Shown here: positions 1 through 64,000 of the stretch, in pieces
Layout of the letters: each line of letters opens with the position of its first letter
Position numbering within the stretch: the first letter of the stretch is position 1
Source of the DNA: an uncultured Anaerolineales bacterium
GTDB taxonomy: Bacteria; Chloroflexota; Anaerolineae; Aggregatilineales; Aggregatilineaceae
Direction: 5' to 3'
Length of the DNA stretch: 64,000 nt
NCBI GenBank assembly: GCA_937135955.1
Contig: CAKZOB010000042.1
Location: forward strand, 186,001-250,000
The notes under the pieces: model-generated
What the model saw: only the letters and a program-made list of their open reading frames with translations
Told to the model about the DNA's origin: nothing
The model's database searches: none
Translations under genes and position numbers: made by a program

Positions 1-761
1 CACCAGCCCACCAGTGCCGCCAGCGTCACAAAAAACGCAGCGGGGATGTCGGTGTAACCCGCCGCCGCCCAGCGCGCGAACTCAGGGGTCAGCGCCAGCA
101 ACGCCAGCGCCGCCAGGCCGACGCGCCCGCCGTAGAGCGCCCGGCCCAGGGCGAACGTCGCGCCCAGTGTCCCCAGTGCCAGCGCCGCCACTGCCACCCG
201 TGCCAGATATTCCTGGATACGCCCAGCGAGCAGATAGGCGTAGACGTGACTGAACGGCAGCAGCATGGGATAGGCTTCGTAGAGACCTTCTCCCGTCGGC
301 AAAGCGCGCGCCTGATAGATGCGGCGGCTGTGATCGGCGTAGATGGAGACAGCGTCATCAGCACTGAAGGGCCAGTACACGGCCTCCAGCGTGATCAGCG
401 CGGCCACGCCCAGCACGACGATCCCCGCGCCGGTCGTCAACGGATGACGGCGCACCAGCCGCTCGGCTTCGCGCAGGGTTGGGCGAGGCACCGACAGGCG
501 CAGTCCCGCCCGCCGCGCGACGACCAGCCCTGCGCCGGACACGCTCATCGTCCAGCCCAGCACCGTGCCAACGGTCAGCGCGCCCGCCCAGGTCAGCGCC
601 AGCATTCCCAACGTCAACGCGCCCAGGCTCAGCGCGAGCGCCATCAGCGCCAGCGTCACCCGCGAACGATGGCGCGGCGGAATCAGCCACCACGCCCAGG
701 GCGCGGCGAAGACCAGCCCCCACAGCGCCCCCAGCAGATGCGACGGCGCGAACAGGATCAT
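1..761 (-). CDS. GT-C family membrane glycosyltransferase, partial (runs off left edge)
   Basis: First 253 codons of a very hydrophobic protein that continues beyond the left edge. About three membrane segments fill residues 1-80, another lies near 110-128, and a large loop follows with an Asp-Asp pair at residues 135-136 (context FSADDAVSIY). An acidic pair in the first big extracytoplasmic loop is typical of GT-C enzymes that use lipid-linked sugar donors. The ATG overlaps the TGA of the upstream glycosyltransferase as ATGA, so the two are probably co-translated. The donor and acceptor cannot be read from the sequence. The class is inferred from topology and the acidic loop, without a database match. 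Confidence 0.7.
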   Translation of the reverse strand, partial: MILFAPSHLLGALWGLVFAAPWAWWLIPPRHRSRVTLALMALALSLGALTLGMLALTWAGALTVGTVLGWTMSVSGAGLVVARRAGLRLSVPRPTLREAERLVRRHPLTTGAGIVVLGVAALITLEAVYWPFSADDAVSIYADHSRRIYQARALPTGEGLYEAYPMLLPFSHVYAYLLAGRIQEYLARVAVAALALGTLGATFALGRALYGGRVGLAALALLALTPEFARWAAAGYTDIPAAFFVTLAALVGW

Positions 762-2095
762 GCTGCCCCCTCTAGCCAACGCCCGCCACGCCGCACCGCC
801 CAGCGCCCCAACGTCGCCAGGCCGTACCCCGCCAGCACCGCCAGCGGCGGCTGCAAAGGCAGGTAGTAGCGCTGCCAGGCCAGCGGCGTCGCCAGCAGCA
901 ACGCCAGCGCGATTCCCGCCGCCCAGCCCAGCGCCCCCAGAGCGACATCCTCGCGCCAGCGCCGCCCCAACGCCCATGCGCCCGCCGCCGTCAACGCGGC
1001 CATCACTGCGCCCCAGCCCCAACCGCCAGGCCGACCGGCCAGCAACGAACCGTCGTAGCGGGCGATTTCGTCGGCCACCCACTCCGCCCAGCCGGGCGAC
1101 TCGTAATATTGCGGCGCTGCACCAAACGCCTGCGTGACCAGTTCCGCCAGACGTTCGCCCCAGCTTTCATAGCCGCCAAAACCCTGCACCTGCTGATCGA
1201 GCAGCGTCCGGCGCATCTCCAGCACACGCCCCGGCATCCCCAGCGGATCCGACCACCAGGCCGGGTTCAGCGCCAGGAAGACGAGCAGCGCCAGCACTCC
1301 CGCGCCCAACACGCGCCCCGCGTGCCCGATCCAGGCCCGCCGCTCCAGCGGACAGCGCAACGGTTGCAGCGCGACGCCCGCAAAAGCCAGCGCTACCACC
1401 ATGGCCGCCGGGTGCTTGCTGGCCACCGCCAGCCCGGCCAGCGCGCCCAATGTCGCGTAGAGCCAAGCCAGCCGCCGCCTACGCCAGGGCCGCCGCGCTT
1501 GCTCGCGCAGGATCAGCAGGGCAGCCAACGCCGTCCAGGTGCTGAAGGCCAGGTGCGATCCCTCCATCATCGCCCGCCGCCCGTTGAGCAGCACAGCGGG
1601 CGCGGTGACATAGAACAACGCTGCCGCCCATGCCGCCGGTCGCCCGCCGAGCAGCCCCGCCGCCCCCGCTACGGCGATCACGCTGAGCACCGTCAGCACC
1701 GCCGACGACAGCCGCGCCGCCCGCAACAACCGCTCTCCGGGCAGGTGCCCGTTGCGGACGTTGTAGTCCCAGTCCGCCCCCCACAGCCAGGGGCGGTTGA
1801 GGTCGTCGCCGGTCAGGCCGGCCAGGTCCCAGGCCAGGCCCATCGCCATCTTGCCCACCGTCCCGTTGATCAGGCGCAATTCCTGCTCCATGGGATCGGC
1901 GGGCGAGGGATCGTAGAGCACCGGTTCGAGGGCGCGCTGCTGCATCAGGTAGACATAGTCGCGGCTCATGGCGATCAGCGAGGACTCGTCGCCATGAAAG
2001 GGCACGCTATCCACGCCCGCCAGCACATAGATCGCCAGCGCCATCAGCCACACGCCGTCCAATACACGCCACAACACACGTCGGCAGGTCGTCAC
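758..2095 (-). CDS. GT-C (dolichyl-phosphate-mannose-transferase-like) glycosyltransferase
   Basis: A 445-residue polytopic membrane protein. The first membrane segment (about residues 14-28) is followed by FHGDESSLIAMSRDY at 34-48; Gly-Asp-Glu in the first outer loop is the usual catalytic or metal-binding position in PMT/ArnT-like GT-C enzymes. Roughly nine further hydrophobic stretches follow. It starts at GTG, with a strong GGAGGGGG ribosome site just upstream. The stop overlaps the start of the second GT-C gene. It probably glycosylates a surface lipid, polysaccharide or protein on the outer face of the membrane; the substrate is unknown. Confidence 0.8.
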   Translation of the reverse strand: MTTCRRVLWRVLDGVWLMALAIYVLAGVDSVPFHGDESSLIAMSRDYVYLMQQRALEPVLYDPSPADPMEQELRLINGTVGKMAMGLAWDLAGLTGDDLNRPWLWGADWDYNVRNGHLPGERLLRAARLSSAVLTVLSVIAVAGAAGLLGGRPAAWAAALFYVTAPAVLLNGRRAMMEGSHLAFSTWTALAALLILREQARRPWRRRRLAWLYATLGALAGLAVASKHPAAMVVALAFAGVALQPLRCPLERRAWIGHAGRVLGAGVLALLVFLALNPAWWSDPLGMPGRVLEMRRTLLDQQVQGFGGYESWGERLAELVTQAFGAAPQYYESPGWAEWVADEIARYDGSLLAGRPGGWGWGAVMAALTAAGAWALGRRWREDVALGALGWAAGIALALLLATPLAWQRYYLPLQPPLAVLAGYGLATLGRWAVRRGGRWLEGAA

Positions 2096-2410
2096 TGCCC
2101 CCTCCTGCCAAAAAGAACGGTCGCCCTCTCCGGGCGACCGGAATCCACGCGCCGGAGCTTCAACGCTCAGCGGGACGCGCCTCGTTCAGGAATAGCAGCT
2201 CGGAACCGCAGAGGAAGCGGAGCACTTCTTTAGAGACCATATGGAAAGCGGGAGAAATCACCGCGGTTTTCAAGGAGTTTCCACATGGTCTCTTATTTCT
2301 TCCTCTGTGCTCTCTGCGCCCCTGCGGTGATCTTTCAACCTGCCGAGACGAACGCCCTCTCAACGCGCCCGATTATAGCGTCCCGCGGAGCCTTCTGCCC
2401 CGCGCCTGCC
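2096..2410. other. Intergenic stretch with imperfect inverted repeat; no gene seen
   Basis: No convincing reading frame. The stretch holds an imperfect palindrome: arms at 2233-2247 and 2278-2292 match in 14 of 15 bases (GAGACCATATGGAAA type), flanked outside by purine-rich CAGAGGAAGCGG-like sequence at 2208-2222 and its pyrimidine-rich partner at about 2300-2332. It belongs to the CAGAG-rich dispersed repeats found in other gaps of the window. It lies between the carrier-protein gene and the glycosyltransferases and could act as a terminator or barrier for the carboxylase block. Confidence 0.6.
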
Positions 2411-2908
2411 CTACGCAAGGGTGACCAGCGTCTTGTTCTGCTCGACGCTGTCGCCCTCCTTGACGTGCACATGGCGCACCGTGCCATCGCGCGGCGCTTT
2501 CAGTTCGTTTTCCATCTTCATAGATTCCAGGATGACCACTGTCTGTCCTTTGGTCACGGCTTCGCCTTCCTGTACCGGCACGCGCACGATCAGCCCCGGC
2601 ATGGGCGCGCGGATGGACACCTCCCCGCTGACGTCGCCAAACGCCATGAAGGCGCTCGCCAGGCGACGGCTGCGCTCGTCGGTGACCTGTACCTCGTACA
2701 TGTCGCCCACCAGCAACACGTAATAGGTGTTGTCGCGCTCGTCTACCACCGCCTCATAGCTGCGATGATCGAGCAGGATCGAGTACAGCTCGCCTTCACG
2801 CAGCACGCGGAAATCTATGGCGCGCTCCTCGCCGTTAACCAGGATACGCCCATCTTGGTTGATCTCGATGTCGAATGTCTGTCCGTTGACGATGGTCTGA
2901 TACTTCAT
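2411..2908 (-). CDS. accB: Biotin carboxyl carrier protein of an acyl-CoA carboxylase
   Basis: A 165-residue protein whose last 70 residues are a biotinyl domain. ESMKMEN at residues 128-134 puts the biotinylated lysine at 131, and the surrounding APMPG (101-105) and final beta strands are canonical. Residues 1-90 form a beta-rich N-terminal part of the kind seen in carriers of propionyl/acetyl-CoA carboxylases, with no long Pro/Ala linker. The carrier would shuttle carboxyl groups from the biotin carboxylase (5640-7139) to the carboxyltransferase (8919-10478). Here it is separated from both by an ion exchanger and a cyclophilin. It starts 42 bp after the cyclophilin gene, so probably shares its transcript. 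Confidence 0.92.
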   Translation of the reverse strand: MKYQTIVNGQTFDIEINQDGRILVNGEERAIDFRVLREGELYSILLDHRSYEAVVDERDNTYYVLLVGDMYEVQVTDERSRRLASAFMAFGDVSGEVSIRAPMPGLIVRVPVQEGEAVTKGQTVVILESMKMENELKAPRDGTVRHVHVKEGDSVEQNKTLVTLA

Positions 2909-2950
2909 GCGCGTCTCCTCTTGGCCGACCAGCGCGGCAGCGCATAAACC

Positions 2951-4258
2951 CTACTGCACAGGTGCCGCGTTGCCCCGATCCAGCGTGCCGCCGACCGTGC
3001 CGAATACCACATCTTGCAACACGTAGGCCAGGAACTGCGTAGACGACGGGTCGGTTTGCGGGCCGATGATGGCATCGTCCATCGCCAGCTCGGCCACCAC
3101 CACATAGCGCCCATAAGGAAATTCCAGCCGGTAGGTTGTGCTCTGTTCGCTGCAACCCTCGGCCAGGGCACGGCTGAAGACACGACCGGCAATGTCCGCC
3201 GGGTCGCTGTGTGCGTCGAACGCGCCCGCCCCTTCCAGCAGGGCTGCCCGCTCGTCGTCGAAGACCACCGCTTTCGCCGTCTCCTCGTCGCCGAAGGCCA
3301 GCACGCGCACGCCAATCTCCCAGATCGGCAGGTCAGCCGTGCTCGCCGGGCACTCCTGCAACGCCATCACCACGGTCGCCGCGCCCTCGAAACCGCGCTC
3401 GGCCAGATAGCTTTCCAGCGCCGCGCCCAACCCCGCGCCCTGAGTCTCCCAGTAGGCCGCTTCAGCCGCCGTGTCATAGACGTGCGAAAGCCCCTCGTCC
3501 ATCACGAACAGTTCGTTGAGCAGCAGTGGCAGGCTCAGATCGAGTATGTCCTGGAAGTGACCGATAGCGGGCGGGCCGTCGGGTGTCGCCTGCACGCTGG
3601 CCGGATCGTCCACGATCACCACGGTGTGCAGCGCTGCCCCCTGGTAATCGGGCATCTGCTGCGGGTCGCGCGGGGTCAGCAACTCCACCCGCTCGATGCC
3701 TTCGTAGACCTTGCCGAAAATGGTGTGATTGCCGTCCAGCCAGGGGGTGGGCACCGTGGTGATGAAAAACTGACTGCCGTTGGTATCCGGGCCAGCGTTG
3801 GCCATGGCCAGCAGGCCATAGGTGTCGAAGACCAGGCCGTTATCCGTCTCGTCGGCGAAGGTATACCCCGGTCCACCCGTGCCTGTGCCGGTTGGATCGC
3901 CGCCCTGCGCCATGAACCCCGGCAACACGCGGTGAAACATGGTGCGGTTGTAGAAACCCTGCTGCGCCAGGAAGACGAAGTTATTGACCGTCTGTGGCGC
4001 GGCCTCCTCGAACAGGTCGAGGTAAATCGGCCCGGCTTCGGTGCACAGCACCGCCCAGTAGTCCACCCCCGGTTCCAGAACCTGCTCAGCGCGTTCGAAC
4101 TGCCGCGTATCTGGTTCGGTCAGACTGGCAGTGGCCGCCGCACAGAGGGTTTCGGGCGTCTGCGACATTTGCGCCGAAAGCGGGGCACCGGGAAGCGTAG
4201 CCACCAGCGCCACCACCCCCAACGATAGTCCCAACCACATACGGAAAGTGCAGAACAT
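2951..4258 (-). CDS. Secreted cyclophilin-type peptidyl-prolyl isomerase with C-terminal extra domain
   Basis: A 435-residue protein. Start chosen at ATG 4258, 8 bases after AAGGAG, which gives a signal peptide (residues 1-30, ending near LSAQ). Residues about 66-215 are a cyclophilin domain: [15 protein letters not shown] (108-122) with the catalytic Arg of FHR at 110, then GSQFFIT (161-167) and a [10 protein letters not shown] stretch. It would catalyse proline isomerisation in exported proteins. The remaining 200 residues have two Cys and acidic patches and match nothing I recognise. It lies between the Ca2+/H+ exchanger and the biotin carrier gene. Confidence 0.88.
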
Positions 4259-4301
4259 GGGATGACTCCTTGACAGATTGGTTGAAAGAAGCGGGGTGGC
4301 T

Positions 4302-5381
4302 CTAGCCGTGCACCTCCGGCAGCAGAAAGAACGCCAGCGCCACGATGACATAGACGGCCAGCAGCATCAACCCTTCCAGCCAGTTGGATTCGCCGTCTTC
4401 GGCGACCAACGCCGCCACATAGGATGCCGCCGCCAGGGCGATGATCTCTGGCAACGAAAAGGCCAGGATCAGTTTTCGCTCGAACAACAGGCTGACGAAC
4501 ACCAACACCGGCGCGACGAACAGCGCGATCTGCAGGCTGGAGCCAAGCGCAATGGCCATGCTCAGTTCCATGCGGTTCTTCAGCGCCACCTGCACGGCCA
4601 CCAGGTGCTCGGCCACGTTGCCGATGATGGGCACGATGATGACGCCGACGAACAACTCGCTCCAGCCCAATTGCTCGACCACCGGCTCGACCGTCCCCAC
4701 CAGGAATTCGGACATGATCACGATGCCCACAGTGGCAAAGGCCAGCACGCCAACCGCCAGCGGGGCCGACCAGCGCGGCTCGTGATGGCGCGCTTCTTCC
4801 GCCGCCTCGCCCCGCAGCAGCGAATAGACGATGTTGGCCGCGTAGAGCGCGATCAGAATCAGCGCGATGCCCTCGCTCAGCAGCAGTTCGGACTCAAACG
4901 CGCGGCTTTCGACGAAGGTGTGGTCGAAGAGCGAGGGGATCGCCAGCGCCATAAAGGCCAGGATGAGCAGCGTCGCGCTCATGGACGCCTGCCGCCGCTC
5001 GAAGACCTGAATGCCGTGCCGCAGCCCACCCAGAAAGATCGCCAGGCCCATCACCAGCAACAGGTTGCCCAGCACCGAACCGATGATCGAGGCGCGCACC
5101 AGTTCCAGCAAGCCTTCTTTGAGGGCAAAAATGGTGATGATCAGCTCCGCCGCGTTGCCCAGGGTGGCGTTGAGCAGCCCGCCGAGTTGCGGCCCCACCC
5201 GCGCGGCGATCTCCTCGGTCGCCCGACCGATCAACCCCGCCAGCGGGATGATCGCCAGCGCCGACGTCGCGAAAATGGCCACGTCGTCCCCGTCGGTCAG
5301 GCGCAGCGCCACCGCGATCACGCCGAAGAGCAGTAGCGAGTCGAGGCTGACCAGTTTCTTGAGTTCGAAAGCCCGCGCCAT
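4302..5381 (-). CDS. cax: Ca2+/H+ antiporter of the CAX type
   Basis: About 359 residues with roughly eleven membrane segments in two homologous halves. Each half carries the alpha-repeat signature: [20 protein letters not shown] in the first half and [19 protein letters not shown] in the second, where the GN(A/V)AE acidic residues bind cation. The family exchanges cytosolic Ca2+ for protons at the inner membrane. An upstream GTG at 5390 is possible; ATG 5381 is preferred because AGGTGG lies at a better distance. It follows the biotin carboxylase gene after a 258-bp gap holding a repeat, so may have its own promoter. Confidence 0.9.
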
Positions 5382-5480
5382 GATCTCCACCTGTGATGAG
5401 AAAAGTCGTCAGCCGTCAGCCCATCCGCACCTGATATTACAGCGTTTTCCCTCAATGCCGACCCTCGCCCACTGACAACC

Positions 5481-5632
5481 GATCAGAGGCCATTTGATAA
5501 CCCCTCACCCCGGCGCTGTGCGCCACCTCTCAGCCCTCAATGGGGCGAGGGGGAAAACCTGGTCCGTCTCCCCTTCGCCCCTTAGAGGGAGAAGGGGCTG
5601 GGGATTGAGGGGGCCTTTCAAACGGTCTCTCA
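5481..5632. repeat. MITE-like repeat, CCCTCACCCC type
   Basis: Fills most of the 258-bp gap between the biotin carboxylase and cax genes. The ends are imperfect inverted repeats: ATTTGATAACCCCTCACCCC on the left pairs with GGGATTGAGGGGGCCTTTCAAA on the right. The interior has a second complementary pair, TCCCCTTCGCCCC and GGGGCGAGGGGGA. No reading frame is visible. It resembles the inner part of the units at 40936-41151 and 49598-49790 but lacks their terminal sequences. Confidence 0.6.
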
Positions 5633-5639
5633 CTACCCC

Positions 5640-7139
5640 CTACCGCCGGATGCTCCACTTCCAGGGCGAATAGCGGCTGTTGGGAAGCGGCACGAACTGC
5701 AGCGCGTTCTGCCGTTGCTGGTGCTCCACCAACGTGGCGACAATTGCCGCCACCTCGGCCAGTTCGCTCCCTCTACTGTCGTCTTGCAGATTGAGCACCT
5801 GCTCCACGAATTGTGTGTTGTAGCGCCCGGCCAGGAAGTTGGTGCTATCCAGCAACTTCTGGTGAAACGGCAGGTTGGTCTTCAGCCCCATGATCTTGTA
5901 TTCGGAGAGCGCCCGCCGCATCCGCAACAGCGCTTCGCCGCGCGTCTCGCCCCAGGTGATCAGCTTGGCCAGCATGGAGTCGTAGTAAGGCGTCACTTCG
6001 TAGCCCGCGTAGATGCCGCTATCTAGCCGGACGCCAGGGCCGGTGGGGGCCACATGCACCGTCACCCGCCCGATAGACGGCAGGAAATTGTTGTAGGGGT
6101 CTTCGGCGTTGATCCGGCACTCCGCCGCCCAACCGGAGATGGTCACGCCGTCCACTGGCCCCATGCGCCGCCCACGGGCGATGCGAATCTGCTCCTTCAC
6201 CAGGTCTACGCCCGTCACCAGTTCGGTGACGGGGTGCTCGACCTGCAGGCGCGTGTTCATTTCCAGGAAGTAGAAGTTCTTGTTGGCATCCACCAAGAAC
6301 TCGACGGTGCCCGCGTTGACGTAGTTGACCGCCCGCGCCGCGGCGACGGCTGCCGCGCCCATGCGCTCGCGCAGGTCGGGATCCATGAAGGGGCTGGGCG
6401 CTTCCTCAAAGAGCTTCTGGTGACGGCGCTGAATGCTGCATTCGCGCTCGCCCAGGTGAATGGTGTTGCCGTGCATGTCGGCCAGAATCTGGAATTCGAT
6501 ATGCCGTGCGCCTTCGAGCAGCTTTTCCAGGTAGACGGTGCCGTCGCCGAAGGCCGCTTCTGCCTCGCGGTGTGCTGAGGCCAGCGCCGCCTCCAGTTGC
6601 GACTCGTCGTGCACCACACGCATCCCCTTACCGCCGCCGCCCGCCGCCGCTTTGACCATCAGCGGGAAGCCGATCCGCCGCGCTTCGTGCAGCAACGCAC
6701 CGTCGTTCAGGCCGGGCGGCGTGCCCGGCACAATCGGCACGCCCGCCGCTTCCATCAATTCGCGGGCGGCCAGCTTGTCGCCCATTTTGGCGATCGCCTC
6801 TGGCGACGGCCCAATCCAGGTCAGCCCAGCTTCGATCACTGCTCTGGCAAACTCGGCGCGTTCGCTCAGGAAGCCGTAGCCGGGGTGTACGGCGTCTGCT
6901 CCGGAGCGCTTCGCCACCTCGATCAGCCTGGGGATATTCAGGTAACTTTCGCGCGGGGCGGGCGGGCCGATGTGATAGGCTTCGTCGGCATAGCGCACAT
7001 GCAACGCCTCGCGGTCGGCGTCGGAATAGACGGCCACCGTGCGGATGCCGCCCAGCTCGCGGCAGGCGCGGATGATGCGCACGGCGATTTCCCCGCGGTT
7101 GGCAATGAGTACTTTGCGAATCTGCGTTGTTTCGATCAT
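5640..7139 (-). CDS. accC: Biotin carboxylase subunit of acyl-CoA carboxylase
   Basis: A 500-residue protein with the full biotin carboxylase plan. The N-terminal domain begins KVLIANRGEIAVRIIRA. The ATP-grasp part has the glycine-rich AAAGGGGKGMRVV loop, HIEFQILAD, ERECSIQRRHQK and EMNTRLQVEHPVTE, and the C-terminal domain has ECRINAEDP. It carboxylates the biotin of the carrier protein with ATP and bicarbonate. Start set at ATG 7139, where similarity begins; the ribosome site is weak. There is no fused biotinyl domain, consistent with the separate carrier gene at 2411-2908. Length is slightly above the usual 445-450 because of a C-terminal tail. Confidence 0.93.
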   Translation of the reverse strand: MIETTQIRKVLIANRGEIAVRIIRACRELGGIRTVAVYSDADREALHVRYADEAYHIGPPAPRESYLNIPRLIEVAKRSGADAVHPGYGFLSERAEFARAVIEAGLTWIGPSPEAIAKMGDKLAARELMEAAGVPIVPGTPPGLNDGALLHEARRIGFPLMVKAAAGGGGKGMRVVHDESQLEAALASAHREAEAAFGDGTVYLEKLLEGARHIEFQILADMHGNTIHLGERECSIQRRHQKLFEEAPSPFMDPDLRERMGAAAVAAARAVNYVNAGTVEFLVDANKNFYFLEMNTRLQVEHPVTELVTGVDLVKEQIRIARGRRMGPVDGVTISGWAAECRINAEDPYNNFLPSIGRVTVHVAPTGPGVRLDSGIYAGYEVTPYYDSMLAKLITWGETRGEALLRMRRALSEYKIMGLKTNLPFHQKLLDSTNFLAGRYNTQFVEQVLNLQDDSRGSELAEVAAIVATLVEHQQRQNALQFVPLPNSRYSPWKWSIRR

Positions 7140-7184
7140 GGTTGTCTGCTCTGTCCTGGGGGGCGCCATCCCCCGCCTCACTGC

Positions 7185-7748
7185 TTACGATGCCGCCTGG
7201 CCGGGTGACCAGGGCACTGCCGGGCGTTCGACACGGTGTACCTGCTGAATGTCCCCGCAGGCCGAACGCACACGAAATTCCACTTCATAGCCTGGCCCTG
7301 CCGCGCGCAGCGCTTCCACCGCCCCAACCCAGGCCGGGTCGGGCGGTTCCTGGCGCGGCGGGATACGCACGCGCAGCACCGCATGGCTGAGAATACGATA
7401 GAAGTCCCACACCCAGGCCACCTGCAGATGGCGCGACGCATCGTAACCCAGCCAGACGATCTGCCGGTCGTTGCGCTCGTGCAGCGCCAGGTCGAGATCG
7501 AGGCAGGCCAGCCGCACTTCGCCCGCCGGATCGCGCAGAAACACCTCGACACACAGCGTAGCCGGCCGCTCCGCCGCCGACGAGGCCGCCGGGCGCGGGT
7601 AACGGGGCACGCCGGTGCGCCCATAGCAGGCGTAGTTGGTCGCTGCCACCGCCTGTAACACGGCGCTCGCCTGCAAGACCAGCCAGCCGTCGGTCTCCGT
7701 CCGTCGTACCGGAGGCCGGACAGGCCCTCTGCGGTAGGCCAGGCTCAC
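7185..7748 (-). CDS. Hypothetical protein in carboxylase block
   Basis: A 187-residue protein of unknown function. GTG start at 7748 with GAGGG about 8 bases upstream, three bases after the stop of the PHP gene. Residues 60-170 look like a soluble alpha/beta protein (CVEVFLRDPAGEVRLACL, then WLGYDASRHLQ and WVWDFYRILSHAV), with no membrane segment or signal peptide. Two other open frames overlap it, but this one has the more natural composition and the better ribosome site. Sandwiched between the PHP phosphoesterase and biotin carboxylase genes, it is probably co-transcribed. I do not recognise the family. Confidence 0.62.
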   Translation of the reverse strand: MSLAYRRGPVRPPVRRTETDGWLVLQASAVLQAVAATNYACYGRTGVPRYPRPAASSAAERPATLCVEVFLRDPAGEVRLACLDLDLALHERNDRQIVWLGYDASRHLQVAWVWDFYRILSHAVLRVRIPPRQEPPDPAWVGAVEALRAAGPGYEVEFRVRSACGDIQQVHRVERPAVPWSPGQAAS

Positions 7749-7751
7749 GGC

Positions 7752-8711
7752 TCATCCCTCTTCCCGTTGCTGCATCTGCGCTCTCTCGCTGATCATCAGC
7801 CGCTGCCGATGACGTGCCCGCAAGGCCTCGACCATTTCCCGCGTAACCGGGGCCGTGCCCAGCAGCGGCAGGTCGGGCGACCAGCCGTGCTCGTCAGAGC
7901 CGCCGCTGACCAGCAGCCCGAACTGCTCCGCCAGCGCCAGAAAGTGAGCGCGCATCGCCTCGTCGTGGGAGCGATGATATACCTCCAGCCCATCCAAGCC
8001 CAGCGCGACCAATTCCGCCACATGTCGCGCCTGAAGCAGTTCGCCGTCACAGCGGATATAACCCGGATGAGCCAGAATCGCCACGCCCCCTGCCCCATGA
8101 ATGGCGCGAATCTGCTGGGCCAGCGTCAGCGCGCAGGGTCGAACGCGCAGCCAGTGTTCATGCACCAGCCGCCCGGCCTCAACTTCGGACGAAACATAAC
8201 CCTTGCGCACCAGCAATTCGCGCAGGAAACGCATCCCTGCGTAGCGCGGATTGAGCGCGTAGACTTCGTCCAGCGTCACCGGATAACCGGCTTTGGTCAG
8301 GCTGATGCAACATTCGGCCATGCGCGCAGCGATGTCGCCCGTTGCGGCAGCTTCGGCTACCTGTAGGCTGGCGTCGTCCAGGTCTACAAAGTAGCCCAGC
8401 ACGTCTACGTCGCCGCTCCACCCCGCCTGACGGCAACTGTCCCAGCGGGCGGTGAACTCGATGGCCGGGATCAGCTCGATCCCCAGGCCGCGGGCATAAG
8501 GCATAGCCACGCGCGCCCCACACGCTGTGTCGTGATCGGTGATGGCCAGAGCCGACAGCCCCAGCGCTACTGCCCGCTCGACAAGCTGTCGCGGCGTGGC
8601 CGAGCCGTCGGAATAGGTGCTGTGCGCGTGCAACTCGCAGCGAAAGGTATAGTCGTGCGGCTCAGCCGCGCGCAGCCCGTTCCACCGACGGGCAAGCCAC
8701 TTAACGAACAT
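7752..8711 (-). CDS. PHP-domain phosphoesterase
   Basis: A 319-residue protein with the PHP metal motifs: CELHAHSTYSDGSATP (residues 25-40), ITDHDT soon after, an ILAHPGYI histidine in the middle and a late SGGSDEHGW. This order matches the YciV-like branch, which hydrolyses nucleoside 3',5'-bisphosphate or trims short RNA 5' ends. That activity is by family analogy. The start overlaps the end of the small membrane protein gene by 11 bases, and the end abuts the hypothetical gene at 7748, so translation is probably coupled along the block. Confidence 0.85.
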   Translation of the reverse strand: MFVKWLARRWNGLRAAEPHDYTFRCELHAHSTYSDGSATPRQLVERAVALGLSALAITDHDTACGARVAMPYARGLGIELIPAIEFTARWDSCRQAGWSGDVDVLGYFVDLDDASLQVAEAAATGDIAARMAECCISLTKAGYPVTLDEVYALNPRYAGMRFLRELLVRKGYVSSEVEAGRLVHEHWLRVRPCALTLAQQIRAIHGAGGVAILAHPGYIRCDGELLQARHVAELVALGLDGLEVYHRSHDEAMRAHFLALAEQFGLLVSGGSDEHGWSPDLPLLGTAPVTREMVEALRARHRQRLMISERAQMQQREEG

Positions 8712-8922
8712 CGTTCAGCCAGTTGTTCAGCAGCGAATCCAGGCCTATACCGAGCGCCAGCCCTGCCGCCGCGCCTACCGGTAACAGTCCGGCGACCTGC
8801 CCGGCCAACGCACCCAGGGCCAAGCCGCCCAGCGTCAGCCAGCCAGTCGGCCAGCGGCGGGCATGGGGCACGCGCTCTTTCTGCTCTTTACCGGATCGGC
8901 GCTGCATCGTCGTCTCACTCAC
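8701..8922 (-). CDS. Small membrane protein
   Basis: A 73-residue protein: a basic N-terminus of about 27 residues, then two Gly/Ala/Leu-rich hydrophobic stretches (residues 29-46 and 48-62) and a short polar tail. Its ATG overlaps the carboxyltransferase stop as ATGA, and its stop lies inside the PHP gene start. This tight packing is the main argument that it is real. The family is not recognised. A role in membrane attachment of the carboxylase would be pure guess. Confidence 0.6.
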
Positions 8923-10478
8923 AGCGGGATATTCCCGTGCTTCTTGGGCGGGTTGCTATCGCGCTTGTTCTGCAACATGCCCAGCGCGTTGATCAGGCGC
9001 GGGCGCGTCTCCGACGGAATGATCACGTCGTCAATATACCCCCGCGCCGCTGCCACATAAGGATTGGCGAAACGCTCGCGGTATTCCTCCACCAGTTCGG
9101 CCCGCCGTGCTTCGGGGTCTTCGGCGCTGGCCAGTTCCTGCCGGAAGATAATGTTCACCGCCCCCTCCGGCCCCATGACGGCCAGTTCCGCGGTCGGCCA
9201 GGCCAGGTTGAGGTCGCTGCGAATATGCTTGCTGTTCATGACGCAATACGCGCCGCCATAGGCCTTGCGCGTCACGACGGTGATCTTGGGCACCGTCGCC
9301 TCGCAGTAAGCGTAGAGCAATTTGGCCCCAGCGCGGATGATGCCGCCGTGCTCCTGAGCCACGCCGGGCATGAAGCCGGGCACGTCCTCAAAAGTGATGA
9401 TCGGGATATTGAAGCAGTCGCAGAAACGGATGAAACGCGCTGCCTTCTCGCTGGCCTTGATGTCCAGCACGCCCGCCAACACCGCCGGTTGGTTGGCGAC
9501 GATGCCCACGCTATAGCCGCCCAGCCGCGCAAACCCCACGACAATGTTCTGCGCGTAGTGCTCGTGAATCTCAAAGAAGCGCCCCTCGTCCACAATCAGC
9601 CGGATGACTTCCTTCATGTCGTAGGGCTTGCTGGGGTCTTCGGGGATGATGTCGTTGAGCGCCTCCTCGGTGCGCAGCGGATCGTCCTTAGTCGGCTCGA
9701 AGGGGGGGTCTTCCATATTGTTCTGGGGCATGTAGCCCAGAATCTCGCGGATGAGGAAGAGCGCGTCTTCCTCGCTATTGGCCGCCACATGGCTGACGCC
9801 GCTGAGCGTGTTATGCGTCATCGCGCCGCCCAGTTCCTCGAAAGTGACGTCTTCGTGCGTCACCGCGCGCACCACGTCCGGCCCGGTGACAAACATATAG
9901 GACGTGTCCTTGACCATGAAGATGAAATCGGTCAACGCCGGACTATAGACCGCGCCCCCTGCGCACGGCCCCATGATCACGCTTAGCTGAGGGATGACCC
10001 CGCTGGCCAGGGTATTGCGCAGGAAGATTTCGGCGTATCCGCCCAGGCTGACCACCCCTTCCTGAATGCGCGCGCCACCCGAATCGTTGAGACCGATGAT
10101 CGGCGCGCCGTTCTTGAGGGCCATGTCCATGATCTTGCAGATTTTCTCGGCGTGCACCTCACTGAGCGACCCGCCCATCACCGTGAAATCTTGCGAGAAG
10201 ACGTACACCAGCCGCCCGTTGATCGTCCCCCAGCCGGTGACCACACTATCGCCCAGGAACTGCTTGTCCGGCTCGTCCATGCCGAAATTGCGCTCGCGGT
10301 GCACCACAAATGCATCCAGTTCGCGGAAGCTGCCCGGATCGAGCAGCAAATCAATGCGCTCGCGCGCGGTGAGTTTGCCGGCTTTGTGTTGCCTGGCGAC
10401 GCGCTCCGGCCCGCCCCCTGCTGCACTGCGCAACCGCATCTGATTGAGCTGTTCGATTCTAGGGTTGGTCTTGGTCAT
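8919..10478 (-). CDS. pccB: Acyl-CoA carboxylase carboxyltransferase subunit (propionyl-CoA type)
   Basis: A 519-residue crotonase-fold carboxyltransferase fusing both halves (alpha and beta parts), as in propionyl-CoA carboxylase beta. Visible are the N-terminal [17 protein letters not shown], the oxyanion-forming [14 protein letters not shown] and [16 protein letters not shown] in the first half, and [23 protein letters not shown] with [11 protein letters not shown] in the second. It transfers the carboxyl group from carboxybiotin to propionyl-CoA or acetyl-CoA. Start set at ATG 10478 (after GAAGAGG); an extended frame to 10514 is unlikely. It overlaps the upstream small gene by 20 bases. 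Confidence 0.92.
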
Positions 10479-10728
10479 CAGGCCTCTTCTCCGCGATGAA
10501 TTCCTGTTGTTCACCCTGCGCAGGTATAAAAACGGCGCGCACGTCCCGCCGCCGCATCACCCACCACAGCACCGCCGCCAGCCCTGCCGCCAACGCCACC
10601 TGAAAGGGCAGGCGCTGACGGGCAAAGTCTGCGCGGGCAAAGCCAATAGACCATAACACGCTGAGGGCCGCATAGTTGCTCACCACCAGCGCTGTCCAGC
10701 GATAAGCCCAGGAGCGCCGCCCGATCAA
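10459..10728 (-). CDS. Small hypothetical membrane protein
   Basis: An 89-residue protein with two predicted membrane segments (about residues 9-28 and 42-58) and a charged C-terminal tail. It begins at a TTG immediately after the TGA of the preceding small gene and runs 20 bases into the carboxyltransferase gene. The rare start and lack of recognisable family keep confidence moderate; linkage to the next frame suggests translational coupling. Confidence 0.5.
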
Positions 10729-10944
10729 TCACGCGGCCAGGGTCAGCAGCACGATCGCCCACAGCAGCCCCCATCCCGCCCGCAGCAGCGGCGGGTACGA
10801 CACGCCCAGGGCACGGTACCGGTCGGCATGGCGGGCATGATCCAGCACCAGGGCCAGGTTCGCCGCGCCGATCGCCGCCAGCAGCAGCGCGACTAGCCAC
10901 AACAACCAGGGACGGCGGACACGTCTGGAATTTGTGTCAGTCAT
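10729..10944 (-). CDS. Small hypothetical membrane protein
   Basis: A 71-residue protein beginning MTDTNSRRVRRPWLLW, with a hydrophobic segment at residues 13-32 and a second at the C-terminus (about 54-71). Start chosen at ATG 10944 rather than 10974 because a TATAAT box lies at 10954-10959, only 9 bases upstream, so the longer form could not be transcribed from it. The first gene of the carboxylase block. Family not recognised. Confidence 0.5.
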   Translation of the reverse strand: MTDTNSRRVRRPWLLWLVALLLAAIGAANLALVLDHARHADRYRALGVSYPPLLRAGWGLLWAIVLLTLAA

Positions 10945-10953
10945 GGTGAGGGC

Positions 10954-10959
10954 ATTATA
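10954..10959 (-). promoter_or_regulatory. -10 box TATAAT for the carboxylase block
   Basis: Perfect TATAAT on the minus strand, 9 bases before the ATG at 10944. Initiation 6-7 bases downstream would leave almost no leader. No good -35 hexamer at 16-18 bases. Confidence 0.55.
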
Positions 10960-11035
10960 GCCTGTGACCTGCACCCCCGCTAAAGCAATTCCAGGGCGGG
11001 CAATGCGCTGTCCAGCCAGTCAGGAAAGGCACAAA

Positions 11036-11079
11036 CCACCAGAGGACGCAGAGAACGCAGAGGAATCACAGAGGAAAGC
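11036..11079. repeat. CAGAG-rich dispersed repeat
   Basis: Reads CACCAGAGGACGCAGAGAAC and onward with repeated CAGAG units. Similar stretches occur near 2203-2333, 26496-26592, 36490-36545 and 54915-54950. Here it follows the stop of the SRAP gene. Confidence 0.55.
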
Positions 11080-11760
11080 CTAGCCCGCCCGCGCGATCAC
11101 CTGCGGGCTATCGTTGCGCACATCGTTAACCAGCCGCGAGACCGGATAATAGGTCATCTCCTCGGCAGGATAGGGGCGCAGCAGGGGCATGATCTGCGCC
11201 GGATCGCTGCGCGCCGGGTCGAGCCAGGCGTTGTAATCGGCGCGGGGCAAAATGACCGGCATCCGGTCGTGCAGCGGAGCGATCAGCTCATTGGCCGCCG
11301 TGGTGAGGATAGTACAGGTCGTCACCATTTCGCCGCTCTCCGGCTCTGTCCAGCGCTCCCACAGCCCAGCGAAGGCGAACAGGCCACCGTCTTTGAGGGT
11401 GATGAACATCGGCTGTTTGGGGCCGTCCGGCACCGCCTGCCACTCGAAGAAGCCGTCGGCCAGGATCAGGCAGCGGCGGCGGCGCAACGCTGCACGGAAA
11501 CTGGGCTTTTCGTGGGCTGTCTCGGCGCGCGCGTTGATCAGCCGGCTACCGATGGTGGGGTCTTTGGCCCACGACGGAATCAGGCCCCAGCGCATCAACA
11601 CCAGGCAATTGGCGTTACGTTCGGTGTCGCGCACCACCGTTGCCACCGGCTGCGCAGGCGCGATATTATAGCGCGGCGGCAGGTTGGGCACGTCGTGCAC
11701 ACCGAACGCTTCGGCGATGGCCACCGGATCGGGGCCGGAGAGAGCGAATCGTCCGCACAT
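11080..11760 (-). CDS. SRAP-family abasic-site processing protein (YedK/HMCES-like)
   Basis: A 226-residue protein with all SRAP landmarks: catalytic Cys directly after Met (MCGRFAL), RYNIAPAQ, MRWGLIPSWAKD, the INARAET stretch with its active-site Asn and Glu, and LHDRMPVIL with the catalytic His. The family forms a covalent thiazolidine cross-link with abasic sites in single-stranded DNA, shielding them during replication. The -10 box TATAAT ends only 7 bases before the ATG, so the mRNA is probably leaderless. Tag DNA glycosylase, whose product is an abasic site, is encoded 3 kb away. Confidence 0.92.
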   Translation of the reverse strand: MCGRFALSGPDPVAIAEAFGVHDVPNLPPRYNIAPAQPVATVVRDTERNANCLVLMRWGLIPSWAKDPTIGSRLINARAETAHEKPSFRAALRRRRCLILADGFFEWQAVPDGPKQPMFITLKDGGLFAFAGLWERWTEPESGEMVTTCTILTTAANELIAPLHDRMPVILPRADYNAWLDPARSDPAQIMPLLRPYPAEEMTYYPVSRLVNDVRNDSPQVIARAG

Positions 11761-11767
11761 GCGTTCG

Positions 11768-11773
11768 ATTATA
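11768..11773 (-). promoter_or_regulatory. -10 box TATAAT, likely leaderless start of the SRAP gene
   Basis: Perfect TATAAT on the minus strand; the 7 bases CGAACGC separate it from ATG 11760, which would therefore be at or next to +1. No ribosome-binding sequence can fit. Confidence 0.6.
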
Positions 11774-11959
11774 CGCTAGTCTGGCGCGAAATGCAATGGC
11801 CGCTCAGAGTAATCGCATCAAACTTCAGCGATCAGCCGCCAGCCTGCTACATGACCGGCGAGCAGCGCCCGATTTCTGAGCGCGCCCCGTTGGAAGCCGA
11901 TTGCTGAAAACCGATCGCTCAAAACCGATCACGGATCACTCTATGCGGGGGAATACCCG

Positions 11960-12820
11960 ATGCTCACCATTGGCCATATTCACATTCACCCGATCAGCGA
12001 CGGCGTGGTGTGGGTAGATTCCGGCGGCGCGTGGGGGCTGGTGCCGCGCCCGCTGTGGAGCCGCTACCTGCAACCCGACGAACAGCACCGCGTGCCGATG
12101 ATTCTCACCTGTCTGCTGGTGCGCGTCGCCGGACGGACGATCGTGGTAGATACAGGTCTGGGCGACAAGCTCTCGCCCAGGGCCGCCGAACGGTGGGGCT
12201 TGCAGCGCCCGCGGGGCACGCTGCTTGACGGGTTGGCGCGGCTGGGAGTCGCGCCGGACGACGTAGACCTGGTGATCAACACGCACCTGCACGCTGATCA
12301 CTGTGCGGGCAACACACGTCGCACGCCCGACGGGGAGATCGTCGCTGTGTTTCCTTCCGCCGAGTATGTGGTGCAGCGCCGCGAGTTCGAAGATGCCATG
12401 CACCCCAACGAACGTACCCGCGCCACCTACTTCGCGGAGAATTACGCATCGCTCTATGAGCGCGGCCAACTGCGCCTGCTGGAAGGCAACACAGAGATCG
12501 TGCCGGGCGTGCGCGTCGTGCTGACGCCGGGGCACACGCCAGGGCATCAGTCCGTATTGTTCGAGAGCGGGGGACAGGCGGCGCTGTTCGTCGCGGATAT
12601 GGCCAGCTATGCCATTCAGTTCGAAAAGCTGGCCTGGATGACCGCCTATGACGTGGAGCCACTGGTTACGCTGGAGACCAAGCGGTGCTGGCAACAATGG
12701 GCCTTGCAGACGGGCGGCCTGCTGATTTTCCAGCACGACACGCAGGTCGCCGCCGCGCACTTCGTCGCGCAGGAGGGCGGCGGGGGAGTGTTGCACCCCC
12801 TGCCGGTAGACTATGCATAG
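11960..12820 (+). CDS. Metallo-beta-lactamase-fold hydrolase
   Basis: A 286-residue MBL-fold protein with the HLHADH zinc motif at residues 109-114, an earlier VVDTGLGDK, a GHTPGHQS histidine in the middle, an FVADMAS aspartate and a late FQHDTQ histidine. The full set of ligands for a binuclear metal site is present. The arrangement resembles AHL-lactonase-like and related esterase members, so it probably hydrolyses a lactone or ester; the substrate is unknown. It is transcribed away from the SRAP gene. The 199-bp gap before it holds only short tandem copies of AAAACCGATC. Confidence 0.85.
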   Translation: MLTIGHIHIHPISDGVVWVDSGGAWGLVPRPLWSRYLQPDEQHRVPMILTCLLVRVAGRTIVVDTGLGDKLSPRAAERWGLQRPRGTLLDGLARLGVAPDDVDLVINTHLHADHCAGNTRRTPDGEIVAVFPSAEYVVQRREFEDAMHPNERTRATYFAENYASLYERGQLRLLEGNTEIVPGVRVVLTPGHTPGHQSVLFESGGQAALFVADMASYAIQFEKLAWMTAYDVEPLVTLETKRCWQQWALQTGGLLIFQHDTQVAAAHFVAQEGGGGVLHPLPVDYA

Positions 12821-12964
12821 CGGGCGAGGTACACCGCACAGACGCAGACGGTACACAGGGAGCGGGGCAACGGCGCTGGTCTTGTCCGCGGTCTCCGCGG
12901 TTCTGGGGAGGTTGCCAAACAGGGCGGGGCGGGTATGCTAGGGGCGAGAGGAGCGCTGGCATAA

Positions 12965-13393
12965 ATGAGCGATACAGAGAGCATGAAGCGGGAGCGGTGG
13001 GCCTGGGCGGTGCCGCTGTTGCTGGCGCTGGCCGCGTTGGCGTGCAGCGTCACCGTCACGACGGCGCATTTCGAGAACGTTCGGCTCTACCGCGAGCCGG
13101 ATCGCGACAGCGCAGCGGCGCGCACTTTCGACGCCGACGAGACAATCTACTGCCTGGCTGACCTGAAGGAAGCGAAAGGCGTGTCGGCGGTGCGGGCCGA
13201 GTGGGTGCTGTTGCCCCAGGCGACGCCCGCCGTGCCACAGGTGATCGCCACACAGAAGCAGGACGCCGCGGACGGACTGGTGGTCTTCGCTGCGCCGCCA
13301 CCCGAAGGCGGCTGGCCGCCCGGCTCGTACCGCGTGGAGTTGTATGTGGATGACTACCGCACGGCCACGCTCGACTTTGTCATCCGTCAATAG
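12965..13393 (+). CDS. Hypothetical lipoprotein
   Basis: A 142-residue protein. The basic start is followed by a hydrophobic stretch and a lipobox LALAALAC, so the mature protein should be lipidated at that Cys and anchored outside. The mature part is about 115 residues and beta-rich, ending SYRVELYVDDYRTATLDFVI, which looks like an immunoglobulin-like fold. A second Met seven codons in would also give a good signal peptide. Function unknown. Confidence 0.75.
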   Translation: MSDTESMKRERWAWAVPLLLALAALACSVTVTTAHFENVRLYREPDRDSAAARTFDADETIYCLADLKEAKGVSAVRAEWVLLPQATPAVPQVIATQKQDAADGLVVFAAPPPEGGWPPGSYRVELYVDDYRTATLDFVIRQ

Positions 13394-13521
13394 ACTGTCC
13401 GTGGGTTGAGGGGGCGTGTCGTCTGGCTCGCGGTCATGCGGCAGGAGAGTATACCAACTGCCACACCCGGGCATTCACCTGTGTCGGGCGGGGTACGGCG
13501 CGAGAAAGGAAAGGGGCTGCC

Positions 13522-14556
13522 ATGAAAGCGGTGTTGTTGTACGAGCACGGTCCGGCGGACGTGCTGCAGGTGGCGACCGATCGCCCCATGCCAGAGCCAG
13601 GGCCGGGCGAAGTGCGCGTGCGGGTACACGCGGCGGCGCTCAATTACCTGGATATCTGGGTGCGCAACGGCTGGCCGGGCATCAGGCTGAGCTATCCGCA
13701 TGTCCCCGGCGCGGATGCCGCGGGCACGGTGGACGTCGTGGGCGAAGGCGTGACCGACTGGCGTCCTGGCGACCGCGTGGCCATTGACCCCACGCTCAGT
13801 TGTGGGCGTTGCGTCTATTGCCGTGCCGGACAGGAGAATCGCTGCGTTCACTTTGCCATCCTCGGTGAGCACGCGCCCGGCACCTATGCCGAATACATCA
13901 CCGTCCCCGCGCGTAACCTGCTCGCTTTGCCAGAGCATATCTCGTTTGAGGAAGCAGCGGCGGCCTCGCTGGTCTTCGTGACCGCCTGGCACAGCCTGAT
14001 CACCCGTGGCAAGTTGCGCCCCGGCGAAACGGTGCTCATTGTGGGGGCGGGAGGCGGGGTGAACACGGCCTGCCTACAGATCGCCAAGCTGACCGGTTGC
14101 ACCGTCTACGTGGTGGGCAGCACCGACGAGAAGCTGGAACAGGCGCGTGCCCTGGGCGCGGATGTCGTCATCCGCCGTGACGTAGAGGGCGGCTGGTCGC
14201 GCGCTGTCTATCAACTCACTGCCAAGCGCGGCGTAGATGTGGTGGTGGACAACGTCGGCGCGGCGACCTTCGCCGACAGTCTGCGGGCGGCGGCGCGCGG
14301 CGGGCGCATCCTCACCGTCGGCAACACCAGCGGCGCGCAGTTCGAGATAGACAATCGCTATGTCTTCGGCAAGCACCTGAGCATCCTGGGCAGCACCATG
14401 GGGCCGCACAGCGACTATGTAACGGTCATGCAATTGCTGTTCAAAGGGCGGCTCAAGGCCGTGATCGGCGCGCGCTACCCGCTCGAAGAAGTGCGCGAGG
14501 CCCATCGCGCCCTGGAAGCGGGCGCGCACTTCGGCAAGATCGTGCTGAGCATCTGA
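13522..14556 (+). CDS. Medium-chain zinc-type alcohol dehydrogenase / quinone oxidoreductase
   Basis: A 344-residue MDR protein. The N-terminal half has ALNYLDIWVRNG, then HVPGADAAGTV and the structural-zinc loop CGRCVYCRAGQENRC. The NAD(P)-binding half has VLIVGAGGGVNTACLQIAKL. The usual catalytic-zinc Cys-His-x-Asp site is replaced by NYLD, so it may act like a quinone oxidoreductase while keeping the structural zinc. Substrate unknown. ATG 13522 follows AAAGGGG. Tag begins 20 bp after its stop, so the two are probably one transcript. Confidence 0.88.
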   Translation: MKAVLLYEHGPADVLQVATDRPMPEPGPGEVRVRVHAAALNYLDIWVRNGWPGIRLSYPHVPGADAAGTVDVVGEGVTDWRPGDRVAIDPTLSCGRCVYCRAGQENRCVHFAILGEHAPGTYAEYITVPARNLLALPEHISFEEAAAASLVFVTAWHSLITRGKLRPGETVLIVGAGGGVNTACLQIAKLTGCTVYVVGSTDEKLEQARALGADVVIRRDVEGGWSRAVYQLTAKRGVDVVVDNVGAATFADSLRAAARGGRILTVGNTSGAQFEIDNRYVFGKHLSILGSTMGPHSDYVTVMQLLFKGRLKAVIGARYPLEEVREAHRALEAGAHFGKIVLSI

Positions 14557-14576
14557 CAGCGTCCGGAGCACAGCCA

Positions 14577-15188
14577 ATGACCGAGAATAACCGCCCCCGC
14601 TGCGATTGGGTCCCCCTGGACGATCCGCTCTACGTGGCCTACCACGATCTCGAATGGGGCACGCCGGTGCACGACGACCGCCTGCTGTTCGAGTTCCTCG
14701 TCCTGGAAGCGGTGCAGGCCGGATTGAGCTGGAGGCTGGTGTTGCATCGGCGCGCGCATTACCGGCAGGTCTATGACGGTTTCGATCCGGCCCTGGTCGC
14801 CCGCTATGACGAGGCGAAACAGGCCGCCCTGCTGGCCGATGCGGGTATCATCCGCAACCGGCTGAAGGTGGCCGCCGCCGTGCAGAACGCGCGGGCGTTT
14901 CTGCGCGTGCAGGAAGAGTTCGGCAGCTTCGACCGCTATCTCTGGCAATTCGTGGACGGGCAACCGCGCGTCAACGGCTGGCGGACGCTGGCCGACATCC
15001 CCACCGAGACGCCCGAAGCGCGGGCGATGAGCAAAGACCTGAAGGCGCGCGGATTCACCTTCGTCGGGCCGACGATCTGCTATGCGTTCATGCAGGCATG
15101 TGGGTTGGTCAACGATCACCTGGTGACGTGTTTTCGCTTCGCCGAATTGACCGGCGGCGGAGCGAAGCCGTCGGTGAAACGGACATGA
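14577..15188 (+). CDS. tag: DNA-3-methyladenine glycosylase I
   Basis: A 203-residue HhH-superfamily protein with the Tag signature throughout: CDWV near the start, YHDLEWGTPVHDDRLLFEFL, EAVQAGLSW, the NRLKVAAAVQNARAF helix, and FVGPTICYAFMQACGLVNDH near the end with the zinc-associated His/Cys positions. It removes 3-methyladenine from DNA, leaving an abasic site. It follows the oxidoreductase gene by 20 bp and precedes a hypothetical gene by 7 bp. Confidence 0.93.
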   Translation: MTENNRPRCDWVPLDDPLYVAYHDLEWGTPVHDDRLLFEFLVLEAVQAGLSWRLVLHRRAHYRQVYDGFDPALVARYDEAKQAALLADAGIIRNRLKVAAAVQNARAFLRVQEEFGSFDRYLWQFVDGQPRVNGWRTLADIPTETPEARAMSKDLKARGFTFVGPTICYAFMQACGLVNDHLVTCFRFAELTGGGAKPSVKRT

Positions 15189-15195
15189 ACAGGCC

Positions 15196-15669
15196 ATGGA
15201 AGCGCGACGGGCTGATCCCATCCGGTTAATTGCGCTGCGGCTGCGCCAGGGCGAGTTGCGCCAGGTGGTGCAGCAGCCGGGCATCAACGAGGCGGTGCGC
15301 GTCACCGTGCAGTATCACGACGGGCGGCACCCCAATCAGGTTGGCACGCTCACGCGCGGGCACGGCCCGCAATGCAACCTGTTGGTGGTCTACGACAAGC
15401 CCAACAAGGATGTCCATTTCTCCTACCTCATTCCCCTGGAGCGCTATCTGGCGCTGCTGGCAGCGTTGCGGCGAGCGCGCTTCGACACGCTTGACGATCA
15501 GCCGGATGTGCCCTTCTTCGGTGTGGATTTGTGGCTGGTGGAGCGCGCTTCTGGCAGCTTCTACCATGACGTAGTGATTCAGCCGGAGAGCGCCAGCGGC
15601 CCGCACGGCGAAGTCGTGCGCGCCCTGCGCGAGCAACTCAAAGAGGCGCTGCGGCCAGTAGGCGCGTGA
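15196..15669 (+). CDS. Hypothetical protein after tag
   Basis: A 157-residue soluble protein, 7 bp after tag. Central part NLLVVYDKPNKDVHFSYLIP then FFGVDLWLVERASGSFYHD suggests an alpha/beta fold; the last 30 residues are helical. No signal peptide, no membrane segment, no motif I recognise. Its place in the transcript suggests it may relate to tag, but that is positional inference only. Confidence 0.65.
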   Translation: MEARRADPIRLIALRLRQGELRQVVQQPGINEAVRVTVQYHDGRHPNQVGTLTRGHGPQCNLLVVYDKPNKDVHFSYLIPLERYLALLAALRRARFDTLDDQPDVPFFGVDLWLVERASGSFYHDVVIQPESASGPHGEVVRALREQLKEALRPVGA

Positions 15670-15778
15670 AGGCCATTCCAGAGGACACGGAGCACGCAGA
15701 GCCAAACAACAGATCGGCAGCGCCCCTGCCCCCGGTGAACCGTCGTATCCGCGAAGCCATGCCAGCAGCGCCCTGGCG

Positions 15779-15784
15779 TATAAT
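15779..15784 (+). promoter_or_regulatory. -10 box TATAAT of acyl-CoA dehydrogenase
   Basis: Perfect TATAAT 37 bases before ATG 15822, with an AGGAGG ribosome site in the leader. No clear -35. Confidence 0.5.
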
Positions 15785-15821
15785 CGGGTTACCGCACACA
15801 CAGCATCAGGAGGCCAGGGCG

Positions 15822-17003
15822 ATGGGTTCACTGTCGGTGCATGGGATTCCCTTCACGGCGGAGCATATCATGCTCTATGAAGCGGTGCGCGACTTCGCGC
15901 AGCGCGAGATCGCCCCTGTGGCGGCGCACTACGACGAGGTGGGCGAATTCCCGCTGGAGACGGTGCGCAAGATGGGCGAGATGGGTCTGATGGGCATCGA
16001 GGTGCCCGAACGCTACGGCGGGGCGGGCATGGACACGCTGGCCTATGTGCTGGCCATGATCGAGATCGCCAAGGCCGACGCCGCGCACAGCACGGTGATG
16101 AGCGTCAACGGCAGCCTGGTCAACTATGCGCTGTTGCGCTTTGGCACGGAAGAGCAAAAGCAAAAATATCTGGTGCCGGTCGCCAGCGGACAGAAGATCG
16201 GCGCGTACTCGCTCACCGAGCCGCAGAGCGGCAGCGACGCGGCGGGGATGCGCACGCGAGCTGTGCTCAACGAGGCGGGCACGCACTACCTGATCAACGG
16301 GCGCAAAAGCTGGGTCAGCAGCGGGCCGGTGGCGGAGATCATCTTGCTGTTTGCGGTGACCGATCCGGCGCAGGGTCATCGCGGCATCACCGCTTTCATC
16401 ATCGAAGGGGATCGCCCCGGCCTGGAACGGGGCAAAATCGAGCCGAAGCTGGGCATTCGCGCCAGCGCTACCTGCGAATTGCTGTTCACCGACTATGCCT
16501 GCCCGGTAGAGAATGTATTGGGCGAGCCAGGGATGGGCTTCAAGATCGCCATGGCCGCGTTGGACGCCGGGCGCATTGGCATCGCGGCGCAGGCGGTAGG
16601 CATTGCCGAAGCGGCCTACGAGGCGTCGGTGGCCTACGCGCGCGAACGGGAGGCGTTCGGCCAGAAGATCGGGCAGTTCCAGATGATTCAGCAGAAGATC
16701 GCCGATATGAAGACGCGCCTGGAAGCGGCGCGCCTGCTGACTTTCAACGCGGCGCTGGCCAAGATGCGCGCTGCCGAGACCGGCAGGCGCTACACGCTGG
16801 AGGCGAGCATGGCCAAGCTGTTCGCCAGCGAGACAGCCATGTTTGTGGCCCATCAGGCTGTACAAATTCATGCTGGAATGGGGTATAGTAAGGAATTGTC
16901 CCTGGAGCGCTATTTCCGCGACGCCAAGATCACCGAGATATACGAGGGCACCAGTGAGATTCAGCGTGTGGTGATTGCGCGACACGAATTGGGATTGCGT
17001 TAG
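15822..17003 (+). CDS. Acyl-CoA dehydrogenase (short/medium-chain type)
   Basis: A 393-residue flavoenzyme. Start at ATG 15822 after AGGAGG, matching the family length of about 380. N-terminal helices are followed by GAYSLTEPQSGSDAAGM (FAD and substrate contact), the middle beta domain, then GQKIGQFQMIQQKIADM, VQIHAGMGYSKE and the C-terminal IYEGTSEIQRVVIARHEL. Glu of IYEGT is the usual catalytic base. It oxidises acyl-CoA to enoyl-CoA and passes electrons to ETF; the chain length cannot be set from sequence. Neighbouring acyl-CoA genes suggest a role in propionate, branched-chain or fatty acid use. Confidence 0.93.
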   Translation: MGSLSVHGIPFTAEHIMLYEAVRDFAQREIAPVAAHYDEVGEFPLETVRKMGEMGLMGIEVPERYGGAGMDTLAYVLAMIEIAKADAAHSTVMSVNGSLVNYALLRFGTEEQKQKYLVPVASGQKIGAYSLTEPQSGSDAAGMRTRAVLNEAGTHYLINGRKSWVSSGPVAEIILLFAVTDPAQGHRGITAFIIEGDRPGLERGKIEPKLGIRASATCELLFTDYACPVENVLGEPGMGFKIAMAALDAGRIGIAAQAVGIAEAAYEASVAYAREREAFGQKIGQFQMIQQKIADMKTRLEAARLLTFNAALAKMRAAETGRRYTLEASMAKLFASETAMFVAHQAVQIHAGMGYSKELSLERYFRDAKITEIYEGTSEIQRVVIARHELGLR

Positions 17004-17034
17004 CCAGGCGTTGCGGATGAATGAGGAGTGATTG

Positions 17035-18729
17035 ATGCAAAACGAGGAATTCACGCGCGACACGGTTGAGCAGCCCGCCGATAAAAAGCCAGACCCCATT
17101 GTGCAGGCCATGCGCGACATCCCGCGGCTGCGCGCCGTGGAAGAGATCGAAGGGCACAAAGGCCCCTTCCTGCCTCCGCCGCCCTTTGCCAGCCGGGTGG
17201 GGGGCATGGCGCAAGGCTGCGGGGGCGTCCTGCTGACCGTCGCTGCCATCTTGATGCTGCTGGCGGCGATGTGGTTCGGCTATTACCTGTGGGGGCCGGG
17301 CCTGTTGCTGGCGGGCGGTGTGTTACTCATCGCCGGGACGGTGGGCGTGTGGCGCGGACGGCGCGCGCCGCTGATCGTGTCGCTGGTAGCCATCGTCGCT
17401 CTGGCCGTGATCGCTTACTTCTGGTACTCGTTCGTACCCGCAGCCGGGGCGCTCTCGCCGGTGGGCAGCCTGGGCGTCTTCCTGGGGCCAGCCGTGCTGC
17501 TGATCATCCTGGTCTTGCTGGCGGCGCTGATCGCCGATGTGGTCGCGCTGTTCTCCTGGCACCGCCTGGTGGCAGCGAGCACGCGCAGCGTGGTGACCTG
17601 GGCAGCGTTTGCGGCCCTGCTGGTGGTGGCGGCGCTGGCCTTTCATTTCTCGCAGCAGTCGCAGCGCGAGACCTGGTTGCAGGAGCGGCGCGATGCCTGG
17701 CAGGCCGAAGCTGCCGGTGAACTGGAACACCTGGGGTCTTCGGCCAATGTCACACTGGGCTACAGCTTTGTGACGGCGGACGAGGGCGACGATAGTCGCC
17801 TGGACGTACGCCTGGCCGAGCTGCAGGCGGCGCTCGATGCTGGCGCTGACGTGGTGCGCCTGTCGGCGAGCGGCGACATGCGCCTGGAAGCCGAAGAGCC
17901 GCGGCTGTTCAAACCCGACGAGAAGAAAGACCCCGCCGAAGAACAGGCCAAGATCGAAGCCCGTCTGGCCCGTCAGCAGGCCGATGAGGAAGCCTATATG
18001 AAGGTGCTCACCGAGGCGGGGGTAGACCTGATTCTCTCGGACTCGCAATACACGCCCTACCTGTTGATGCAGGCCAACGACGAGGAAAAAATCCCCTGGG
18101 AGGAATTTACCAGCATCCAGGAAGAGCGCGTGCGCTACTATGCGCAGCGCTATCGGCCCATGGCCTACGAAGTGATCACCGAGCCGAGCCAGTACAAAGC
18201 CTATAGCGGAATTGTCATGCCCGAAGACAGCGACGAACTGGCGCTGTGGCTGGAACAGGCTCGTCGGCTGGCGGCGGCGGTGCGCGAGGAAAACCCGGAC
18301 ACCCTGGTCGGCGTGACGATCTCGCTCATTGACGACCTCGACCTGGACTTCTACGAGGAGGCGTTGGCGCTGGACGAACTGGACTTCATTGGCGTGCGCG
18401 TCTTTCAGCCGGGCGCGTTCGACGTGCTGGAAGACCTGTTCGCCGAACGCGGTCATCCCGCCGATCATGGCAAAGAACTGTGGCTGCTGGAAACGTGGTA
18501 TGGCTACTGCCTGGCTCCGCAGCGCAGCATGGACCTGGACGCCATGTGGCTGGAGACAGTGGCCGCCTTCGCCGCCAAAGAGCGCATTAGCATGGTGCTG
18601 GTCAACGACTACGGCTGCTTCATCCAGGAAGGCGGGACGCTCTTCCAGGCCGAGGTTGACCTGGAAGGACGCACCGAAGTATGGGAACGCTGGCAGGGGT
18701 TGATTCGCGCTCTGCATCCGGCTTCGTGA
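17035..18729 (+). CDS. Membrane protein with C-terminal barrel-like extracellular domain
   Basis: A 564-residue protein; ATG 17035 follows GAGGAG. Residues 1-55 are cytosolic and polar. About five membrane segments lie between residues 60 and 210. The C-terminal 340 residues are acidic and soluble. They alternate helices and strands in a pattern that recalls a TIM-barrel glycoside-hydrolase-like fold: SANVTLGYSF, DVVRLSASGDM, VDLILSDSQYTPY, MAYEVITEPSQY, LVGVTISL, FIGVRVFQP and ELWLLETWYGY could be successive strands. Paired acidic residues sit at several strand ends. The fold is a guess from pattern, and no substrate can be named. Confidence 0.7.
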   Translation: MQNEEFTRDTVEQPADKKPDPIVQAMRDIPRLRAVEEIEGHKGPFLPPPPFASRVGGMAQGCGGVLLTVAAILMLLAAMWFGYYLWGPGLLLAGGVLLIAGTVGVWRGRRAPLIVSLVAIVALAVIAYFWYSFVPAAGALSPVGSLGVFLGPAVLLIILVLLAALIADVVALFSWHRLVAASTRSVVTWAAFAALLVVAALAFHFSQQSQRETWLQERRDAWQAEAAGELEHLGSSANVTLGYSFVTADEGDDSRLDVRLAELQAALDAGADVVRLSASGDMRLEAEEPRLFKPDEKKDPAEEQAKIEARLARQQADEEAYMKVLTEAGVDLILSDSQYTPYLLMQANDEEKIPWEEFTSIQEERVRYYAQRYRPMAYEVITEPSQYKAYSGIVMPEDSDELALWLEQARRLAAAVREENPDTLVGVTISLIDDLDLDFYEEALALDELDFIGVRVFQPGAFDVLEDLFAERGHPADHGKELWLLETWYGYCLAPQRSMDLDAMWLETVAAFAAKERISMVLVNDYGCFIQEGGTLFQAEVDLEGRTEVWERWQGLIRALHPAS

Positions 18730-18754
18730 GAGCACACTTCCTGGGAGGCCGATC

Positions 18755-19162
18755 ATGGTCAAACGCATTGATCACGTGGCAGTGGTGGTCGAGAATCTGG
18801 AAGCAGCGCTGGCCTTCTGGCGCGACGCGCTGGGCCTGCCGCTGACCCGCACCGAACGCAACGAGACCGAGGGGGTGGCGATCGCCTTCCTGCCAGTGGG
18901 CGAGAGCGAGATCGAGTTGCTGGAGCCGACCGACGCCGAAAGTGGCATCGGGCGCTACCTGGCCAAGCGCGGCCAGGGGATGCATCATGTGTGCGTGGAG
19001 GTGGACGACATCGAGGGGACGATGGCGCGGCTGACTGCGCACGGCGTGGAGTTGATCAACGAGACGCCGCGTCTGCGCGACGACGGCACGCGCTATGCTT
19101 TCGTGCACCCGCGCAGTGCGTCCGGCGTGCTGGTGGAGCTGTATCAGAAGCCGACGGGCTGA
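18755..19162 (+). CDS. mce: Methylmalonyl-CoA epimerase
   Basis: A 135-residue VOC-fold protein. RIDHVAVVVENLEAALAFW at the start, IELLEPTDAESGIGRYLAKR and GMHHVCVEVDDI in the middle, and VHPRSASGVLVELYQ at the end match the epimerase family, including the metal-ligand His and Glu positions. It interconverts (R)- and (S)-methylmalonyl-CoA, linking propionyl-CoA carboxylase to the mutase. GGGAGG ribosome site. A hairpin terminator follows at 19195-19222. The mutase downstream (19536) is separated by a transposon remnant and shows isobutyryl-type specificity residues. Confidence 0.9.
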   Translation: MVKRIDHVAVVVENLEAALAFWRDALGLPLTRTERNETEGVAIAFLPVGESEIELLEPTDAESGIGRYLAKRGQGMHHVCVEVDDIEGTMARLTAHGVELINETPRLRDDGTRYAFVHPRSASGVLVELYQKPTG

Positions 19163-19194
19163 GCCAGCAACAGGCGTGGAGGGTGAATGATTGG

Positions 19195-19222
19195 CAGGGG
19201 CGTTCGACAGGAAACGCCCCTG
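19195..19222 (+). terminator. Terminator after mce
   Basis: Perfect 10-bp stem CAGGGGCGTT / AACGCCCCTG with an 8-base loop, followed by TTTCGTT. Confidence 0.75.
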
Positions 19223-19364
19223 TTTCGTTGGTGTGACGGCTCTGCCCGCTAAAGCGGGGAGCTTCCCAGGCTACGCACGCCGCAACCGGCCACGTTAGCG
19301 CCTGGCGGCCCCGTCCGGGCCGACTTGCCGCTGAAACCAAGATATTCCGAGCGGCATTCACGTT
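19218..19364 (-). pseudogene. C-terminal fragment of TnpB (IS200/IS605-type)
   Basis: On the minus strand one frame reads NVNAARNILVSAA, then GRQALTWPVAACVAWEAP and NETG. This is the end of TnpB proteins: the last RuvC-like aspartate motif normally reads DRDVNAARNIL, followed by a PV-ACV-EAP tail that ends near NETG. The catalytic Asp is replaced (QNVNAARN), there is no upstream tnpB reading frame, and the frame runs past the normal end. It is a dead remnant. Hairpins at 19245-19258 and 19409-19426 may be the element's ends. Confidence 0.7.
19245..19258. repeat. CCCGCTAAAGCGGG hairpin near TnpB remnant
   Basis: Short palindrome of the form CCCGCT-AAAGCGGG. Its twin ACCGGGCTAAAGCCCGGT lies at 19409-19426 on the other side of the TnpB remnant. 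Both share GCTAAAGC at the tip, as subterminal hairpins of IS200/IS605 ends often do. Confidence 0.5.
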
Positions 19365-19408
19365 CTGAATATATCTCGGGAGAAGAAAGGGGGCAAGCGC
19401 CATTCCCC

Positions 19409-19426
19409 ACCGGGCTAAAGCCCGGT
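19409..19426. repeat. ACCGGGCTAAAGCCCGGT hairpin near TnpB remnant
   Basis: Palindrome with 8-bp arms sharing its GCTAAAGC tip with the hairpin at 19245-19258. Likely the other end of the decayed element, in the 373-bp gap between mce and the mutase gene. Confidence 0.5.
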
Positions 19427-19535
19427 GTCCCCTGGCGCAATTTCTATGGGCAGGCTTACGAGGGTCACCGGGAGCGGAAAAGCCGTAGAATCAGGGTACA
19501 GAATTCGCTCGCAGACCGGAGAAAGGGAGTTGGCG

Positions 19536-21215
19536 ATGTATCATCCCAAGAAGATAGCCGCGCTGCGCGCCGAACAGGAACGCTGGGCCACCACCGCCCT
19601 GCCGCAGACGCTTGCCCGTCAGCCCGAACGGCAGGAGCAGTTCAGCACGCGCAGCGGGCGACCGGTGCAGTGTGTCTACACGCCGCTGGATGTAGCCGAT
19701 CTCGATTACAGCGCCGATCTTGGCTTTCCCGGTGAATACCCCTTCACGCGCGGCATTCACGCCACCGGCTATCGGGGTCGCCTGTGGACGATGCGCATGT
19801 TCGCCGGTTTCGGCACCGCGGAGGAGACCAATGCCCGCTACAAGTATTTGTTGGCGCAGGGCAATATGGGGCTGTCGGTCGCCTTCGACCTGCCCACTCT
19901 GATGGGCTACGACACCGACGCACCGGAAGCGCTGGGCGAATTCGGCAAGTGCGGGGTGGCCGTCAGCAGCCTGCAAGATATGGAGATTCTGTTCGACGGC
20001 ATCCCCCTGGATCAGGTGAGCACGTCCATGACCATCAACAGTCCGGCGGCGGCGCTGTGGGCGTTCTATATCGCGACGGCGGAGCGGCAGGGCGTGCCCA
20101 TAAGCGCGCTGCGCGGCACGATTCAGAACGACATCCTCAAGGAGTATCAGGCGCAGAAGGAATACATCTTCCCGCCGGAGCCGTCTATGCGCCTGGTGAT
20201 CGACACCATCGAGTTTGGGACACAGTATCTGCCGCAGTGGAACCCTATCAGCATCAGCGGCTATCACATCCGCGAAGCAGGTGCGACGGCGGCGCAGGAG
20301 TTGGCCTTCACCCTGGCCAACGGGATGGAGTATGTGCGCTGGGCGCTGCGACGCGGCCTGGACATTGACGAGTTCGCCCCCCGGCTGAGTTTCTTCTTCA
20401 ATGTGCACAGCGATTTCTTCGAGGAGATCGCCAAGCTGCGCGCGGCCCGCCGCATTTGGGCGCGAGAGATGCGCCATACCTTCGGCGCGCGCAACCCGCG
20501 TAGCTGGCTGATGCGCTTCCACACACAGACCGCGGGCGTCAGCCTGACCGCGCAGCAGCCAGAAAACAACATTGTGCGCGTGGCGCTTCAGGCGTTGGCG
20601 GCGGTACTGGGCGGGGCGCAGTCGCTGCACACCAACAGCATGGATGAAGCGCTGGCCTTGCCGTCGGAGCAAGCGGTGACGATCGCCCTGCGCACCCAGC
20701 AGATCATCGCTCACGAGACCAGCGTCACCAACACGGTGGATCCGCTGGGCGGCAGCTTTTACGTGGAGCGGCTGACGAACGAGCTGGAAGAGGAAGCCTA
20801 CGCCACCTTCCGGCGCATTGAAGAACTGGGCGGCGTGCTGGCCTGCGTAGAGAATGGTTTCTTCCAGCAGGAGATCGCCGATTCCGCCCACCGCTTCCAG
20901 CGCGAGATAGACACCGGAGAACGTGTTATTGTAGGTGTAAACGCCTTCCAGGGCGACGAACCGCTGCGCATCCCCTTGTTGGCGATGGACCCGCAGGGCT
21001 ACGAGCGCCAGGTAGCCCGGCTGGAGGCGCTGCGCAAGAGCCGGGATGGCGCAGCGGTCGAACGGGCGCTGGATGGGCTGCGGCAGGCCGCGCAGGGGAC
21101 AGAGAACGTCATGCCGCATCTATTGGCGGCGGCGCGCGCCTATGCGACCCTGGGCGAGATCATGGACGCGCTGCGAGAAGTGTTCGGGGTCTACCGCGAG
21201 CCGCTGATCGTGTAG
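19536..21215 (+). CDS. Acyl-CoA mutase large subunit (methylmalonyl/isobutyryl-CoA mutase family)
   Basis: A 560-residue protein covering only the substrate-binding TIM barrel and linker; the C-terminal B12-binding domain (DxHxxG) is absent, so a separate cobalamin subunit must be encoded elsewhere. Start ATG 19536 follows AAAGGGAG. Landmarks: [101 protein letters not shown] and [19 protein letters not shown]. At two positions that set substrate choice it has Phe89 and Gln207, where methylmalonyl-CoA mutases have Tyr and Arg; Phe/Gln is the isobutyryl-CoA mutase pair. It probably rearranges isobutyryl-CoA and n-butyryl-CoA, though neighbouring mce argues for methylmalonyl-CoA. Confidence 0.88.
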
Positions 21216-21220
21216 CGGAC

Positions 21221-21303
21221 GCGCGCCAGGCGCACGCGCGCAGCGCGCGTCGGCGCGACTTCGTCGCGCCGGGCAGGGCGTAGCCCTGCCGCGCCTGGCG
21301 CGC
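21221..21303. repeat. Cloverleaf-forming palindromic element between convergent genes
   Basis: An outer perfect 12-bp stem (21221-21232 with 21292-21303) encloses three consecutive perfect hairpins, each with a 3-base loop: 21234-21250 (7 bp, loop CAG), 21252-21270 (8 bp, loop TTC) and 21272-21290 (8 bp, loop GTA). Almost every base is paired. It fills the whole gap between the convergent mutase and VOC genes and touches the VOC stop codon. It may be a bidirectional terminator or a REP-like element. There is no T-run on either side. Confidence 0.8.
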
Positions 21304-21695
21304 TACGGCGTATCCAGCCAATACTCAAGCTGGATGTTATCCGGGTCGCGGAAGGCGACGTAGTAATAGCGCCCGTGAAAAAGCTCCACACCTTTCGTGT
21401 CCACGCCGGCAGCGATCAGCCTGTCGGCCAGCTCGTCCAGAAATTCCTTGCTCGGTGCAGTGAAGGCCAGATGATCCAGCCCGATGCGAAATTCGCTGAA
21501 GCGATCGCCGGGCGGTGTCTGCTCGTGCCGAATCAGCCAGACTGCCGCGCCGTTTTCGGCGGGAAAGTACATGAGCCTGCCGGTGGGGATGGGCACTTCG
21601 TGCACCTCGAAGCCAAGCAGGTCGCCGTAGAAAGCGCGTGCCTTGTCGAGATCGGAGACTGTCAGGATAATGTGGTTGATGGCGGGGATAGGCAT
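21303..21695 (-). CDS. VOC (glyoxalase/dioxygenase-fold) protein
   Basis: A 130-residue single-unit VOC protein: INHIILTVSDLDKARAFYGD at the start, GFEVHEVP, GLDHLAFTAPSKEFLDEL in the middle, YYYVAFRDPDNIQLEYW at the end. His8, the central HLAF histidine and the late Glu would form the metal site. The family includes glyoxalase I, fosfomycin and bleomycin resistance proteins and ring-cleaving dioxygenases; the substrate cannot be told. A good ribosome site (GCAGGAG) and a near-consensus promoter with a palindromic operator precede it, so it is probably inducible. Confidence 0.85.
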   Translation of the reverse strand: MPIPAINHIILTVSDLDKARAFYGDLLGFEVHEVPIPTGRLMYFPAENGAAVWLIRHEQTPPGDRFSEFRIGLDHLAFTAPSKEFLDELADRLIAAGVDTKGVELFHGRYYYVAFRDPDNIQLEYWLDTP

Positions 21696-21734
21696 GGTTA
21701 ATCTCCTGCGAAATCAAATAGGAACGGTATGCCC

Positions 21735-21763
21735 ATGATAGAACATATGTTCTTTTCTGTCAA
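21735..21763 (-). promoter_or_regulatory. Strong promoter of VOC gene with palindromic operator in spacer
   Basis: On the minus strand: -35 TTGACA (21758-21763), exactly 17 bases, -10 TATCAT (21735-21740). The spacer contains GAACATATGTTC at 21741-21752, which extends to a perfect 14-bp palindrome at 21740-21753. It has the GAAC-N4-GTTC form of the LexA box used in Gram-positive and some Chloroflexi bacteria. A bound repressor there would block RNA polymerase. Confidence 0.75.
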
Positions 21764-21777
21764 CAGGAACGCCTATT

Positions 21778-22707
21778 ATGGGCACTGATCCCATCCGCGC
21801 CGCCGCTCCTGGCCCCTGGTGGGAAAAGCTTGTCGTTGCGCTGGAACTCGCCGACCTCAGCGATCCCGCCACCCGTGAACAACTGGACTCCGTAGCCGCC
21901 AAGGCCAACAGCCAGGGCATGGCTACCGCGGCTGGCTGGCGCTATGGGCGGGCATTGCCCATGCTCACCGCCGCCGTCGAAATCTGGGCGCGGCTGGGTC
22001 GCGCGGCGGGCGAGGTGGTGGCGCGCAATGTCCGGGGGCGCGTGCTCTGCAAACTGGGCGATTACGAAGCTGCTGCCGAGGATCATCAGACCGCATTAGT
22101 CTTGGCCCGCGAGCATGACCTATCCAACAGCGCGGTGACGGCCTGCGCGTGCCTGGGCGCTGTCTACATCGAGCGGGAGGATTTCGAGCAGGCGGCGCAC
22201 TGGCTGGCGGAAGCGCAGCGCCTCAGCAAAGAGATAGCCGATGCTGGCGGCGCGGCGCAAGCCTGGCATTTCCTGGGCCTGTTGCACGAGGCACGCAAAG
22301 ACTGGGACGCGGCCCTCCATGCCTATGGGTGGGCCGTGGAAGGCTGGCGCGCGTTGGAGGCGCGCGCCGAGGCGATCGAGGCGACCGCTGGCGTGGCACG
22401 GGTGATGCTGGCGGGAGGGCAAATCGTGGCGGCCTATAGCCTGATCGAGGAAGTGTTGCTGCACCTGAGCGAGCACGGCCCAACCCGCCTCGATGAGCCG
22501 CTGCGCGTTTACTGGACGGTCTATCGGGCGCTGCACACCATGCGCCAGCAGGAAGCGGCGCAACAATTCCTGGATGCGGCCTACACCCTGTTGCAACGCC
22601 AGGCCGAAGACCTGATACCGGAGCAGCGCCAGCGCTTCCTGCAAGAGGTGCGCGTCAACCAGGCTATCGGAGCCGCGTGGTATAATGCCCATCAGCCAGG
22701 GCGTTGA
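21778..22707 (+). CDS. TPR-repeat protein
   Basis: A 309-residue all-helical protein. Several 34-residue TPR-like units lie between residues 50 and 250, for example ARNVRGRVLCKLGDYEAAAE, AVYIEREDFEQAAHWLAEA and HFLGLLHEARKDWDAALHAY. No signal peptide or membrane segment, so it is probably a cytosolic scaffold. Divergent from the VOC gene across a 82-bp gap; the palindrome there could also affect this gene. The start is uncertain: no ribosome site lies in front of ATG 21778. Confidence 0.72.
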   Translation: MGTDPIRAAAPGPWWEKLVVALELADLSDPATREQLDSVAAKANSQGMATAAGWRYGRALPMLTAAVEIWARLGRAAGEVVARNVRGRVLCKLGDYEAAAEDHQTALVLAREHDLSNSAVTACACLGAVYIEREDFEQAAHWLAEAQRLSKEIADAGGAAQAWHFLGLLHEARKDWDAALHAYGWAVEGWRALEARAEAIEATAGVARVMLAGGQIVAAYSLIEEVLLHLSEHGPTRLDEPLRVYWTVYRALHTMRQQEAAQQFLDAAYTLLQRQAEDLIPEQRQRFLQEVRVNQAIGAAWYNAHQPGR

Positions 22708-22728
22708 AGAGAACGCTCGCTATTGCCC

Positions 22729-22894
22729 GTTCAAGGGCGGACAGCCATTGAGAGCATCTCGAACGCTTAACTTACCTCACTCCCGCTTGGCGCTCACGCG
22801 CCTCGCTGCCCCCTCTCCGGGTCGGAGACTGGGGGTGAGGTAAACTGGAGCGAGCCAACCTTTACGCTTGCTCTAGCTCTGTCCGCCCCTGAAC
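22729..22894. mobile_element. MITE-like element with 16-bp terminal inverted repeats and 8-bp target duplication
   Basis: Terminal inverted repeats at 22729-22744 (GTTCAAGGGCGGACAG) and 22879-22894 match in 15 of 16 bases. Immediately outside lie TATTGCCC (22721-22728) and TATTGTCC (22895-22902), a probable 8-bp target duplication. The interior holds a shortened copy of the CCTCACCCCC palindromic core at 22772-22845. No reading frame inside. It separates the TPR and histidine kinase genes. Confidence 0.72.
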
Positions 22895-22917
22895 TATTGT
22901 CCTGTGGGGAGAAGCCG

Positions 22918-24324
22918 ATGACCGATGAACGTATTGCACGCTATATCGAGGCAGCAGAACACCTGCGCCAGGGCATCTACGATGTGGAGATTCCCGTTGC
23001 TCCAACGGACGATGTCGGGCGGCTGGGCGAGGCGTTGCAGGCGCTAGCGCACGAACTGGACAGGCGTCGCGCCGAGCTGCAAAAGCTGGATCAGATCACC
23101 GCCCGTATCAACGCGGGTTTGCTGCTCGACGACATCCTCGACAACGTCTACGAGGATTTCCGGTCGCTCATTCCCTACAACCGGATTGGCTTCTCGCTCA
23201 TTGACGAAACCGGCGGCACAGTAACCGCGCGCTGGGCACGCAGCGATCAGCCGGAAATACACCTCACGCGCGGCTATTCGGCTCCTCTGGCGGGTAGCAG
23301 CCTGCAACAGATCATTGAGACGGGCGAACCGCGCATCATCAACGATCTGGTTGCCTACCTGCAGGCCAAGCCGCAGTCGGAATCGACGCGCCTGATCGTC
23401 GCCGAGGGGATGCGCTCATCGCTGACCTGTCCGCTCATCGTCAACGGCTATCCGGTCGGGTTCATGTTCTTTTCCAGCATTCACGCCGGTGCCTATTCCG
23501 AAGTGCATGTAGACATCTTCAAGCGCATTGCCCGGCAGCTTTCGGTGATTGTGGACAAAGGCTACCTGGTCTCCGAACTGGCAAGCCGCCAGGCCGCTAT
23601 CGAAGCCAAGAACCAGGAACTGCAGCGCCTCAACGAGTTGAAGAATTCGTTTCTGGGCATGGCGGCGCACGACCTGCGCAACCCACTTAGCTCCATTCAG
23701 CTAATCGCCTCAGTGCTGCGCGACAGGACTTTTCCGCTTTCTGAGGAGGAGCGTACTTCGCTGCTGGACGACATCGTCAAGCAGACACAGCACATGGTGG
23801 CTTTGCTCGACGATTTGCTCGATGTCTCGCGCATCGAAGCAGGAAAACTTGAACTGCGCTACAGCACTCTGAATGTGGCCGATTTTGCGCGGCAGATCGT
23901 CGAGCGACAGGCTCAGCTTGCCACGTCGAAAGGCACAGTGGTGACCCTGCGCCGCGTGGACGAAGGGACGCTGGTCGCCGATCCGACCCGTCTGCGCCAG
24001 ATTCTCGACAATCTGATTTCCAATGCGGTCAAGTACTCGCCGCCGGGCAGCACCGTCTGGGTAGATGTCTGCGTCGAGCGCGGCGGCTGGCGCTTTGCTG
24101 TGCAGGATCAGGGGCCGGGCATTACCCCAGAAGACCGCGACAGGCTGTTCACCGAGTTCGGTCGGCTTTCGGCGCGTCCTACCGGCGGGGAGAAGAGCTT
24201 TGGCCTGGGGCTGGCCATCACGCGCCGCATGGTGGAGGCGCACGGCGGCCTCATTGACGTAGACTCCACGCCAGGGCAAGGGGCGACGTTCTGGGTCTGG
24301 TTGCCCGCGCAGCCGCCCACGTGA
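22918..24324 (+). CDS. Cytosolic GAF-domain sensor histidine kinase
   Basis: A 468-residue kinase without membrane segments. Residues 12-55 resemble a HAMP-like coiled linker; 60-215 form a GAF domain; the dimerisation domain follows with His251 in FLGMAAHDLRNPLSS as the autophosphorylation site. The ATPase domain has the N box (QILDNLISNAVKYS), DQGPGI, and GLGLAITRRMVEAHGG. It should bind a small ligand or sense redox state through GAF and phosphorylate a response regulator, which is not encoded nearby. Start ATG 22918 follows GGGGAGAAG. Confidence 0.92.
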   Translation: MTDERIARYIEAAEHLRQGIYDVEIPVAPTDDVGRLGEALQALAHELDRRRAELQKLDQITARINAGLLLDDILDNVYEDFRSLIPYNRIGFSLIDETGGTVTARWARSDQPEIHLTRGYSAPLAGSSLQQIIETGEPRIINDLVAYLQAKPQSESTRLIVAEGMRSSLTCPLIVNGYPVGFMFFSSIHAGAYSEVHVDIFKRIARQLSVIVDKGYLVSELASRQAAIEAKNQELQRLNELKNSFLGMAAHDLRNPLSSIQLIASVLRDRTFPLSEEERTSLLDDIVKQTQHMVALLDDLLDVSRIEAGKLELRYSTLNVADFARQIVERQAQLATSKGTVVTLRRVDEGTLVADPTRLRQILDNLISNAVKYSPPGSTVWVDVCVERGGWRFAVQDQGPGITPEDRDRLFTEFGRLSARPTGGEKSFGLGLAITRRMVEAHGGLIDVDSTPGQGATFWVWLPAQPPT

Positions 24325-24409
24325 TCCGCTACCTGTGTCCTATTCCTGGTGGACCGCCAGCAGGGTACACTGACCGGCGATCGGCAGGCTGGCATCAGGA
24401 GGACTGAAC

Positions 24410-25648
24410 ATGGCTTCCCGTGTGCGCTGGCTGTGGATGGTGATGGGGTTGCTGGGGCTGATGTGCCCGCTGGCGGGGACGGCCCAGGGGCAGGCGCGCG
24501 AGGTCGCGTTGGCTTACGTCTGGCAGGACACAGTGACGCTGGCCGACGCCGACGGCCTGCCGCTGGAACAAACCGGCCCGACCTTCACCTATGGGCAGGG
24601 GGCGCGCCTCTTCTGGACGGGTGACGGGCGCACACTCTACATCGCCCGCGACGACGGTCTGTATACCACTGGCGCGGCGGGCGGGGCGGCGGTGCGCATG
24701 GCGGGTTCCTATGGTCGCACGCTCACCCTGTCGCCGGACGGGCAGACGCTCTACTACCTGGAGACGGTCTCGCCGCAGTCCGCCGCTCCGGACGCGCCCG
24801 ACCGGGTCGCCTTTCCCCTGCGCGAACTCAACTTCGCCCTGGCCGACGGGGGCACAGGCCGCCTGACCGGCTATTTCGGGCGTTTCCAGGCCGGGGCGTC
24901 GCAGGCAGTGCTCACCTTTGCCGCCGCGCTCTACGTGCGCGACGGCGGCCTGCTCGGCCCCGGACGGCCCAACCTGTGGCCAACCTATGGCGCGAACATC
25001 TTTGGCACATGTTGCTTCCCCGACCCTGGCCTGGCTCTTTACAACACAGGCACGGGCGAGTTTTCCGTCTACGACGCAGACTTCATCACCAGCGCGGCGG
25101 CGCTCAATCCGGCGCGGACGCACCTGGCCGGGCCGACCGTGGACAACGTCATCCGCATCTACGACCTGATCACCGGCGGCTGGCGCGACTACGAGATCGC
25201 CATCGCCGGTGGACTGGGCACCATCGAGCGCGTGGCCTGGTCGCCGGATAGCGCCTACCTCTTCTTTGTTTCGCGCTATGCGCCCAGTCATCCGCTGACG
25301 CTGAACAAGGAACCGGCCTGGCCCGTTGACCTGCGCAGCGCCGACATTGTGCTCTATCGCCTGAACCTGGTCAATGGGGCCATCCGCGAACTGGCCCGCC
25401 GCGCCGATGTCTACGGCGTCAGCTCGCTGGCCGTCACCGAGCGCTATGCTTTCGCCGTGGTGGTAGACCCCAACGTGGCGCTGGTGAACGATCTCAACGC
25501 CCGCCGCGTGTGGCCCGGCGCGAAACCGACCGACCCGGAGATGATGGTCTATCTACCGGCCACGCATCTGTGGCGCGTCGCGTTTGAGGGGGGCGCAGCG
25601 GAAGACGTGGCCGAGAACGTCTGGGGCGTGGTGGCGCGACCGTACTGA
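24410..25648 (+). CDS. Secreted beta-propeller-like protein
   Basis: A 412-residue exported protein with a signal peptide (residues 1-28, ending near GQA) and a CAGGAGG ribosome site. The body has repeated strand units with WD40/TolB-like phrases: ARLFWTGDGRTLYIARDDGL, LTLSPDGQTLYYLE, VAWSPDSAYLFFVSRYAP. This suggests a beta-propeller. A CC pair occurs mid-protein (FGTCCFPDP). Ligand unknown. Confidence 0.78.
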   Translation: MASRVRWLWMVMGLLGLMCPLAGTAQGQAREVALAYVWQDTVTLADADGLPLEQTGPTFTYGQGARLFWTGDGRTLYIARDDGLYTTGAAGGAAVRMAGSYGRTLTLSPDGQTLYYLETVSPQSAAPDAPDRVAFPLRELNFALADGGTGRLTGYFGRFQAGASQAVLTFAAALYVRDGGLLGPGRPNLWPTYGANIFGTCCFPDPGLALYNTGTGEFSVYDADFITSAAALNPARTHLAGPTVDNVIRIYDLITGGWRDYEIAIAGGLGTIERVAWSPDSAYLFFVSRYAPSHPLTLNKEPAWPVDLRSADIVLYRLNLVNGAIRELARRADVYGVSSLAVTERYAFAVVVDPNVALVNDLNARRVWPGAKPTDPEMMVYLPATHLWRVAFEGGAAEDVAENVWGVVARPY

Positions 25649-25670
25649 CCCAACGCCCAGGAGTGCCGCC

Positions 25671-26480
25671 GTGGAGACGATGCGCAAGCTCTTCCTGCCC
25701 GCCGAGACGCCCCGCGTATTGCTGATTACCGGCGGATCGTCGGGCATTGGCCGCGCCACAGCGCTGCTCTTCGCCGCGCTGGGCGACTGCGTGACTGTCA
25801 TCGGTCGGCGCGCTGATCGGCTGACGGCGCTGGCCCAGGAAGCCGAAGCACAGGGCCTGCCAGGGACGATCCTGCCCATTCCCGCCGACGTGACCGATGC
25901 GGAGGCCATGCGGCGGGCCGTGGCGCTGACGCTGGCGCAGTTCAACCGGCTGGATGTGCTGGTGGCGAACGCCGGCGTGGGGCAACGCGGCCCGCTGGTC
26001 GAAGCGCCCTGGTCGGATATCGAGACGGTGTTGCGCACCAACATTGACGGCATCATTCACAGCGTGCGGGCGGCAGTGCCCGCCATGCGGGCGGGTGGCG
26101 GCGGACATATCGTGCTGGTGTCGTCGGTGCTGGGGCCGGTGCCGGGGCCGTATGTGGCAGCCTACAGCGCCAGCAAAGCCGCCGTGGACGCGCTGGGGCG
26201 CGCCCTGCGCGGCGAACTACGCGCCGACCGCATTCACGTCACTGTGCTGTGGGTGGGGCAGGCGCATACCGAATTCGCCGAAAAGCGCCTGGGGCAACCG
26301 GGCCGTGTTGCCTCCAAATGGCCGACGATGACGCCCGAACAGGTCGCCGGCGGAATCGCCCGCGCCCTGGAGCGCAAGCCGCGCACCATGACCCTGCGCT
26401 GGCAGGACAGTCTGCTGGTGTGGGCCGGGCGACGCTTCCCCACGCTCACTGATCGCCTCCTGGCGCGCATTTACCGTTAG
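25671..26480 (+). CDS. Short-chain dehydrogenase/reductase
   Basis: A 269-residue SDR. The cofactor motif TGGSSGIG is at residues 20-27, followed by RRADRL, ADVTD and NAGVG. Catalytic residues are Ser in VLVSSVLG and YSASK (Tyr and Lys). The basic residues after the second strand (GRRADR) favour NADP(H). GTG 25671 is chosen because AGGAG lies 7 bases upstream; ATG 25680 is possible. Substrate unknown. The C-terminal LTDRLLARIYR helix resembles members that act on lipophilic substrates. Confidence 0.9.
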   Translation: METMRKLFLPAETPRVLLITGGSSGIGRATALLFAALGDCVTVIGRRADRLTALAQEAEAQGLPGTILPIPADVTDAEAMRRAVALTLAQFNRLDVLVANAGVGQRGPLVEAPWSDIETVLRTNIDGIIHSVRAAVPAMRAGGGGHIVLVSSVLGPVPGPYVAAYSASKAAVDALGRALRGELRADRIHVTVLWVGQAHTEFAEKRLGQPGRVASKWPTMTPEQVAGGIARALERKPRTMTLRWQDSLLVWAGRRFPTLTDRLLARIYR

Positions 26481-26495
26481 CGCGTGAGAGATGCT

Positions 26496-26592
26496 CACCA
26501 CAGAGAACACAGAGGGCGCGGAGATTACGCAGAGATTTTGAGACTTTCTCTCCTCTGTGGTTTCTCTGCGTTCTCTGTGCCCTCTGTGGTGA
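26496..26592. repeat. CAGAG-rich inverted repeat between convergent genes
   Basis: Begins CACCACAGAGAACACAGAGG and ends with its complement CCTCTGTGGTG, followed by AAGCTTTTTTT. Both arms continue into CAGAGAT/TCTCTG. It lies between the convergent SDR and gltX genes and would fold as a long hairpin, so it may end transcription from both sides. The same family occurs at 2203-2333, 11036-11079 and 36490-36545. Confidence 0.75.
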
Positions 26593-26608
26593 AGCTTTTT
26601 TTGCGCTC

Positions 26609-28099
26609 TTAAAGCTGCGCGATGGCCCGGCGAATGCGTTTCAGCGCTTCCTCGCGGCCCAGCACTTCCATCGTCTCGAACAGCGGCGGCGAGACCTGCT
26701 GCCCCGTCGTCGCGGCCCGCAGCGCCCCGAAGAGCTGTCCGGTCTTCAGGCCCAGTTCAGCAGCCAGCGCCCGCAGTGCTTCTTCCTGCGCCTTGGCGGA
26801 GAAATCGGGCAGCCCGGCCAGGCGGTCGGCGGCAGCCTGTAGCGCGGCTTTGGTGCTCGCCGCGTCCATGCCCTTCTGAACGATCTCTTCGGCGGGAGGC
26901 GGAGTGAACGACGGCGTGAAGAAAAAGCCCGCCATATCCAGCGCGTCGTTGAGCGTCTTGATGCGCACCTTGATCAGCGGCACCACGCGGCGCATCCGCT
27001 CCAGGTCTACCGGATAGCCCGCCTTCTCGAAGACAGGCAGCAACCGCCGTGCCAGTTCATCGTCGGCCATTTCGCGGATATAGACGCCGTTGAGCCAGTC
27101 GAGCTTCTCGATGGGGAAGGCCCCGCCCGCCGGATTGACGCGCGACAGGTCGAAGCGCTCGATCGTCTCCTGGACGGTGAACACTTCGCGGTCGTCACCG
27201 AAGCTCCAGCCGATGTTGGTCAGGAAGTTCACCACTGCTTCCGGCAGGTAGCCGCCCTCGATGAATTCGTGCACCAGCACGGGTATTTTGCGCCCGCCTT
27301 CGGAAAAGGCCACGCTGCGCTTGGAGAGCTTGCCCTTGCCGCTGGGGTTGAGGATCACCGGCAGGTGCGCGATCTGCGGCATCTCCCAGCCGAAGGCGTC
27401 GTACAGATGTTTGTGAATAGGCGCGGTCGAAATCCACTCTTCGGCCCGCAGGATGTGACTGATCGCCATCAGGTGATCGTCTACCACATTGGCCAGGTGA
27501 TAGGTGGGGTAGCCGTCGGACTTGAGCAACACCAGGTCTTGCAGTTGGCGGTTGTCGAAGGTGATGTCGCCGCGCAGCAGGTCGTGCACGGTCGTTTCGC
27601 CGTCCAGCGGCATCTTGAAGCGAATGACGAACTGACCGCCGGTCTCCTGATGCAGGCGCGCGCGCTCTTCGGGCGTCAGATTGCGGCAGTGCCGGTCGTA
27701 GCCAGGGTCTTGTTTGGCAGCCAGTTGTTGCTGGCGGAGGGCCTCCAGCCGCTCCTCACTGCAATAGCAGCGATAGGCGTGCCCCTGTTCGACCAGCCAG
27801 TTGGCCCAGTACTGATAGAGATGCAGCCGCTCGGACTGAAAATAGGGGCCGTAGGGGCCGCCGACTTCCGGCCCTTCGTCCCAGTCGAGGCCCAACCAGC
27901 GCAGACCATCCAGGAGCAGTCGCAGCGAGTCCGGATCGTAGCGTTTGCGGTCGGTATCTTCGATGCGCAAGATGAACTTGCCGCCGTGATGGCGGGCGAA
28001 TAGCCAGTTGAACAGCGCCGTGCGCGCCCCGCCAATGTGAAACGGTCCGGTGGGGCTGGGGGCAAAGCGCACGCGCACGGAGTCTTGTTGCTCAGTCAC
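26609..28099 (-). CDS. gltX: Glutamyl-tRNA synthetase
   Basis: A 496-residue class I synthetase. Rossmann start VRVRFAPSPTGPFHIGGART carries the HIGH-type motif, and KGKLSKRSVAFSEGG carries the KMSKS-type motif; both are intact. The C-terminal anticodon-binding domain has family length. It charges tRNA-Glu; because the window also encodes GlnRS, discrimination is likely strict. Start at GTG 28099, 8 bases after GAGGAG; an extension upstream lacks support. TATAAT at 28143-28148 gives a leader of about 36 bases. Confidence 0.95.
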   Translation of the reverse strand: MTEQQDSVRVRFAPSPTGPFHIGGARTALFNWLFARHHGGKFILRIEDTDRKRYDPDSLRLLLDGLRWLGLDWDEGPEVGGPYGPYFQSERLHLYQYWANWLVEQGHAYRCYCSEERLEALRQQQLAAKQDPGYDRHCRNLTPEERARLHQETGGQFVIRFKMPLDGETTVHDLLRGDITFDNRQLQDLVLLKSDGYPTYHLANVVDDHLMAISHILRAEEWISTAPIHKHLYDAFGWEMPQIAHLPVILNPSGKGKLSKRSVAFSEGGRKIPVLVHEFIEGGYLPEAVVNFLTNIGWSFGDDREVFTVQETIERFDLSRVNPAGGAFPIEKLDWLNGVYIREMADDELARRLLPVFEKAGYPVDLERMRRVVPLIKVRIKTLNDALDMAGFFFTPSFTPPPAEEIVQKGMDAASTKAALQAAADRLAGLPDFSAKAQEEALRALAAELGLKTGQLFGALRAATTGQQVSPPLFETMEVLGREEALKRIRRAIAQL

Positions 28100-28142
28100 G
28101 GGTGTCTCTCCTCGGTGCTGCGGCACAGGTGCAGCGGGGAGG

Positions 28143-28148
28143 ATTATA
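28143..28148 (-). promoter_or_regulatory. -10 box TATAAT of gltX
   Basis: Perfect TATAAT on the minus strand, 43 bases before the GTG. No matching -35 at the usual distance. Confidence 0.5.
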
Positions 28149-28216
28149 GCAGAAGGGGGACGGCGATTGAACACGCAATTACGGTACAATAGTGGCAAGC
28201 CGTAGGGAGGGAATTC

Positions 28217-28894
28217 ATGGCCAGCCCAACGATCCCCCTGCTCTCAGATCAGATCATCGAGCAACTGATGCGCTCTCCGCGCCTGCCGCAAGTGGCGCAG
28301 CAGCTTCAGGCGATCCTGCAGGCCGAGCAACAGAAACGGCAGCGCTTCTATGACGAGATGACCGAGGAGCAACAAGCGGAATTCAGCAATGGAGAGATTG
28401 TCGTGCAGACGCCAGTCAAATGGCGGCACAGCCAGGCCAGCCAGAATCTGTTCGCTTTGCTGCAAGCCTATGTGCAGAGGCGCGCTCTGGGGTACGTGGG
28501 CCATGAGAAACTGCTGATCTCGCTGACTCGTAATGACTACGAACCAGACATCTGTTTCTTTGGGCAGGCCAAGGCGTCAACCTTCGTCCCAGACCAGACG
28601 CGCTTCCCGGCCCCCGACATGGTGGTGGAAGTGCTCTCGGATTCGACCGAGGCGATTGAGCGTGGCGTCAAGTTCGAGGACTATGCGCTACACGGAGTTG
28701 CAGAATACTGGCTGGTCGCTCCCGACCAGGAAACGGTCGAACAGCATGTGATTGCACGGGGAAGTTACGAGCTGTCTGTCAAAGTCCGGTCGGGCACGAT
28801 TCAGAGCGTTGTAGTAGAAGGCTTCGAAATCCCCGTGCGGGCGATCTTCGATCCCAGTGAACAATTGGCGACCTTGCAGGCACTTTTGCGTTGA
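28217..28894 (+). CDS. Uma2-family (DUF820) putative nuclease-fold protein
   Basis: A 225-residue protein. After an N-terminal helical part of about 50 residues comes a PD-(D/E)XK-like core: EFSNGEIVVQTPVKWRHSQ, YEPDICFF, then PAPDMVVEVLSDSTEAIERG and KFEDYALHGVAEYWLVAPD. The Asp of EPDI and the VVEVLS acidic residue with the later Lys are the probable metal site. These proteins are numerous in Chloroflexota and Cyanobacteria and are often called endonucleases, but their role is unproven. TACAAT at 28185-28190 may be its -10. A hairpin follows the stop. Confidence 0.88.
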   Translation: MASPTIPLLSDQIIEQLMRSPRLPQVAQQLQAILQAEQQKRQRFYDEMTEEQQAEFSNGEIVVQTPVKWRHSQASQNLFALLQAYVQRRALGYVGHEKLLISLTRNDYEPDICFFGQAKASTFVPDQTRFPAPDMVVEVLSDSTEAIERGVKFEDYALHGVAEYWLVAPDQETVEQHVIARGSYELSVKVRSGTIQSVVVEGFEIPVRAIFDPSEQLATLQALLR

Positions 28895-28938
28895 ACTCAG
28901 GACAAACCCATTGAGCGCCCTGAGATGCTGACGCTTGG

Positions 28939-28958
28939 GGGCGAGCCATGACTCGCCC
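28939..28958. terminator. Hairpin between convergent genes
   Basis: Perfect stem GGGCGAG / CTCGCCC with loop CCATGA between the Uma2 gene and the minus-strand hypothetical gene at 28965. It may serve both. Confidence 0.6.
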
Positions 28959-28964
28959 TCATCG

Positions 28965-29885
28965 TTACCACCAGCGGAAACGTGCCCGGCAGGGTTTTTC
29001 CCTCAGGCTTTCGATGTCGCCATGCCCGCCGTAGAAACAGCGCCCCCAGGCGTCTTCGCCCACGAAGACTTCGTTTTCCAGGATACTGGGTGAAGTCTCG
29101 AAGATGTTGATGGGATTCGAGCTATCGCCCACGTCGAACTCTGGAGACGTCACCAGGTAGTAAAGCTGACCAATGCTGCATTGTTCCGCGATGAGATGCA
29201 GCCCCCGCCGCTGGACGACGCTGGCATGGTTGCATTCCTGTAACGAGGGATACATGGCGTGCTTGCCCCGGCTGACATACAGAATTGGGGAGTCGCGGAA
29301 GCAGCGTATTTCGCTGGCGGGGTAAGCTTTGGCGTTGCCGTGCGGGAAGAGCGTGAGTCGGTCAATTTCCCAGTAGCCCTCTTCGCTGGTGGGTCTCAGG
29401 TAGACTTCAAACATTTCCACGTCGCCAAAGTGCGCATCCAGGTCGGCCAGGCCAAAGGCCCACCCCAATACGCGGATCACCGACTTGGAGAGCGAGAAAG
29501 AACGCCCCTCCGCGCCTATACCAATGCGGACACTGGAGGCAGACGCGCCATAGTCTATCTGATAGGCGACTGCCCCACGCCAGACATAGCGCCCGGTGTC
29601 CTCTCTATCCGGAACGATCTGATAGGGGACGATCACCTCTGTCTCCAGATCGGACGGTTCTCCCAGTGAAAAGACCAGCGTGGGGGCGAACTGATCGATC
29701 AGGCGCTGCCGAAAGCCATCGTCGGAAGGCATGCCGATGTACTGAGGAGCGCAGGCTGCTTCTGACAAACCGGTATACTTGGTTCCCCAGTGGTCGAAGA
29801 ACACCGAGGTCAGGGTATAGACAACGCAGTAAGTCAGGAACAGTCGTTGGACGACGGTTCTCGCTTGTTTGCGCCGGGCACTCAT
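28965..29885 (-). CDS. Hypothetical membrane-anchored or secreted protein
   Basis: A 306-residue protein. ATG 29885 follows AAGGGG. A basic start and one hydrophobic segment (about residues 13-30) look like a signal anchor. The rest is soluble, with a phrase ILYVSRGKHAMYPSLQEC that recalls Vps62-type proteins (a His-Ala-x-Tyr pattern), and NPINIFETSP near the end. I cannot confirm a family. TATAAT at 29939-29944 lies 54 bases upstream. Codon composition seems less GC-biased than neighbours, possibly a recent arrival. Confidence 0.65.
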   Translation of the reverse strand: MSARRKQARTVVQRLFLTYCVVYTLTSVFFDHWGTKYTGLSEAACAPQYIGMPSDDGFRQRLIDQFAPTLVFSLGEPSDLETEVIVPYQIVPDREDTGRYVWRGAVAYQIDYGASASSVRIGIGAEGRSFSLSKSVIRVLGWAFGLADLDAHFGDVEMFEVYLRPTSEEGYWEIDRLTLFPHGNAKAYPASEIRCFRDSPILYVSRGKHAMYPSLQECNHASVVQRRGLHLIAEQCSIGQLYYLVTSPEFDVGDSSNPINIFETSPSILENEVFVGEDAWGRCFYGGHGDIESLREKPCRARFRWW

Positions 29886-30190
29886 CGGCGATCCCCTTGT
29901 GGATTTTCTCACACATCCTGTTTGCAACGTGAGTCGGCATTATAGCCGAGGCAACAGAACGGCGGTAGCTGTTGCCGCAGCGGGTTTCAAAGCGGTTGCT
30001 TTCTCCGTACATTGCGGCACAGCGGCGTATCCAGCCAGGGCCATTTGGGCGGGTCGCACGAACCGGTTTCGGATACAGACCACAGCATCGTCCCCGCGCA
30101 TTTCGTCGTTTGTGCACTACGCATTCTCCGCCCGATTTGGTACACTTCAATACCATGTATCGCCCGAAGGTGCGCCGGAGATCAACGACC
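29886..30190. other. Divergent intergenic region, hypothetical gene / glnS
   Basis: 305 bases between divergent starts. It holds a TATAAT on the minus strand at 29939-29944 and TACACT at 30141-30146 as a possible -10 for glnS. A long open frame passes through from 29972 but the glnS similarity begins only at 30191. Nothing else is seen. Confidence 0.5.
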
Positions 30191-31942
30191 ATGCCTGGCA
30201 GTGAATCGGAACTTGACGAACGCCTTGCTTCTGAGGCTGGAGCGGAAGAGGTTGCCGCCCCTGCTAATTTCATTCACGAGATGATCGAAGAAGACATCCG
30301 CACCGGCAGATTCGGCGGGCGGGTGCACACGCGCTTTCCACCGGAGCCAAACGGCTATTTGCACATTGGCCATGCCAAGTCCGTCTGGCTGAACTATGGC
30401 ACCGCACTCAAGTATGGCGGCAAGTTCAACCTGCGCTTCGACGATACCAACCCTACCAAGGAAGAGCAGGAATACATTGACGCCATCATCGAGGACGTGC
30501 GCTGGCTGGGGGCCGACTGGGAAGATCGGCTCTTCTATGCCTCGGACTACTTCGATCAGTTGTACGAGTGGGCCGTTGAACTGATCAAGAAGGGCCTAGC
30601 CTATGTGGACGACCTCAGCGCCGAAGAGATTCGCGAATATCGCGGCACGCTGACCGAGCCAGGCCGCAATAGCCCCTACCGCGATCGTTCGGTGGAGGAA
30701 AACCTCGACCTGTTCGAGCGCATGAAGAACGGCGAGTTCCCCGACGGCTCGCGCGTGCTGCGGGCCAAGATTGACATGGCCTCGCCCAACCTCAACCTGC
30801 GCGATCCGGTGATGTATCGCATCCTGCACGCCGAGCACCCGCGCACCGGCAACAAGTGGTGCATCTACCCCATGTACGACTGGGCGCATGGGCAGTCGGA
30901 CTCCATCGAGGGCATCACGCATTCGATCTGCACGCTGGAGTTCGAGGATCACCGCCCACTCTATGACTGGTTCCTGGACGCGCTGGGCATCTACCATCCG
31001 CAGCAGATCGAGTTTGCCCGCCTCAACCTGACCTATACGGTGATGAGCAAGCGCCGTCTGTTGCGCCTGGTGAACGAAGGCTACGTGCGCGGCTGGGATG
31101 ACCCGCGTATGCCGACCATTTCGGGGCTGCGGCGGCGCGGCTATACGCCGGAAGCGATCCGCGACTTCACCGAGCGCATCGGCGTCTCCAAGGCCAACAG
31201 CGTGGTGGATATTAGTTTGCTGGAGCACTGCGTGCGCCAGGACTTGAACAAACGCGCCGAGCGGCGCATGGCCGTGCTCAACCCGCTGCGGGTGGTGATC
31301 GAGAACTACCCCGACGACCTGGTCGAGGAGATGGAGGCGATCAACAACCCCGAAGACCTCAGCGCGGGCACGCGCAAGGTGCCTTTCTCCAAAGTGCTCT
31401 ATATCGAGCGCGACGACTTTATGGAAGACCCGCCCAAGAAGTTCTACCGGCTGGCCCCTGGGCGCGAAATCCGCCTGCGCTACGCCTATTTCATCACCTG
31501 CACGGGTGTGGTGAAGGACGAGCAGGGGCAGATCGTCGAGTTGCGCTGCACCTACGACCCGGCCACGCGCGGCGGCGATGCGCCCGACGGGCGTAAGGTC
31601 AAGGCGACGCTGCACTGGGTGTCGGCGGCGCACGCCATTGACGCCGAAGTGCGTCTTTACGATCATCTGTTCACCGTGCCCGATCCGTCCGACGTGCCAC
31701 CGGGTAAAGACTTCACCGACCTGATCAACCCGAACTCGCTGCAGGTGCTCGCCGGCTGCAAGCTGGAACCGTCGCTGGCGAACGCGCAGCCCGGCGAGCG
31801 CTTTCAGTTCGAGCGGCAGGGCTACTTCTGCGTAGACCCGGACAGCACGCCGGGGCATCTGGTCTTCAACCGCACCGTCACGCTCAAGGACACCTGGGCC
31901 AAGATTCAGCAGAAGGAACTGGGCGGCGAACAAACGCGCTGA
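30191..31942 (+). CDS. glnS: Glutaminyl-tRNA synthetase
   Basis: A 583-residue class I synthetase, about 30 longer than E. coli GlnRS. Start ATG 30191 after CGGAG. The catalytic domain has [20 protein letters not shown] (HIGH motif), [26 protein letters not shown], then [10 protein letters not shown] as the KMSKS-type loop. The two beta-barrel anticodon-binding domains follow, with [14 protein letters not shown]. It charges tRNA-Gln directly. Bacteria have it patchily and most Chloroflexota rely on the transamidation route, so its presence next to gltX is informative. Confidence 0.95.
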
Positions 31943-32000
31943 ACAGAGACTTCCGCGGTCTGCACGACTTCGGAAGCCTGATCGGTCAGGAGCAACGGCT

Positions 32001-32177
32001 ATGAGACAGGTGATTGTGTATCGCGGCGAAGACGGATACTGGGTCGTCGAGGTGCCAAGCCTGCCAGGCTGCATCAGCCAGGGCAAAACCCGTCAGGAAG
32101 CTCTGGAAAACATCCGCGAGGCCATCGCGCTGTACCTCGAGGAACTGAGCAATCGGGATGGGAACATACATCAATGA
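32001..32177 (+). CDS. HicB-like (UPF0150) small protein
   Basis: A 58-residue protein beginning MRQVIVYRGEDGYWVVEVPS, then LPGCISQGKTRQEALENIRE and AIALYLEEL. This is the HicB partial RNase H fold, in which G-C-x-x-x-G-x-T is typical. It lacks the C-terminal DNA-binding domain of full HicB antitoxins, and there is no hicA next to it. ATG 32001 follows CAGGAG. Its TGA overlaps the ATG of the methylase gene as ATGA, so both are translated together. Confidence 0.8.
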   Translation: MRQVIVYRGEDGYWVVEVPSLPGCISQGKTRQEALENIREAIALYLEELSNRDGNIHQ

Positions 32178-33022
32178 GCGCTCACGAAAACCAGGCCGGG
32201 CCGTTCCTCAAATGGGCGGGCGGCAAAAGTCAGTTACTCGCCCAGTACGACCCCTTCTTCCCGCGCGAGCCAATGCGCGGCTACTTCGAGCCGTTCGTGG
32301 GCAGCGGGGCGGTCTTCTTTCACCTGCGCGGGCGAGGGTTGTTCAGTACCTATTATCTTTCCGAGACCAACGAGGAATTGCTCAACTGCTACCGCGCCGT
32401 GCGCGATCACGTAGACGAATTGATCGCCCGGCTACGCGAGCATCAGGCCCGGCACAGCCGCGACTACTACTACGCCATCCGCAACCTGGATCGCAACTCG
32501 GCCTGGATTCATGCGTCGTTAGTGGAGCGCGCCGCCCGCCTGATCTATCTGAACAAAACCTGCTACAACGGCCTGTGGCGGGTCAACCGGCGGGGGCATT
32601 TCAACGTACCGATGGGGCGCTACAAGAATCCGGAGATCGTCAACGAGGCGCGGCTGCGGGCGGCATCGCGGGCGTTGCAGGGCGTGCATCTGGCCGTAGA
32701 AGACTTCGAGCAGGTGATCCGGCGGGCGGGGCGCGGCGACTTCGTCTACCTCGACCCGCCCTACATCCCCCTCAGCGAGACGGCCAATTTCACCAGCTAC
32801 ACCCAGGACGAATTCGGCGAATACGAGCACCGCAAGCTGGCGCTGGTCTTTGCCGAACTGGATCGCAAGGGCTGCCGGGTGATGCTCAGCAACTCCGACA
32901 CACCCCTGACGCGCGAACTCTACCGCAACTTTCGCATCGAGACGGTGAGCGCCCGCCGCGCCATCAACTCGGCCAGCACACGGCGCGGGGCGATCTCTGA
33001 AGTGGTGGTGTTGAATTATTGA
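32174..33022 (+). CDS. dam: DNA adenine methylase (D12 class)
   Basis: A 282-residue N6-adenine methyltransferase of the Dam type. FLKWAGGKSQ (11-20) binds S-adenosylmethionine and DPPY (194-197) is the catalytic loop; FEPFVGSGAVFFHL, LNKTCYNGLWRVNRRGHFNV and VMLSNSD are also classic Dam phrases. GATC is the probable target but not provable here. No restriction gene is adjacent, so it may be solitary. Expression is coupled to the HicB-like gene before it. Confidence 0.92.
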   Translation: MSAHENQAGPFLKWAGGKSQLLAQYDPFFPREPMRGYFEPFVGSGAVFFHLRGRGLFSTYYLSETNEELLNCYRAVRDHVDELIARLREHQARHSRDYYYAIRNLDRNSAWIHASLVERAARLIYLNKTCYNGLWRVNRRGHFNVPMGRYKNPEIVNEARLRAASRALQGVHLAVEDFEQVIRRAGRGDFVYLDPPYIPLSETANFTSYTQDEFGEYEHRKLALVFAELDRKGCRVMLSNSDTPLTRELYRNFRIETVSARRAINSASTRRGAISEVVVLNY

Positions 33023-33109
33023 GCAGCGGGGCTTGAGCAGAGCGCTTCCCCCTGCCCCTGGACGTGACGTCCCTGAAAGGGCATCCCGGAACTCCAGACC
33101 CTCAACTCA

Positions 33110-34216
33110 TCAGGCGAATTCCCGCATCCGGTGACGCATGATCACGCTCTCTACCAGGCCGACCCCCATCATCATGGTGATCAATGACGACCCACCCGAA
33201 CTGACGAAAGGCAGAGTCAGCCCTGTCACCGGCAAGATGTTGAGATTCATGCCGATCGAGACCATCGTCTGGAAGAAGATCATCCCCCCGACGCCGTAGC
33301 AGATCAGGCTGCCCAACGCGTCGGCGGCCAGCGCAGCCCCGCGCAAAATCCGCCAGATGACAACGCCCATCAGCCCGATGACGGTGACCGCGCCCACGAA
33401 GCCCGTCTCTTCGGCGATCACGCTGAAGATGAAATCGGTATGGCGCACGCGCAGAAAGCGCCCGCGCGTCTGCGAGCCGTTGGCGTAGCCCTTGCCCATC
33501 AGCCCGCCGGAGCCAATGCTGATCAGCGCCTGATCAATGTTGTATTGCGCGTCTTTGTCCGACCCCGGAAAGACGAAAGAGATGATGCGCTGCCGTTGGT
33601 AGCCTTCCATGTTCTCCCACAGCACAGGCATCATCATCATGCCCGCCAGCACGAAGAGCGCCAGATGGCGCAGGCGTAGACCGGCGGCCCACACCATCAC
33701 GAACCACACGAACATGATCACCGTGGTGATGCCCAGGTCGGGCTGAATGAAAATCATGAAGGTGGGCAGGGCAATGTAGCCCAGCGACAGCAACACTGTG
33801 CGCAGTTGGTTCATCTGCTCGTAGCGATCGGCCAGGTGTTGCCCCAGGGCGATCACCAGCAGAATCTTGGCCAGTTCCGACGGCTGCACCTGCAGGCCGA
33901 CGTTGAGCCAGCTTTGCGCGCCCGCCGCGCCCACCGCTCCCAGCACGGCCACCAACGCCAGAATGAACAGGATGAACAGATACAGGAAAGTGTGAATGCT
34001 GCCCAGCAGGCGGTAGTCAATGGAAGCCATCAGCAGCAGGATGATCACGCCGACGATGCCAAACTGTATCTGGCTGGGCACCCGGTTGATCAGATCGGGG
34101 TCTACGGCGTCGAGCGTCGCGCTGCGGATGAACAGAATGCCGATGATGATCAGCAGGATCGTCACGCCGAACAGGACGAAATCGAAATCACGCCACACAT
34201 TGGGCCTGGCCTGCAT
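33110..34216 (-). CDS. rodA: RodA, SEDS peptidoglycan glycosyltransferase
   Basis: A 368-residue protein with about ten membrane segments. SEDS signatures: VGLQVQPSELAKI, FIQPDLGIT, VFPGSDKDAQYNIDQALISI with GSGGLMGKGYANG, HTDFIFSVIAEETGF, and GMNLNILPVTGLTLPFVSSGGSS. The last two identify RodA/FtsW; the mre and PBP2 context and the short loops favour RodA. It polymerises glycan strands in the cylinder wall together with PBP2 (43925-46216). TATAAT at 34258-34263 gives it an independent promoter downstream of minE. Confidence 0.93.
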   Translation of the reverse strand: MQARPNVWRDFDFVLFGVTILLIIIGILFIRSATLDAVDPDLINRVPSQIQFGIVGVIILLLMASIDYRLLGSIHTFLYLFILFILALVAVLGAVGAAGAQSWLNVGLQVQPSELAKILLVIALGQHLADRYEQMNQLRTVLLSLGYIALPTFMIFIQPDLGITTVIMFVWFVMVWAAGLRLRHLALFVLAGMMMMPVLWENMEGYQRQRIISFVFPGSDKDAQYNIDQALISIGSGGLMGKGYANGSQTRGRFLRVRHTDFIFSVIAEETGFVGAVTVIGLMGVVIWRILRGAALAADALGSLICYGVGGMIFFQTMVSIGMNLNILPVTGLTLPFVSSGGSSLITMMMGVGLVESVIMRHRMREFA

Positions 34217-34257
34217 ATCAGTACCCTTTGAGCTACCAATACAACCCGGACGGGCCG

Positions 34258-34263
34258 ATTATA
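34258..34263 (-). promoter_or_regulatory. -10 box TATAAT of rodA
   Basis: Perfect TATAAT on the minus strand, 41 bases before rodA ATG. Confidence 0.5.
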
Positions 34264-34379
34264 CCGATTGCAGCGGGGAGGTCAACGAGACACGGGGCGT
34301 GCCACAAGGGCAGCGGGGAGTGGACGGTCTCCGCCCTAGGCTGCCCATCGCTGCAACAAAGAGCATGGCCTGGGGATAT

Positions 34380-34763
34380 TCATTCGGTTTGGGGCGCAGC
34401 CGCTTCGTCCACCGGCACCCCCTCGGCAGCAGCTTCTTGTGGGGTGTCGAGCGCTGCGGGGGGTGTCTCTAGAGCGGCGCTGCTCTCTTCCGCGACCGTC
34501 TGGTAACGGTGATCGCGCTGCAGGGGAATATCCGCCACCAGGTAATTCTTGCGATCGCGCTGCTCGAACTTGATCTCGACTTCCATCTCGTCAATGTGCA
34601 CGTAGCGCTTGATCACGCTGATCAGCTCGGTCTGCAATTCCTGGAGCTTCTCCGGCGATAGATCGCTGCGGTCGGAGACCAGCACCAGCTTGAGCCGCTC
34701 TTTGGCGATCTCGGCGCTGGTGGGTTCGCGGCGTCCTTTGATCCGCTCAAGTATGGAGGTCAT
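34380..34763 (-). CDS. minE: Cell division topological specificity factor MinE
   Basis: A 127-residue protein. The N-terminal 90 residues match MinE: LERIKGRREPTSAEIAKERL, LVLVSDRSDLSP, ELISVIKRYVHIDEMEVEIK. The remaining 37 residues are an Ala/Glu/Pro-rich tail not found in short MinE proteins. It stimulates MinD ATPase and drives pole-to-pole movement of MinCD. ATG 34763 follows GGGGTGAGG, 19 bases after the minD stop. A longer upstream frame is not supported. Confidence 0.93.
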   Translation of the reverse strand: MTSILERIKGRREPTSAEIAKERLKLVLVSDRSDLSPEKLQELQTELISVIKRYVHIDEMEVEIKFEQRDRKNYLVADIPLQRDHRYQTVAEESSAALETPPAALDTPQEAAAEGVPVDEAAAPQTE

Positions 34764-34782
34764 CGGCAACCTCACCCCTTCG

Positions 34783-35595
34783 CTAAGCTCCCGACCGGCG
34801 GAACAAACGACTGAGCCGGTGCAAGAAACCACCCTGCTTGTGCTCCAACTCGGCAATGGGCACTTTGGCCCCGGTGATGCGGCGGGCAATGTCGCGGAAG
34901 GCCTCCGCTGCCGGGCCTTTCTGGTTGTCCAGCGTTAGCGGCGAGCCTTTGTTGGTAGAGACAATGATCTGTTCGTCTTCAGGAATGACACCTAACAGCG
35001 GTGTCGAGAGAATGTCCAGAATGTCGTTGACCGACAGCATGTCGCCCTTACGGATCATGTCGGCCTTGGCGCGGTTGATCACCAGGCTGATGGGGACTTT
35101 GCGCGGTTCAGCCTCCACCAGCCCGATAATGCGGTCGGCGTCGCGCACCGCCGACGCTTCGGGATTGGTAATGACGATGACCTCATCGGCGGGAGCCAGC
35201 GCATTGCGGAAACCCCATTCGATCCCCGCCGGGCTGTCAATCAGGATGAAGTCACACTCGTTGCGCAATTGCGTGGTGAGCATGACCATGTCCTGCGGGC
35301 TGACGGCTGTCTTGTCGCGCGTCTGGGCGGCAGGCAACAGATAGAGGTCGGGCACGCGCTTGTCCTTGACCAGGGCCTGACGCAATTTGCAGCGCCCCTC
35401 GACCACATCCACCAGGTCGTAGACGATGCGGTTTTCCAGGCCCATCACAATGTCCAGGTTGCGCAGCCCGATATCGGCATCAATGCAGACGACTTTCTTG
35501 CCCATATTGGCCAGCGCCACGGCCAGGTTCGCTGTGGCTGTTGTCTTTCCCACGCCCCCCTTGCCGGATGTTATGGTGATAACTCGTGCCCCCAT
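34783..35595 (-). CDS. minD: Septum site-determining ATPase MinD
   Basis: A 270-residue ParA-family ATPase. Deviant Walker A SGKGGVGKTT (10-19) with the signature Lys, Walker B FILIDSPAGIE, and the C-terminal amphipathic helix GGFLHRLSRLFRRS that attaches it to the membrane. It recruits MinC and MinE to the inner membrane. Order minC-minD-minE on the minus strand gives one transcript. Confidence 0.96.
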   Translation of the reverse strand: MGARVITITSGKGGVGKTTATANLAVALANMGKKVVCIDADIGLRNLDIVMGLENRIVYDLVDVVEGRCKLRQALVKDKRVPDLYLLPAAQTRDKTAVSPQDMVMLTTQLRNECDFILIDSPAGIEWGFRNALAPADEVIVITNPEASAVRDADRIIGLVEAEPRKVPISLVINRAKADMIRKGDMLSVNDILDILSTPLLGVIPEDEQIIVSTNKGSPLTLDNQKGPAAEAFRDIARRITGAKVPIAELEHKQGGFLHRLSRLFRRSGA

Positions 35596-35665
35596 CCGAA
35601 CACCTCTTACCTTTCAAGCTGTCTGGCGGCGTTCTGTGCGGGTGCCGCCTGCTCCCCCACTGAAT

Positions 35666-36361
35666 CTACTCCCAGGGCACTGCCTCAATGCGCCCGTTGC
35701 GCACCAGCGCTTTTTCCGGGCGCGGTTTGCGGTTCCTGTCCTCTGGCGAAATAGTGATGTAACCGGCGATGCGCAGTTGGGTCGGGGCCAGGTGCAGCGC
35801 GCACACCACCGCCGACTCGTCCCCATAGGCCCCCGCGTGAACCGTGCCACGCAGCCGCCCCCAGACGACGATATCGCCTCCAGCTACCACCACCGCCCCG
35901 GCGTTGACATCGCCCAGGACTACCACATGCCCGTCGCTGTGCACGGTGCGCCCGGCGCGCAGCGTCCGCTTGACCAGCACCCCCGGCAGACCGGGTTCTT
36001 CGGGGTCAATGGGCGGCGGGCGCAATTCCAGGGCCTCACTGGGCGCGGCGGCCAGTTCGGCCACCTGCAACGAAGTGGGCAGGGCCAGTTTGCGGGCGGC
36101 GTCGAGCGTGATGTCGCTCTCGCTGAGCACTGCGCGCAGCGTAATACCCCGCTGTTCCAGCAATTTCTGCATGGCGGCCAAATCCTGCCGACGCAGTTCG
36201 CGCGGCCCCAGCGACAGCGTCACCTGCGCACCCTTGAAAAAGTTCCCCTGCGCGTCAATCAGGGTGATTAGCCGATTGGCCAGGTCCGACCAGCGCCCGT
36301 CTGGCTTGACCGTGACCAGCAATCCCTCTTTAATTCCTTTGAGCGTGATCGAATCGTCCAT
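35666..36361 (-). CDS. minC: Septum site-determining protein MinC
   Basis: A 231-residue protein with an N-terminal domain (residues 1-105) and a C-terminal beta-helix. RAGRTVHSDGHVVVLGDVNA, GGDIVVWGRLRG and HAGAYGD form the repeated right-handed beta-helix that binds MinD and FtsZ. It inhibits FtsZ ring assembly near the poles. First gene of minCDE; 70 bases separate it from minD. Confidence 0.95.
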   Translation of the reverse strand: MDDSITLKGIKEGLLVTVKPDGRWSDLANRLITLIDAQGNFFKGAQVTLSLGPRELRRQDLAAMQKLLEQRGITLRAVLSESDITLDAARKLALPTSLQVAELAAAPSEALELRPPPIDPEEPGLPGVLVKRTLRAGRTVHSDGHVVVLGDVNAGAVVVAGGDIVVWGRLRGTVHAGAYGDESAVVCALHLAPTQLRIAGYITISPEDRNRKPRPEKALVRNGRIEAVPWE

Positions 36362-36647
36362 GAGCGATAGACAGTGTGTCCGTTAACAATGCCCCCTACC
36401 TGGGCTGGAGCGATGATGGTACATCTACTACTATACTCTAAATCTACAGTGATGCTAACAGGGACAATGGTCACAGCGCCTCCCGTCTCTGAGCAGAAGG
36501 CACCGCCAAGACGCAGAGATCGCAGAGGAGAACACAGACCGCGGTGAGTTTTTCGTCCCAGAGAGGAAGTCCGCCCAAGGCGCAGCGCCCCCAGGCGCAC
36601 CCCATGCGAAGCTCATCGCTGAGCGCTGAAAGCCGAAAGCCCGAACG
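36362..36647. other. Intergenic stretch between mreD and minC with CAGAG-rich repeat
   Basis: 286 bases without a gene. A TATAGT on the minus strand near 36432 may be a -10 for minC. At 36490-36545 lies a CAGAG-rich stretch (ACGCAGAGATCGCAGAGG) of the family at 26496-26592. Confidence 0.5.
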
Positions 36648-37151
36648 TCACTCCAGGCGCACGCGACGCGGCGTCAGCCAGTCGTGCAGCAGCCCCATCG
36701 TGCGGAAGACCGGTACGCTCAGCAGCACATGATAAAGGAAGGTGGGCAGGGTAACAGTCGCCAGCGCGTCGCCCAGCGGAATCACGTGCCCGGCCAGGCG
36801 CAGCACCAGTAAGACGCCCACGTGATACAGCACCGTGCCCAGACCCATCACCAGCGGGGGGATGATCAGGTTGGTGCGGCGGACATCGCCGAACAGCGCA
36901 TCTGCCAGGAAAGCCACCACCACCAGCCCCAACGCCGAAGTGCCCGGCGGAGCCACAGACAGCGTGTCCTGCAGCAGCCCGCCGAACACAGCCCATAGCA
37001 GCGCATCGTTGACATCGGCCAGCAGCGCCCACGACACCACGATCATGAAAACCAGGTCGGGCGCGCCGCCCCCCAGGCGCATCTCCGGCATGACGGAAGC
37101 GTTGAGCAGCGCCGCCACCAGCAGAACGGGCAGACCAATGTACCGTGTCAC
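36648..37151 (-). CDS. mreD: Rod shape-determining membrane protein MreD
   Basis: A 167-residue protein with five hydrophobic segments. GGAPDLVFMIVVSWALL and GLLQDTLSVAPPGTSALGL are MreD-like phrases. It sits in the inner membrane and links MreC to RodA-PBP2. GTG start. Last gene of mreB-mreC-mreD on the minus strand, 24 bp after mreC. Confidence 0.88.
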   Translation of the reverse strand: MTRYIGLPVLLVAALLNASVMPEMRLGGGAPDLVFMIVVSWALLADVNDALLWAVFGGLLQDTLSVAPPGTSALGLVVVAFLADALFGDVRRTNLIIPPLVMGLGTVLYHVGVLLVLRLAGHVIPLGDALATVTLPTFLYHVLLSVPVFRTMGLLHDWLTPRRVRLE

Positions 37152-37175
37152 TTGAGTGGAAAGCCTCCGACCCCG

Positions 37176-38021
37176 CTACGGTGCTGTCTGCTGCTCGAAG
37201 ACGCTCAGGTCAACTGGCTCGAAGTTGATGATCACCTGCACGATCTCCAGCCGGTCGAAGTCCACCAGGCTGCGCACGCGCGCTTCCTGATATAGCTCGT
37301 CTTCCGAGAGGCCTACGCTGAGCACCTGCCCCACTACCAGGTCGGCGGGCAACATCTGTCCCAGGCCGTTGGTGAGCACCAGGTCGCCCTCGCGCACCTG
37401 CGCTTCCAGGGGGATGAACGACATCAGCAGGTCGCCGACCAGTTGCCCGCTGACCACGCCGTCTTCGCGCGTGGATTGCAGGCGCGCGTTGACGCGGCTG
37501 GTGGGGTCAGTCACCAGCAACACTTCTGCGCCCGTTGCCGAGACCTGAGTCACACGCCCCACCAACCCCCGCTCGGTGACAACCGGGTCCATCAATTCCA
37601 CGCCGTCGCGCCGCCCGCAGTCAATCTGAATGGCGCGCACGAAACCAGCGGTGTCCATGCCGATCACGTCGCAGGTGACGTATTCGTGATCCTCTGGCCC
37701 GAAGCGGTTGTAGTCGAGCAGGGCCGCTAGCCGGTCGTAGTCGGCCCCTTTTTCGCGCAGTTGAGCCAGTTCGGCCTGGTAAACAGCCAGTGCCTCTTCC
37801 AGGTCATCAATGCGCTGCTTCTGCCGACGGTATTCTGCCAGATCGTCAATCGCGCCGCTGATCGCCTGCGCCGGGCTGCTCACCACCCGCTGCAGCAGAT
37901 GCAGCGGGACAGCGGCGAGGTTCTCCACGGTGCTCAGCGCACCCGTGACGCCCAGGAAGATCAGCGCCACGACGAGCACCAGCGTCATAGCGAACGAGAA
38001 GACACGGCCACTTCGCCCCAC
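37176..38021 (-). CDS. mreC: Rod shape-determining protein MreC
   Basis: A 281-residue bitopic protein: one membrane segment at residues 9-28, a coiled coil at about 55-95 (EYRRQKQRIDDLEEALAVYQ), then the beta-barrel domain with GLVGRVTQVSATGAEVLLVT, DPTSRVNARLQ and GVVSGQLVG. It activates PBP2-RodA from outside the membrane. GTG start at 38021 with AAGGAGGAG; TATAAT at 38057-38062 shows it has its own promoter, separate from mreB. Confidence 0.94.
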   Translation of the reverse strand: MGRSGRVFSFAMTLVLVVALIFLGVTGALSTVENLAAVPLHLLQRVVSSPAQAISGAIDDLAEYRRQKQRIDDLEEALAVYQAELAQLREKGADYDRLAALLDYNRFGPEDHEYVTCDVIGMDTAGFVRAIQIDCGRRDGVELMDPVVTERGLVGRVTQVSATGAEVLLVTDPTSRVNARLQSTREDGVVSGQLVGDLLMSFIPLEAQVREGDLVLTNGLGQMLPADLVVGQVLSVGLSEDELYQEARVRSLVDFDRLEIVQVIINFEPVDLSVFEQQTAP

Positions 38022-38056
38022 CAGCTTCTCCTCCTTGCTGTGGTTGCCAGTGGCTG

Positions 38057-38062
38057 ATTATA
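38057..38062 (-). promoter_or_regulatory. -10 box TATAAT of mreCD
   Basis: Perfect TATAAT on the minus strand, 35 bases before the mreC start. Confidence 0.5.
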
Positions 38063-38235
38063 CCCGCCTGATCGCAGGGGAACAGTATTCACCGCCACGT
38101 CACTGACAACCCCTGCCCGCACCCCTGCCGAGACATGGCGTCCACACCGCCCCCTCTGTACAGCGAACAGCCGCCAGCAAAAGGTGGATAGTCTCCACCC
38201 GCTGACGGCTGCAAACTGACGGCTGAAAGCCCCGC

Positions 38236-39321
38236 TCAATGCTGCGTCGAGCCGCGCTCCAGGCCCGCCAGTAACGAGCGCAAATTGTCGTAGTCTTCCA
38301 GGATGCGCCCGGCCCCGCGTGCCACGCAAGTCATCGAGTCCTCTGCCAGCCACACGCGCACGTTGACCTCGTCGGCGATGCGCTCGCACAGCCCCTTGAG
38401 TTGACTGCCGCCGCCCGCCATACAGATGCCCGACTCCATCAGGTCAGCGACCAGTTCAGGGGGCGTCTCGTCCAGCGCGTCGCGGATCGTGTCAATGATG
38501 ATGCTCACCGAGGGATTGAGCGCCTCGCGCAGTTCGATAGACGAGACTTCGACCGCTTCCGGCAAACCGGTCACCAAGTTGCGCCCGCGTAAGACCATGG
38601 TGCGCTCTTCCGGCAACGGGTAGGCCGAGCCGATCTCGATCTTGGCGCGTTCGGCGGTGCGCTCGCCGATGAGCAGGTTGTACTTGGCGCGCATGTACTG
38701 CACGATGTCTTCGTCCATCTCGTCGCCCGCCACGCGGATCGAGCGGCTGATGACAATGCCGCCCAGCGAGAAGATGGCCACCTCAGTCGTGCCGCCGCCG
38801 ATGTCTACCACCATGCTGCCGCGCGTTTCCTGGATGGGCAGGCCCGCGCCGATGGCCGCGGCGACCGGCTCTTCGATCAGGTATGCCTCGCGCGCGCCCG
38901 CGCTGATGGTGGCATCGTAAACAGCGCGTTTTTCCACCTCGGTCACGCCCGACGGAATGCCCACCACCACACGCGGACGGGGGATAGGCACCCAATTTTG
39001 CTCGTGGGCCTTGCGGATGAAATAATCGAGCATGGCCTCGGTGATCTCGAACTCGCTGATCACGCCGTCGCGCAACGGGCGGACGACCATGTACTTGGAC
39101 GTGGGCGTTTTGCCGAACATCTCTTTGGCTTCGCGTCCCACGCTGATCGGACGGCGTGTCTTGCGCTCGATAGCCACATACGACGGTTCGTTGATCACAA
39201 TGCCTTTGCCACGCACGCTCACCAGCGTGTTGGCCGTGCCCAGATCAATGCCAATATCGAGCGAAAACAGGCCCAAAAGCCAATCCAATGGGCTAACCAA
39301 TGGTGTGTACCCCTCCCTCAT
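38236..39321 (-). CDS. mreB: Rod shape-determining actin homologue MreB
   Basis: About 361 residues with the actin-fold motifs: phosphate-1 LDIGIDLGTANTLV, phosphate-2 GSMVVDIGGGTTEVAIFSLG and the adenosine motif GICMAGGGSQLKGL. It forms filaments that guide wall synthesis. The ATG at 39321 lies about 10 bases from the expected transcription start and has no ribosome site. The bases after it, AGGGAGGGG, would instead serve a TTG at 39300 that begins the protein MVSPLDWLLG. The true start may be that TTG. Confidence 0.95.
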   Translation of the reverse strand: MREGYTPLVSPLDWLLGLFSLDIGIDLGTANTLVSVRGKGIVINEPSYVAIERKTRRPISVGREAKEMFGKTPTSKYMVVRPLRDGVISEFEITEAMLDYFIRKAHEQNWVPIPRPRVVVGIPSGVTEVEKRAVYDATISAGAREAYLIEEPVAAAIGAGLPIQETRGSMVVDIGGGTTEVAIFSLGGIVISRSIRVAGDEMDEDIVQYMRAKYNLLIGERTAERAKIEIGSAYPLPEERTMVLRGRNLVTGLPEAVEVSSIELREALNPSVSIIIDTIRDALDETPPELVADLMESGICMAGGGSQLKGLCERIADEVNVRVWLAEDSMTCVARGAGRILEDYDNLRSLLAGLERGSTQH

Positions 39322-39337
39322 TCAGTGTCAGGGCGGC

Positions 39338-39343
39338 ATTATA
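39338..39343 (-). promoter_or_regulatory. -10 box TATAAT of mreB
   Basis: Perfect TATAAT on the minus strand, 16 bases before the ATG and 37 before the alternative TTG start. CTGCCA lies near 17 bases upstream as a weak -35. Confidence 0.55.
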
Positions 39344-39421
39344 CCACGCCCCTTAGCGCCTGGCAGGGGATAACTCATCAAACGCTCATCTTCGCTCCGT
39401 ACTGTGTCGTTGCCCGCCCGC

Positions 39422-40840
39422 TCAGGCGCTGAAAGCAGCGATCTGCTTGCGCAACTCACTGCGGTCTACCTGCGGGTAATCGTCCAGCAGGGCGTCGAAG
39501 CGTTTCATATACTCGACCAGTTGAGCTTTGGTGCGCGCCTCAAAGCGCATGGTGATGGCAGGTTGTGTATTGCTGGCGCGCACCAGGCCCCAGCCATCTT
39601 CAAAGATTGCCCGCGCTCCATCTACCGTGACGACCTCGTAGCGATCCTGCAGCCGGTCGCGCACCGCCTCGATGATCTTGAACTTCACATCGTCCGGCGC
39701 GCTCATGATGATCTCCGGCGTCGCGGGCATGGTGGGCATCTCAGCCAGCATCTGCGAGAGCGTCTTGTCGCTCTTGCTATACAGTTCCAGCACCTTCAAC
39801 GCCACCAGGGGCGCATCGTCGAAGCCATAGTAGTCCTCGCCGATGAACAGGTGCCCGCTGACCTCTCCGCCGATTAGCGCGCCGATCTCGGCCATCTTCT
39901 GTTTCATCAGGCTATGCCCGGCCTTCCACATCACCGGTTGACCACCGTGCTGCCGGATGATGTCGGGCAGCACCTGACTGGACTTCACGTCGAAGACGAC
40001 CGGTGTGCCCGGATGCCGCTTTAGCAGGTCGCGGGCCAGCAAGGCCAGCAGACGGTCGGCGGCCACATGATGGCCGTGCTCGTCAATCAGGCCGCAGCGG
40101 TCGGCGTCGCCATCGAAGCCAATGCCGAAATCAGCTTTGTGCGCGACGACGGCGGCCTCCAGGTCTTTGGTCAGTTCGGGGTCTTCGGGGTTGGGCAGAT
40201 GGTTGGGAAAGGTGCCGTCTGGCTCACAGAACAGGCACACGACCTCGATCCCCAGATCGCGCAGCACCGGCGGGACGAACGTACCGCTGAGGCCGTTGCC
40301 CGCGTCCACCACCACCTTCACCTTGCGCGGACCTATCGTCACTTTCTGCTTGATGACCGCCATGTGTTTCTCCACCATGGCGAAGTCCTCGCGCCGCTCG
40401 CCCTGCCCCACAGCGAAATCGTCGGCTTGGATGATGCGCAGCAAGTCTTGAATCTGCTCACCGGCCAGCGCCAGGCGGCCATAGGCCATCTTGATCCCGT
40501 TGTATTGCGTGGTGAGGTGACTGCCAGTGATCATGATGCCACCCGCTCGCTCGTGCGAAGCGGAGGCGAAGTAGACGGTGGGCGTCATCACCGCGCCGAT
40601 GTCCGTCACCCGCAGACCGGTGCTCAGCACACCCTCGATGATGGCCTCCTTCAGGGCAGGCGTGGACAGCCGATTATCGCCGCCGACGAAGACCTGTTCG
40701 ATCCCCAGATGGCGCTGTACATAGGTGCCATACGCCTGCCCCACCAGCCGCGCCAGGCCGGGGGTAAGCTGCGTGTCGGGGCCTTCGACCGTGCCGCGAA
40801 TGTCGTATTTGCGAAAAACTTCGGTGGGTACCTGCGCCAT
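39422..40840 (-). CDS. Phosphomannomutase/phosphoglucomutase
   Basis: A 472-residue alpha-D-phosphohexomutase. Visible are FRKYDIRGTVEG (9-20), the phosphoserine loop MITGSHLTTQYNG with Ser107, the metal loop GFDGDADRC, and the C-terminal phosphate loop RASNTQPAITMRFEA. The active-site loop is unusual: the near-universal TxSHNP is TGSHLT here, though Ser and His remain. The enzyme interconverts hexose-1- and hexose-6-phosphates for envelope polysaccharide. ATG 40840 follows GGGAGGAAG; TATAAT at 40890-40895. Confidence 0.9.
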   Translation of the reverse strand: MAQVPTEVFRKYDIRGTVEGPDTQLTPGLARLVGQAYGTYVQRHLGIEQVFVGGDNRLSTPALKEAIIEGVLSTGLRVTDIGAVMTPTVYFASASHERAGGIMITGSHLTTQYNGIKMAYGRLALAGEQIQDLLRIIQADDFAVGQGERREDFAMVEKHMAVIKQKVTIGPRKVKVVVDAGNGLSGTFVPPVLRDLGIEVVCLFCEPDGTFPNHLPNPEDPELTKDLEAAVVAHKADFGIGFDGDADRCGLIDEHGHHVAADRLLALLARDLLKRHPGTPVVFDVKSSQVLPDIIRQHGGQPVMWKAGHSLMKQKMAEIGALIGGEVSGHLFIGEDYYGFDDAPLVALKVLELYSKSDKTLSQMLAEMPTMPATPEIIMSAPDDVKFKIIEAVRDRLQDRYEVVTVDGARAIFEDGWGLVRASNTQPAITMRFEARTKAQLVEYMKRFDALLDDYPQVDRSELRKQIAAFSA

Positions 40841-40889
40841 GCGTCTTCCTCCCATCGGGTCTTCTGCGCGCCGGGTCGTCCTAACGCGC

Positions 40890-40895
40890 ATTATA
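40890..40895 (-). promoter_or_regulatory. -10 box TATAAT of phosphohexomutase gene
   Basis: Perfect TATAAT on the minus strand, 49 bases before ATG 40840. Confidence 0.5.
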
Positions 40896-40935
40896 CCGTA
40901 GCGGGGGCGTGCGAAAAAAGGGCGGGGTGCAAAGG

Positions 40936-41151
40936 GGCGCGCGCAAACGGTGACGGGCAATGTGCAGCAGTCTGCTATCCCTCATCCCCAAATCCTCTCT
41001 GCCTCGCGACTGCGTCGCGGGGCGAGAGGACTTACTTTCTCTCACCTAGGCGCTCCCCTTCGCCCGTGTACAGCCTGCAGCGTGGGAGAAGGGGCCGGGG
41101 GATGAGGGTCATCGCCCGCAGCAAAGTCGCTGTCAACCTTTGCTCGCAGCC
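40936..41151. mobile_element. MITE-like element with imperfect terminal inverted repeats
   Basis: Left end GCGCGCAAACGGTGACGGGC pairs with the right end GTCAACCTTTGCTCGCAGCC as an imperfect inverted repeat of about 33 bp. The same ends bound the element at 49598-49790. The inside carries CCCTCATCCCC, the hairpin CGCGACTGCGTCGCG, and CCGGGGGATGAGGG. No coding frame. It fills most of the gap between the HEAT/Yip1 and phosphohexomutase genes. Confidence 0.7.
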
Positions 41152-41281
41152 ACGCAAAGGGAAAATTCATCACGGAGGGCTAAGACAAGAAAAACACAGA
41201 GGCCGGCTGAAGGGCATCGCTCTGCGCCAGCAGGGTGACGATAACAGAAGGCTAACCGTGCCTGGCCCAGCCAGGCAGCAG

Positions 41282-42367
41282 CTACCCCCCAAACAGGCCG
41301 CTGAGCACGCCCGTCAGCACGGCGTTGCCCAGCCCGGCCCCTACGGCGATCAGCACGCCACCCAGAATGAGCGTCAGGCAGCCCAGCCCGGTGCCGAAGT
41401 GATAGACCTCCCCGACCAGGCGCGCAATCCAGTACCCCGCCCCCAGCGATACGACGGCCATAACCAGCGGGATGGTCAGCCAGGCTCCACCGAGAGCCAG
41501 CACCAGGAAGATCAAAGCTACGGCCAGCATGAAATAGGTCTGGAAAGGCACCAGCCGCCGGTAGAGATACACCAGAGGGCTGTCCCCGCCGAAGAAAAAA
41601 GTGGCGATCAGGTGAATCGCCCCGCCCTGAATAGCCAGCGTCAAGGCGGAGTAAATGCCATAGAACCCACTCAGCAGTATCAGCCCGACCAGGCTGGCGC
41701 TCAGGAGCACATCGAGTTGATCGGACACCAGGTTGCTGCTGGGGGCAGATTCCAGCAGGTCGCGCAGCGCGTCGAGCGCGAAGACGAAGATGGCCGTCAT
41801 GCTCAGTGCCACTACCAGCGCGTAGAGCACGAAGTCAACCATCACGTTGTCCCAGGTCGCCGACTCTGCGCCAGGGCCTTCGGCCATACGCTGTAGCCGC
41901 CGCTTGCCCCCAACCTTACCGATCAGCGCGCGCCGCCGATTCGGATGAGTGAGCAGGGGCATGGCTTCGTCCACGCTCATCCCCGTCAGCGAAGTGATCA
42001 GGTTGGCGACGAACGTCTCCTTGCGCAGGGCCGGGTTGAGGCTGAGCGCCTTGCCCAGCGTATCGGTGGCGCGCCCCCTGTCGCCGCTCAGATGGTAGGA
42101 AGTGGCCGCGTCGAGCAACCTCTGGGCCAGTTCACGATCGCGGGGGGAAATCTGCGCCTCCTCCTCGTCGCGCGGCGCCGCATAGCGGCGGATGTAGCGC
42201 CCGGCCTTGAGCGCCAGTTCGCGCAAAGCCGGGTCAGGATCGTGCTGAAAGACTTCAAACAGCGGCCTGAGCGCCGCCAGGTCGCGGCTGTTGGCCAGAG
42301 CCACAATCGCCTGACGACGTTGTTCCGGATCAGGGCTATGCAACTGCTCAACATATGCCTCGAACAT
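41282..42367 (-). CDS. HEAT-repeat and Yip1-like membrane protein
   Basis: A 361-residue protein. Residues 1-75 are two HEAT-like units (SPDPEQRRQAIVALANSRDL and HDPDPALRELALKAGRYI), 76-165 a helical linker with a TPR-like unit, and from 180 onward five membrane segments with a Yip1-like pattern (GGAIHLIATFFFGGDSPLVY, then PFQTYFMLAVALIFLVLAL). ATG 42367 follows GGGGGGAA. Function unknown; such proteins are common in Chloroflexota beside envelope genes. Confidence 0.78.
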   Translation of the reverse strand: MFEAYVEQLHSPDPEQRRQAIVALANSRDLAALRPLFEVFQHDPDPALRELALKAGRYIRRYAAPRDEEEAQISPRDRELAQRLLDAATSYHLSGDRGRATDTLGKALSLNPALRKETFVANLITSLTGMSVDEAMPLLTHPNRRRALIGKVGGKRRLQRMAEGPGAESATWDNVMVDFVLYALVVALSMTAIFVFALDALRDLLESAPSSNLVSDQLDVLLSASLVGLILLSGFYGIYSALTLAIQGGAIHLIATFFFGGDSPLVYLYRRLVPFQTYFMLAVALIFLVLALGGAWLTIPLVMAVVSLGAGYWIARLVGEVYHFGTGLGCLTLILGGVLIAVGAGLGNAVLTGVLSGLFGG

Positions 42368-42430
42368 AATTCCCCCTATGGCCAGCCTACGCCACGCGCA
42401 CCCCTCATATTAGCAGTTTCCAAGATAGGG

Positions 42431-42436
42431 TACAAT
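42431..42436 (+). promoter_or_regulatory. -10 box TACAAT of degV
   Basis: TACAAT 135 bases before the GTG of degV. Initiation about 7 bases on would give a leader of roughly 130 bases that contains the hairpins at 42446-42533. Confidence 0.45.
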
Positions 42437-42445
42437 TGCCCTGTG

Positions 42446-42533
42446 GGTAAGATCAGGCTTACCGGACAATGTGTGTTTACTACTCCCGATACCCCCAGAG
42501 GTATGCGGCTGGCAAGGCCGCCCTTCTGCGGGC
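42446..42533 (+). promoter_or_regulatory. Possible structured leader of degV
   Basis: Consecutive hairpins: 42446-42463 (GGTAAG / CTTACC, 6 bp), 42489-42504 (ATACC / GGTAT), then two that share bases and exclude one another, 42505-42521 (GCGGC / GCCGC) and 42520-42533 (GCCC / GGGC). No known riboswitch recognised, no terminator T-run. Confidence 0.3.
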
Positions 42534-42571
42534 AAGAGGGGAACCCTATCTAACGACAAGGAGCTTCAACA

Positions 42572-43432
42572 GTGGTGATCATTGTGACCGATAGCTGCGC
42601 CTCAGTGCCAGAAGCGATGGTCAAAGAGCTGGGCATTGAGGTAGTGCCCTATCATGTGCACACCGTTCAGGGTACGCTGCGCGACGGTGTAGATATGCCC
42701 CCCGACGCCTTCTATGAATGGGTGAAGACCGCCCCCGAATGGCCCACGACGGCCAATCCCAGCGCTGGGGAGTATCTCGAAGCCTACCGCCGCGCTGCGC
42801 AGCGCGGCGACTCCATCGTGGAGATCAGCATCACCGGCACAGGCAGCGGGGGCTATCAGTCGGCGGTGCTGGCCAAGCGTCTGTTGGAACAGGAAATGCC
42901 AGGCTTCCCTGTGGAAGTGGTGGACACGCAGCAGGTAGCCATGGCCCACGGCTGGGCAGTGATTCAGGCCGCGCGTGCAGCGCTCAAGGGGTTGTCGCTG
43001 GCAGAAGTGGCCGAGGTAGCCCGCAAGGTGGCAGCCAATGCTTTCGTAGGCTTCACCAACGACACGCTTGAATATCTGCAACGCGGCGGGCGCATCGGCA
43101 AGGTGACGGGTATGTTGGGCGATCTGCTCAGCATCAAGCCGATCATCGGGATGCGCGGCGGGATGCCCGCCCCTCTCAGCGTGGCCCGTACCCGCTCCGG
43201 CGCGTACAAACGCATCGTCTCGCTGGCGCTGGGACAGATCGCCGAAGGCAGCCCCGTCCGCGCCGCGCTGATGCATGTCGCCGCCCGCGACGAGGTAGAG
43301 AAGTTCCGCCCCCTGGTGGAACAGTCTTTCGCGGTCGTCGAGTGGGTGGTGGCGCAACTGTCGCCCGCGCTGGGCGTGCACAGTGGCCCCGGCACGGTGG
43401 GCATTGCCCTCATCCCCGATCAGCCCGCCTGA
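42572..43432 (+). CDS. DegV-family fatty acid-binding protein
   Basis: A 286-residue DegV protein: IIVTDSCASVPEAM at the start, TANPSAGEYLEAY, ISITGTGSGGYQSA, VEVVDTQQVAMAHGW, and the C-terminal GPGTVGIAL. Ser of TDSCAS and the T-x-S-G area bind the fatty acid head group. In Firmicutes such FakB proteins present fatty acids to a FakA kinase; no FakA gene is seen here. GTG start 8 bases after AAGGAG. A hairpin follows at 43464-43490. Confidence 0.9.
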   Translation: MVIIVTDSCASVPEAMVKELGIEVVPYHVHTVQGTLRDGVDMPPDAFYEWVKTAPEWPTTANPSAGEYLEAYRRAAQRGDSIVEISITGTGSGGYQSAVLAKRLLEQEMPGFPVEVVDTQQVAMAHGWAVIQAARAALKGLSLAEVAEVARKVAANAFVGFTNDTLEYLQRGGRIGKVTGMLGDLLSIKPIIGMRGGMPAPLSVARTRSGAYKRIVSLALGQIAEGSPVRAALMHVAARDEVEKFRPLVEQSFAVVEWVVAQLSPALGVHSGPGTVGIALIPDQPA

Positions 43433-43463
43433 GTCGACCGGGCGCGGACGGATAGAGCAAAAC

Positions 43464-43490
43464 GCAGCGGGGGCTTTGTTTCCCCGCTGC
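43464..43490 (+). terminator. Hairpin terminator after degV
   Basis: Perfect stem GCAGCGGGG / CCCCGCTGC with loop GCTTTGTTT, 31 bases after the degV stop. The T-run is inside the loop rather than after it, so termination strength is uncertain. Confidence 0.65.
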
Positions 43491-43565
43491 GCCCTCTTGC
43501 AGACGGGTGCATTTCAGTTGAGCTCACGAGTGCAGGCAAACTAGGGCGGATTTCTAAAGCCATTC

Positions 43566-43795
43566 TTTTGTGAAATGCCCCCTCAAAGGGAGCGCGAGCA
43601 AAGCTTCTCAGCGATTTGTCTGGTGCGGAGGCTTTACCTCACCCCCGCTCGGCGCTCGCGCGCCTCGCGCCCCCTCTCCGCGTCGGAGAGGGGGCAAGCC
43701 GAGCGAAGCAAGGCTGGGGGTGAGGTAAACCACAGCCCAGCAAACGGCCCATCACAGTTTGCGCGCACCTCTCAAATGGGGTGCATTTCAGGTTA
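43566..43795. mobile_element. Composite MITE-like element with CCTCACCCCC palindromic core
   Basis: Outer ends are inverted: TGTGAAATGCCCCCTCAAAG then GAGCGCGAGCAAAG on the left pair with TTTGCGCGCACC then TCAAATGGGGTGCATTTCA on the right. The core at 43633-43731 is the large palindrome TTTACCTCACCCCCGCTCGG ... GGGGGTGAGGTAAACC. Repeated flanking sequences occur: GGGTGCATTTCA at 43505 and 43779, and GCTGCGCCC-CTTGCAGACGGG at 43486-43507 and 43861-43882. No gene in the 492-bp gap between degV and the PBP2 gene. Confidence 0.65.
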
Positions 43796-43924
43796 GTTCA
43801 CAAGACCCGACAAGCCCGAATGGGTCCGATGCCTTATCAGCCGACCGTGAATTTCCGTGAGCTGCGCCCCCTTGCAGACGGGCCAGTTGCTTTTCAGACG
43901 CGCCCCATGCTCCGGGGAACGGGA

Positions 43925-46216
43925 TCAGTCCTGCCCTCGCTGTGCCTTCAGTTTGAAATAGGCGTCGAGCACTTCGCGCACGACAGGCGCGGCCACCGCC
44001 GACCCTTCGCCGCCGTTGTAGACGAACGCCAGGGCGATCACTTCCGGGTTTTCGTAAGGCGCGTAGCCCACATACCAGGCATGGGCGGGCCAGTTGCCCG
44101 GCACACATAGCCCCTGCGGATAAGCCAGGTCGTCGCAATATTCGGCGGTGCCCGTCTTGCCCGCCACATTGACATAGGGCAGGGCCGTGCCCGACGCAGT
44201 GCCGGTCAGCACAGCCTCGCGCATCCCGCGCTGCACCCAGTCAATAGACCAGGGTGTGGCGAACGGAGGGAAGTAGGGATGCTGACGCTGTACCAGACTC
44301 TCGCGCCCCAGGCTTTCGAACTCCAGCGGATCGCAGACGCCCGCGTTGAAGGTGTAGTTGTAGGGCACGTTCACGCGGTAGGTGACGATGTCGGTCACGT
44401 CGTCATCGGGGTTGGGGTCGCGGTCGTATTGCCCGCGGTAGGTCTCCGGATTGCATTGGGCGGGGTCGTACCACTGACTGGTTTCTTCGCAGCGACAGAC
44501 CAGGCTGTTTTCGCCCTGGATGAGCATATCTTCCTGGAGCAACAACACCGGCTCGCCGTCTTCGGGCCAGACGATGGTGCGGGCGACGCGCGGCTCGAAT
44601 TCCTGCAGGATGTTTCGGTTGGCATCTTGCAGGTTCTTGACGATGGTGGGCTGATAGAGCGTACCGCCGTTGGCGATGGCCGCCACAGCGCTGATCAGTT
44701 GCAACGGCGTCACGGTGACGTAGCCCTGGCCGAAAGCAGCGTTGTAGGTGTCGCCGGTAGACCAGCTTTCGCCATAGTTGCGGCGTTTCCACTGGTTTTC
44801 GGGCATACGTCCGGCCAGCTCGCCCGGCAACTCGACGCCCAGTTCGGAACCGACCCCAAAGGCAGTGGCCCAGCGGTAGAGATCGAAGATGCCCAATCCG
44901 CCGGGGCGCAGCGTCTGCGGGCTGACGTCGGGGTTGCCGCCGCCCACCTGATAGAAGTACACGTCACAACTCTGGGCGATCCCCTTGAGCAAATTCACGC
45001 GCTCGTGACCGCTGCGCAACCAACACACGAACGTCTGACCGCGGGCCACGTCCAGGGGTGCATAGGCGTTGGGCAACACCAGCCGCCCGGGGCAGAACAG
45101 GTAGCTCTCCGGCGCGATCACTTTCTCTTCCAGCGCGCCGACGGCGGTGATCAGCTTCCACACCGAGCCAGGGGGATAGAGGGCGCTGATGGCATGGTTA
45201 ACCAGCGGGCGCAGCGGATCGTCGAACTGCTCGAAGTAGTACTTGCCATCAATGAAACGGGCGAAGCGCGAGTTGTCGTAGGTGGGCCAGCTCACCAGGG
45301 CCAGAATCTCGCCATTGCGCGGGTCCATGACGATGACGACGCCCTGTTGCGTTACCAGGCGCTGCGCCTCGGCATTGACGATGTTGATGCGACGGGTGAG
45401 CGCTTCCTGCGCGGCTTCCTGCAGGGCCAGGTCGAGCGTCAACTGCACTGTCTTGCCCGGCACCCGTTTGACCTCGTCCACCAGTTGCAGCTTTTGCCCG
45501 GCCACATCCACCACCCAGGTCTCAGTGCCGCGCGTGCCCGCCAGTTCCGTTTCGAAGTACGCTTCGATGCCCGCGTAACCGATGCGGTCGAAGGCCGGGT
45601 CGTAACCCAGTTCGCGCAGCCGTGCCTCTTCCTCCGGGCCGATCGGCCCCAGATAGCCGATGACATGGGCGGTTGTCGCGCCAGTGGGGTACTCGCGCAC
45701 CGAGGCCACCTGCACCGACACACCCGGCAACAACTGCGCCTGCTCCAGAATCTGCGCCATTGCTTCATAGGGCACGTCGGTGGCCACCACGACCGGACGG
45801 AAGGGCGCGATACCCTCGCCCTCGCGCACCATCTCTTCCAGGCTGCGTTCATTGGCGCGCCCGGCGGCTTCGGCCATGGCGCGCGTAGCGGGCACGTCCA
45901 CCAGCGCCGACACCCGGTTGTAGATTTCCAGCACGGCAGCCGGATCGTCGGGCAGTTCGGCGGGGGTGATGGTCACGTTGTAGGCGGGATCGTTCTTGGC
46001 CAGGGGAATCCCGTTACGGTCGAGGATGGCCCCGCGCGGCGCGGGTTGCAGAGCTATCTGCAGACGGTTTTCTTCGGCATCCCGGCGAAACTGTTCGCCG
46101 CGGGCGAATTGCAATTCCGCGGTGCGCAACACCAGCACCAGCAGCGAGAAGATCACGATCGCCTGAAAGAGTACCAGCCGCCAGCCCTGAAAAGGGAGAA
46201 GACGTCGTCCATTCAT
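43925..46216 (-). CDS. mrdA: Penicillin-binding protein 2 (peptidoglycan transpeptidase)
   Basis: A 763-residue class B PBP, longer than the usual 620-650. One membrane segment (about residues 10-30), the dimerisation domain starting RGAILDRNGIPLA, then the transpeptidase domain with SVWK (Ser351 and Lys354), SCD (416-418) and KTGT (687-690). Between SCD and KTG there is an insertion of about 100 residues (roughly 545-650) with Cys574, 576, 588 and 628, and two more Cys at 694 and 704. It cross-links wall peptides during elongation with RodA. ATG 46216 chosen by similarity; its ribosome site is weak. Confidence 0.93.
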   Translation of the reverse strand: MNGRRLLPFQGWRLVLFQAIVIFSLLVLVLRTAELQFARGEQFRRDAEENRLQIALQPAPRGAILDRNGIPLAKNDPAYNVTITPAELPDDPAAVLEIYNRVSALVDVPATRAMAEAAGRANERSLEEMVREGEGIAPFRPVVVATDVPYEAMAQILEQAQLLPGVSVQVASVREYPTGATTAHVIGYLGPIGPEEEARLRELGYDPAFDRIGYAGIEAYFETELAGTRGTETWVVDVAGQKLQLVDEVKRVPGKTVQLTLDLALQEAAQEALTRRINIVNAEAQRLVTQQGVVIVMDPRNGEILALVSWPTYDNSRFARFIDGKYYFEQFDDPLRPLVNHAISALYPPGSVWKLITAVGALEEKVIAPESYLFCPGRLVLPNAYAPLDVARGQTFVCWLRSGHERVNLLKGIAQSCDVYFYQVGGGNPDVSPQTLRPGGLGIFDLYRWATAFGVGSELGVELPGELAGRMPENQWKRRNYGESWSTGDTYNAAFGQGYVTVTPLQLISAVAAIANGGTLYQPTIVKNLQDANRNILQEFEPRVARTIVWPEDGEPVLLLQEDMLIQGENSLVCRCEETSQWYDPAQCNPETYRGQYDRDPNPDDDVTDIVTYRVNVPYNYTFNAGVCDPLEFESLGRESLVQRQHPYFPPFATPWSIDWVQRGMREAVLTGTASGTALPYVNVAGKTGTAEYCDDLAYPQGLCVPGNWPAHAWYVGYAPYENPEVIALAFVYNGGEGSAVAAPVVREVLDAYFKLKAQRGQD

Positions 46217-46332
46217 AGGAGCTTTTCCGTGCTCAGCCCTCACTACGTCTGTGCGCGTCTGCCAATGCCTGGCCCCCCTTGCAGGACAGGTTGTGTGCCA
46301 GAACCAGAAAACGCCACAAAGTCATGAGCGGC

Positions 46333-49263
<2,931 letters not shown>

Positions 49264-49349
49264 GGTAACTCACCCTGGCGCGGAGAAGCGCGGTGCGCTT
49301 CCCGTGCCGGTCTAGCGTGTTCGCAGGTAGATAGTGTGATGACGTGCGG

Positions 49350-49355
49350 ATTATA
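49350..49355 (-). promoter_or_regulatory. -10 box TATAAT of secA
   Basis: Perfect TATAAT on the minus strand, 86 bases before ATG 49263, giving a leader of about 80 bases. Confidence 0.5.
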
Positions 49356-49465
49356 ACACAACGGAGGCACGAGCGGTTAGGTGTTGCACCCCGAAAGCAG
49401 GGTAATCGCATCAAAACCAGCCAGCAGAACCATGGGCAGAAGTAAGCTCAAGTGTGATCTTCTGG

Positions 49466-49563
49466 TTGACCTCACCCCCACTCGGCGCTGGCGCGCCTCG
49501 CACCCCCTCTCCGACGCGGAGAGGGGGCAAGCCGAGCGGAGCGAGGCTGGGGGTGAGGTAAAG
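49466..49563. repeat. CCTCACCCCC palindromic core repeat
   Basis: About 98 bp: GACCTCACCCCCACTCGGCG ... CTCTCCGACGCGGAGAG ... GCTGGGGGTGAGGTAAAG. Same core as at 43633-43731, 51744-51842 and 62818-62917, here without outer terminal repeats. In the 622-bp gene-free stretch between secA and dnaE, which otherwise holds the element at 49598-49790. Confidence 0.75.
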
Positions 49564-49597
49564 CGGCAAGCGGTTTGATAAAATCCCCCTACCCCCA

Positions 49598-49790
49598 GGG
49601 TGCGTACAAAAGGTGACAGGCGATTTGCAGCAGTCCGCTACCCCTCATCCCTACATCCCCTCTCCCTCGCGACTGCGTCGCGGGACGAGGGGACTTGCTT
49701 TCTGTCGTGCGAGTGCTCCCCTTCGCCCGCAGCGCGGGGGTGAGGGTCATCGGGCGGGGCAAAGCCGCTGACAACCTTTGCACGCACCCC
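49598..49790. mobile_element. MITE-like element with about 34-bp terminal inverted repeats
   Basis: Left end GGGTGCGTACAAAAGGTGAC and right end TGACAACCTTTGCACGCACC are inverted copies that continue inward to about 34 bp with few mismatches. The interior has CCCCTCATCCC, hairpin CGCGACTGCGTCGCG and GCGGGGGTGAGGG. Same layout as 40936-41151. No open frame, so mobilised in trans if at all. Confidence 0.75.
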
Positions 49791-49885
49791 ACCCCGATGA
49801 TCGCATCAAAGGGGAAAGACAGAACAAGAATTCCGTGCCTTTCTCTGTGCCCCCGCTGATGAGCCTCATAACAGGCCCCGCTTCG

Positions 49886-52800
49886 CTACTCCGGCAGCTC
49901 CTCGATGATCACGTTTTCCTGGCCGAGCTTGCTAATCACCCGCTGCAAAGCTTCTTCATTGATCTGGATCGGGTGATTGGGGAAGTCCAGGCAGGCGCGC
50001 CGCCCGCCCCCCTGCACAATGAAGCGAAAACGATCCTGGCCGGGATACTCAGTCAGCACACCGTGCAGCCAGCGCAGCTTACGTTGGTCGGCGGTAGAAT
50101 CGCCGGAGCGCGTGACGATCAGGGTGAGCCGACGGCGCGGCTGCGGCGCGTCGGGTGCCGGTTGTGCAGCGCGCTCCTGACGGGCGGGCACAGGCGGCAG
50201 CGCATCGGGGCCTTGCACTTCCTGCGAGGCTACGCGGCGAACCTGGGGCAATTCCGCAGATCGCAGTGCTACCTCTTCCGCCTCCATTTCCGCCAAGACC
50301 CACTCAGGCACCTCGCGATCTGTCAAGGGGGGCGGCTCCGCCGACCCTGTCAGGTGCCCGGTTGGGACAACACCAGCCCCTGCCTCATAAGGCGCGCCCT
50401 CCTCCGGAGGCTCGCCCCAGACAAACGAAGTCGTGTTGTCCGCAACAGTTTCGCCTTTTTCCTCCTCGTAGACGCCGCCGTTCTCGCCGTTTTCGCTGCC
50501 CACCTCGCTATCGCGCAGCCAGCGCCCACCAGCCATGCTCAGGGGAGGCATTTCGGCGGGTTCGACGAGTTCGAAATTCTGGGTGACCGAATCAACGATG
50601 ATCTGCACATCCCCGCGCGACATGTCCGCCTTGCCGCGCACGACCAGCACCGCGTCTTCGTCCACGATTTCCCTGCACTGCTCCCAGGTGCGCGGGAACA
50701 TCACCGCGCTGATCGTGCCGGTGATATCCTCGATGGTCATGACAGCCATCGGCTCGCCACGCTTGGTGAAGAAGGTACGCAGGTTGGTCACCAGGCCAGC
50801 GATGGTCACTGGCTGCCCCTGGATAGCCTCGCCCGCTTCGATCAGGTCGGCGCTGGTATGGGTGATGACGCGCTGAAGCTGCCCCATGACCGCTTTAAGG
50901 GGGTGATCGGTCACATAGAGACCTACCAGTTCGCGTTCCCAGTTGAGCATCTCGCGCTGAGGGATATTTTCTACTTCGTGGAGATGGGCCAGGATGCTCT
51001 CGTGCGCGCCGAAGGAAACACCGGTCGTCTCGCCGAACAGGCTCATCTGCCCCAGGTCTTTGGCCTTGTGATACTCCACAGAAAAGCTGACGATACGGTC
51101 GAGCGCGGCCAACAACACCGGACGGCTGGCGAATTCGTCCAGCGCCCCCACTTTGATCAGCGACTCCAGGGCGCGCTTGTTGACGATGCGCGCATCCACG
51201 CGGCGGCAATAGTCTTCCAGATCGCGGAAGGGGCCACCCAGGCGGCGCTGTTCGAGGATATGCTCTGCCGGGCCGATTCCCAGATTCTTGATCGCGCCCA
51301 GGCCGAAGCGAATCGCCCGCGTGCCGTCCGGCTGCGGCTCGATGCTGAAGTCCAGCTCGCTGTTGTTGACGGTAGGCGGCAACACAGCAATGCCCATGCG
51401 ATGGCAGTCGGCAGCGAAGAGGCCGATCTTGGCCGAATCGTCGCGGTGCACGCTCATCAGCGCGGCCATGTACTCGTGCGGATAGTGACACTTGAGGAAA
51501 GCCGTCTGGCAGGTCAGCACGGCATAGTCAGCGGCGTGCGAGTTGTGGACAAGGATGTCGTTGGCAACAAAGTTGTGCGTATCGGGGACAGTGAGGTCGT
51601 ATGTCTCCGCCTCGCCCGCGTACTCGATCGAAACAATCCTATCCCAATAGATGTCGCCGGCGGCAGGCGTATCTGTATCAGCCAGTCGCAGGGCCGTATT
51701 GCGATACGCTCCTACCGACAAATCACCCGACGCGCGGGTGTAGACCTCACCCCCGGCCTCGCCATGCTCGGCCTGCCCCCTCTCCATGCATGAAGAGGGG
51801 GCAACGAGGCGCGCCAGCGCCGAGTGGGGGTGAGGTAAACCAGGCCGCGTCACACTCAAGGAAGAACGATCTACCTGTGGCAGGTCATTGACCACCCAGG
51901 TATCTGCAACATGTTGCACGCGACACAGAACGCCCAGCCGCAGCCATAGATGCTGGAGTTGCTGCGCTAGGCGGCGTGAAGCTGTCACCAGTTGACCGTC
52001 CGTTGCGCTGCGCTCCCACAGTCGCATGAGTAGACGCGCGACACATGAGTTCGCCAGCCCGAAGATCTCGTCGGGCAAAGCGGTCGTCGGGCAGTCAAGA
52101 GCCAGCGAATCAGCCAGAGCCATCATCGCTTGTTCCGGCCACTCGTTGCGGCCTTCCACAGGAATCCGGCGCGGCACGGCAATCGTATCGCCGACGCTCA
52201 ACTCGCTCAGCAAACGCCAGCCGTCTTGGGTGTAGAAAGGATGGTTGGCCGTTGCTGTGATCTGCCGCCCCAGTTGGGTGCTCAGGCGATAGACTGGCCT
52301 GACACCATTGGCCATCACCTGAGTGACTGGACCGGATCGGAAGGTGAGCCGTCCCAGCTCGCAGGTCAACGTGTGTTCGATGCTTGCCGCGCCCGTTGCC
52401 AGGTCGCCCACGCGCACCAGCCGACCACTTGCCGCATCCACGATCTCCGTGTCCGCCACAACACACTTGTTGAAACCATACCGCGCGAAGAACTCGATGT
52501 CGTCGAAGATGGCGTTGGCCGTGTCGGGGTCTACGCCATGCTGCGGCCCGCGCTCGATGAAGATCGTGCGATGCTTGAGCAGGTCTTCTTTCTTCTTTTT
52601 GGAAACAGCACGGCGCATCAGATCGGCTTCGCCCAGCGAATAGCCGAACAGTTCCGCGCCGATCTGCATAATCTGCTCCTGGTAGACGATGATGCCGTAA
52701 GTTTCTTCCAGGATGGGCCGCAGCTTCTCGTGTTTGTATTCGACCGGCTCTTCCCCATGCAGACGCCGGTTGTAGCTGGGGATATACTCCATCGGGCCGG

Positions 52801-54781
52801 GGCGGTAGAGCGCCAGCCCGGCGACAATATGCTCGAAGCGGGTGGGCCGCATATCCGTCAACATGCGCCGCATCCCCTGCGACTCAAGCTGGAAGACGCC
52901 CACCGTCTCGCCGCGCCCCAGCATCTCAAACATCTGCTCGACCTTGCGCGTCACTTCGGGGTTGTCCGGATCGGGCCGATAGGGAATGTTCGACAGATCG
53001 TAGTGCACACCGTGATAGCGCTCGATCAGCTCGCACGCGCGCCGCATGATCGTCAGCGTGGAAAGCCCCAGAAAGTCCACCTTGAGCAGTCCGATCGACT
53101 CGCAGGTCTCCATAGGGAACTGCGTGACCATCTTGACGGGCGCATCCTCTGCCGAGCCTTTGGTCGGGCGGTGCAGCGGGATGTATTCGACCAGCGGCTT
53201 GTCGGCCACGATCACGCCGGCGGCGTGCGTGCTGGCGTGCCGGGTGATCCCCTCAAGCTGGCGAGCGGTGTCAATCAGACGGCGGGCGGTCGGATCGTTT
53301 TCATAAGCCGCTTTCAGGTCGGGCAGCGCCTTCTCTGGGTCGTCGCCCAGGGCATCTTCGAACTTGATCGGCTTGCCCGCCGTGGGAATGAGGCGAGCGA
53401 TGCGGTCTACTTCGGTAGGCGGCAAGTCCAGGGCGCGGCCCACGTCGCGGATGGCGGCCTTGCTGCCCAGCGTCCCGAAGGTGATGATGGCCGCGACCTT
53501 GTCTTCGCCGTACTTCTGGGCGCAATACTGGATCATCTCGGCGCGACGGTCTTCCGGGAAGTCCAGGTCTATGTCGGGCATGGAGACGCGCCCAGGGTTG
53601 AGGAAGCGCTCGAAGAGCAGGCCGTTGGTCAGCGGGTCTATGTTGGTGATGCCCAGGCAATAGGCGGCCAGGCTGCCCGCGCCCGACCCGCGCACGTTCC
53701 ACCAGATATCGGCATGGCGGGCGAACTCGCACAGGTCCCACACGATCAGGAAATAGGTATCGAAGCCCATCTCGTGAATGATGTGCAGTTCATAGTCCAG
53801 CCGCCCGCGAATGGACGGTTCGTCGGCGCGCGCGCCATAGCGCCAGCGCAAACCACGCTCGCACAGATGACGCAGATAGCTGGCGGGCGTGAACCCCTCC
53901 GGCACCGGGAAGACGGGCAGATGATAGCCGTCCGAGTCCAGGTTGACGTCGCACATTTCGGCGATCAACAGGGTGTTGGTGAGCGCTTCCGGCACGTGAT
54001 GGAACAGCTCCCACATCTCCGGGATGGAGCGCAGGTGAAAGGTCTGGCTTTCGAAGCGCAGGCGGTTGCGGTCGGCCTTGACGCTGCCGGTCTGAATGCA
54101 CAGCAGGGTGTCGTGAATGTCGTAATCTTCCGCCAGCACGTAGTGCACGTCATTGGTAGCCACCAGCGGCACCTGCGCATAGTGTTGATGCTCTAGCAGC
54201 CAGCGGTTGAGTTGATGCAATATAGCGATGTCATGATGCTGCAGTTCCAGGAAGAAATTGTCGCGTCCGAACACCTCCTGGTACCAACCGATGCGCTCCA
54301 GCGCTTCCCTTTCGCGCCCCTCCTGCACCAAGCGGGGAATCTCCGCCGCCAGGCAGCCGGAGGTCGCGATCAACCCCTCGGCGTGCTGCGCCAGGAACTC
54401 ATGATCAATGCGCGGGTTGCGGTAATAGCCCTCCAGTTGCGCCGCAGAGGCCAGTTTGAGCAGGTTCTTATAGCCGGTCTGATCCCGCGCCAGCAACAGC
54501 AGATGGTAGGAGCGAGCTTCTGGGTCGCTGTCGCGGTCGCGCATGGAACGCCCCCAGGGGGTAATGTACGCTTCCATGCCGATGATGGGCTTGATCCCTT
54601 GGGCGCGGCAGGCGCGGTAGAAGTCAATCACGCCGAACATTGCGCCGTGATCGGTGATGGCCAGTGCGGGCATGTCCAGCTCTTTGGCACGTCTGACCAG
54701 CCTGTTAATCTGGCTCAGACCGTCCAGCAGGCTGTATTCTGTGTGCACGTGAAGATGGACGAAGTTCTCGGCATCGGTCAT
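49886..54781 (-). CDS. dnaE: DNA polymerase III alpha subunit with in-frame intein
   Basis: A 1631-residue precursor: N-extein 1-772, intein 773-1080, C-extein 1081-1631, giving about 1323 residues after splicing. N-terminal PHP domain has FVHLHVHTEYSLLDG; the catalytic Asp motif is MPDIDLDFPEDRR; the thumb and finger part continues to RYGFNK, where the intein interrupts before SHAADYA. The C-terminal part has an OB fold (VTIAGLVTNL) and a long acidic, Pro-rich linker before a final domain. Replicative polymerase of the chromosome. ATG 54781 lies 10 bases after GAGGAAA; the TATAAT box is at 54837-54842. Confidence 0.96.
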   Translation of the reverse strand: MTDAENFVHLHVHTEYSLLDGLSQINRLVRRAKELDMPALAITDHGAMFGVIDFYRACRAQGIKPIIGMEAYITPWGRSMRDRDSDPEARSYHLLLLARDQTGYKNLLKLASAAQLEGYYRNPRIDHEFLAQHAEGLIATSGCLAAEIPRLVQEGREREALERIGWYQEVFGRDNFFLELQHHDIAILHQLNRWLLEHQHYAQVPLVATNDVHYVLAEDYDIHDTLLCIQTGSVKADRNRLRFESQTFHLRSIPEMWELFHHVPEALTNTLLIAEMCDVNLDSDGYHLPVFPVPEGFTPASYLRHLCERGLRWRYGARADEPSIRGRLDYELHIIHEMGFDTYFLIVWDLCEFARHADIWWNVRGSGAGSLAAYCLGITNIDPLTNGLLFERFLNPGRVSMPDIDLDFPEDRRAEMIQYCAQKYGEDKVAAIITFGTLGSKAAIRDVGRALDLPPTEVDRIARLIPTAGKPIKFEDALGDDPEKALPDLKAAYENDPTARRLIDTARQLEGITRHASTHAAGVIVADKPLVEYIPLHRPTKGSAEDAPVKMVTQFPMETCESIGLLKVDFLGLSTLTIMRRACELIERYHGVHYDLSNIPYRPDPDNPEVTRKVEQMFEMLGRGETVGVFQLESQGMRRMLTDMRPTRFEHIVAGLALYRPGPMEYIPSYNRRLHGEEPVEYKHEKLRPILEETYGIIVYQEQIMQIGAELFGYSLGEADLMRRAVSKKKKEDLLKHRTIFIERGPQHGVDPDTANAIFDDIEFFARYGFNKCVVADTEIVDAASGRLVRVGDLATGAASIEHTLTCELGRLTFRSGPVTQVMANGVRPVYRLSTQLGRQITATANHPFYTQDGWRLLSELSVGDTIAVPRRIPVEGRNEWPEQAMMALADSLALDCPTTALPDEIFGLANSCVARLLMRLWERSATDGQLVTASRRLAQQLQHLWLRLGVLCRVQHVADTWVVNDLPQVDRSSLSVTRPGLPHPHSALARLVAPSSCMERGQAEHGEAGGEVYTRASGDLSVGAYRNTALRLADTDTPAAGDIYWDRIVSIEYAGEAETYDLTVPDTHNFVANDILVHNSHAADYAVLTCQTAFLKCHYPHEYMAALMSVHRDDSAKIGLFAADCHRMGIAVLPPTVNNSELDFSIEPQPDGTRAIRFGLGAIKNLGIGPAEHILEQRRLGGPFRDLEDYCRRVDARIVNKRALESLIKVGALDEFASRPVLLAALDRIVSFSVEYHKAKDLGQMSLFGETTGVSFGAHESILAHLHEVENIPQREMLNWERELVGLYVTDHPLKAVMGQLQRVITHTSADLIEAGEAIQGQPVTIAGLVTNLRTFFTKRGEPMAVMTIEDITGTISAVMFPRTWEQCREIVDEDAVLVVRGKADMSRGDVQIIVDSVTQNFELVEPAEMPPLSMAGGRWLRDSEVGSENGENGGVYEEEKGETVADNTTSFVWGEPPEEGAPYEAGAGVVPTGHLTGSAEPPPLTDREVPEWVLAEMEAEEVALRSAELPQVRRVASQEVQGPDALPPVPARQERAAQPAPDAPQPRRRLTLIVTRSGDSTADQRKLRWLHGVLTEYPGQDRFRFIVQGGGRRACLDFPNHPIQINEEALQRVISKLGQENVIIEELPE
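51542..52465 (-). other. DnaE intein (308 residues), endonuclease remnant, carries palindromic repeat
   Basis: Begins at Cys1 (CVVADTEI) after FNK and ends VHN before Ser+1 (SHAADYA). Splicing blocks look complete: Cys1, block B ITATANHPFYT with His75, block F TYDLTVPDTHNF, and His307-Asn308-Ser. Between the blocks, residues 108-187 (LPDEIFGLANSCVARLLMRL then SRRLAQQLQHLWLRLG) resemble the C-terminal half of a LAGLIDADG homing endonuclease of DnaE/DnaB inteins, but the two LAGLIDADG helices with their acidic residues are not visible, so it is probably inactive. Residues 208-243 are encoded by the genomic repeat at 51744-51842. Confidence 0.92.
51744..51842. repeat. CCTCACCCCC palindromic core inside intein gene, in frame
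   Basis: GACCTCACCCCCGGCCTCGC ... CTCTCCATGCATGAAGAG ... GCCGAGTGGGGGTGAGGTAAAC, the same core as at 43633-43731, 49466-49563 and 62818-62917. On the coding (minus) strand it adds about 34 residues (PGLPHPHSALARLVAPSS and onward) without a stop or frameshift. The copy at 62818-62917 read on the plus strand would give the related LPHPRSALARLAAPSPRRGE. Confidence 0.9.
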
Positions 54782-54836
54782 CGGGTATTTTCCTCGGTGC
54801 ACGCGAAGTCGAACAAAGATGCGAGGGCTTGCGGCC

Positions 54837-54842
54837 ATTATA
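54837..54842 (-). promoter_or_regulatory. -10 box TATAAT of dnaE
   Basis: Perfect TATAAT on the minus strand; leader about 50 bases with a good ribosome site. Confidence 0.55.
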
Positions 54843-54858
54843 ACACCGCCCCCGTTGG

Positions 54859-54888
54859 TTGACCCTTAAAGTTCCAAGCGCGTACAAT
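54859..54888 (+). promoter_or_regulatory. Promoter TTGACC-18-TACAAT, divergent from dnaE
   Basis: -35 TTGACC at 54859-54864, 18-base spacer, -10 TACAAT at 54883-54888. It would drive the membrane protein gene at 55019, giving a leader of about 125 bases that includes CAGAG-rich repeat sequence at 54915-54950. Confidence 0.6.
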
Positions 54889-55018
54889 CAAGATAGGATG
54901 TTCGAGATAAGGCACTTGAATCACAGAGCACGCCGAGAGCACACAGGAACAGGGCAGCCCAAGACCCCTGTGTGCCCTTCTCTACCGTCTGTGGGTAGCA
55001 TCTGAAAAGAGAAAAGCG

Positions 55019-55384
55019 ATGAGCAAAGAGCATCTGCGTTTCGTCCTCAAGCGCCTGCTGATGATCGAGGCGGCGGTGATCGCAGGGGTGGCAGCGCTGT
55101 GTCTGGTGGCGGGCTGGCATTCGGTCAACGAAATCGCCATGGCCTACCTGGTGGTGGGCGTGCTCATCTTCGCCATCGGGCCGTTCAGCATGATGGGCGG
55201 CTGGGGCACTAACCGCGACTTCACCTACCTGTACGGGCGCTCCATGGACGAACGCTCGCACCTGGATCGCCTGAGCCAGGATCAAGACGAGATCGGGCGC
55301 AGCATTGGCCTGGTGATCCCCTCGGTCATCCTGGGCACGATCACCATGGTGCTGGCCGTCGCTTTTCAGACGATCTTCTCGTGA
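55019..55384 (+). CDS. Hypothetical membrane protein
   Basis: A 121-residue protein with three or four membrane segments: about residues 13-32, 40-60 (with the end GPFSMMGG) and 97-119. A polar loop at 62-92 is rich in Asp, Glu and Arg. Family not recognised. Its promoter is divergent from dnaE; the ribosome site is weak (AAAGAGAAAAG). Confidence 0.7.
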   Translation: MSKEHLRFVLKRLLMIEAAVIAGVAALCLVAGWHSVNEIAMAYLVVGVLIFAIGPFSMMGGWGTNRDFTYLYGRSMDERSHLDRLSQDQDEIGRSIGLVIPSVILGTITMVLAVAFQTIFS

Positions 55385-55459
55385 GCGCGGAGAGATGACG
55401 CTGGTCAGGCGATGCTCTTGTGATGTCAGCCTCACAACGAGTCGGCAAGGGAGGAAGGC

Positions 55460-56926
55460 ATGAACCGACGCAAAAGCATGGGGGTCACGCTGGCGCTCGC
55501 TGTATTGCTGGCGCTGGCCCTGCTGGCGACGCCCGCACAGGCCGCTTCCCCATTCCCTCCAGTAAGCGAATGGCTCGCTCAGGCAGGGGCAGACTGGCGC
55601 TGCGTTGTGGTCAACGGGCAGACGGGGCTGAACGTGCGAGCCGGGCCGGGCACGGGCTACGCGGTGGTGCTCACTCTCCAGCCGGGGACGCGCCTGGAGG
55701 CAGATTTCGCCCGTCAGCGCCAGGCCAGCGGCTATACCTGGCTGCCAGTGAGCTATGAAGACAACGAAGGCTGGGCCATCCTGCCCCGCCTGGACGCCTG
55801 CCCGACTGCGCCGGTGACGCTGCCCGACGTATCCCCGCTGGCGATCAACCGCGACGGCGTGCTCGACCGGACCGAGATCGCCCAACTGGCCCGCAGCGTG
55901 GTGCTCGTAGGCAGCCTGGAGCGCGGCTACACCTACCCCCTTGGCACAGGTACCATCGTCTCCCCGGAAGGGCTGGTGCTCACCAGCGCGCACGTGGTTG
56001 AGGATGCGGAGCAAGTAGTCGTGGGCGTGCTCGACGATCTCAACGAGCAGCCCCAATGGCGCTACCTGGGCGATGTGGTGAGTGTAGATACCGCTATAGA
56101 TGTGGCCCTGATCGCCCTGCACAGCGACGTGGACGGGCGACCGCTGGCCGAATCGCCCGACCTGCCCTATGTACCCGTGGTGCTGGCCGCCGACGAAGTC
56201 TTTCGCGGCGACATCGTCTACATCTTCGGCTATCCGGACATCGGCGACGACTACCTGGTGGTGACGCAGGGCAACATCGTTTCGGTCGAAAACGGGAATA
56301 TCAATGGGGAACGGATGCCGGTGTGGTACCGCACCGACGCGGAGATCGCGCCGGGCAACAGCGGCGGGCTGGCCGTCAACGGCAACGGTGAATTCGTGGG
56401 TATCCCCACCTTTGTGGAGTCCGAAGGGCAGACCGGCGGGCGGCTGGGCGGCATTCGTCCGGCGCAGGTAGCGCTGATGGCCGTGCTGGATGACTATCGG
56501 CCAGTCGCGGCGAGCGCAGCCCCCGCCGTCAGCGCCACACTGGAACAGGTGCGGCTCGACTCCGCCGCGATGGTCAACGGCCTGCCAGGGCTGACGTTCC
56601 ATGTGACGTTCACCCTGTCCGGCTGGCAGAGCCTTCCGGCGCGGCTGGAAGCCCGTTTCTTCTACGATGACGCGGCACAGTCTCCGGTGCTCAATGCCGC
56701 TGCGCCAGTACACTACCGCGACCCTAGCGGCCAGATACGGGTCGCCTTGCCGCTTGCGCCCTGCTGTGCACAGACGCGCTTCTGGAACGTGACGCTGTCC
56801 ATTCCCTACGAGGTACTGCGCGGAGCAGCGTCGGCAGCGAGTCAACTGCACGCGGAAGTGCGGCTGACGGCGCAGGATGGCTCCTGGCAACAGACGCTGG
56901 CGCTGGAAACGGTGCGCCTGCCTTGA
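55460..56926 (+). CDS. Secreted SH3b-domain trypsin-like serine protease
   Basis: A 488-residue exported protein. Signal peptide 1-29 (AQA/AS). Residues about 45-113 are an SH3b domain (TGLNVRAGPGTGYAVVLTLQ, then WLPVSYEDNEGWAI), likely for wall binding. Residues 130-340 are a chymotrypsin-fold protease with His178 (VLTSAHVV), Asp214 (TAIDVALI) and Ser301 (IAPGNSGG). The last 130 residues form a beta domain with a CC pair. Probable role: surface or periplasmic proteolysis, similar in part to HtrA but without PDZ. GGGAGGAAG ribosome site. Confidence 0.92.
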   Translation: MNRRKSMGVTLALAVLLALALLATPAQAASPFPPVSEWLAQAGADWRCVVVNGQTGLNVRAGPGTGYAVVLTLQPGTRLEADFARQRQASGYTWLPVSYEDNEGWAILPRLDACPTAPVTLPDVSPLAINRDGVLDRTEIAQLARSVVLVGSLERGYTYPLGTGTIVSPEGLVLTSAHVVEDAEQVVVGVLDDLNEQPQWRYLGDVVSVDTAIDVALIALHSDVDGRPLAESPDLPYVPVVLAADEVFRGDIVYIFGYPDIGDDYLVVTQGNIVSVENGNINGERMPVWYRTDAEIAPGNSGGLAVNGNGEFVGIPTFVESEGQTGGRLGGIRPAQVALMAVLDDYRPVAASAAPAVSATLEQVRLDSAAMVNGLPGLTFHVTFTLSGWQSLPARLEARFFYDDAAQSPVLNAAAPVHYRDPSGQIRVALPLAPCCAQTRFWNVTLSIPYEVLRGAASAASQLHAEVRLTAQDGSWQQTLALETVRLP

Positions 56927-56994
56927 GCGCTCGCCATCAGGTCGTGCGCATCGCAGGCAGAGCTAACCCCCACAGAACCCCTTATCATTACCCC

Positions 56995-57124
56995 CATCTT
57001 GAGCCGATGCCCCTCATCCCCCGGCCCCTTCTCCCGCGGTGTATGTATAGACTGGAGAGGGGATTCAGGGGTGAGGGGCAGCAAACCGCAGCAAACGGCC
57101 TGTCACAGTTTGCACGCACCCTGG
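56995..57124. repeat. Repeat with one MITE-type end, between protease gene and small gene
   Basis: CCCCTCATCCCCCGGCCCCT ... GGATTCAGGGGTGAGGGGCA, followed by the right-end sequence CAGCAAACGGCCTGTCACAG and TTTGCACGCACC, like the end of 49598-49790. The left end is missing, so it is a truncated copy. It lies in the 359-bp gap before the gene at 57286; that gap also has TATAAT at 57155-57160. Confidence 0.6.
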
Positions 57125-57154
57125 GCGCGAGACCCATTCCCCACCCGAATAGTC

Positions 57155-57160
57155 TATAAT
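57155..57160 (+). promoter_or_regulatory. -10 box TATAAT upstream of small gene and ybaK
   Basis: Perfect TATAAT 126 bases before ATG 57286, right next to the repeat end at 57124. Confidence 0.45.
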
Positions 57161-57285
57161 AGGGATAGGCTGACCCGTCCAGCGGCCGGCCCGTCGTGGT
57201 TCATGCGGTCTGACAGGCGCGACGTGTACACGTCGCGCCCCCTGGTATCGAAGGCAGCATGCACGGAGATAGAAGGGAGTACACG

Positions 57286-57510
57286 ATGAACACACGAGGT
57301 ATCTATTCCCGCGATGGTGAAATGCTCGGCTATGTGGAAGGCACCCGCATCTACGATCTGCAGGGCAACCAGACAGGTGAGGTGCGGGGGCAGATCGTCT
57401 ACGATCTGCACGGCAAACGGCAATGGACGATCGATCGGGATGCGCTGCTGGATGTGCACGGCCAGGTGATCGGTTATCTGGGCGAGCCGGTCTCGCGCGA
57501 CTTATTGTGA
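57286..57510 (+). CDS. Small hypothetical protein with YDLxGxxxG repeats
   Basis: A 74-residue protein. ATG 57286 follows GAAGGGAG. The chain repeats a 14-20 residue strand motif: IYSRDGEMLGYVEGTRIYDL, QGNQTGEVRGQIVYDL, HGKRQWTIDRDALLDVHGQV and IGYLGEP. It probably forms a small beta sheet with D/H-G turns. Found ahead of ybaK and likely on the same transcript, 22 bp apart. No known function. Confidence 0.75.
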   Translation: MNTRGIYSRDGEMLGYVEGTRIYDLQGNQTGEVRGQIVYDLHGKRQWTIDRDALLDVHGQVIGYLGEPVSRDLL

Positions 57511-57532
57511 TGCACCACAAGGGAGAAACCGC

Positions 57533-58042
57533 ATGAGCGCAGAAGTCAAGAAGTTGAACTCGATGCGTCTGCTCGAAGCGCAGGGCATCGCCTACAAGGT
57601 GCACACCTACGACGAGAAGATCACCGATGGGGTGGGAGCAGCCCAGGCCATGGGCTTCCCGCCGTCACAGGTCTATAAGACGCTGGTCGTTCAGTTGAAA
57701 GATGGCTACGCGCTGGTGATGATCGCCGCCGATCAGACGCTCGATCTCAAGCGCTTTGCCAAAGCGATCGGGCAGAAGAAAGCGAGCATGCCCACCAAAC
57801 GCGGCGCGGAGATGGTCACGGGGCTGAAGACGGGTGGCATCGGCGCGCTGGCGCTCACACATAAGCGCTGGGAAGTCTACCTGGATGAGGCAGCCAGGCA
57901 ACACGAGACGATCCTGGTCAATGCCGGGCAGCGCGGCGTCAACCTGGAGATGAAGGTAGACGACCTGGTGCGCGTGCTCGACGCCAAAATGCTCAGGCTG
58001 ACCGGGGCGGTGACGGACGCGACAGAGGAAAAACAGACATAG
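57533..58042 (+). CDS. ybaK: YbaK/EbsC-type Cys-tRNA(Pro) deacylase
   Basis: A 169-residue editing-domain protein: NSMRLLEAQGIAYKVHTYDE at the start, GFPPSQVYKTLVVQ with the catalytic Lys position (VYKTLV), and IGALALTHKRWEVYLDE with GxGxxS replaced by GIGALA. It hydrolyses mischarged Cys-tRNA-Pro. Length matches the family. Followed by a bidirectional hairpin at 58069-58100. Confidence 0.93.
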   Translation: MSAEVKKLNSMRLLEAQGIAYKVHTYDEKITDGVGAAQAMGFPPSQVYKTLVVQLKDGYALVMIAADQTLDLKRFAKAIGQKKASMPTKRGAEMVTGLKTGGIGALALTHKRWEVYLDEAARQHETILVNAGQRGVNLEMKVDDLVRVLDAKMLRLTGAVTDATEEKQT

Positions 58043-58068
58043 CGGACAGCGCACCTGCCTGACATAAA

Positions 58069-58100
58069 GGCCCCGACGAGCGCCTTTCCTCGCCGGGGCC
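58069..58100. terminator. Bidirectional hairpin between ybaK and AIM24-like gene
   Basis: GGCCCCGACGAG pairs with CTCGCCGGGGCC (11 of 12 pairs, one A-C mismatch) across an 8-base loop; T-rich TGTCGTTTGT follows on the plus strand. Confidence 0.75.
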
Positions 58101-58120
58101 TGTCGTTTGTCTGGCTGCGG

Positions 58121-58801
58121 CTATTTGCCAGAGGGCAGATATGAGCGCAATTTCTCGGCCAGGTTGCTCAGGGGCATGGTTTGCAGCCACACCTTGCCCG
58201 GCCCGGTGATAGTCGCCAGGAACAGCCCTTCGCCGCCGCCCAGCCAGTTCATCACCCCTTTGATCATGGTGATGTCGTAGTCACAGGTCGGCTCGTACAT
58301 GGCAATGTGGCCCGGATCGATCTTGAGTCGCTCGCCCGCCTTGAGTTCTACCATCTGCACTTCGCCGGCGATCTCCACAAAAGCCGTGCCCGGCCCGGTG
58401 AGCTTCTGCAAAATGAAGCCTTCTCCGCCAAACAGGCCGGTGCCCAGGCGCTTGCGGAAGTGTATCTCCAGTTGCACTGAGTCCTCGGCACACATGAAGG
58501 CGTCTTTCTGGCAGATCATGCTGTAACCGGCCCTGAGGGTCAGGGGGATCACCTTGCCCGGACTCTCCGGCGTGAAGGTGATCATGCCCTGCGGCGCGGT
58601 GCAGGTATAAGTAGTCAGGAACAGGCTTTCGCCCGCCAGCATTCGCCCCAGCGCCTTGCCCAGGCCCCCACGCCCGCTTGTCTTCATCTCGATGCCATCG
58701 CTCATCCAGGCCATGCCGCCCGATTCCGTATAGACGGATTCGCCCTGCTGCAGGCGAATTTCCAGGGACTGCATCACGGTGCCGTGAATGGTGTATTCCA
58801 T
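58121..58801 (-). CDS. AIM24-family (TIGR00266-type) protein
   Basis: A 226-residue beta-rich protein with family phrases: YTIHGTVMQSLEIRLQQGES at the start, GGMAWMSDGIEMKT, LTTYTCTAPQGMITFTPESP, GEGFILQKLTGPGTAFVEIA, IDPGHIAMYEPTCDYDI and GEGLFLATITGPGKVWLQTM. It probably forms a ring-shaped double beta barrel as in AIM24/PspA-like trimers. Function in bacteria unknown. It faces ybaK across a hairpin. Confidence 0.9.
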   Translation of the reverse strand: MEYTIHGTVMQSLEIRLQQGESVYTESGGMAWMSDGIEMKTSGRGGLGKALGRMLAGESLFLTTYTCTAPQGMITFTPESPGKVIPLTLRAGYSMICQKDAFMCAEDSVQLEIHFRKRLGTGLFGGEGFILQKLTGPGTAFVEIAGEVQMVELKAGERLKIDPGHIAMYEPTCDYDITMIKGVMNWLGGGEGLFLATITGPGKVWLQTMPLSNLAEKLRSYLPSGK

Positions 58802-58949
58802 GTTCGTCGCTCCTATGCTGGCCTTCTCGTTGTCCCAGATTCTACTCTAAATACGCCAGGTGCGCTGAGGGCGTTGCGGGCAAAAAACACGGAGGGCAGT
58901 CCAGACCACTGCCCTCCGCACCGATCGTCGGTTGTGCCGGAGCCAGATG

Positions 58950-60125
58950 TTACATCAAGAACATCGGCATGCCGAAGACGTGACGCACCTTGGGCCGGTA
59001 TTCTTCCACGTCGTACAACTCGGCCACGTTGACCCGCTTGACGCCCTGCATGATCGTGCTCAGGTTGATGTCGGTGTACAAGCCGCGTTGCAGGGCCACC
59101 ATGCGCCCGAAGCGCCCCTGCTCCACCAGGCTCATGGCCATCTGCGCGTAGTTGGCCGCCACCATCAGGTCGAGCGAATCTGGCGCGCCGGAGCGCATCA
59201 GGTAGGCCACCTGCTGGTAGATGATGTTCTGGTGCGTGATATCCTTCAGCAGGCTGCCAACCACCGCGCCGATGCCGCCCAGCTTCTTGTGACCGTAGGC
59301 GTCGGCCTCGCCGCGCTCGATGATCTCCCCTTCGACCATGCGCGCGCCTTCGGAGATGGTGAGCATGGCGTAGTTGCTGGGGTTCTCGTGCTTATCTTTG
59401 AGGATCAGCTCGGCCAGGCGGTGAATGTCGAAGGGCACCTCGGAAATGATGGCGCGATCCACGCCCGCCAGATAGGCGGCGATCAGCGAGGTCTCGCCGG
59501 AGTTGCGCCCGAACAGCTCCACGACAGCGATACGCTCGTGCGAACCGGCGCTGGTGCGCAGGTTGTGAATGAATTCCACCGAGCGCGTGACCGCCGTCGA
59601 GAAGCCGATACAATAGTCGGTGCCATACACATCGTTGTCCATTGTCTTGGGGATGGCCACCACCTTGACGCCCTCGCGGTGCAGGCGCTCGCCGTAGGAC
59701 AGCGTGTCGTCGCCGCCGATGGGGATCAGCACGTCAATGCCCAGGTATTCCAGCACCTTCAGCACGTGCTCCGTATAGTCGTATACGACACGCCCGTGCT
59801 TGTCTTTGTGCTGTGGAGCAGAGACACCCCGCAGATGCTCCGGAATGCTGTCTTCCAGCACATTGGCCGGGTTGGTGCGCGACGTGTGCAGGAAGGTACC
59901 GCCGGTACGGTCTACCGTGCGCACGCGCTGCTTGTTGAGCGGAATCACCCAGTGCAGCTTTTCTTCTTCGCTGGCCTCGGGGTTGTAGTTCAGCAAACCA
60001 CCCCAGCCGCGCCGGATACCGACGATCTCATGTCCGGCATCCACCGCACGGTATACGATTTGCTTGATACACGGGTTGAGGCCAGGGACATCACCACCGC
60101 CCGTGAGCACACCAATACGCAACAT
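58950..60125 (-). CDS. 6-phosphofructokinase, PPi-dependent type
   Basis: A 391-residue PFK. ATG 60125 follows [25 protein letters not shown] binds the phosphoryl donor. At the two positions that decide the donor it has GGDD (127-130, Asp130) and PKTMDND (149-155, Lys150). ATP enzymes have Gly at both, PPi enzymes Asp and Lys, so this should be a pyrophosphate-fructose-6-phosphate phosphotransferase, reversible and useful in both glycolysis and gluconeogenesis. [16 protein letters not shown] and SEGARM complete the active site. It follows the ATP-type pfkA by 250 bp on the same strand. Confidence 0.92.
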
Positions 60126-60375
60126 GTAAGTCTCCTCCAATCTGCAATAGCGATTTTACTCGTCCAGGCAGCTGCCGGGGAGAGCAGCGCCTGCTGTCCA
60201 CGTCCGAAAGTACGCGGATCCGCACACCGCCTCGATTATACCGGGTTCGAAACTGTTTGCTCTAGACAAAACTCATAAATCAGGGTGCAGGTGCGCCACA
60301 TTCAGGGCAAACGAAACGGGCTGTTCGCCCTTCTGTGGCAAACAGCCCGCTCTGGTTTCTGCTGATGGGGAAAAC
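60126..60375. other. Intergenic region between the two phosphofructokinase genes
   Basis: 250 bases without a gene. TATAAT on the minus strand at 60235-60240 would start the PPi-type gene with a leader of about 100 bases; the pfkA terminator is at 60317-60349. Confidence 0.6.
60317..60349 (-). terminator. Terminator after pfkA
   Basis: Stem CGGGCTGTT (60317-60325) with AACAGCCCG (60341-60349), followed on the minus strand by TTTCGTTTGC. Confidence 0.75.
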
Positions 60376-61359
60376 TCAGCGCGCCAGAATCTCCGCCATC
60401 TGAATGTATTCTTCCGAGACGGAGCGCTGTTGGGTGGTGGCGTCTTCCAGGCTGACCGTGCCAATCTCGCGGCCATGCAGGCCCACCATCACGCCTCTCT
60501 CGCCCGCCAGCAACAGTTCTACCGCCCGGCAGCCCAGGCGCGTCGCCAGCAGACGATCGAAGGCGCTGGGGCTGCCTCCGCGTACCACATGCCCCAACAC
60601 CGTCACGCGCACCTCGAAACCGATCTCGTGCTGTTGCAGGTATTCGGCCACTTCGTGAATTTTGGGCGTGGCCCCCTCGGCGATGACGCCCATGGCGTGA
60701 CTCTTGCCCTTCATGTAGGCGTTTTCCAGCACCTTGCCGATCGCCTCTAGCGTGGTCGGGTGCTCCGGAATCATGACGAATTCCGCGCCGCCCAGGATGC
60801 CGCCCATCAGCGCCAGGTAACCGCAGTTGCGCCCCATGACTTCCAGCAGAAAGCAGCGCTCATGACTGGCCGCCGTATCGCGCAGCTTGTCAATGGCGTC
60901 GAGGATGGTATTGAGCGCCGTGTCGGTGCCGATGGCCATGTTGGTGCCCCAGATGTCGTTGTCAATGGTGCCGGGGACGCCAATCACTGGGAAGCCCAGG
61001 TTGTGCAGGGCGAGCGCTCCGCGCAGGCTACCATCGCCGCCGATGACAACCAACCCTTCGATGCCATGCTCGTTCAGGCGGCGTAACCCGCGCTTCTGGC
61101 CCTGAATGGTCATGAACTCCTGGTTGCGCGCCGTCTGCAGGATGGTGCCGCCGCGCCCAATGATGCCGCTCACGTCGCGCGAGGTCAGGCGCTCGAAGTC
61201 GCCTGCCAACAGGCCCGTATACGCCTGACGAATGCCATATACTTCCACACCCGCTGCCGCTGCCGTGCGGACGACAGCGCGGATCGCCGGATTCATGCCC
61301 GGCGCATCGCCACCGCCGGTTAGAACCGCGATGCGTCTCATGCTCGGTATGCTTGCCAT
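60376..61359 (-). CDS. pfkA: 6-phosphofructokinase, ATP-dependent
   Basis: A 327-residue PFK of typical length. RRIAVLTGGGDAPGMNP (nucleotide loop), GGDG (107-110) and PGTIDND (129-135) at the donor-specificity positions mark it as ATP-dependent. TDTALNTILDAID and GRNCGYLAL complete the active site. It makes fructose 1,6-bisphosphate. The start could be ATG 61341 (MRRIAV), which is where the core begins; 61359 is used because GGAG lies upstream, though 12 bases away. TATAAT at 61442-61447. Confidence 0.93.
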   Translation of the reverse strand: MASIPSMRRIAVLTGGGDAPGMNPAIRAVVRTAAAAGVEVYGIRQAYTGLLAGDFERLTSRDVSGIIGRGGTILQTARNQEFMTIQGQKRGLRRLNEHGIEGLVVIGGDGSLRGALALHNLGFPVIGVPGTIDNDIWGTNMAIGTDTALNTILDAIDKLRDTAASHERCFLLEVMGRNCGYLALMGGILGGAEFVMIPEHPTTLEAIGKVLENAYMKGKSHAMGVIAEGATPKIHEVAEYLQQHEIGFEVRVTVLGHVVRGGSPSAFDRLLATRLGCRAVELLLAGERGVMVGLHGREIGTVSLEDATTQQRSVSEEYIQMAEILAR

Positions 61360-61441
61360 AGATAGTCGTCGCTCCTGTTCCTCAGCCAGGTGTTCGGGGC
61401 ACGGCAGGCGCTGTGCCTTGGCCGCGCCCAAACGACCCGCC

Positions 61442-61447
61442 ATTATA
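61442..61447 (-). promoter_or_regulatory. -10 box TATAAT of pfkA
   Basis: Perfect TATAAT on the minus strand, about 82 bases before ATG 61359, between pfkA and the TPR/Cys-rich gene. Confidence 0.5.
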
Positions 61448-61470
61448 CCACTCGTAGGTGGCCCTGGGGG

Positions 61471-62673
61471 TTAGAGCCTCTTTATTTTCACCGAGGCAAT
61501 GAGGGCGTCAATGTCGTCTTTGTAATGATTGACCAAATCGGTTGGCAATTCCAACCGCCACTGGATGCCGCTCTTGTCGTCAATCGGCGTGACGAAAGTG
61601 ACGGTAGTCTGCTGCGTAGGAGCGATGACGTTCTTAAGCTCCAGGCCAGGGGGCATTGTCGCTGTGCTATCGGTGCGGTAGCCGCACAGGCTGCCCTCAT
61701 ACTCGTAGATGGCGGTATAAGTGCGGTTCTGGCGCACAGTGCCGCAGGTGAAATCGCCCTGCGGTTGCCTGCTGACACGCAACACAGTCGGCGCACTGAC
61801 ACCATCGCTGGGCGCGCCGAGGAGCACCAGCGGGTCAACCTCGACAATGACAAATTGATCGGAGGTGCTCTCGAAAGTTTTCCAGCTTGTGGCCTCATCA
61901 GCGAAAGGGACGGCCTGATCGAGCACGTCGCGCCAGAGCTTCCACATCTCGTTGTTGGCATCGGCCAGGTACCAGCTACGGGGCGCGTCGAACGAAATCT
62001 CGTAGCCATTGGCCTCCAGCCGAATAGTCTTGCGGCCCAGGTCATCGGGCAGCCAGGCTGCGGGCATGTCGAGCGGCCCCAGGCTCACCGGCGAGAGGCT
62101 CAGGGCACCGCAGGCAATCGCCGGCAGCACGATGATCAGGATCAGCGCCACCAGGCAGCTTTGCCAGCAACCACACCCCATGCAACCAAAACATCCTGGC
62201 AGGCCACAGCCAAACGGTCCGCGCCGTTTCTTTTCGACGTATTCGACGCGCACCTGCGCTTCGGAGGGCGTCATGGGCCGGCCCATCACCGGCGGAGGGG
62301 TATAAGCGGGCGTGTAGGGCGGTGCTTCCTGGGCGGGCATGCCCACATAGACACCTTCATAGGCAGAGGGGTGAGGCGGTGCGGGCGGCGCAGCAACGCC
62401 AGGGGTGGGGATGCTGGGGGGAGCAACGGGGCGGGCGTACTGCTGCCGGAACTGATCGAGCAGCGCGCGCGCCTGTTGATTGGCCGGGTTGATGCGCAGC
62501 ACTTCGGTCAGGGCGCGCTCGTATTCGGCCTGGTCAGCGGCGACAGACGCCAGCCACAACCATGCTACCTCCGTGTCGGGGGAGGTTTGCAGGTATTGCC
62601 ACAGCAACCGGCGCGCTTCTTCTCGCTGACCAGCCTGTGCAAGTTCGACTGCCTGGTGAAGGATTGAGGTCAT
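61471..62673 (-). CDS. TPR and Cys-rich single-pass membrane protein
   Basis: A 400-residue protein; ATG 62673 follows AGGAGG. Residues 1-75 are two TPR-like units (HQAVELAQAGQREEARRLLW, then EYERALTEVLRINPANQQAR). A Pro-rich linker (80-135) leads to a basic KKRRGPF and the cluster GCGLPGCFGCMGCGCWQSC with six Cys (CxxxxCxxCxxCxCxxxC, about residues 155-172), next to a membrane segment of about 20 residues. The remaining 190 residues are extracytoplasmic, with two Cys. The Cys cluster may bind metal or be acylated; neither is shown. Confidence 0.78.
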   Translation of the reverse strand: MTSILHQAVELAQAGQREEARRLLWQYLQTSPDTEVAWLWLASVAADQAEYERALTEVLRINPANQQARALLDQFRQQYARPVAPPSIPTPGVAAPPAPPHPSAYEGVYVGMPAQEAPPYTPAYTPPPVMGRPMTPSEAQVRVEYVEKKRRGPFGCGLPGCFGCMGCGCWQSCLVALILIIVLPAIACGALSLSPVSLGPLDMPAAWLPDDLGRKTIRLEANGYEISFDAPRSWYLADANNEMWKLWRDVLDQAVPFADEATSWKTFESTSDQFVIVEVDPLVLLGAPSDGVSAPTVLRVSRQPQGDFTCGTVRQNRTYTAIYEYEGSLCGYRTDSTATMPPGLELKNVIAPTQQTTVTFVTPIDDKSGIQWRLELPTDLVNHYKDDIDALIASVKIKRL

Positions 62674-62779
62674 CTCGTTCTGCCTCCTGCCGCGCCCTGC
62701 GCAGCCCGCCAAAGACTATTCCAGGGGATTGCATGACGCTGAGGATTATGCTCCGATTCTCGCTGCATACCAAGTTGTC

Positions 62780-62957
62780 GTGGATGCGCGCAAAAAGCGT
62801 CAGGCAGTTCGCCGCGCTTTACCTCACCCTCGCTCGGCGCTGGCGCGCCTCGCTGCCCCCTCCCCGCGTCGGGGAGAAGGCAAGCCGAGCGAAGCGAGGC
62901 GGGGGGGTGAGGTGAACCAAAATGCAGCAAACAGTCTGTCAACCTTTGCTCGCACCC
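62780..62957. mobile_element. Composite MITE-like element carrying the palindromic core
   Basis: Left end GATGCGCGCAAAAAGCGTCA and right end TGTCAACCTTTGCTCGCACC are related inverted ends (GGTGCGnGCAAAGGTTGACA form). The core at 62818-62917 is the CCTCACCCTCGCTCGGCG ... GCGGGGGGGTGAGGTGAACC palindrome. It fills most of the 424-bp gap between the TPR/Cys-rich gene and the secreted protein gene. TATACT at 63054-63059 may be the -10 of the latter. Confidence 0.65.
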
Positions 62958-63097
62958 CTCAAATCAGGTCTGCTGCATTCTCAGCCGACCGTGAGCTTGT
63001 GTGCAATGCACCCATCATTGCCTTTGCGCAGAGCGCCGGTGCACATCCGGCGCTATACTCAGGCATAGCGTTTCGACGGAAAATGGGGAGGCGCATT

Positions 63098-63982
63098 ATG
63101 TATCGCAGACTGGGATACGCGCTGCTTCTGGTGACTGTGCTGGCGTTGCTGGCCATGCCCACGCCCGCCCGTGCGGCGAATGCGTTGGGGCCGCGCGCCA
63201 TGCTCTATGCCTACTACGACCTGATCAACACGCGCAATTATTGGGCGGCCTATCAGCAGTGGGTCAACCCGCCGCAGACTTACGCCAATTTCGTGGCGGG
63301 CTATGGCGACACCGCCTCGGTCGCAGCGTACTTCGGCGGCTTCCAGCCCGGCGCAATCAACGGCATCGAAGGGCGTGTGCCGGGCGTGTTGATCGGCTAC
63401 CGCACCAACGGCACCATGGCCGCCTTCAGCGGTTGTTACCAGGTACGCTATAACCCCGCTGGCGTGGGCATGGCACAGTGGTTGATCACTGGCGCGAACT
63501 TCCGCCAACTGCCCGCTGTGCCCGATCAGGCCACTATCTGGCAGCAGACGCTCGACACGTGGTGCTACGGCGCGCCCTACTCCGAAAGCTACGCCAGCGT
63601 GCAACAAATGCTGCTGGACTATATCGAGGCGGTCAACCGGGGTGACTACGCCGATGCCTACACCCTATGGATCGTTCCGCCGCAGTCGTATCAGCAGTTC
63701 GTCAGCGGCTGGGCCGACACCAGCGAGACGGTGCTGTTCTACGGGAGCTACCAGTACAGCGGTCTGCTCAGCGGGGCGGAGACGGGACGGGTGCCAGTGG
63801 TGATGCTCGGTTACCACACGGACGGGAGCCTGGTAGCGTATCAGGGGTGCCTGGGAGTGAACTACAACCCGACCCTGGCGCGGCGCTGGAGCCTGTACCG
63901 TGTCTATTTGCGTCCCCTGCCTTTTGTGGAGACACCCGACGCCTATAGCATCTTCAACGCGCTGGCGGCGTCGTGTTATTGA
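63098..63982 (+). CDS. Secreted protein with duplicated domain
   Basis: A 294-residue protein with a signal peptide (residues 1-26, ending ARA). ATG 63098 follows GGGGAG. The mature part is a tandem duplication of about 115 residues: YYDLINTRNYWAAYQQWVNP, YGDTASVAAYFGGF, GRVPGVLIGYRTNGTMAAFS and GCYQVRYNP recur as YIEAVNRGDYADAYTLWIVP, WADTSETVLFYGSY, GRVPVVMLGYHTDGSLVAYQ and GCLGVNYNP. Each unit resembles a cystatin/NTF2-like cone with a helix and sheet. Function unknown. An upstream extension would read through the repeat and is not used. Confidence 0.85.
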   Translation: MYRRLGYALLLVTVLALLAMPTPARAANALGPRAMLYAYYDLINTRNYWAAYQQWVNPPQTYANFVAGYGDTASVAAYFGGFQPGAINGIEGRVPGVLIGYRTNGTMAAFSGCYQVRYNPAGVGMAQWLITGANFRQLPAVPDQATIWQQTLDTWCYGAPYSESYASVQQMLLDYIEAVNRGDYADAYTLWIVPPQSYQQFVSGWADTSETVLFYGSYQYSGLLSGAETGRVPVVMLGYHTDGSLVAYQGCLGVNYNPTLARRWSLYRVYLRPLPFVETPDAYSIFNALAASCY

Positions 63983-64000
63983 GAGGGAGCGTTTGGAAAC

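Follow-up and report, generated by a model that had tools for sequence, protein, structure and literature searches.

Between two convergent genes of this draft genome lies a cloverleaf in which nearly every base is paired, and the locus raises the question of whether such a structure is there to end or protect transcripts, or whether it is one copy of a mobile palindrome. An initial annotation of the window (the whole 64-kb stretch of DNA that was analysed, part of contig 42 of the 4.28-Mb draft genome G000, hereafter the own genome) had considered a terminator, an RNA-stability element and a REP-like mobile palindrome. Our comparison with related genomes points to a variant of the last: we consider it probable, though far from settled, that the cloverleaf is one copy of a dispersed non-coding REP/MITE-like palindrome whose shape is constant and whose letters are not. 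The features of the locus are as follows.

19425..21215, plus strand: methylmalonyl-CoA mutase gene (mcm, PF01642), 3′ end toward the cloverleaf, start codon uncertain
21221..21303, no strand: cloverleaf core, outer stem of 13 bp closing three perfect triloop arms
21221..21233, no strand: left half of the outer stem, GC followed by GCGCCAGGCGC
21234..21250, no strand: arm 1, ACGCGCG-cag-CGCGCGT
21251..21271, no strand: arm 2, CGGCGCGAC-ttc-GTCGCGCCG
21272..21290, no strand: arm 3, GGCAGGGC-gta-GCCCTGCC
21291..21303, no strand: right half of the outer stem, final base within the VOC stop codon
21303..21695, minus strand: VOC / glyoxalase-like gene (PF00903), 3′ end toward the cloverleaf

Architecture and folding

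The initial annotation had the coordinates (21221-21303) exactly, and it had correctly placed the structure between convergent genes, with the 3′ ends of mcm (plus) and VOC (minus) both facing it. The mcm stop codon occupies 21213-21215 and the cloverleaf begins 5 bases downstream, and its end does fall on a base of the VOC stop codon, the third (ORF 21303-21695, minus strand). The cloverleaf itself is present, but its stems had been drawn too short: the outer stem has 13 and not 12 bp, and the arms, all of which end in triloops, have 7, 9 and 8 bp instead of 7, 8 and 8 bp. The paired count rises from 72 to 74 of the 83 bases, the remaining nine being the three triloops, the four-way junction holds no unpaired base, and the structure is stronger than had been claimed. 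The 11 inner nucleotides of the left half of the outer stem (21221..21233) also form a near-palindrome on their own.

The fold is closed on either strand of the 83 bases, and RNA folding of 103 nt, a check that had been proposed for it, gave very stable structures on the two strands (-81.6 and -80.4 kcal/mol, with z-scores of -5.65 and -6.69), none of 200 shuffles being as low. The region is very GC-rich, and a chance structure could be suspected in such DNA, but this explanation can be considered refuted, given that no shuffle folds as well, that the cloverleaf is conserved in relatives and that its 37 pairs compare with a maximum of 24 when the 64-kb window was resampled ten times with a first-order Markov model. 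Multi-arm structures of at least 18 pairs were counted in these resampled windows and averaged 0.8 apiece.

Copies in the taxonomic family and the pairing of their stems

In the own genome the letters of the cloverleaf occur once, and the covariance models R1 and R2 returned the window copy only. Further BLAST matches in this genome were short and weak (40.1 bits or less), the 18 loci that were folded out of 29 such matches gave no closed cloverleaf, and a fold scan over 436 kb, made up of contig C73 and nearly all of C42, detected other palindrome families and no second cloverleaf of this kind. The genome search suggested by the initial annotation thus yielded a single copy at home, but relatives do have copies: covariance models located 35 places in seven of the 18 family genomes (G010 has 18, G015 nine, G014 four, and G000, G003, G004 and G005 one each), and no copy in the other 11. 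Absence from every related genome, which that annotation had named as an argument against itself, was not what we found. All the genomes are drafts.

The first covariance model was built from an alignment of seven copies (A2), in which all 217 cells are paired, 15 of 31 pairs show double changes and one cell is G-U; a search of 154 genomes of the order with it gave 17 rows in seven genomes, each of them a member of the own family. The total of 35 was reached with more candidates scored per genome and with a second model made from 21 copies (A3), for which three copies (L258, L255 and L124) were dropped from the 24 known at that point. Beyond the own taxonomic family, model R1 found no copy in the 154 genomes of the order, and model R2, run with stricter filters and 11 candidates scored per genome, found none among the matches listed for a class sample of 396 genomes. 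The outer-stem pattern by itself occurs at no fewer than 271 places in at least 239 loci of other genomes and viral contigs, with no cloverleaf among the matches listed; a genome of the same order (G027) has a pattern match on contig 59 at 4961-5047. Plasmids and phages gave no match. As far as searched, the cloverleaf family would be confined to one family of Chloroflexota. On a gammaproteobacterial contig (L147, JAPPJO010000129.1), seven outer-stem-pattern matches that are not cloverleafs follow one another in steps of about 145 bp and perhaps form a tandem repeat.

Other palindromes are found in the window and the own genome. A 132-bp repeat pair at 40935-41066 and 49598-49729, part of a further palindrome family, carries the hairpin GCGAC-tgc-GTCGC, which the initial annotation had rightly reported from MITE-like elements and which lies at 41006 and 49669. 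The middle arm of the cloverleaf contains GCGAC-ttc-GTCGC, and the short motif GCGAC...GTCGC is therefore common to both, but the proposed relationship to the MITEs of the window goes no further, as no wider homology was found. A 97-bp MITE-like repeat (TTTACCTCACCCCC...GGGGGTGAGGTAAA), with an outer stem and three arms, occupies 43633-43729, 49466-49562 and about 51739-51840, with partial window copies at 22772 and 62819; a strict pattern locates it 17 times in 436 kb of the own genome, some of these places lacking the middle arm (e.g. C42:148355, 58 nt). Finally, window positions 26481-26600 form a very strong long hairpin of CACAGAG-type repeats, with the lowest fold score in those 436 kb.

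The letters of the cloverleaf copies differ between genomes and within genomes, and copies of different genomes have little in common except their outer stem and the pattern of pairs. The 11-nt pattern in the outer stem of the window copy recurs, as GCGCCNGGCGC, in closed three-arm cloverleafs of G003, G004 and G005 and in two G014 copies, and one G015 cloverleaf has the outer pattern GCGCCTTGCGC; the cores measure 71-88 nt, the outer stem has 9-13 bp or more and mostly reads GCGCC...GGCGC, and 75 of the 105 loops are triloops and 28 tetraloops. Watson-Crick pairs fill 1215 of 1227 stem cells over the 35 copies (the others being four G-T, one A-C and seven of other kinds) and 25 copies are fully Watson-Crick, in a count for which the parser picked the best-paired reading of each copy, one unpaired base was omitted in three copies (C137, C526 and C33), and the scarcity of mismatches is partly due to ascertainment, since covariance models favour well-paired copies. 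A G014 copy with two mismatches was detected all the same.

Within A3, 98.9% of 650 cells are paired and 22 of 31 pairs show double changes; compared with the commonest pair, 148 cells carry a double change, two are changed on one side and seven are unpaired. None of 500 shuffles reached the covariation score of this alignment, and the further standard pair types did not exceed the shuffles, of which 127 of 500 scored as high. Changes also affect larger units. Among the G010 copies the GTGCGCT arm is nearly constant and the middle arm is CGAAGCGAC, CGAAGCGGC, CAGCGCGGC, CAGAGCGGC, CGGCGAGGCTC or ACGAGCCACGCG, each perfectly partnered; whole arms are exchanged in this one genome. The loops of the GTGCGCT arm are found in both senses (ttc and gaaa), and the middle-arm loop is ttc in G000 and gaa in G004 when the arm order is set alike.

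Strong covariation is what ordinary compensatory evolution would leave in a structured RNA, such as a bidirectional 3′-UTR element or terminator, under selection on its fold. We regard this as a serious alternative, yet a doubtful one. Selection on a one-strand RNA tolerates G-U pairs, but these are almost absent (4 of 1227 cells), arms are replaced wholesale, and no Rfam family exceeded its gathering score, the best match having 16.3 bits against a cut-off of 50.

Position behind genes and a possible role in RNA

Gene neighbours, judged by means of ORFs, GC3 and partly Pfam, could be assigned on both sides for 27 of the 35 copies, of which 11 lie in convergent gaps, 16 in tandem gaps and none in a divergent gap. 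Four of the remaining copies have a gene end facing them, one is unclear and three have a gene start facing them; in one of these three (G015:C147, L132 and L432) a TnpB (OrfB_IS605) gene lies downstream of the cloverleaf, at a distance of about 250 bp. Gaps of 60-600 bp in the own genome are convergent in 32 cases (17.9%), tandem in 106 (59.2%) and divergent in 41 (22.9%), and the chance of no divergent gap in 27 is 0.0009 and that of at least 11 convergent ones 0.005 (0.0015 and 0.024, respectively, with the g1 mcm loci counted once). One report (PMC3733652) describes REPs as dispersed palindromes behind genes with the same preference for tandem and convergent gaps, the kinds of gap in which all 27 two-sided copies are located.

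The gap behind mcm was compared in ten genomes, and a strong hairpin or palindrome lies downstream of the orthologue in nine of them. Five carry the cloverleaf family (G000, G003, G004, G005 and G015), G009 and G011 have an ordinary strong hairpin, G006 has a long stem of short AGCTAAGAACAGC-like repeats in its place (C4, about 254000, L104), G007 has a different multi-arm palindrome, and G010 has no hairpin or palindrome. For the own genome as a whole, a perfect stem of at least 9 bp follows 17 of 170 gene ends. Relative to mcm, the order of the arms in G004 is reversed with respect to G000. On the mcm tree the presence of the cloverleaf at this site needs three changes, which may be one gain and two losses or else repeated gains; ancestral presence, followed by loss or replacement, is possible.

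Both the 3′ placement with its zero divergent gaps and the recurrence of the cloverleaf (five genomes) or of other strong hairpins (four more) at the mcm site would suit selection on a structured RNA. A U-tract, however, is absent at the window site and on either side of all 35 copies, and because of this the cloverleaf is not a standard intrinsic terminator; the terminator reading of the initial annotation finds no support in the usual sense. Its second proposal, an RNA-stability element, is plausible from the position and stability of the fold. Transcription from either side would give an RNA with a very stable four-way junction, which could block 3′-to-5′ decay and mark where one transcript ends, or two convergent ones, and we infer that protection from 3′ exonucleases would be the simplest role for such a junction at the 3′ end of a transcript.

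Likeness to mobile palindromes and a possible origin of the arms

In regards to our preferred reading, a dispersed REP/MITE-like palindrome, the cloverleaf resembles REP, REPIN and BIME sequences in being a non-coding GC-rich palindrome that is dispersed and sits behind genes, in gaps between tandem or convergent neighbours. It differs from them in its closed three-arm form of 71-88 nt, compared with the imperfect hairpin or hairpin pair of 20-40 nt of a REP, in its low copy number (1-18) with arm letters that are free to change, and in the GTAG/CGTC tag (or its complement), which is found up to 8 nt from the stem, on one side or the other, in only six of the 35 copies. Mobility is suggested by the dispersal only. 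The initial annotation's REP-like mobile palindrome is borne out by dispersal in relatives and by placement behind genes, but the copy is single in its own genome, no transposase could be linked to the copies in a search that covered Y1 transposases only, and direct repeats of at least 4 nt abut none of the 35 cores, whose edges may not be the true outer ends of the element.

If the cloverleaf were a REPIN-type element and a RAYT (REP-associated tyrosine transposase) its mover, the REP-like dispersal behind genes (PMC3733652) would be explained. Y1 domains are present in 17 of the 18 family genomes, a Y1-like response-regulator gene adjoins one G014 copy, and a G015 copy is close to the TnpB gene mentioned above. 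Even so, such a mover seems distinctly unlikely. The only Y1 matches in G000, G005 (one each) and G010 (two) are the C-termini of response-regulator proteins of about 1000-1200 aa, the six Y1-like C-termini that were read revealed no HUH motif, and no RAYT, flanked by the repeat or otherwise, was seen in these three drafts, which may miss one; the scarcity of tags and the size of the core also argue against it. We had considered a RAYT link through the G014 copy beside a Y1 match and dropped it, as this Y1 resembles the C-terminus of the response-regulator protein. That protein, of about 930-1230 aa and present in most family genomes (e.g. G000:C32:4321-7905, L273), combines an N-terminal response-regulator receiver with a C-terminal Y1 transposase-like domain without a visible HUH motif, apparently a domesticated transposase fold.

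With MITEs the cloverleaf shares a terminal inverted repeat closing a folded interior, as in the likewise three-armed TTTACCTCACCCCC repeats of the own genome, and it is short, non-coding and multi-copy in G010, G015 and G014 (18, 9 and 4 copies; single in G000), but neither a parent transposase (Y1 was sought) nor a target duplication abutting the core was found. The double-hairpin elements of Allomyces are reportedly also GC-rich palindromes with a conserved fold, proliferation and hairpin shuffling. The same traits are described for the GC clusters of yeast mitochondria in PMC4478555; unlike both, the cloverleaf is bacterial and chromosomal, closed, situated behind genes and longer than the 42-nt yeast cluster. 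Judged by its sequence, it would be REP/MITE-like in placement and dispersal, at variance with REPs in tag and size, and devoid of a known mover. Within a limited search of the literature we found no such element.

The G015 copies, with outer flanks TTTTTTCG...CGAAAAAA, offer a view of core orientation. In eight of the nine, the outer stem is flanked on one side by a single GGGASTCC-like box, which adjoins the GGCGGAG arm in L124, L130, L131 and L132 and the CC arm in L122, L127, L128 and L129, i.e. the orientation of the core relative to the box is 4:4. The inverted terminal repeats of adeno-associated virus have an outer stem with small inner arms, a one-sided neighbouring box and an inner part that occurs in both orientations (flip/flop). 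It is conceivable, although we give this idea little credence, that the shape is the heritable unit of a mobile element, an enzyme acting in trans and recognising the closed three-arm DNA cloverleaf rather than its letters, with the arms being swapped like cassettes, and that the 4:4 orientation was left behind by an intermediate with hairpin ends that could be resolved either way, by analogy with the flip/flop of parvoviruses. The likeness to the viral repeats is a tentative one, and the cloverleaf differs from them in being three-armed and chromosomal, with no replication protein or replicon seen.

It is probably at the DNA level that the arms of a REP/MITE-like palindrome would be maintained free of mismatches. 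Polymerase template switching from one hairpin half to the other would do most of this, replacing the two partners of a pair in a single step, and could turn loops and the core. Two reports indicate that template switching between inverted repeats homogenises arms and inverts spacers (PMC8604942), and that it creates RNA stems and keeps them perfect, with occasional loop inversion (PMC8794818). One process would then account for the perfect arms, the scarce intermediates, the turned loops and perhaps the turned core. Taken further, the palindromes could be a purely mutational product, grown and perfected by template switching with neither function nor transposition; the loop and core inversions and the simultaneous double changes fit this, but we consider it unlikely, since the architecture is constant (three arms, a junction gap of almost nil and GCGCC/GGCGC outside) at unrelated sites of G010 and G015, and zero divergent placements would not be expected from local mutation alone. 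In the preferred scenario of a dispersed palindrome, copies would have been spread by an enzyme in trans, and the element would now perhaps be inactive where a single copy remains behind mcm.

In a poorly studied phylum, the cloverleaf would add a closed three-arm design to the REP/MITE-like repeats, and the orthologous site behind mcm is one where different palindromes substitute for one another. It is also a natural test case for the question of whether covariation can be taken as proof of RNA function: both partners of its pairs change, G-U intermediates being very scarce, and double changes of this kind are what would be expected if template switching rewrites palindromes in one event.

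Follow-up and report, generated by a model that had tools for sequence, protein, structure and literature searches.

The dnaE gene and its intein

The window, a stretch of 64,000 nucleotides from the genome of an uncultured Anaerolineales bacterium (G000), contains dnaE, an essential replication gene, whose 1650-aa frame is open from end to end and includes an intein (Table 1). The intein matches Pfam PF14890 (E 1.8e-23) as well as the NCBIfam models of the N- and C-terminal regions of inteins. All of its splicing blocks are present, with Cys1, TANH as block B (TxxH), the C-terminal HN and the +1 Ser, as the first-pass annotation of this DNA had stated. Compared with 426-aa orthologues, it is not a full-length LAGLIDADG intein: its endonuclease motifs are deleted or degraded, of which the first LAGLIDADG half is missing and the second half has lost the WEGDG motif. 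G000 also has a second intein at another site (C54:99526-100071), inside a 648-aa frame.

Table 1. Features of the window around the dnaE intein and copies of the type A palindrome
Feature	Position	Strand	Extent or context	Basis
dnaE (DNA polymerase III alpha) ORF	49886-54838	-	1650 aa including the intein	
Intein	51542-52465	-	308 aa, C1...HN308, +1 Ser	Pfam, NCBIfam, orthologue alignment
N-terminal splicing (HINT) part	52166-52465	-	residues ~1-100	pLDDT >90; PDB matches to DnaB and RecA mini-inteins
Homing endonuclease remnant	51881-52153	-	residues ~105-195	alignment with 426-aa full-length orthologues; folded in model
Type A palindromic element, in frame	51743-51839	-	residues 209-241, LPHPHSALARLVAPSSCMERGQAEHGEAGGEV	pLDDT <50
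Degraded type B palindrome	51688-51715	-	GTAGGAGCGTATCGCAATACGGCCCTGC (VGAYRNTAL)	homologous to clean G017 GTGGGAGCGTATTGCAATACGCCCCTAC
C-terminal splicing part	51542-51661	-	residues 269-308	NCBIfam, orthologue alignment, AlphaFold
Type A copy	43633-43729	+	intergenic	
Type A copy	49466-49562	+	intergenic, between secA and dnaE	
Type A copy	62818-62914	+	upstream of gene apparently starting near 63100	
Partial type A copy	22772-22816			

The intein holds two palindromes. The type A element is a 97-nt palindrome that aligns over 97-99 nt with the three complete copies elsewhere in the window at 82-86% identity (genome-scaled E 4e-18 to 5e-24), and its fold z-score is -7.06. Similarity, fold score and dispersed copies all agree with the earlier claim of a genomic palindromic repeat lying in frame in the dnaE intein, and comparison with the other copies in the window added the partial one at 22772. 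The repeat had been placed at residues 208-243; its presence stands, and the coordinates narrow its ends to residues 209-241. The other copies had been described as intergenic, which holds for those at 43633 and 49466, the one at 62818 being located upstream of an apparent gene. The second palindrome is a degraded copy of type B, a short stem-loop with GTAG at one end and many copies. It is common to the intein of the congener G017, which has an orthologous type B palindrome (GTAGGGGC...GCCCCTAC).

An AlphaFold model of the intein was built with 16 orthologues. In the model, the splicing part adopts a HINT fold, of which the best PDB matches are the Ssp DnaB mini-intein and VMA inteins. The pLDDT values exceed 90 in the splicing fold and over most of what remains of the endonuclease, and drop below 50 in residues 196-267, where both repeats lie. 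Thus, residues 196-267, including the type A element, are predicted to be unstructured. The annotation had also held that splicing must tolerate about 34 extra residues. With the element in a predicted disordered stretch beside the endonuclease remnant and the splicing fold untouched, there would be hardly anything for that fold to tolerate.

Type A elements across the genome

At least 40 scored type A copies, the intein copy included, were found in the whole G000 genome (4.28 Mb, 93 contigs). None of the 33 other genome copies inspected was inside a recognisable gene. The longest frames spanning these 33 copies were 158, 167 and 440 aa, the last of which reflects the position of the 62818 copy upstream of its apparent gene. 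In most copies 3 or 4 of the 6 frames are open, so that read-through of a copy is easy.

Type A elements are ~97-99 nt long and have 14-nt terminal inverted repeats (TTTACCTCACCCCC/GGGGGTGAGGTAAA). Their ends read TTTACC and GGTAAA, with the end sequence TTTACCTCACC, and neither end carries GTAG. A 5-bp direct repeat, GGCGG, was found at only one empty/filled pair of sites, a second pair not being clear-cut. The repeat had no match in Rfam at the gathering score. In loci L001-L030, type A cores are nested within larger composite palindromes of several kinds, whose outer arms are ATCGCATCAAA/TTTGATGCAAT, CCCCTCAAAC... or GGGGCGGACAG/CTGTCCGCCCC. Other intergenic palindromes, of 132-nt and 54-nt families, occur in the window at 40935-41151, 49598-49789 and 57004-57125 and sometimes adjoin type A. 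Two ORFs, L050 (400 aa) and L216 (338 aa), terminate at the distal end of a type A copy, where GGTAAA supplies the stop codon; these may be C-terminal extensions.

Orthologous inteins at the same dnaE site

The comparison of inteins at this position covered the order and class, in part through metagenome assemblies under the labels Anaerolineae, Anaerolineales or Chloroflexi, and gave 79 distinct inteins. Fifty-five full-length inteins retain the endonuclease domain and measure 411-454 aa, nearly all of them 420-432 aa; the other 24, of 141-383 aa, have lost the endonuclease or have it cut down. The alignment of homologues that the annotation had proposed showed residues 209-241 to be missing from all the other orthologous inteins compared, save that of the congener G014, which is filled at the same position. 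The type A insertion is absent from the inteins of two further congeners, G017 and G015, and G016 had no match at the dnaE intein site.

That the segment is native to the intein and the genomic repeats are derived from it is the least probable of the alternatives considered. Similarity alone would fit this direction, but the segment is missing from full-length and truncated orthologues, and the element is abundant in G015, whose intein is without it.

In G014 the intein copy (L033, G014:C240) reads into a TAG, and the contig ends within the repeat; the TAG may be a genuine stop or an assembly error at the repeat end. Short repeats are known to break or misjoin metagenome assemblies, and a misjoin of repeat reads inside dnaE might be suspected from this contig end. 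Such an artefact is, however, hardly credible: the left junction of the insertion is homologous between the window intein and that of the independently assembled G014, and divergence sets the intein copy apart from the remaining G000 copies, its ATGCAT loop and its length being like those of the coding copies in congeners.

The insert, the loss of the endonuclease and the stop met by the G014 copy could also be read as signs that splicing has been lost, with dnaE disrupted and another polymerase gene serving the cell. This we regard as very unlikely, since the window ORF is wholly open, the splicing residues and the predicted fold are kept, and truncated inteins with open frames were found in many lineages.

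Palindromes in other truncated inteins

Repeats were also found in the vacated endonuclease region of the inteins of G017, G001, G008, G013, G043 and G066. The repeat of G001 is translated as VGAIHELPLR; the G008 intein has three repeats, of which two are type A-like and one is type B, and those of G013 and G043 have two each. These segments are dispersed elsewhere in their own genomes, most weakly in G013 and G066. The palindromes in inteins represent at least two repeat families and six genera. A segment in the G041 intein, whose dispersed matches were only weak, was left uncounted.

Dispersed palindromes were present in 8 of the 24 truncated inteins and in 1 of the 55 full-length ones (Fisher p 0.0002), the latter having been screened by motif and length rather than each against its own genome. 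With the genus of the window counted once, the numbers were 6/22 and 1/55 (p 0.0018). A generic hairpin score separated full-length from truncated inteins poorly, and the counts were therefore based on repeat motifs, dispersal and length.

The single full-length case, the 454-aa intein of G316 (L182), carries a different dispersed element of 85 bp with more than 40 copies in its genome. It lies at about residues 312-340, in the C-terminal part of the endonuclease. Repeats are thus not exclusive to truncated inteins, and endonuclease loss is no strict prerequisite. On a tree of the splicing parts, which has few columns and weak support, repeat presence changes at least 7 times and truncation at least 15 times; when starred branches are considered, only 2 independent pairs are left. 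Whether endonuclease-less inteins are a recurrent landing place, where different palindrome families repeatedly fill the vacated region, is in our judgment an evenly balanced question. If they are, such inteins would record, almost neutrally, how active the elements are within an essential gene, and repeats would there turn into new protein segments.

The same element in membrane proteins

With the intein sequence as protein query, the same peptide was retrieved in long frames of congeners. Five further in-frame sites within the genus were convincing. All five are in multi-helix proteins, four of which have weak to good PMT_2 matches. In L058 (G015), the insert is 150 nt with GGCGG on each side, and five aligned orthologues are without it. 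Similarly, L214 is filled in G014 and empty in five orthologues, and L218/L219 are filled in G017 and G015 and empty in G016. L213 is filled in G014 and has shorter variants in G000 and G015, and L055 is an in-frame type A site of G014; the corresponding loops of these two proteins in relatives contain other palindromes or none. By hydropathy the inserts fall between predicted helices, roughly so for L055 and L058. Other long ORFs spanning copies (L217, L224, L225, L226, L272, L274, L275 and L277) were rejected, as they had no family match or were spurious-looking GC-rich frames.

These sites bear on why the insert in dnaE is tolerated. The first-pass annotation had ascribed this to the self-removal of the intein, through which the insertion would cost the polymerase nothing. 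The same element also interrupts, in frame, membrane proteins that undergo no splicing; therefore, tolerance does not require self-removal, and the explanation finds no support in that form.

Inteins can respond to conditions, and the hairpin or its charged peptide could regulate the expression or splicing of dnaE, the repeat being kept by positive selection. Its retention in two congeners and the single reading frame shared by the six internal insertion sites found would agree with such a role. A uniform frame is, however, expected, since the search query contained that frame, and selection for the frame was not accepted as a reading; searches with two of the other open frames returned only terminal or antisense-looking ORFs and no convincing internal insertion. 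Moreover, the element and its neighbours vary among close relatives, in which other families or no repeat are found. We consider a regulatory role improbable, if the least so of the alternatives.

Probable course of insertion and persistence of the element

The repeat and its frame, the orthologous insertion, the empty sites elsewhere, the enrichment in endonuclease-less inteins and the predicted disorder are very probably to be explained by a non-autonomous palindromic element that entered the dnaE intein in frame once the endonuclease of the intein had decayed and that has persisted as unconstrained sequence. The homing endonuclease would have decayed first. A palindrome of ~97-99 nt, presumably transposed in trans by some enzyme, would then have been inserted before G000 and G014 split. 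Translation of the insert would yield a charged peptide without structure in the loop that joins the two splicing-fold halves, and the insert may persist because this loop is almost unconstrained and the splicing fold is untouched. Splicing is probably normal and the insert neutral. Selection on dnaE would purge only insertions that are out of frame or contain stops, and the same element may settle in other unconstrained places, such as intergenic DNA and the loops of membrane proteins.

Comparison with known elements

Rickettsia palindromic elements (RPEs) are inserted in frame in proteins (PMC10969869, PMC2229807). The parallel with them, already drawn in the annotation, is apt and is strengthened by the five membrane-protein sites with their empty orthologues. 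Similar to RPEs, which were compared by description, the elements are dispersed palindromes of ~100-150 bp that lie between genes as well as in frame within proteins. Unlike RPEs, they belong to another phylum, most copies in G000 are intergenic and one site is an intein. Their presence in frame in several unrelated proteins holds narrowly, the hosts other than the intein being mostly PMT_2-like.

GTAG/CGTC REPs occur inside genes, including replication and repair genes, and one is in dnaE of R. conorii; GTAG repeats are found in Chloroflexi too (PMC3733652). The word intein is absent from the main text of that paper. The type B palindromes resemble these REPs in being dispersed and beginning with GTAG, whereas type A is without the GTAG tag and two to three times longer. 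With MITEs, type A shares short length, terminal inverted repeats, many copies and a possible 5-bp target duplication at one site. The likeness to IStrons (PMC4227781) is one of logic only, mobile DNA being harmless through self-removal of the segment that holds it. An IStron carries its own ribozyme, whereas here an unrelated repeat lies within a protein intein. In-frame palindromes in proteins are thus already known; our literature search, of incomplete coverage, turned up none described within an intein.

With in-frame palindromes the question has arisen of whether repeats give rise to new protein segments or proteins simply put up with them. In this genus, orthologues with and without the insert exist for several proteins and also for an intein. 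In the latter the inserted peptide departs with the intein, so that tolerance and any benefit are open to direct comparison. In the homing cycle of inteins, the endonuclease decays and is deleted, with splicing retained (PMC8966425). Different from that account, foreign repeats fill the vacated region here, which adds to the cycle a step in which other mobile DNA can occupy the space of the decayed endonuclease. Within the genus of the window, G015 has a full-length dnaE intein (L036) and its close relative G017 a truncated one (L032), which looks like a homing cycle under way.
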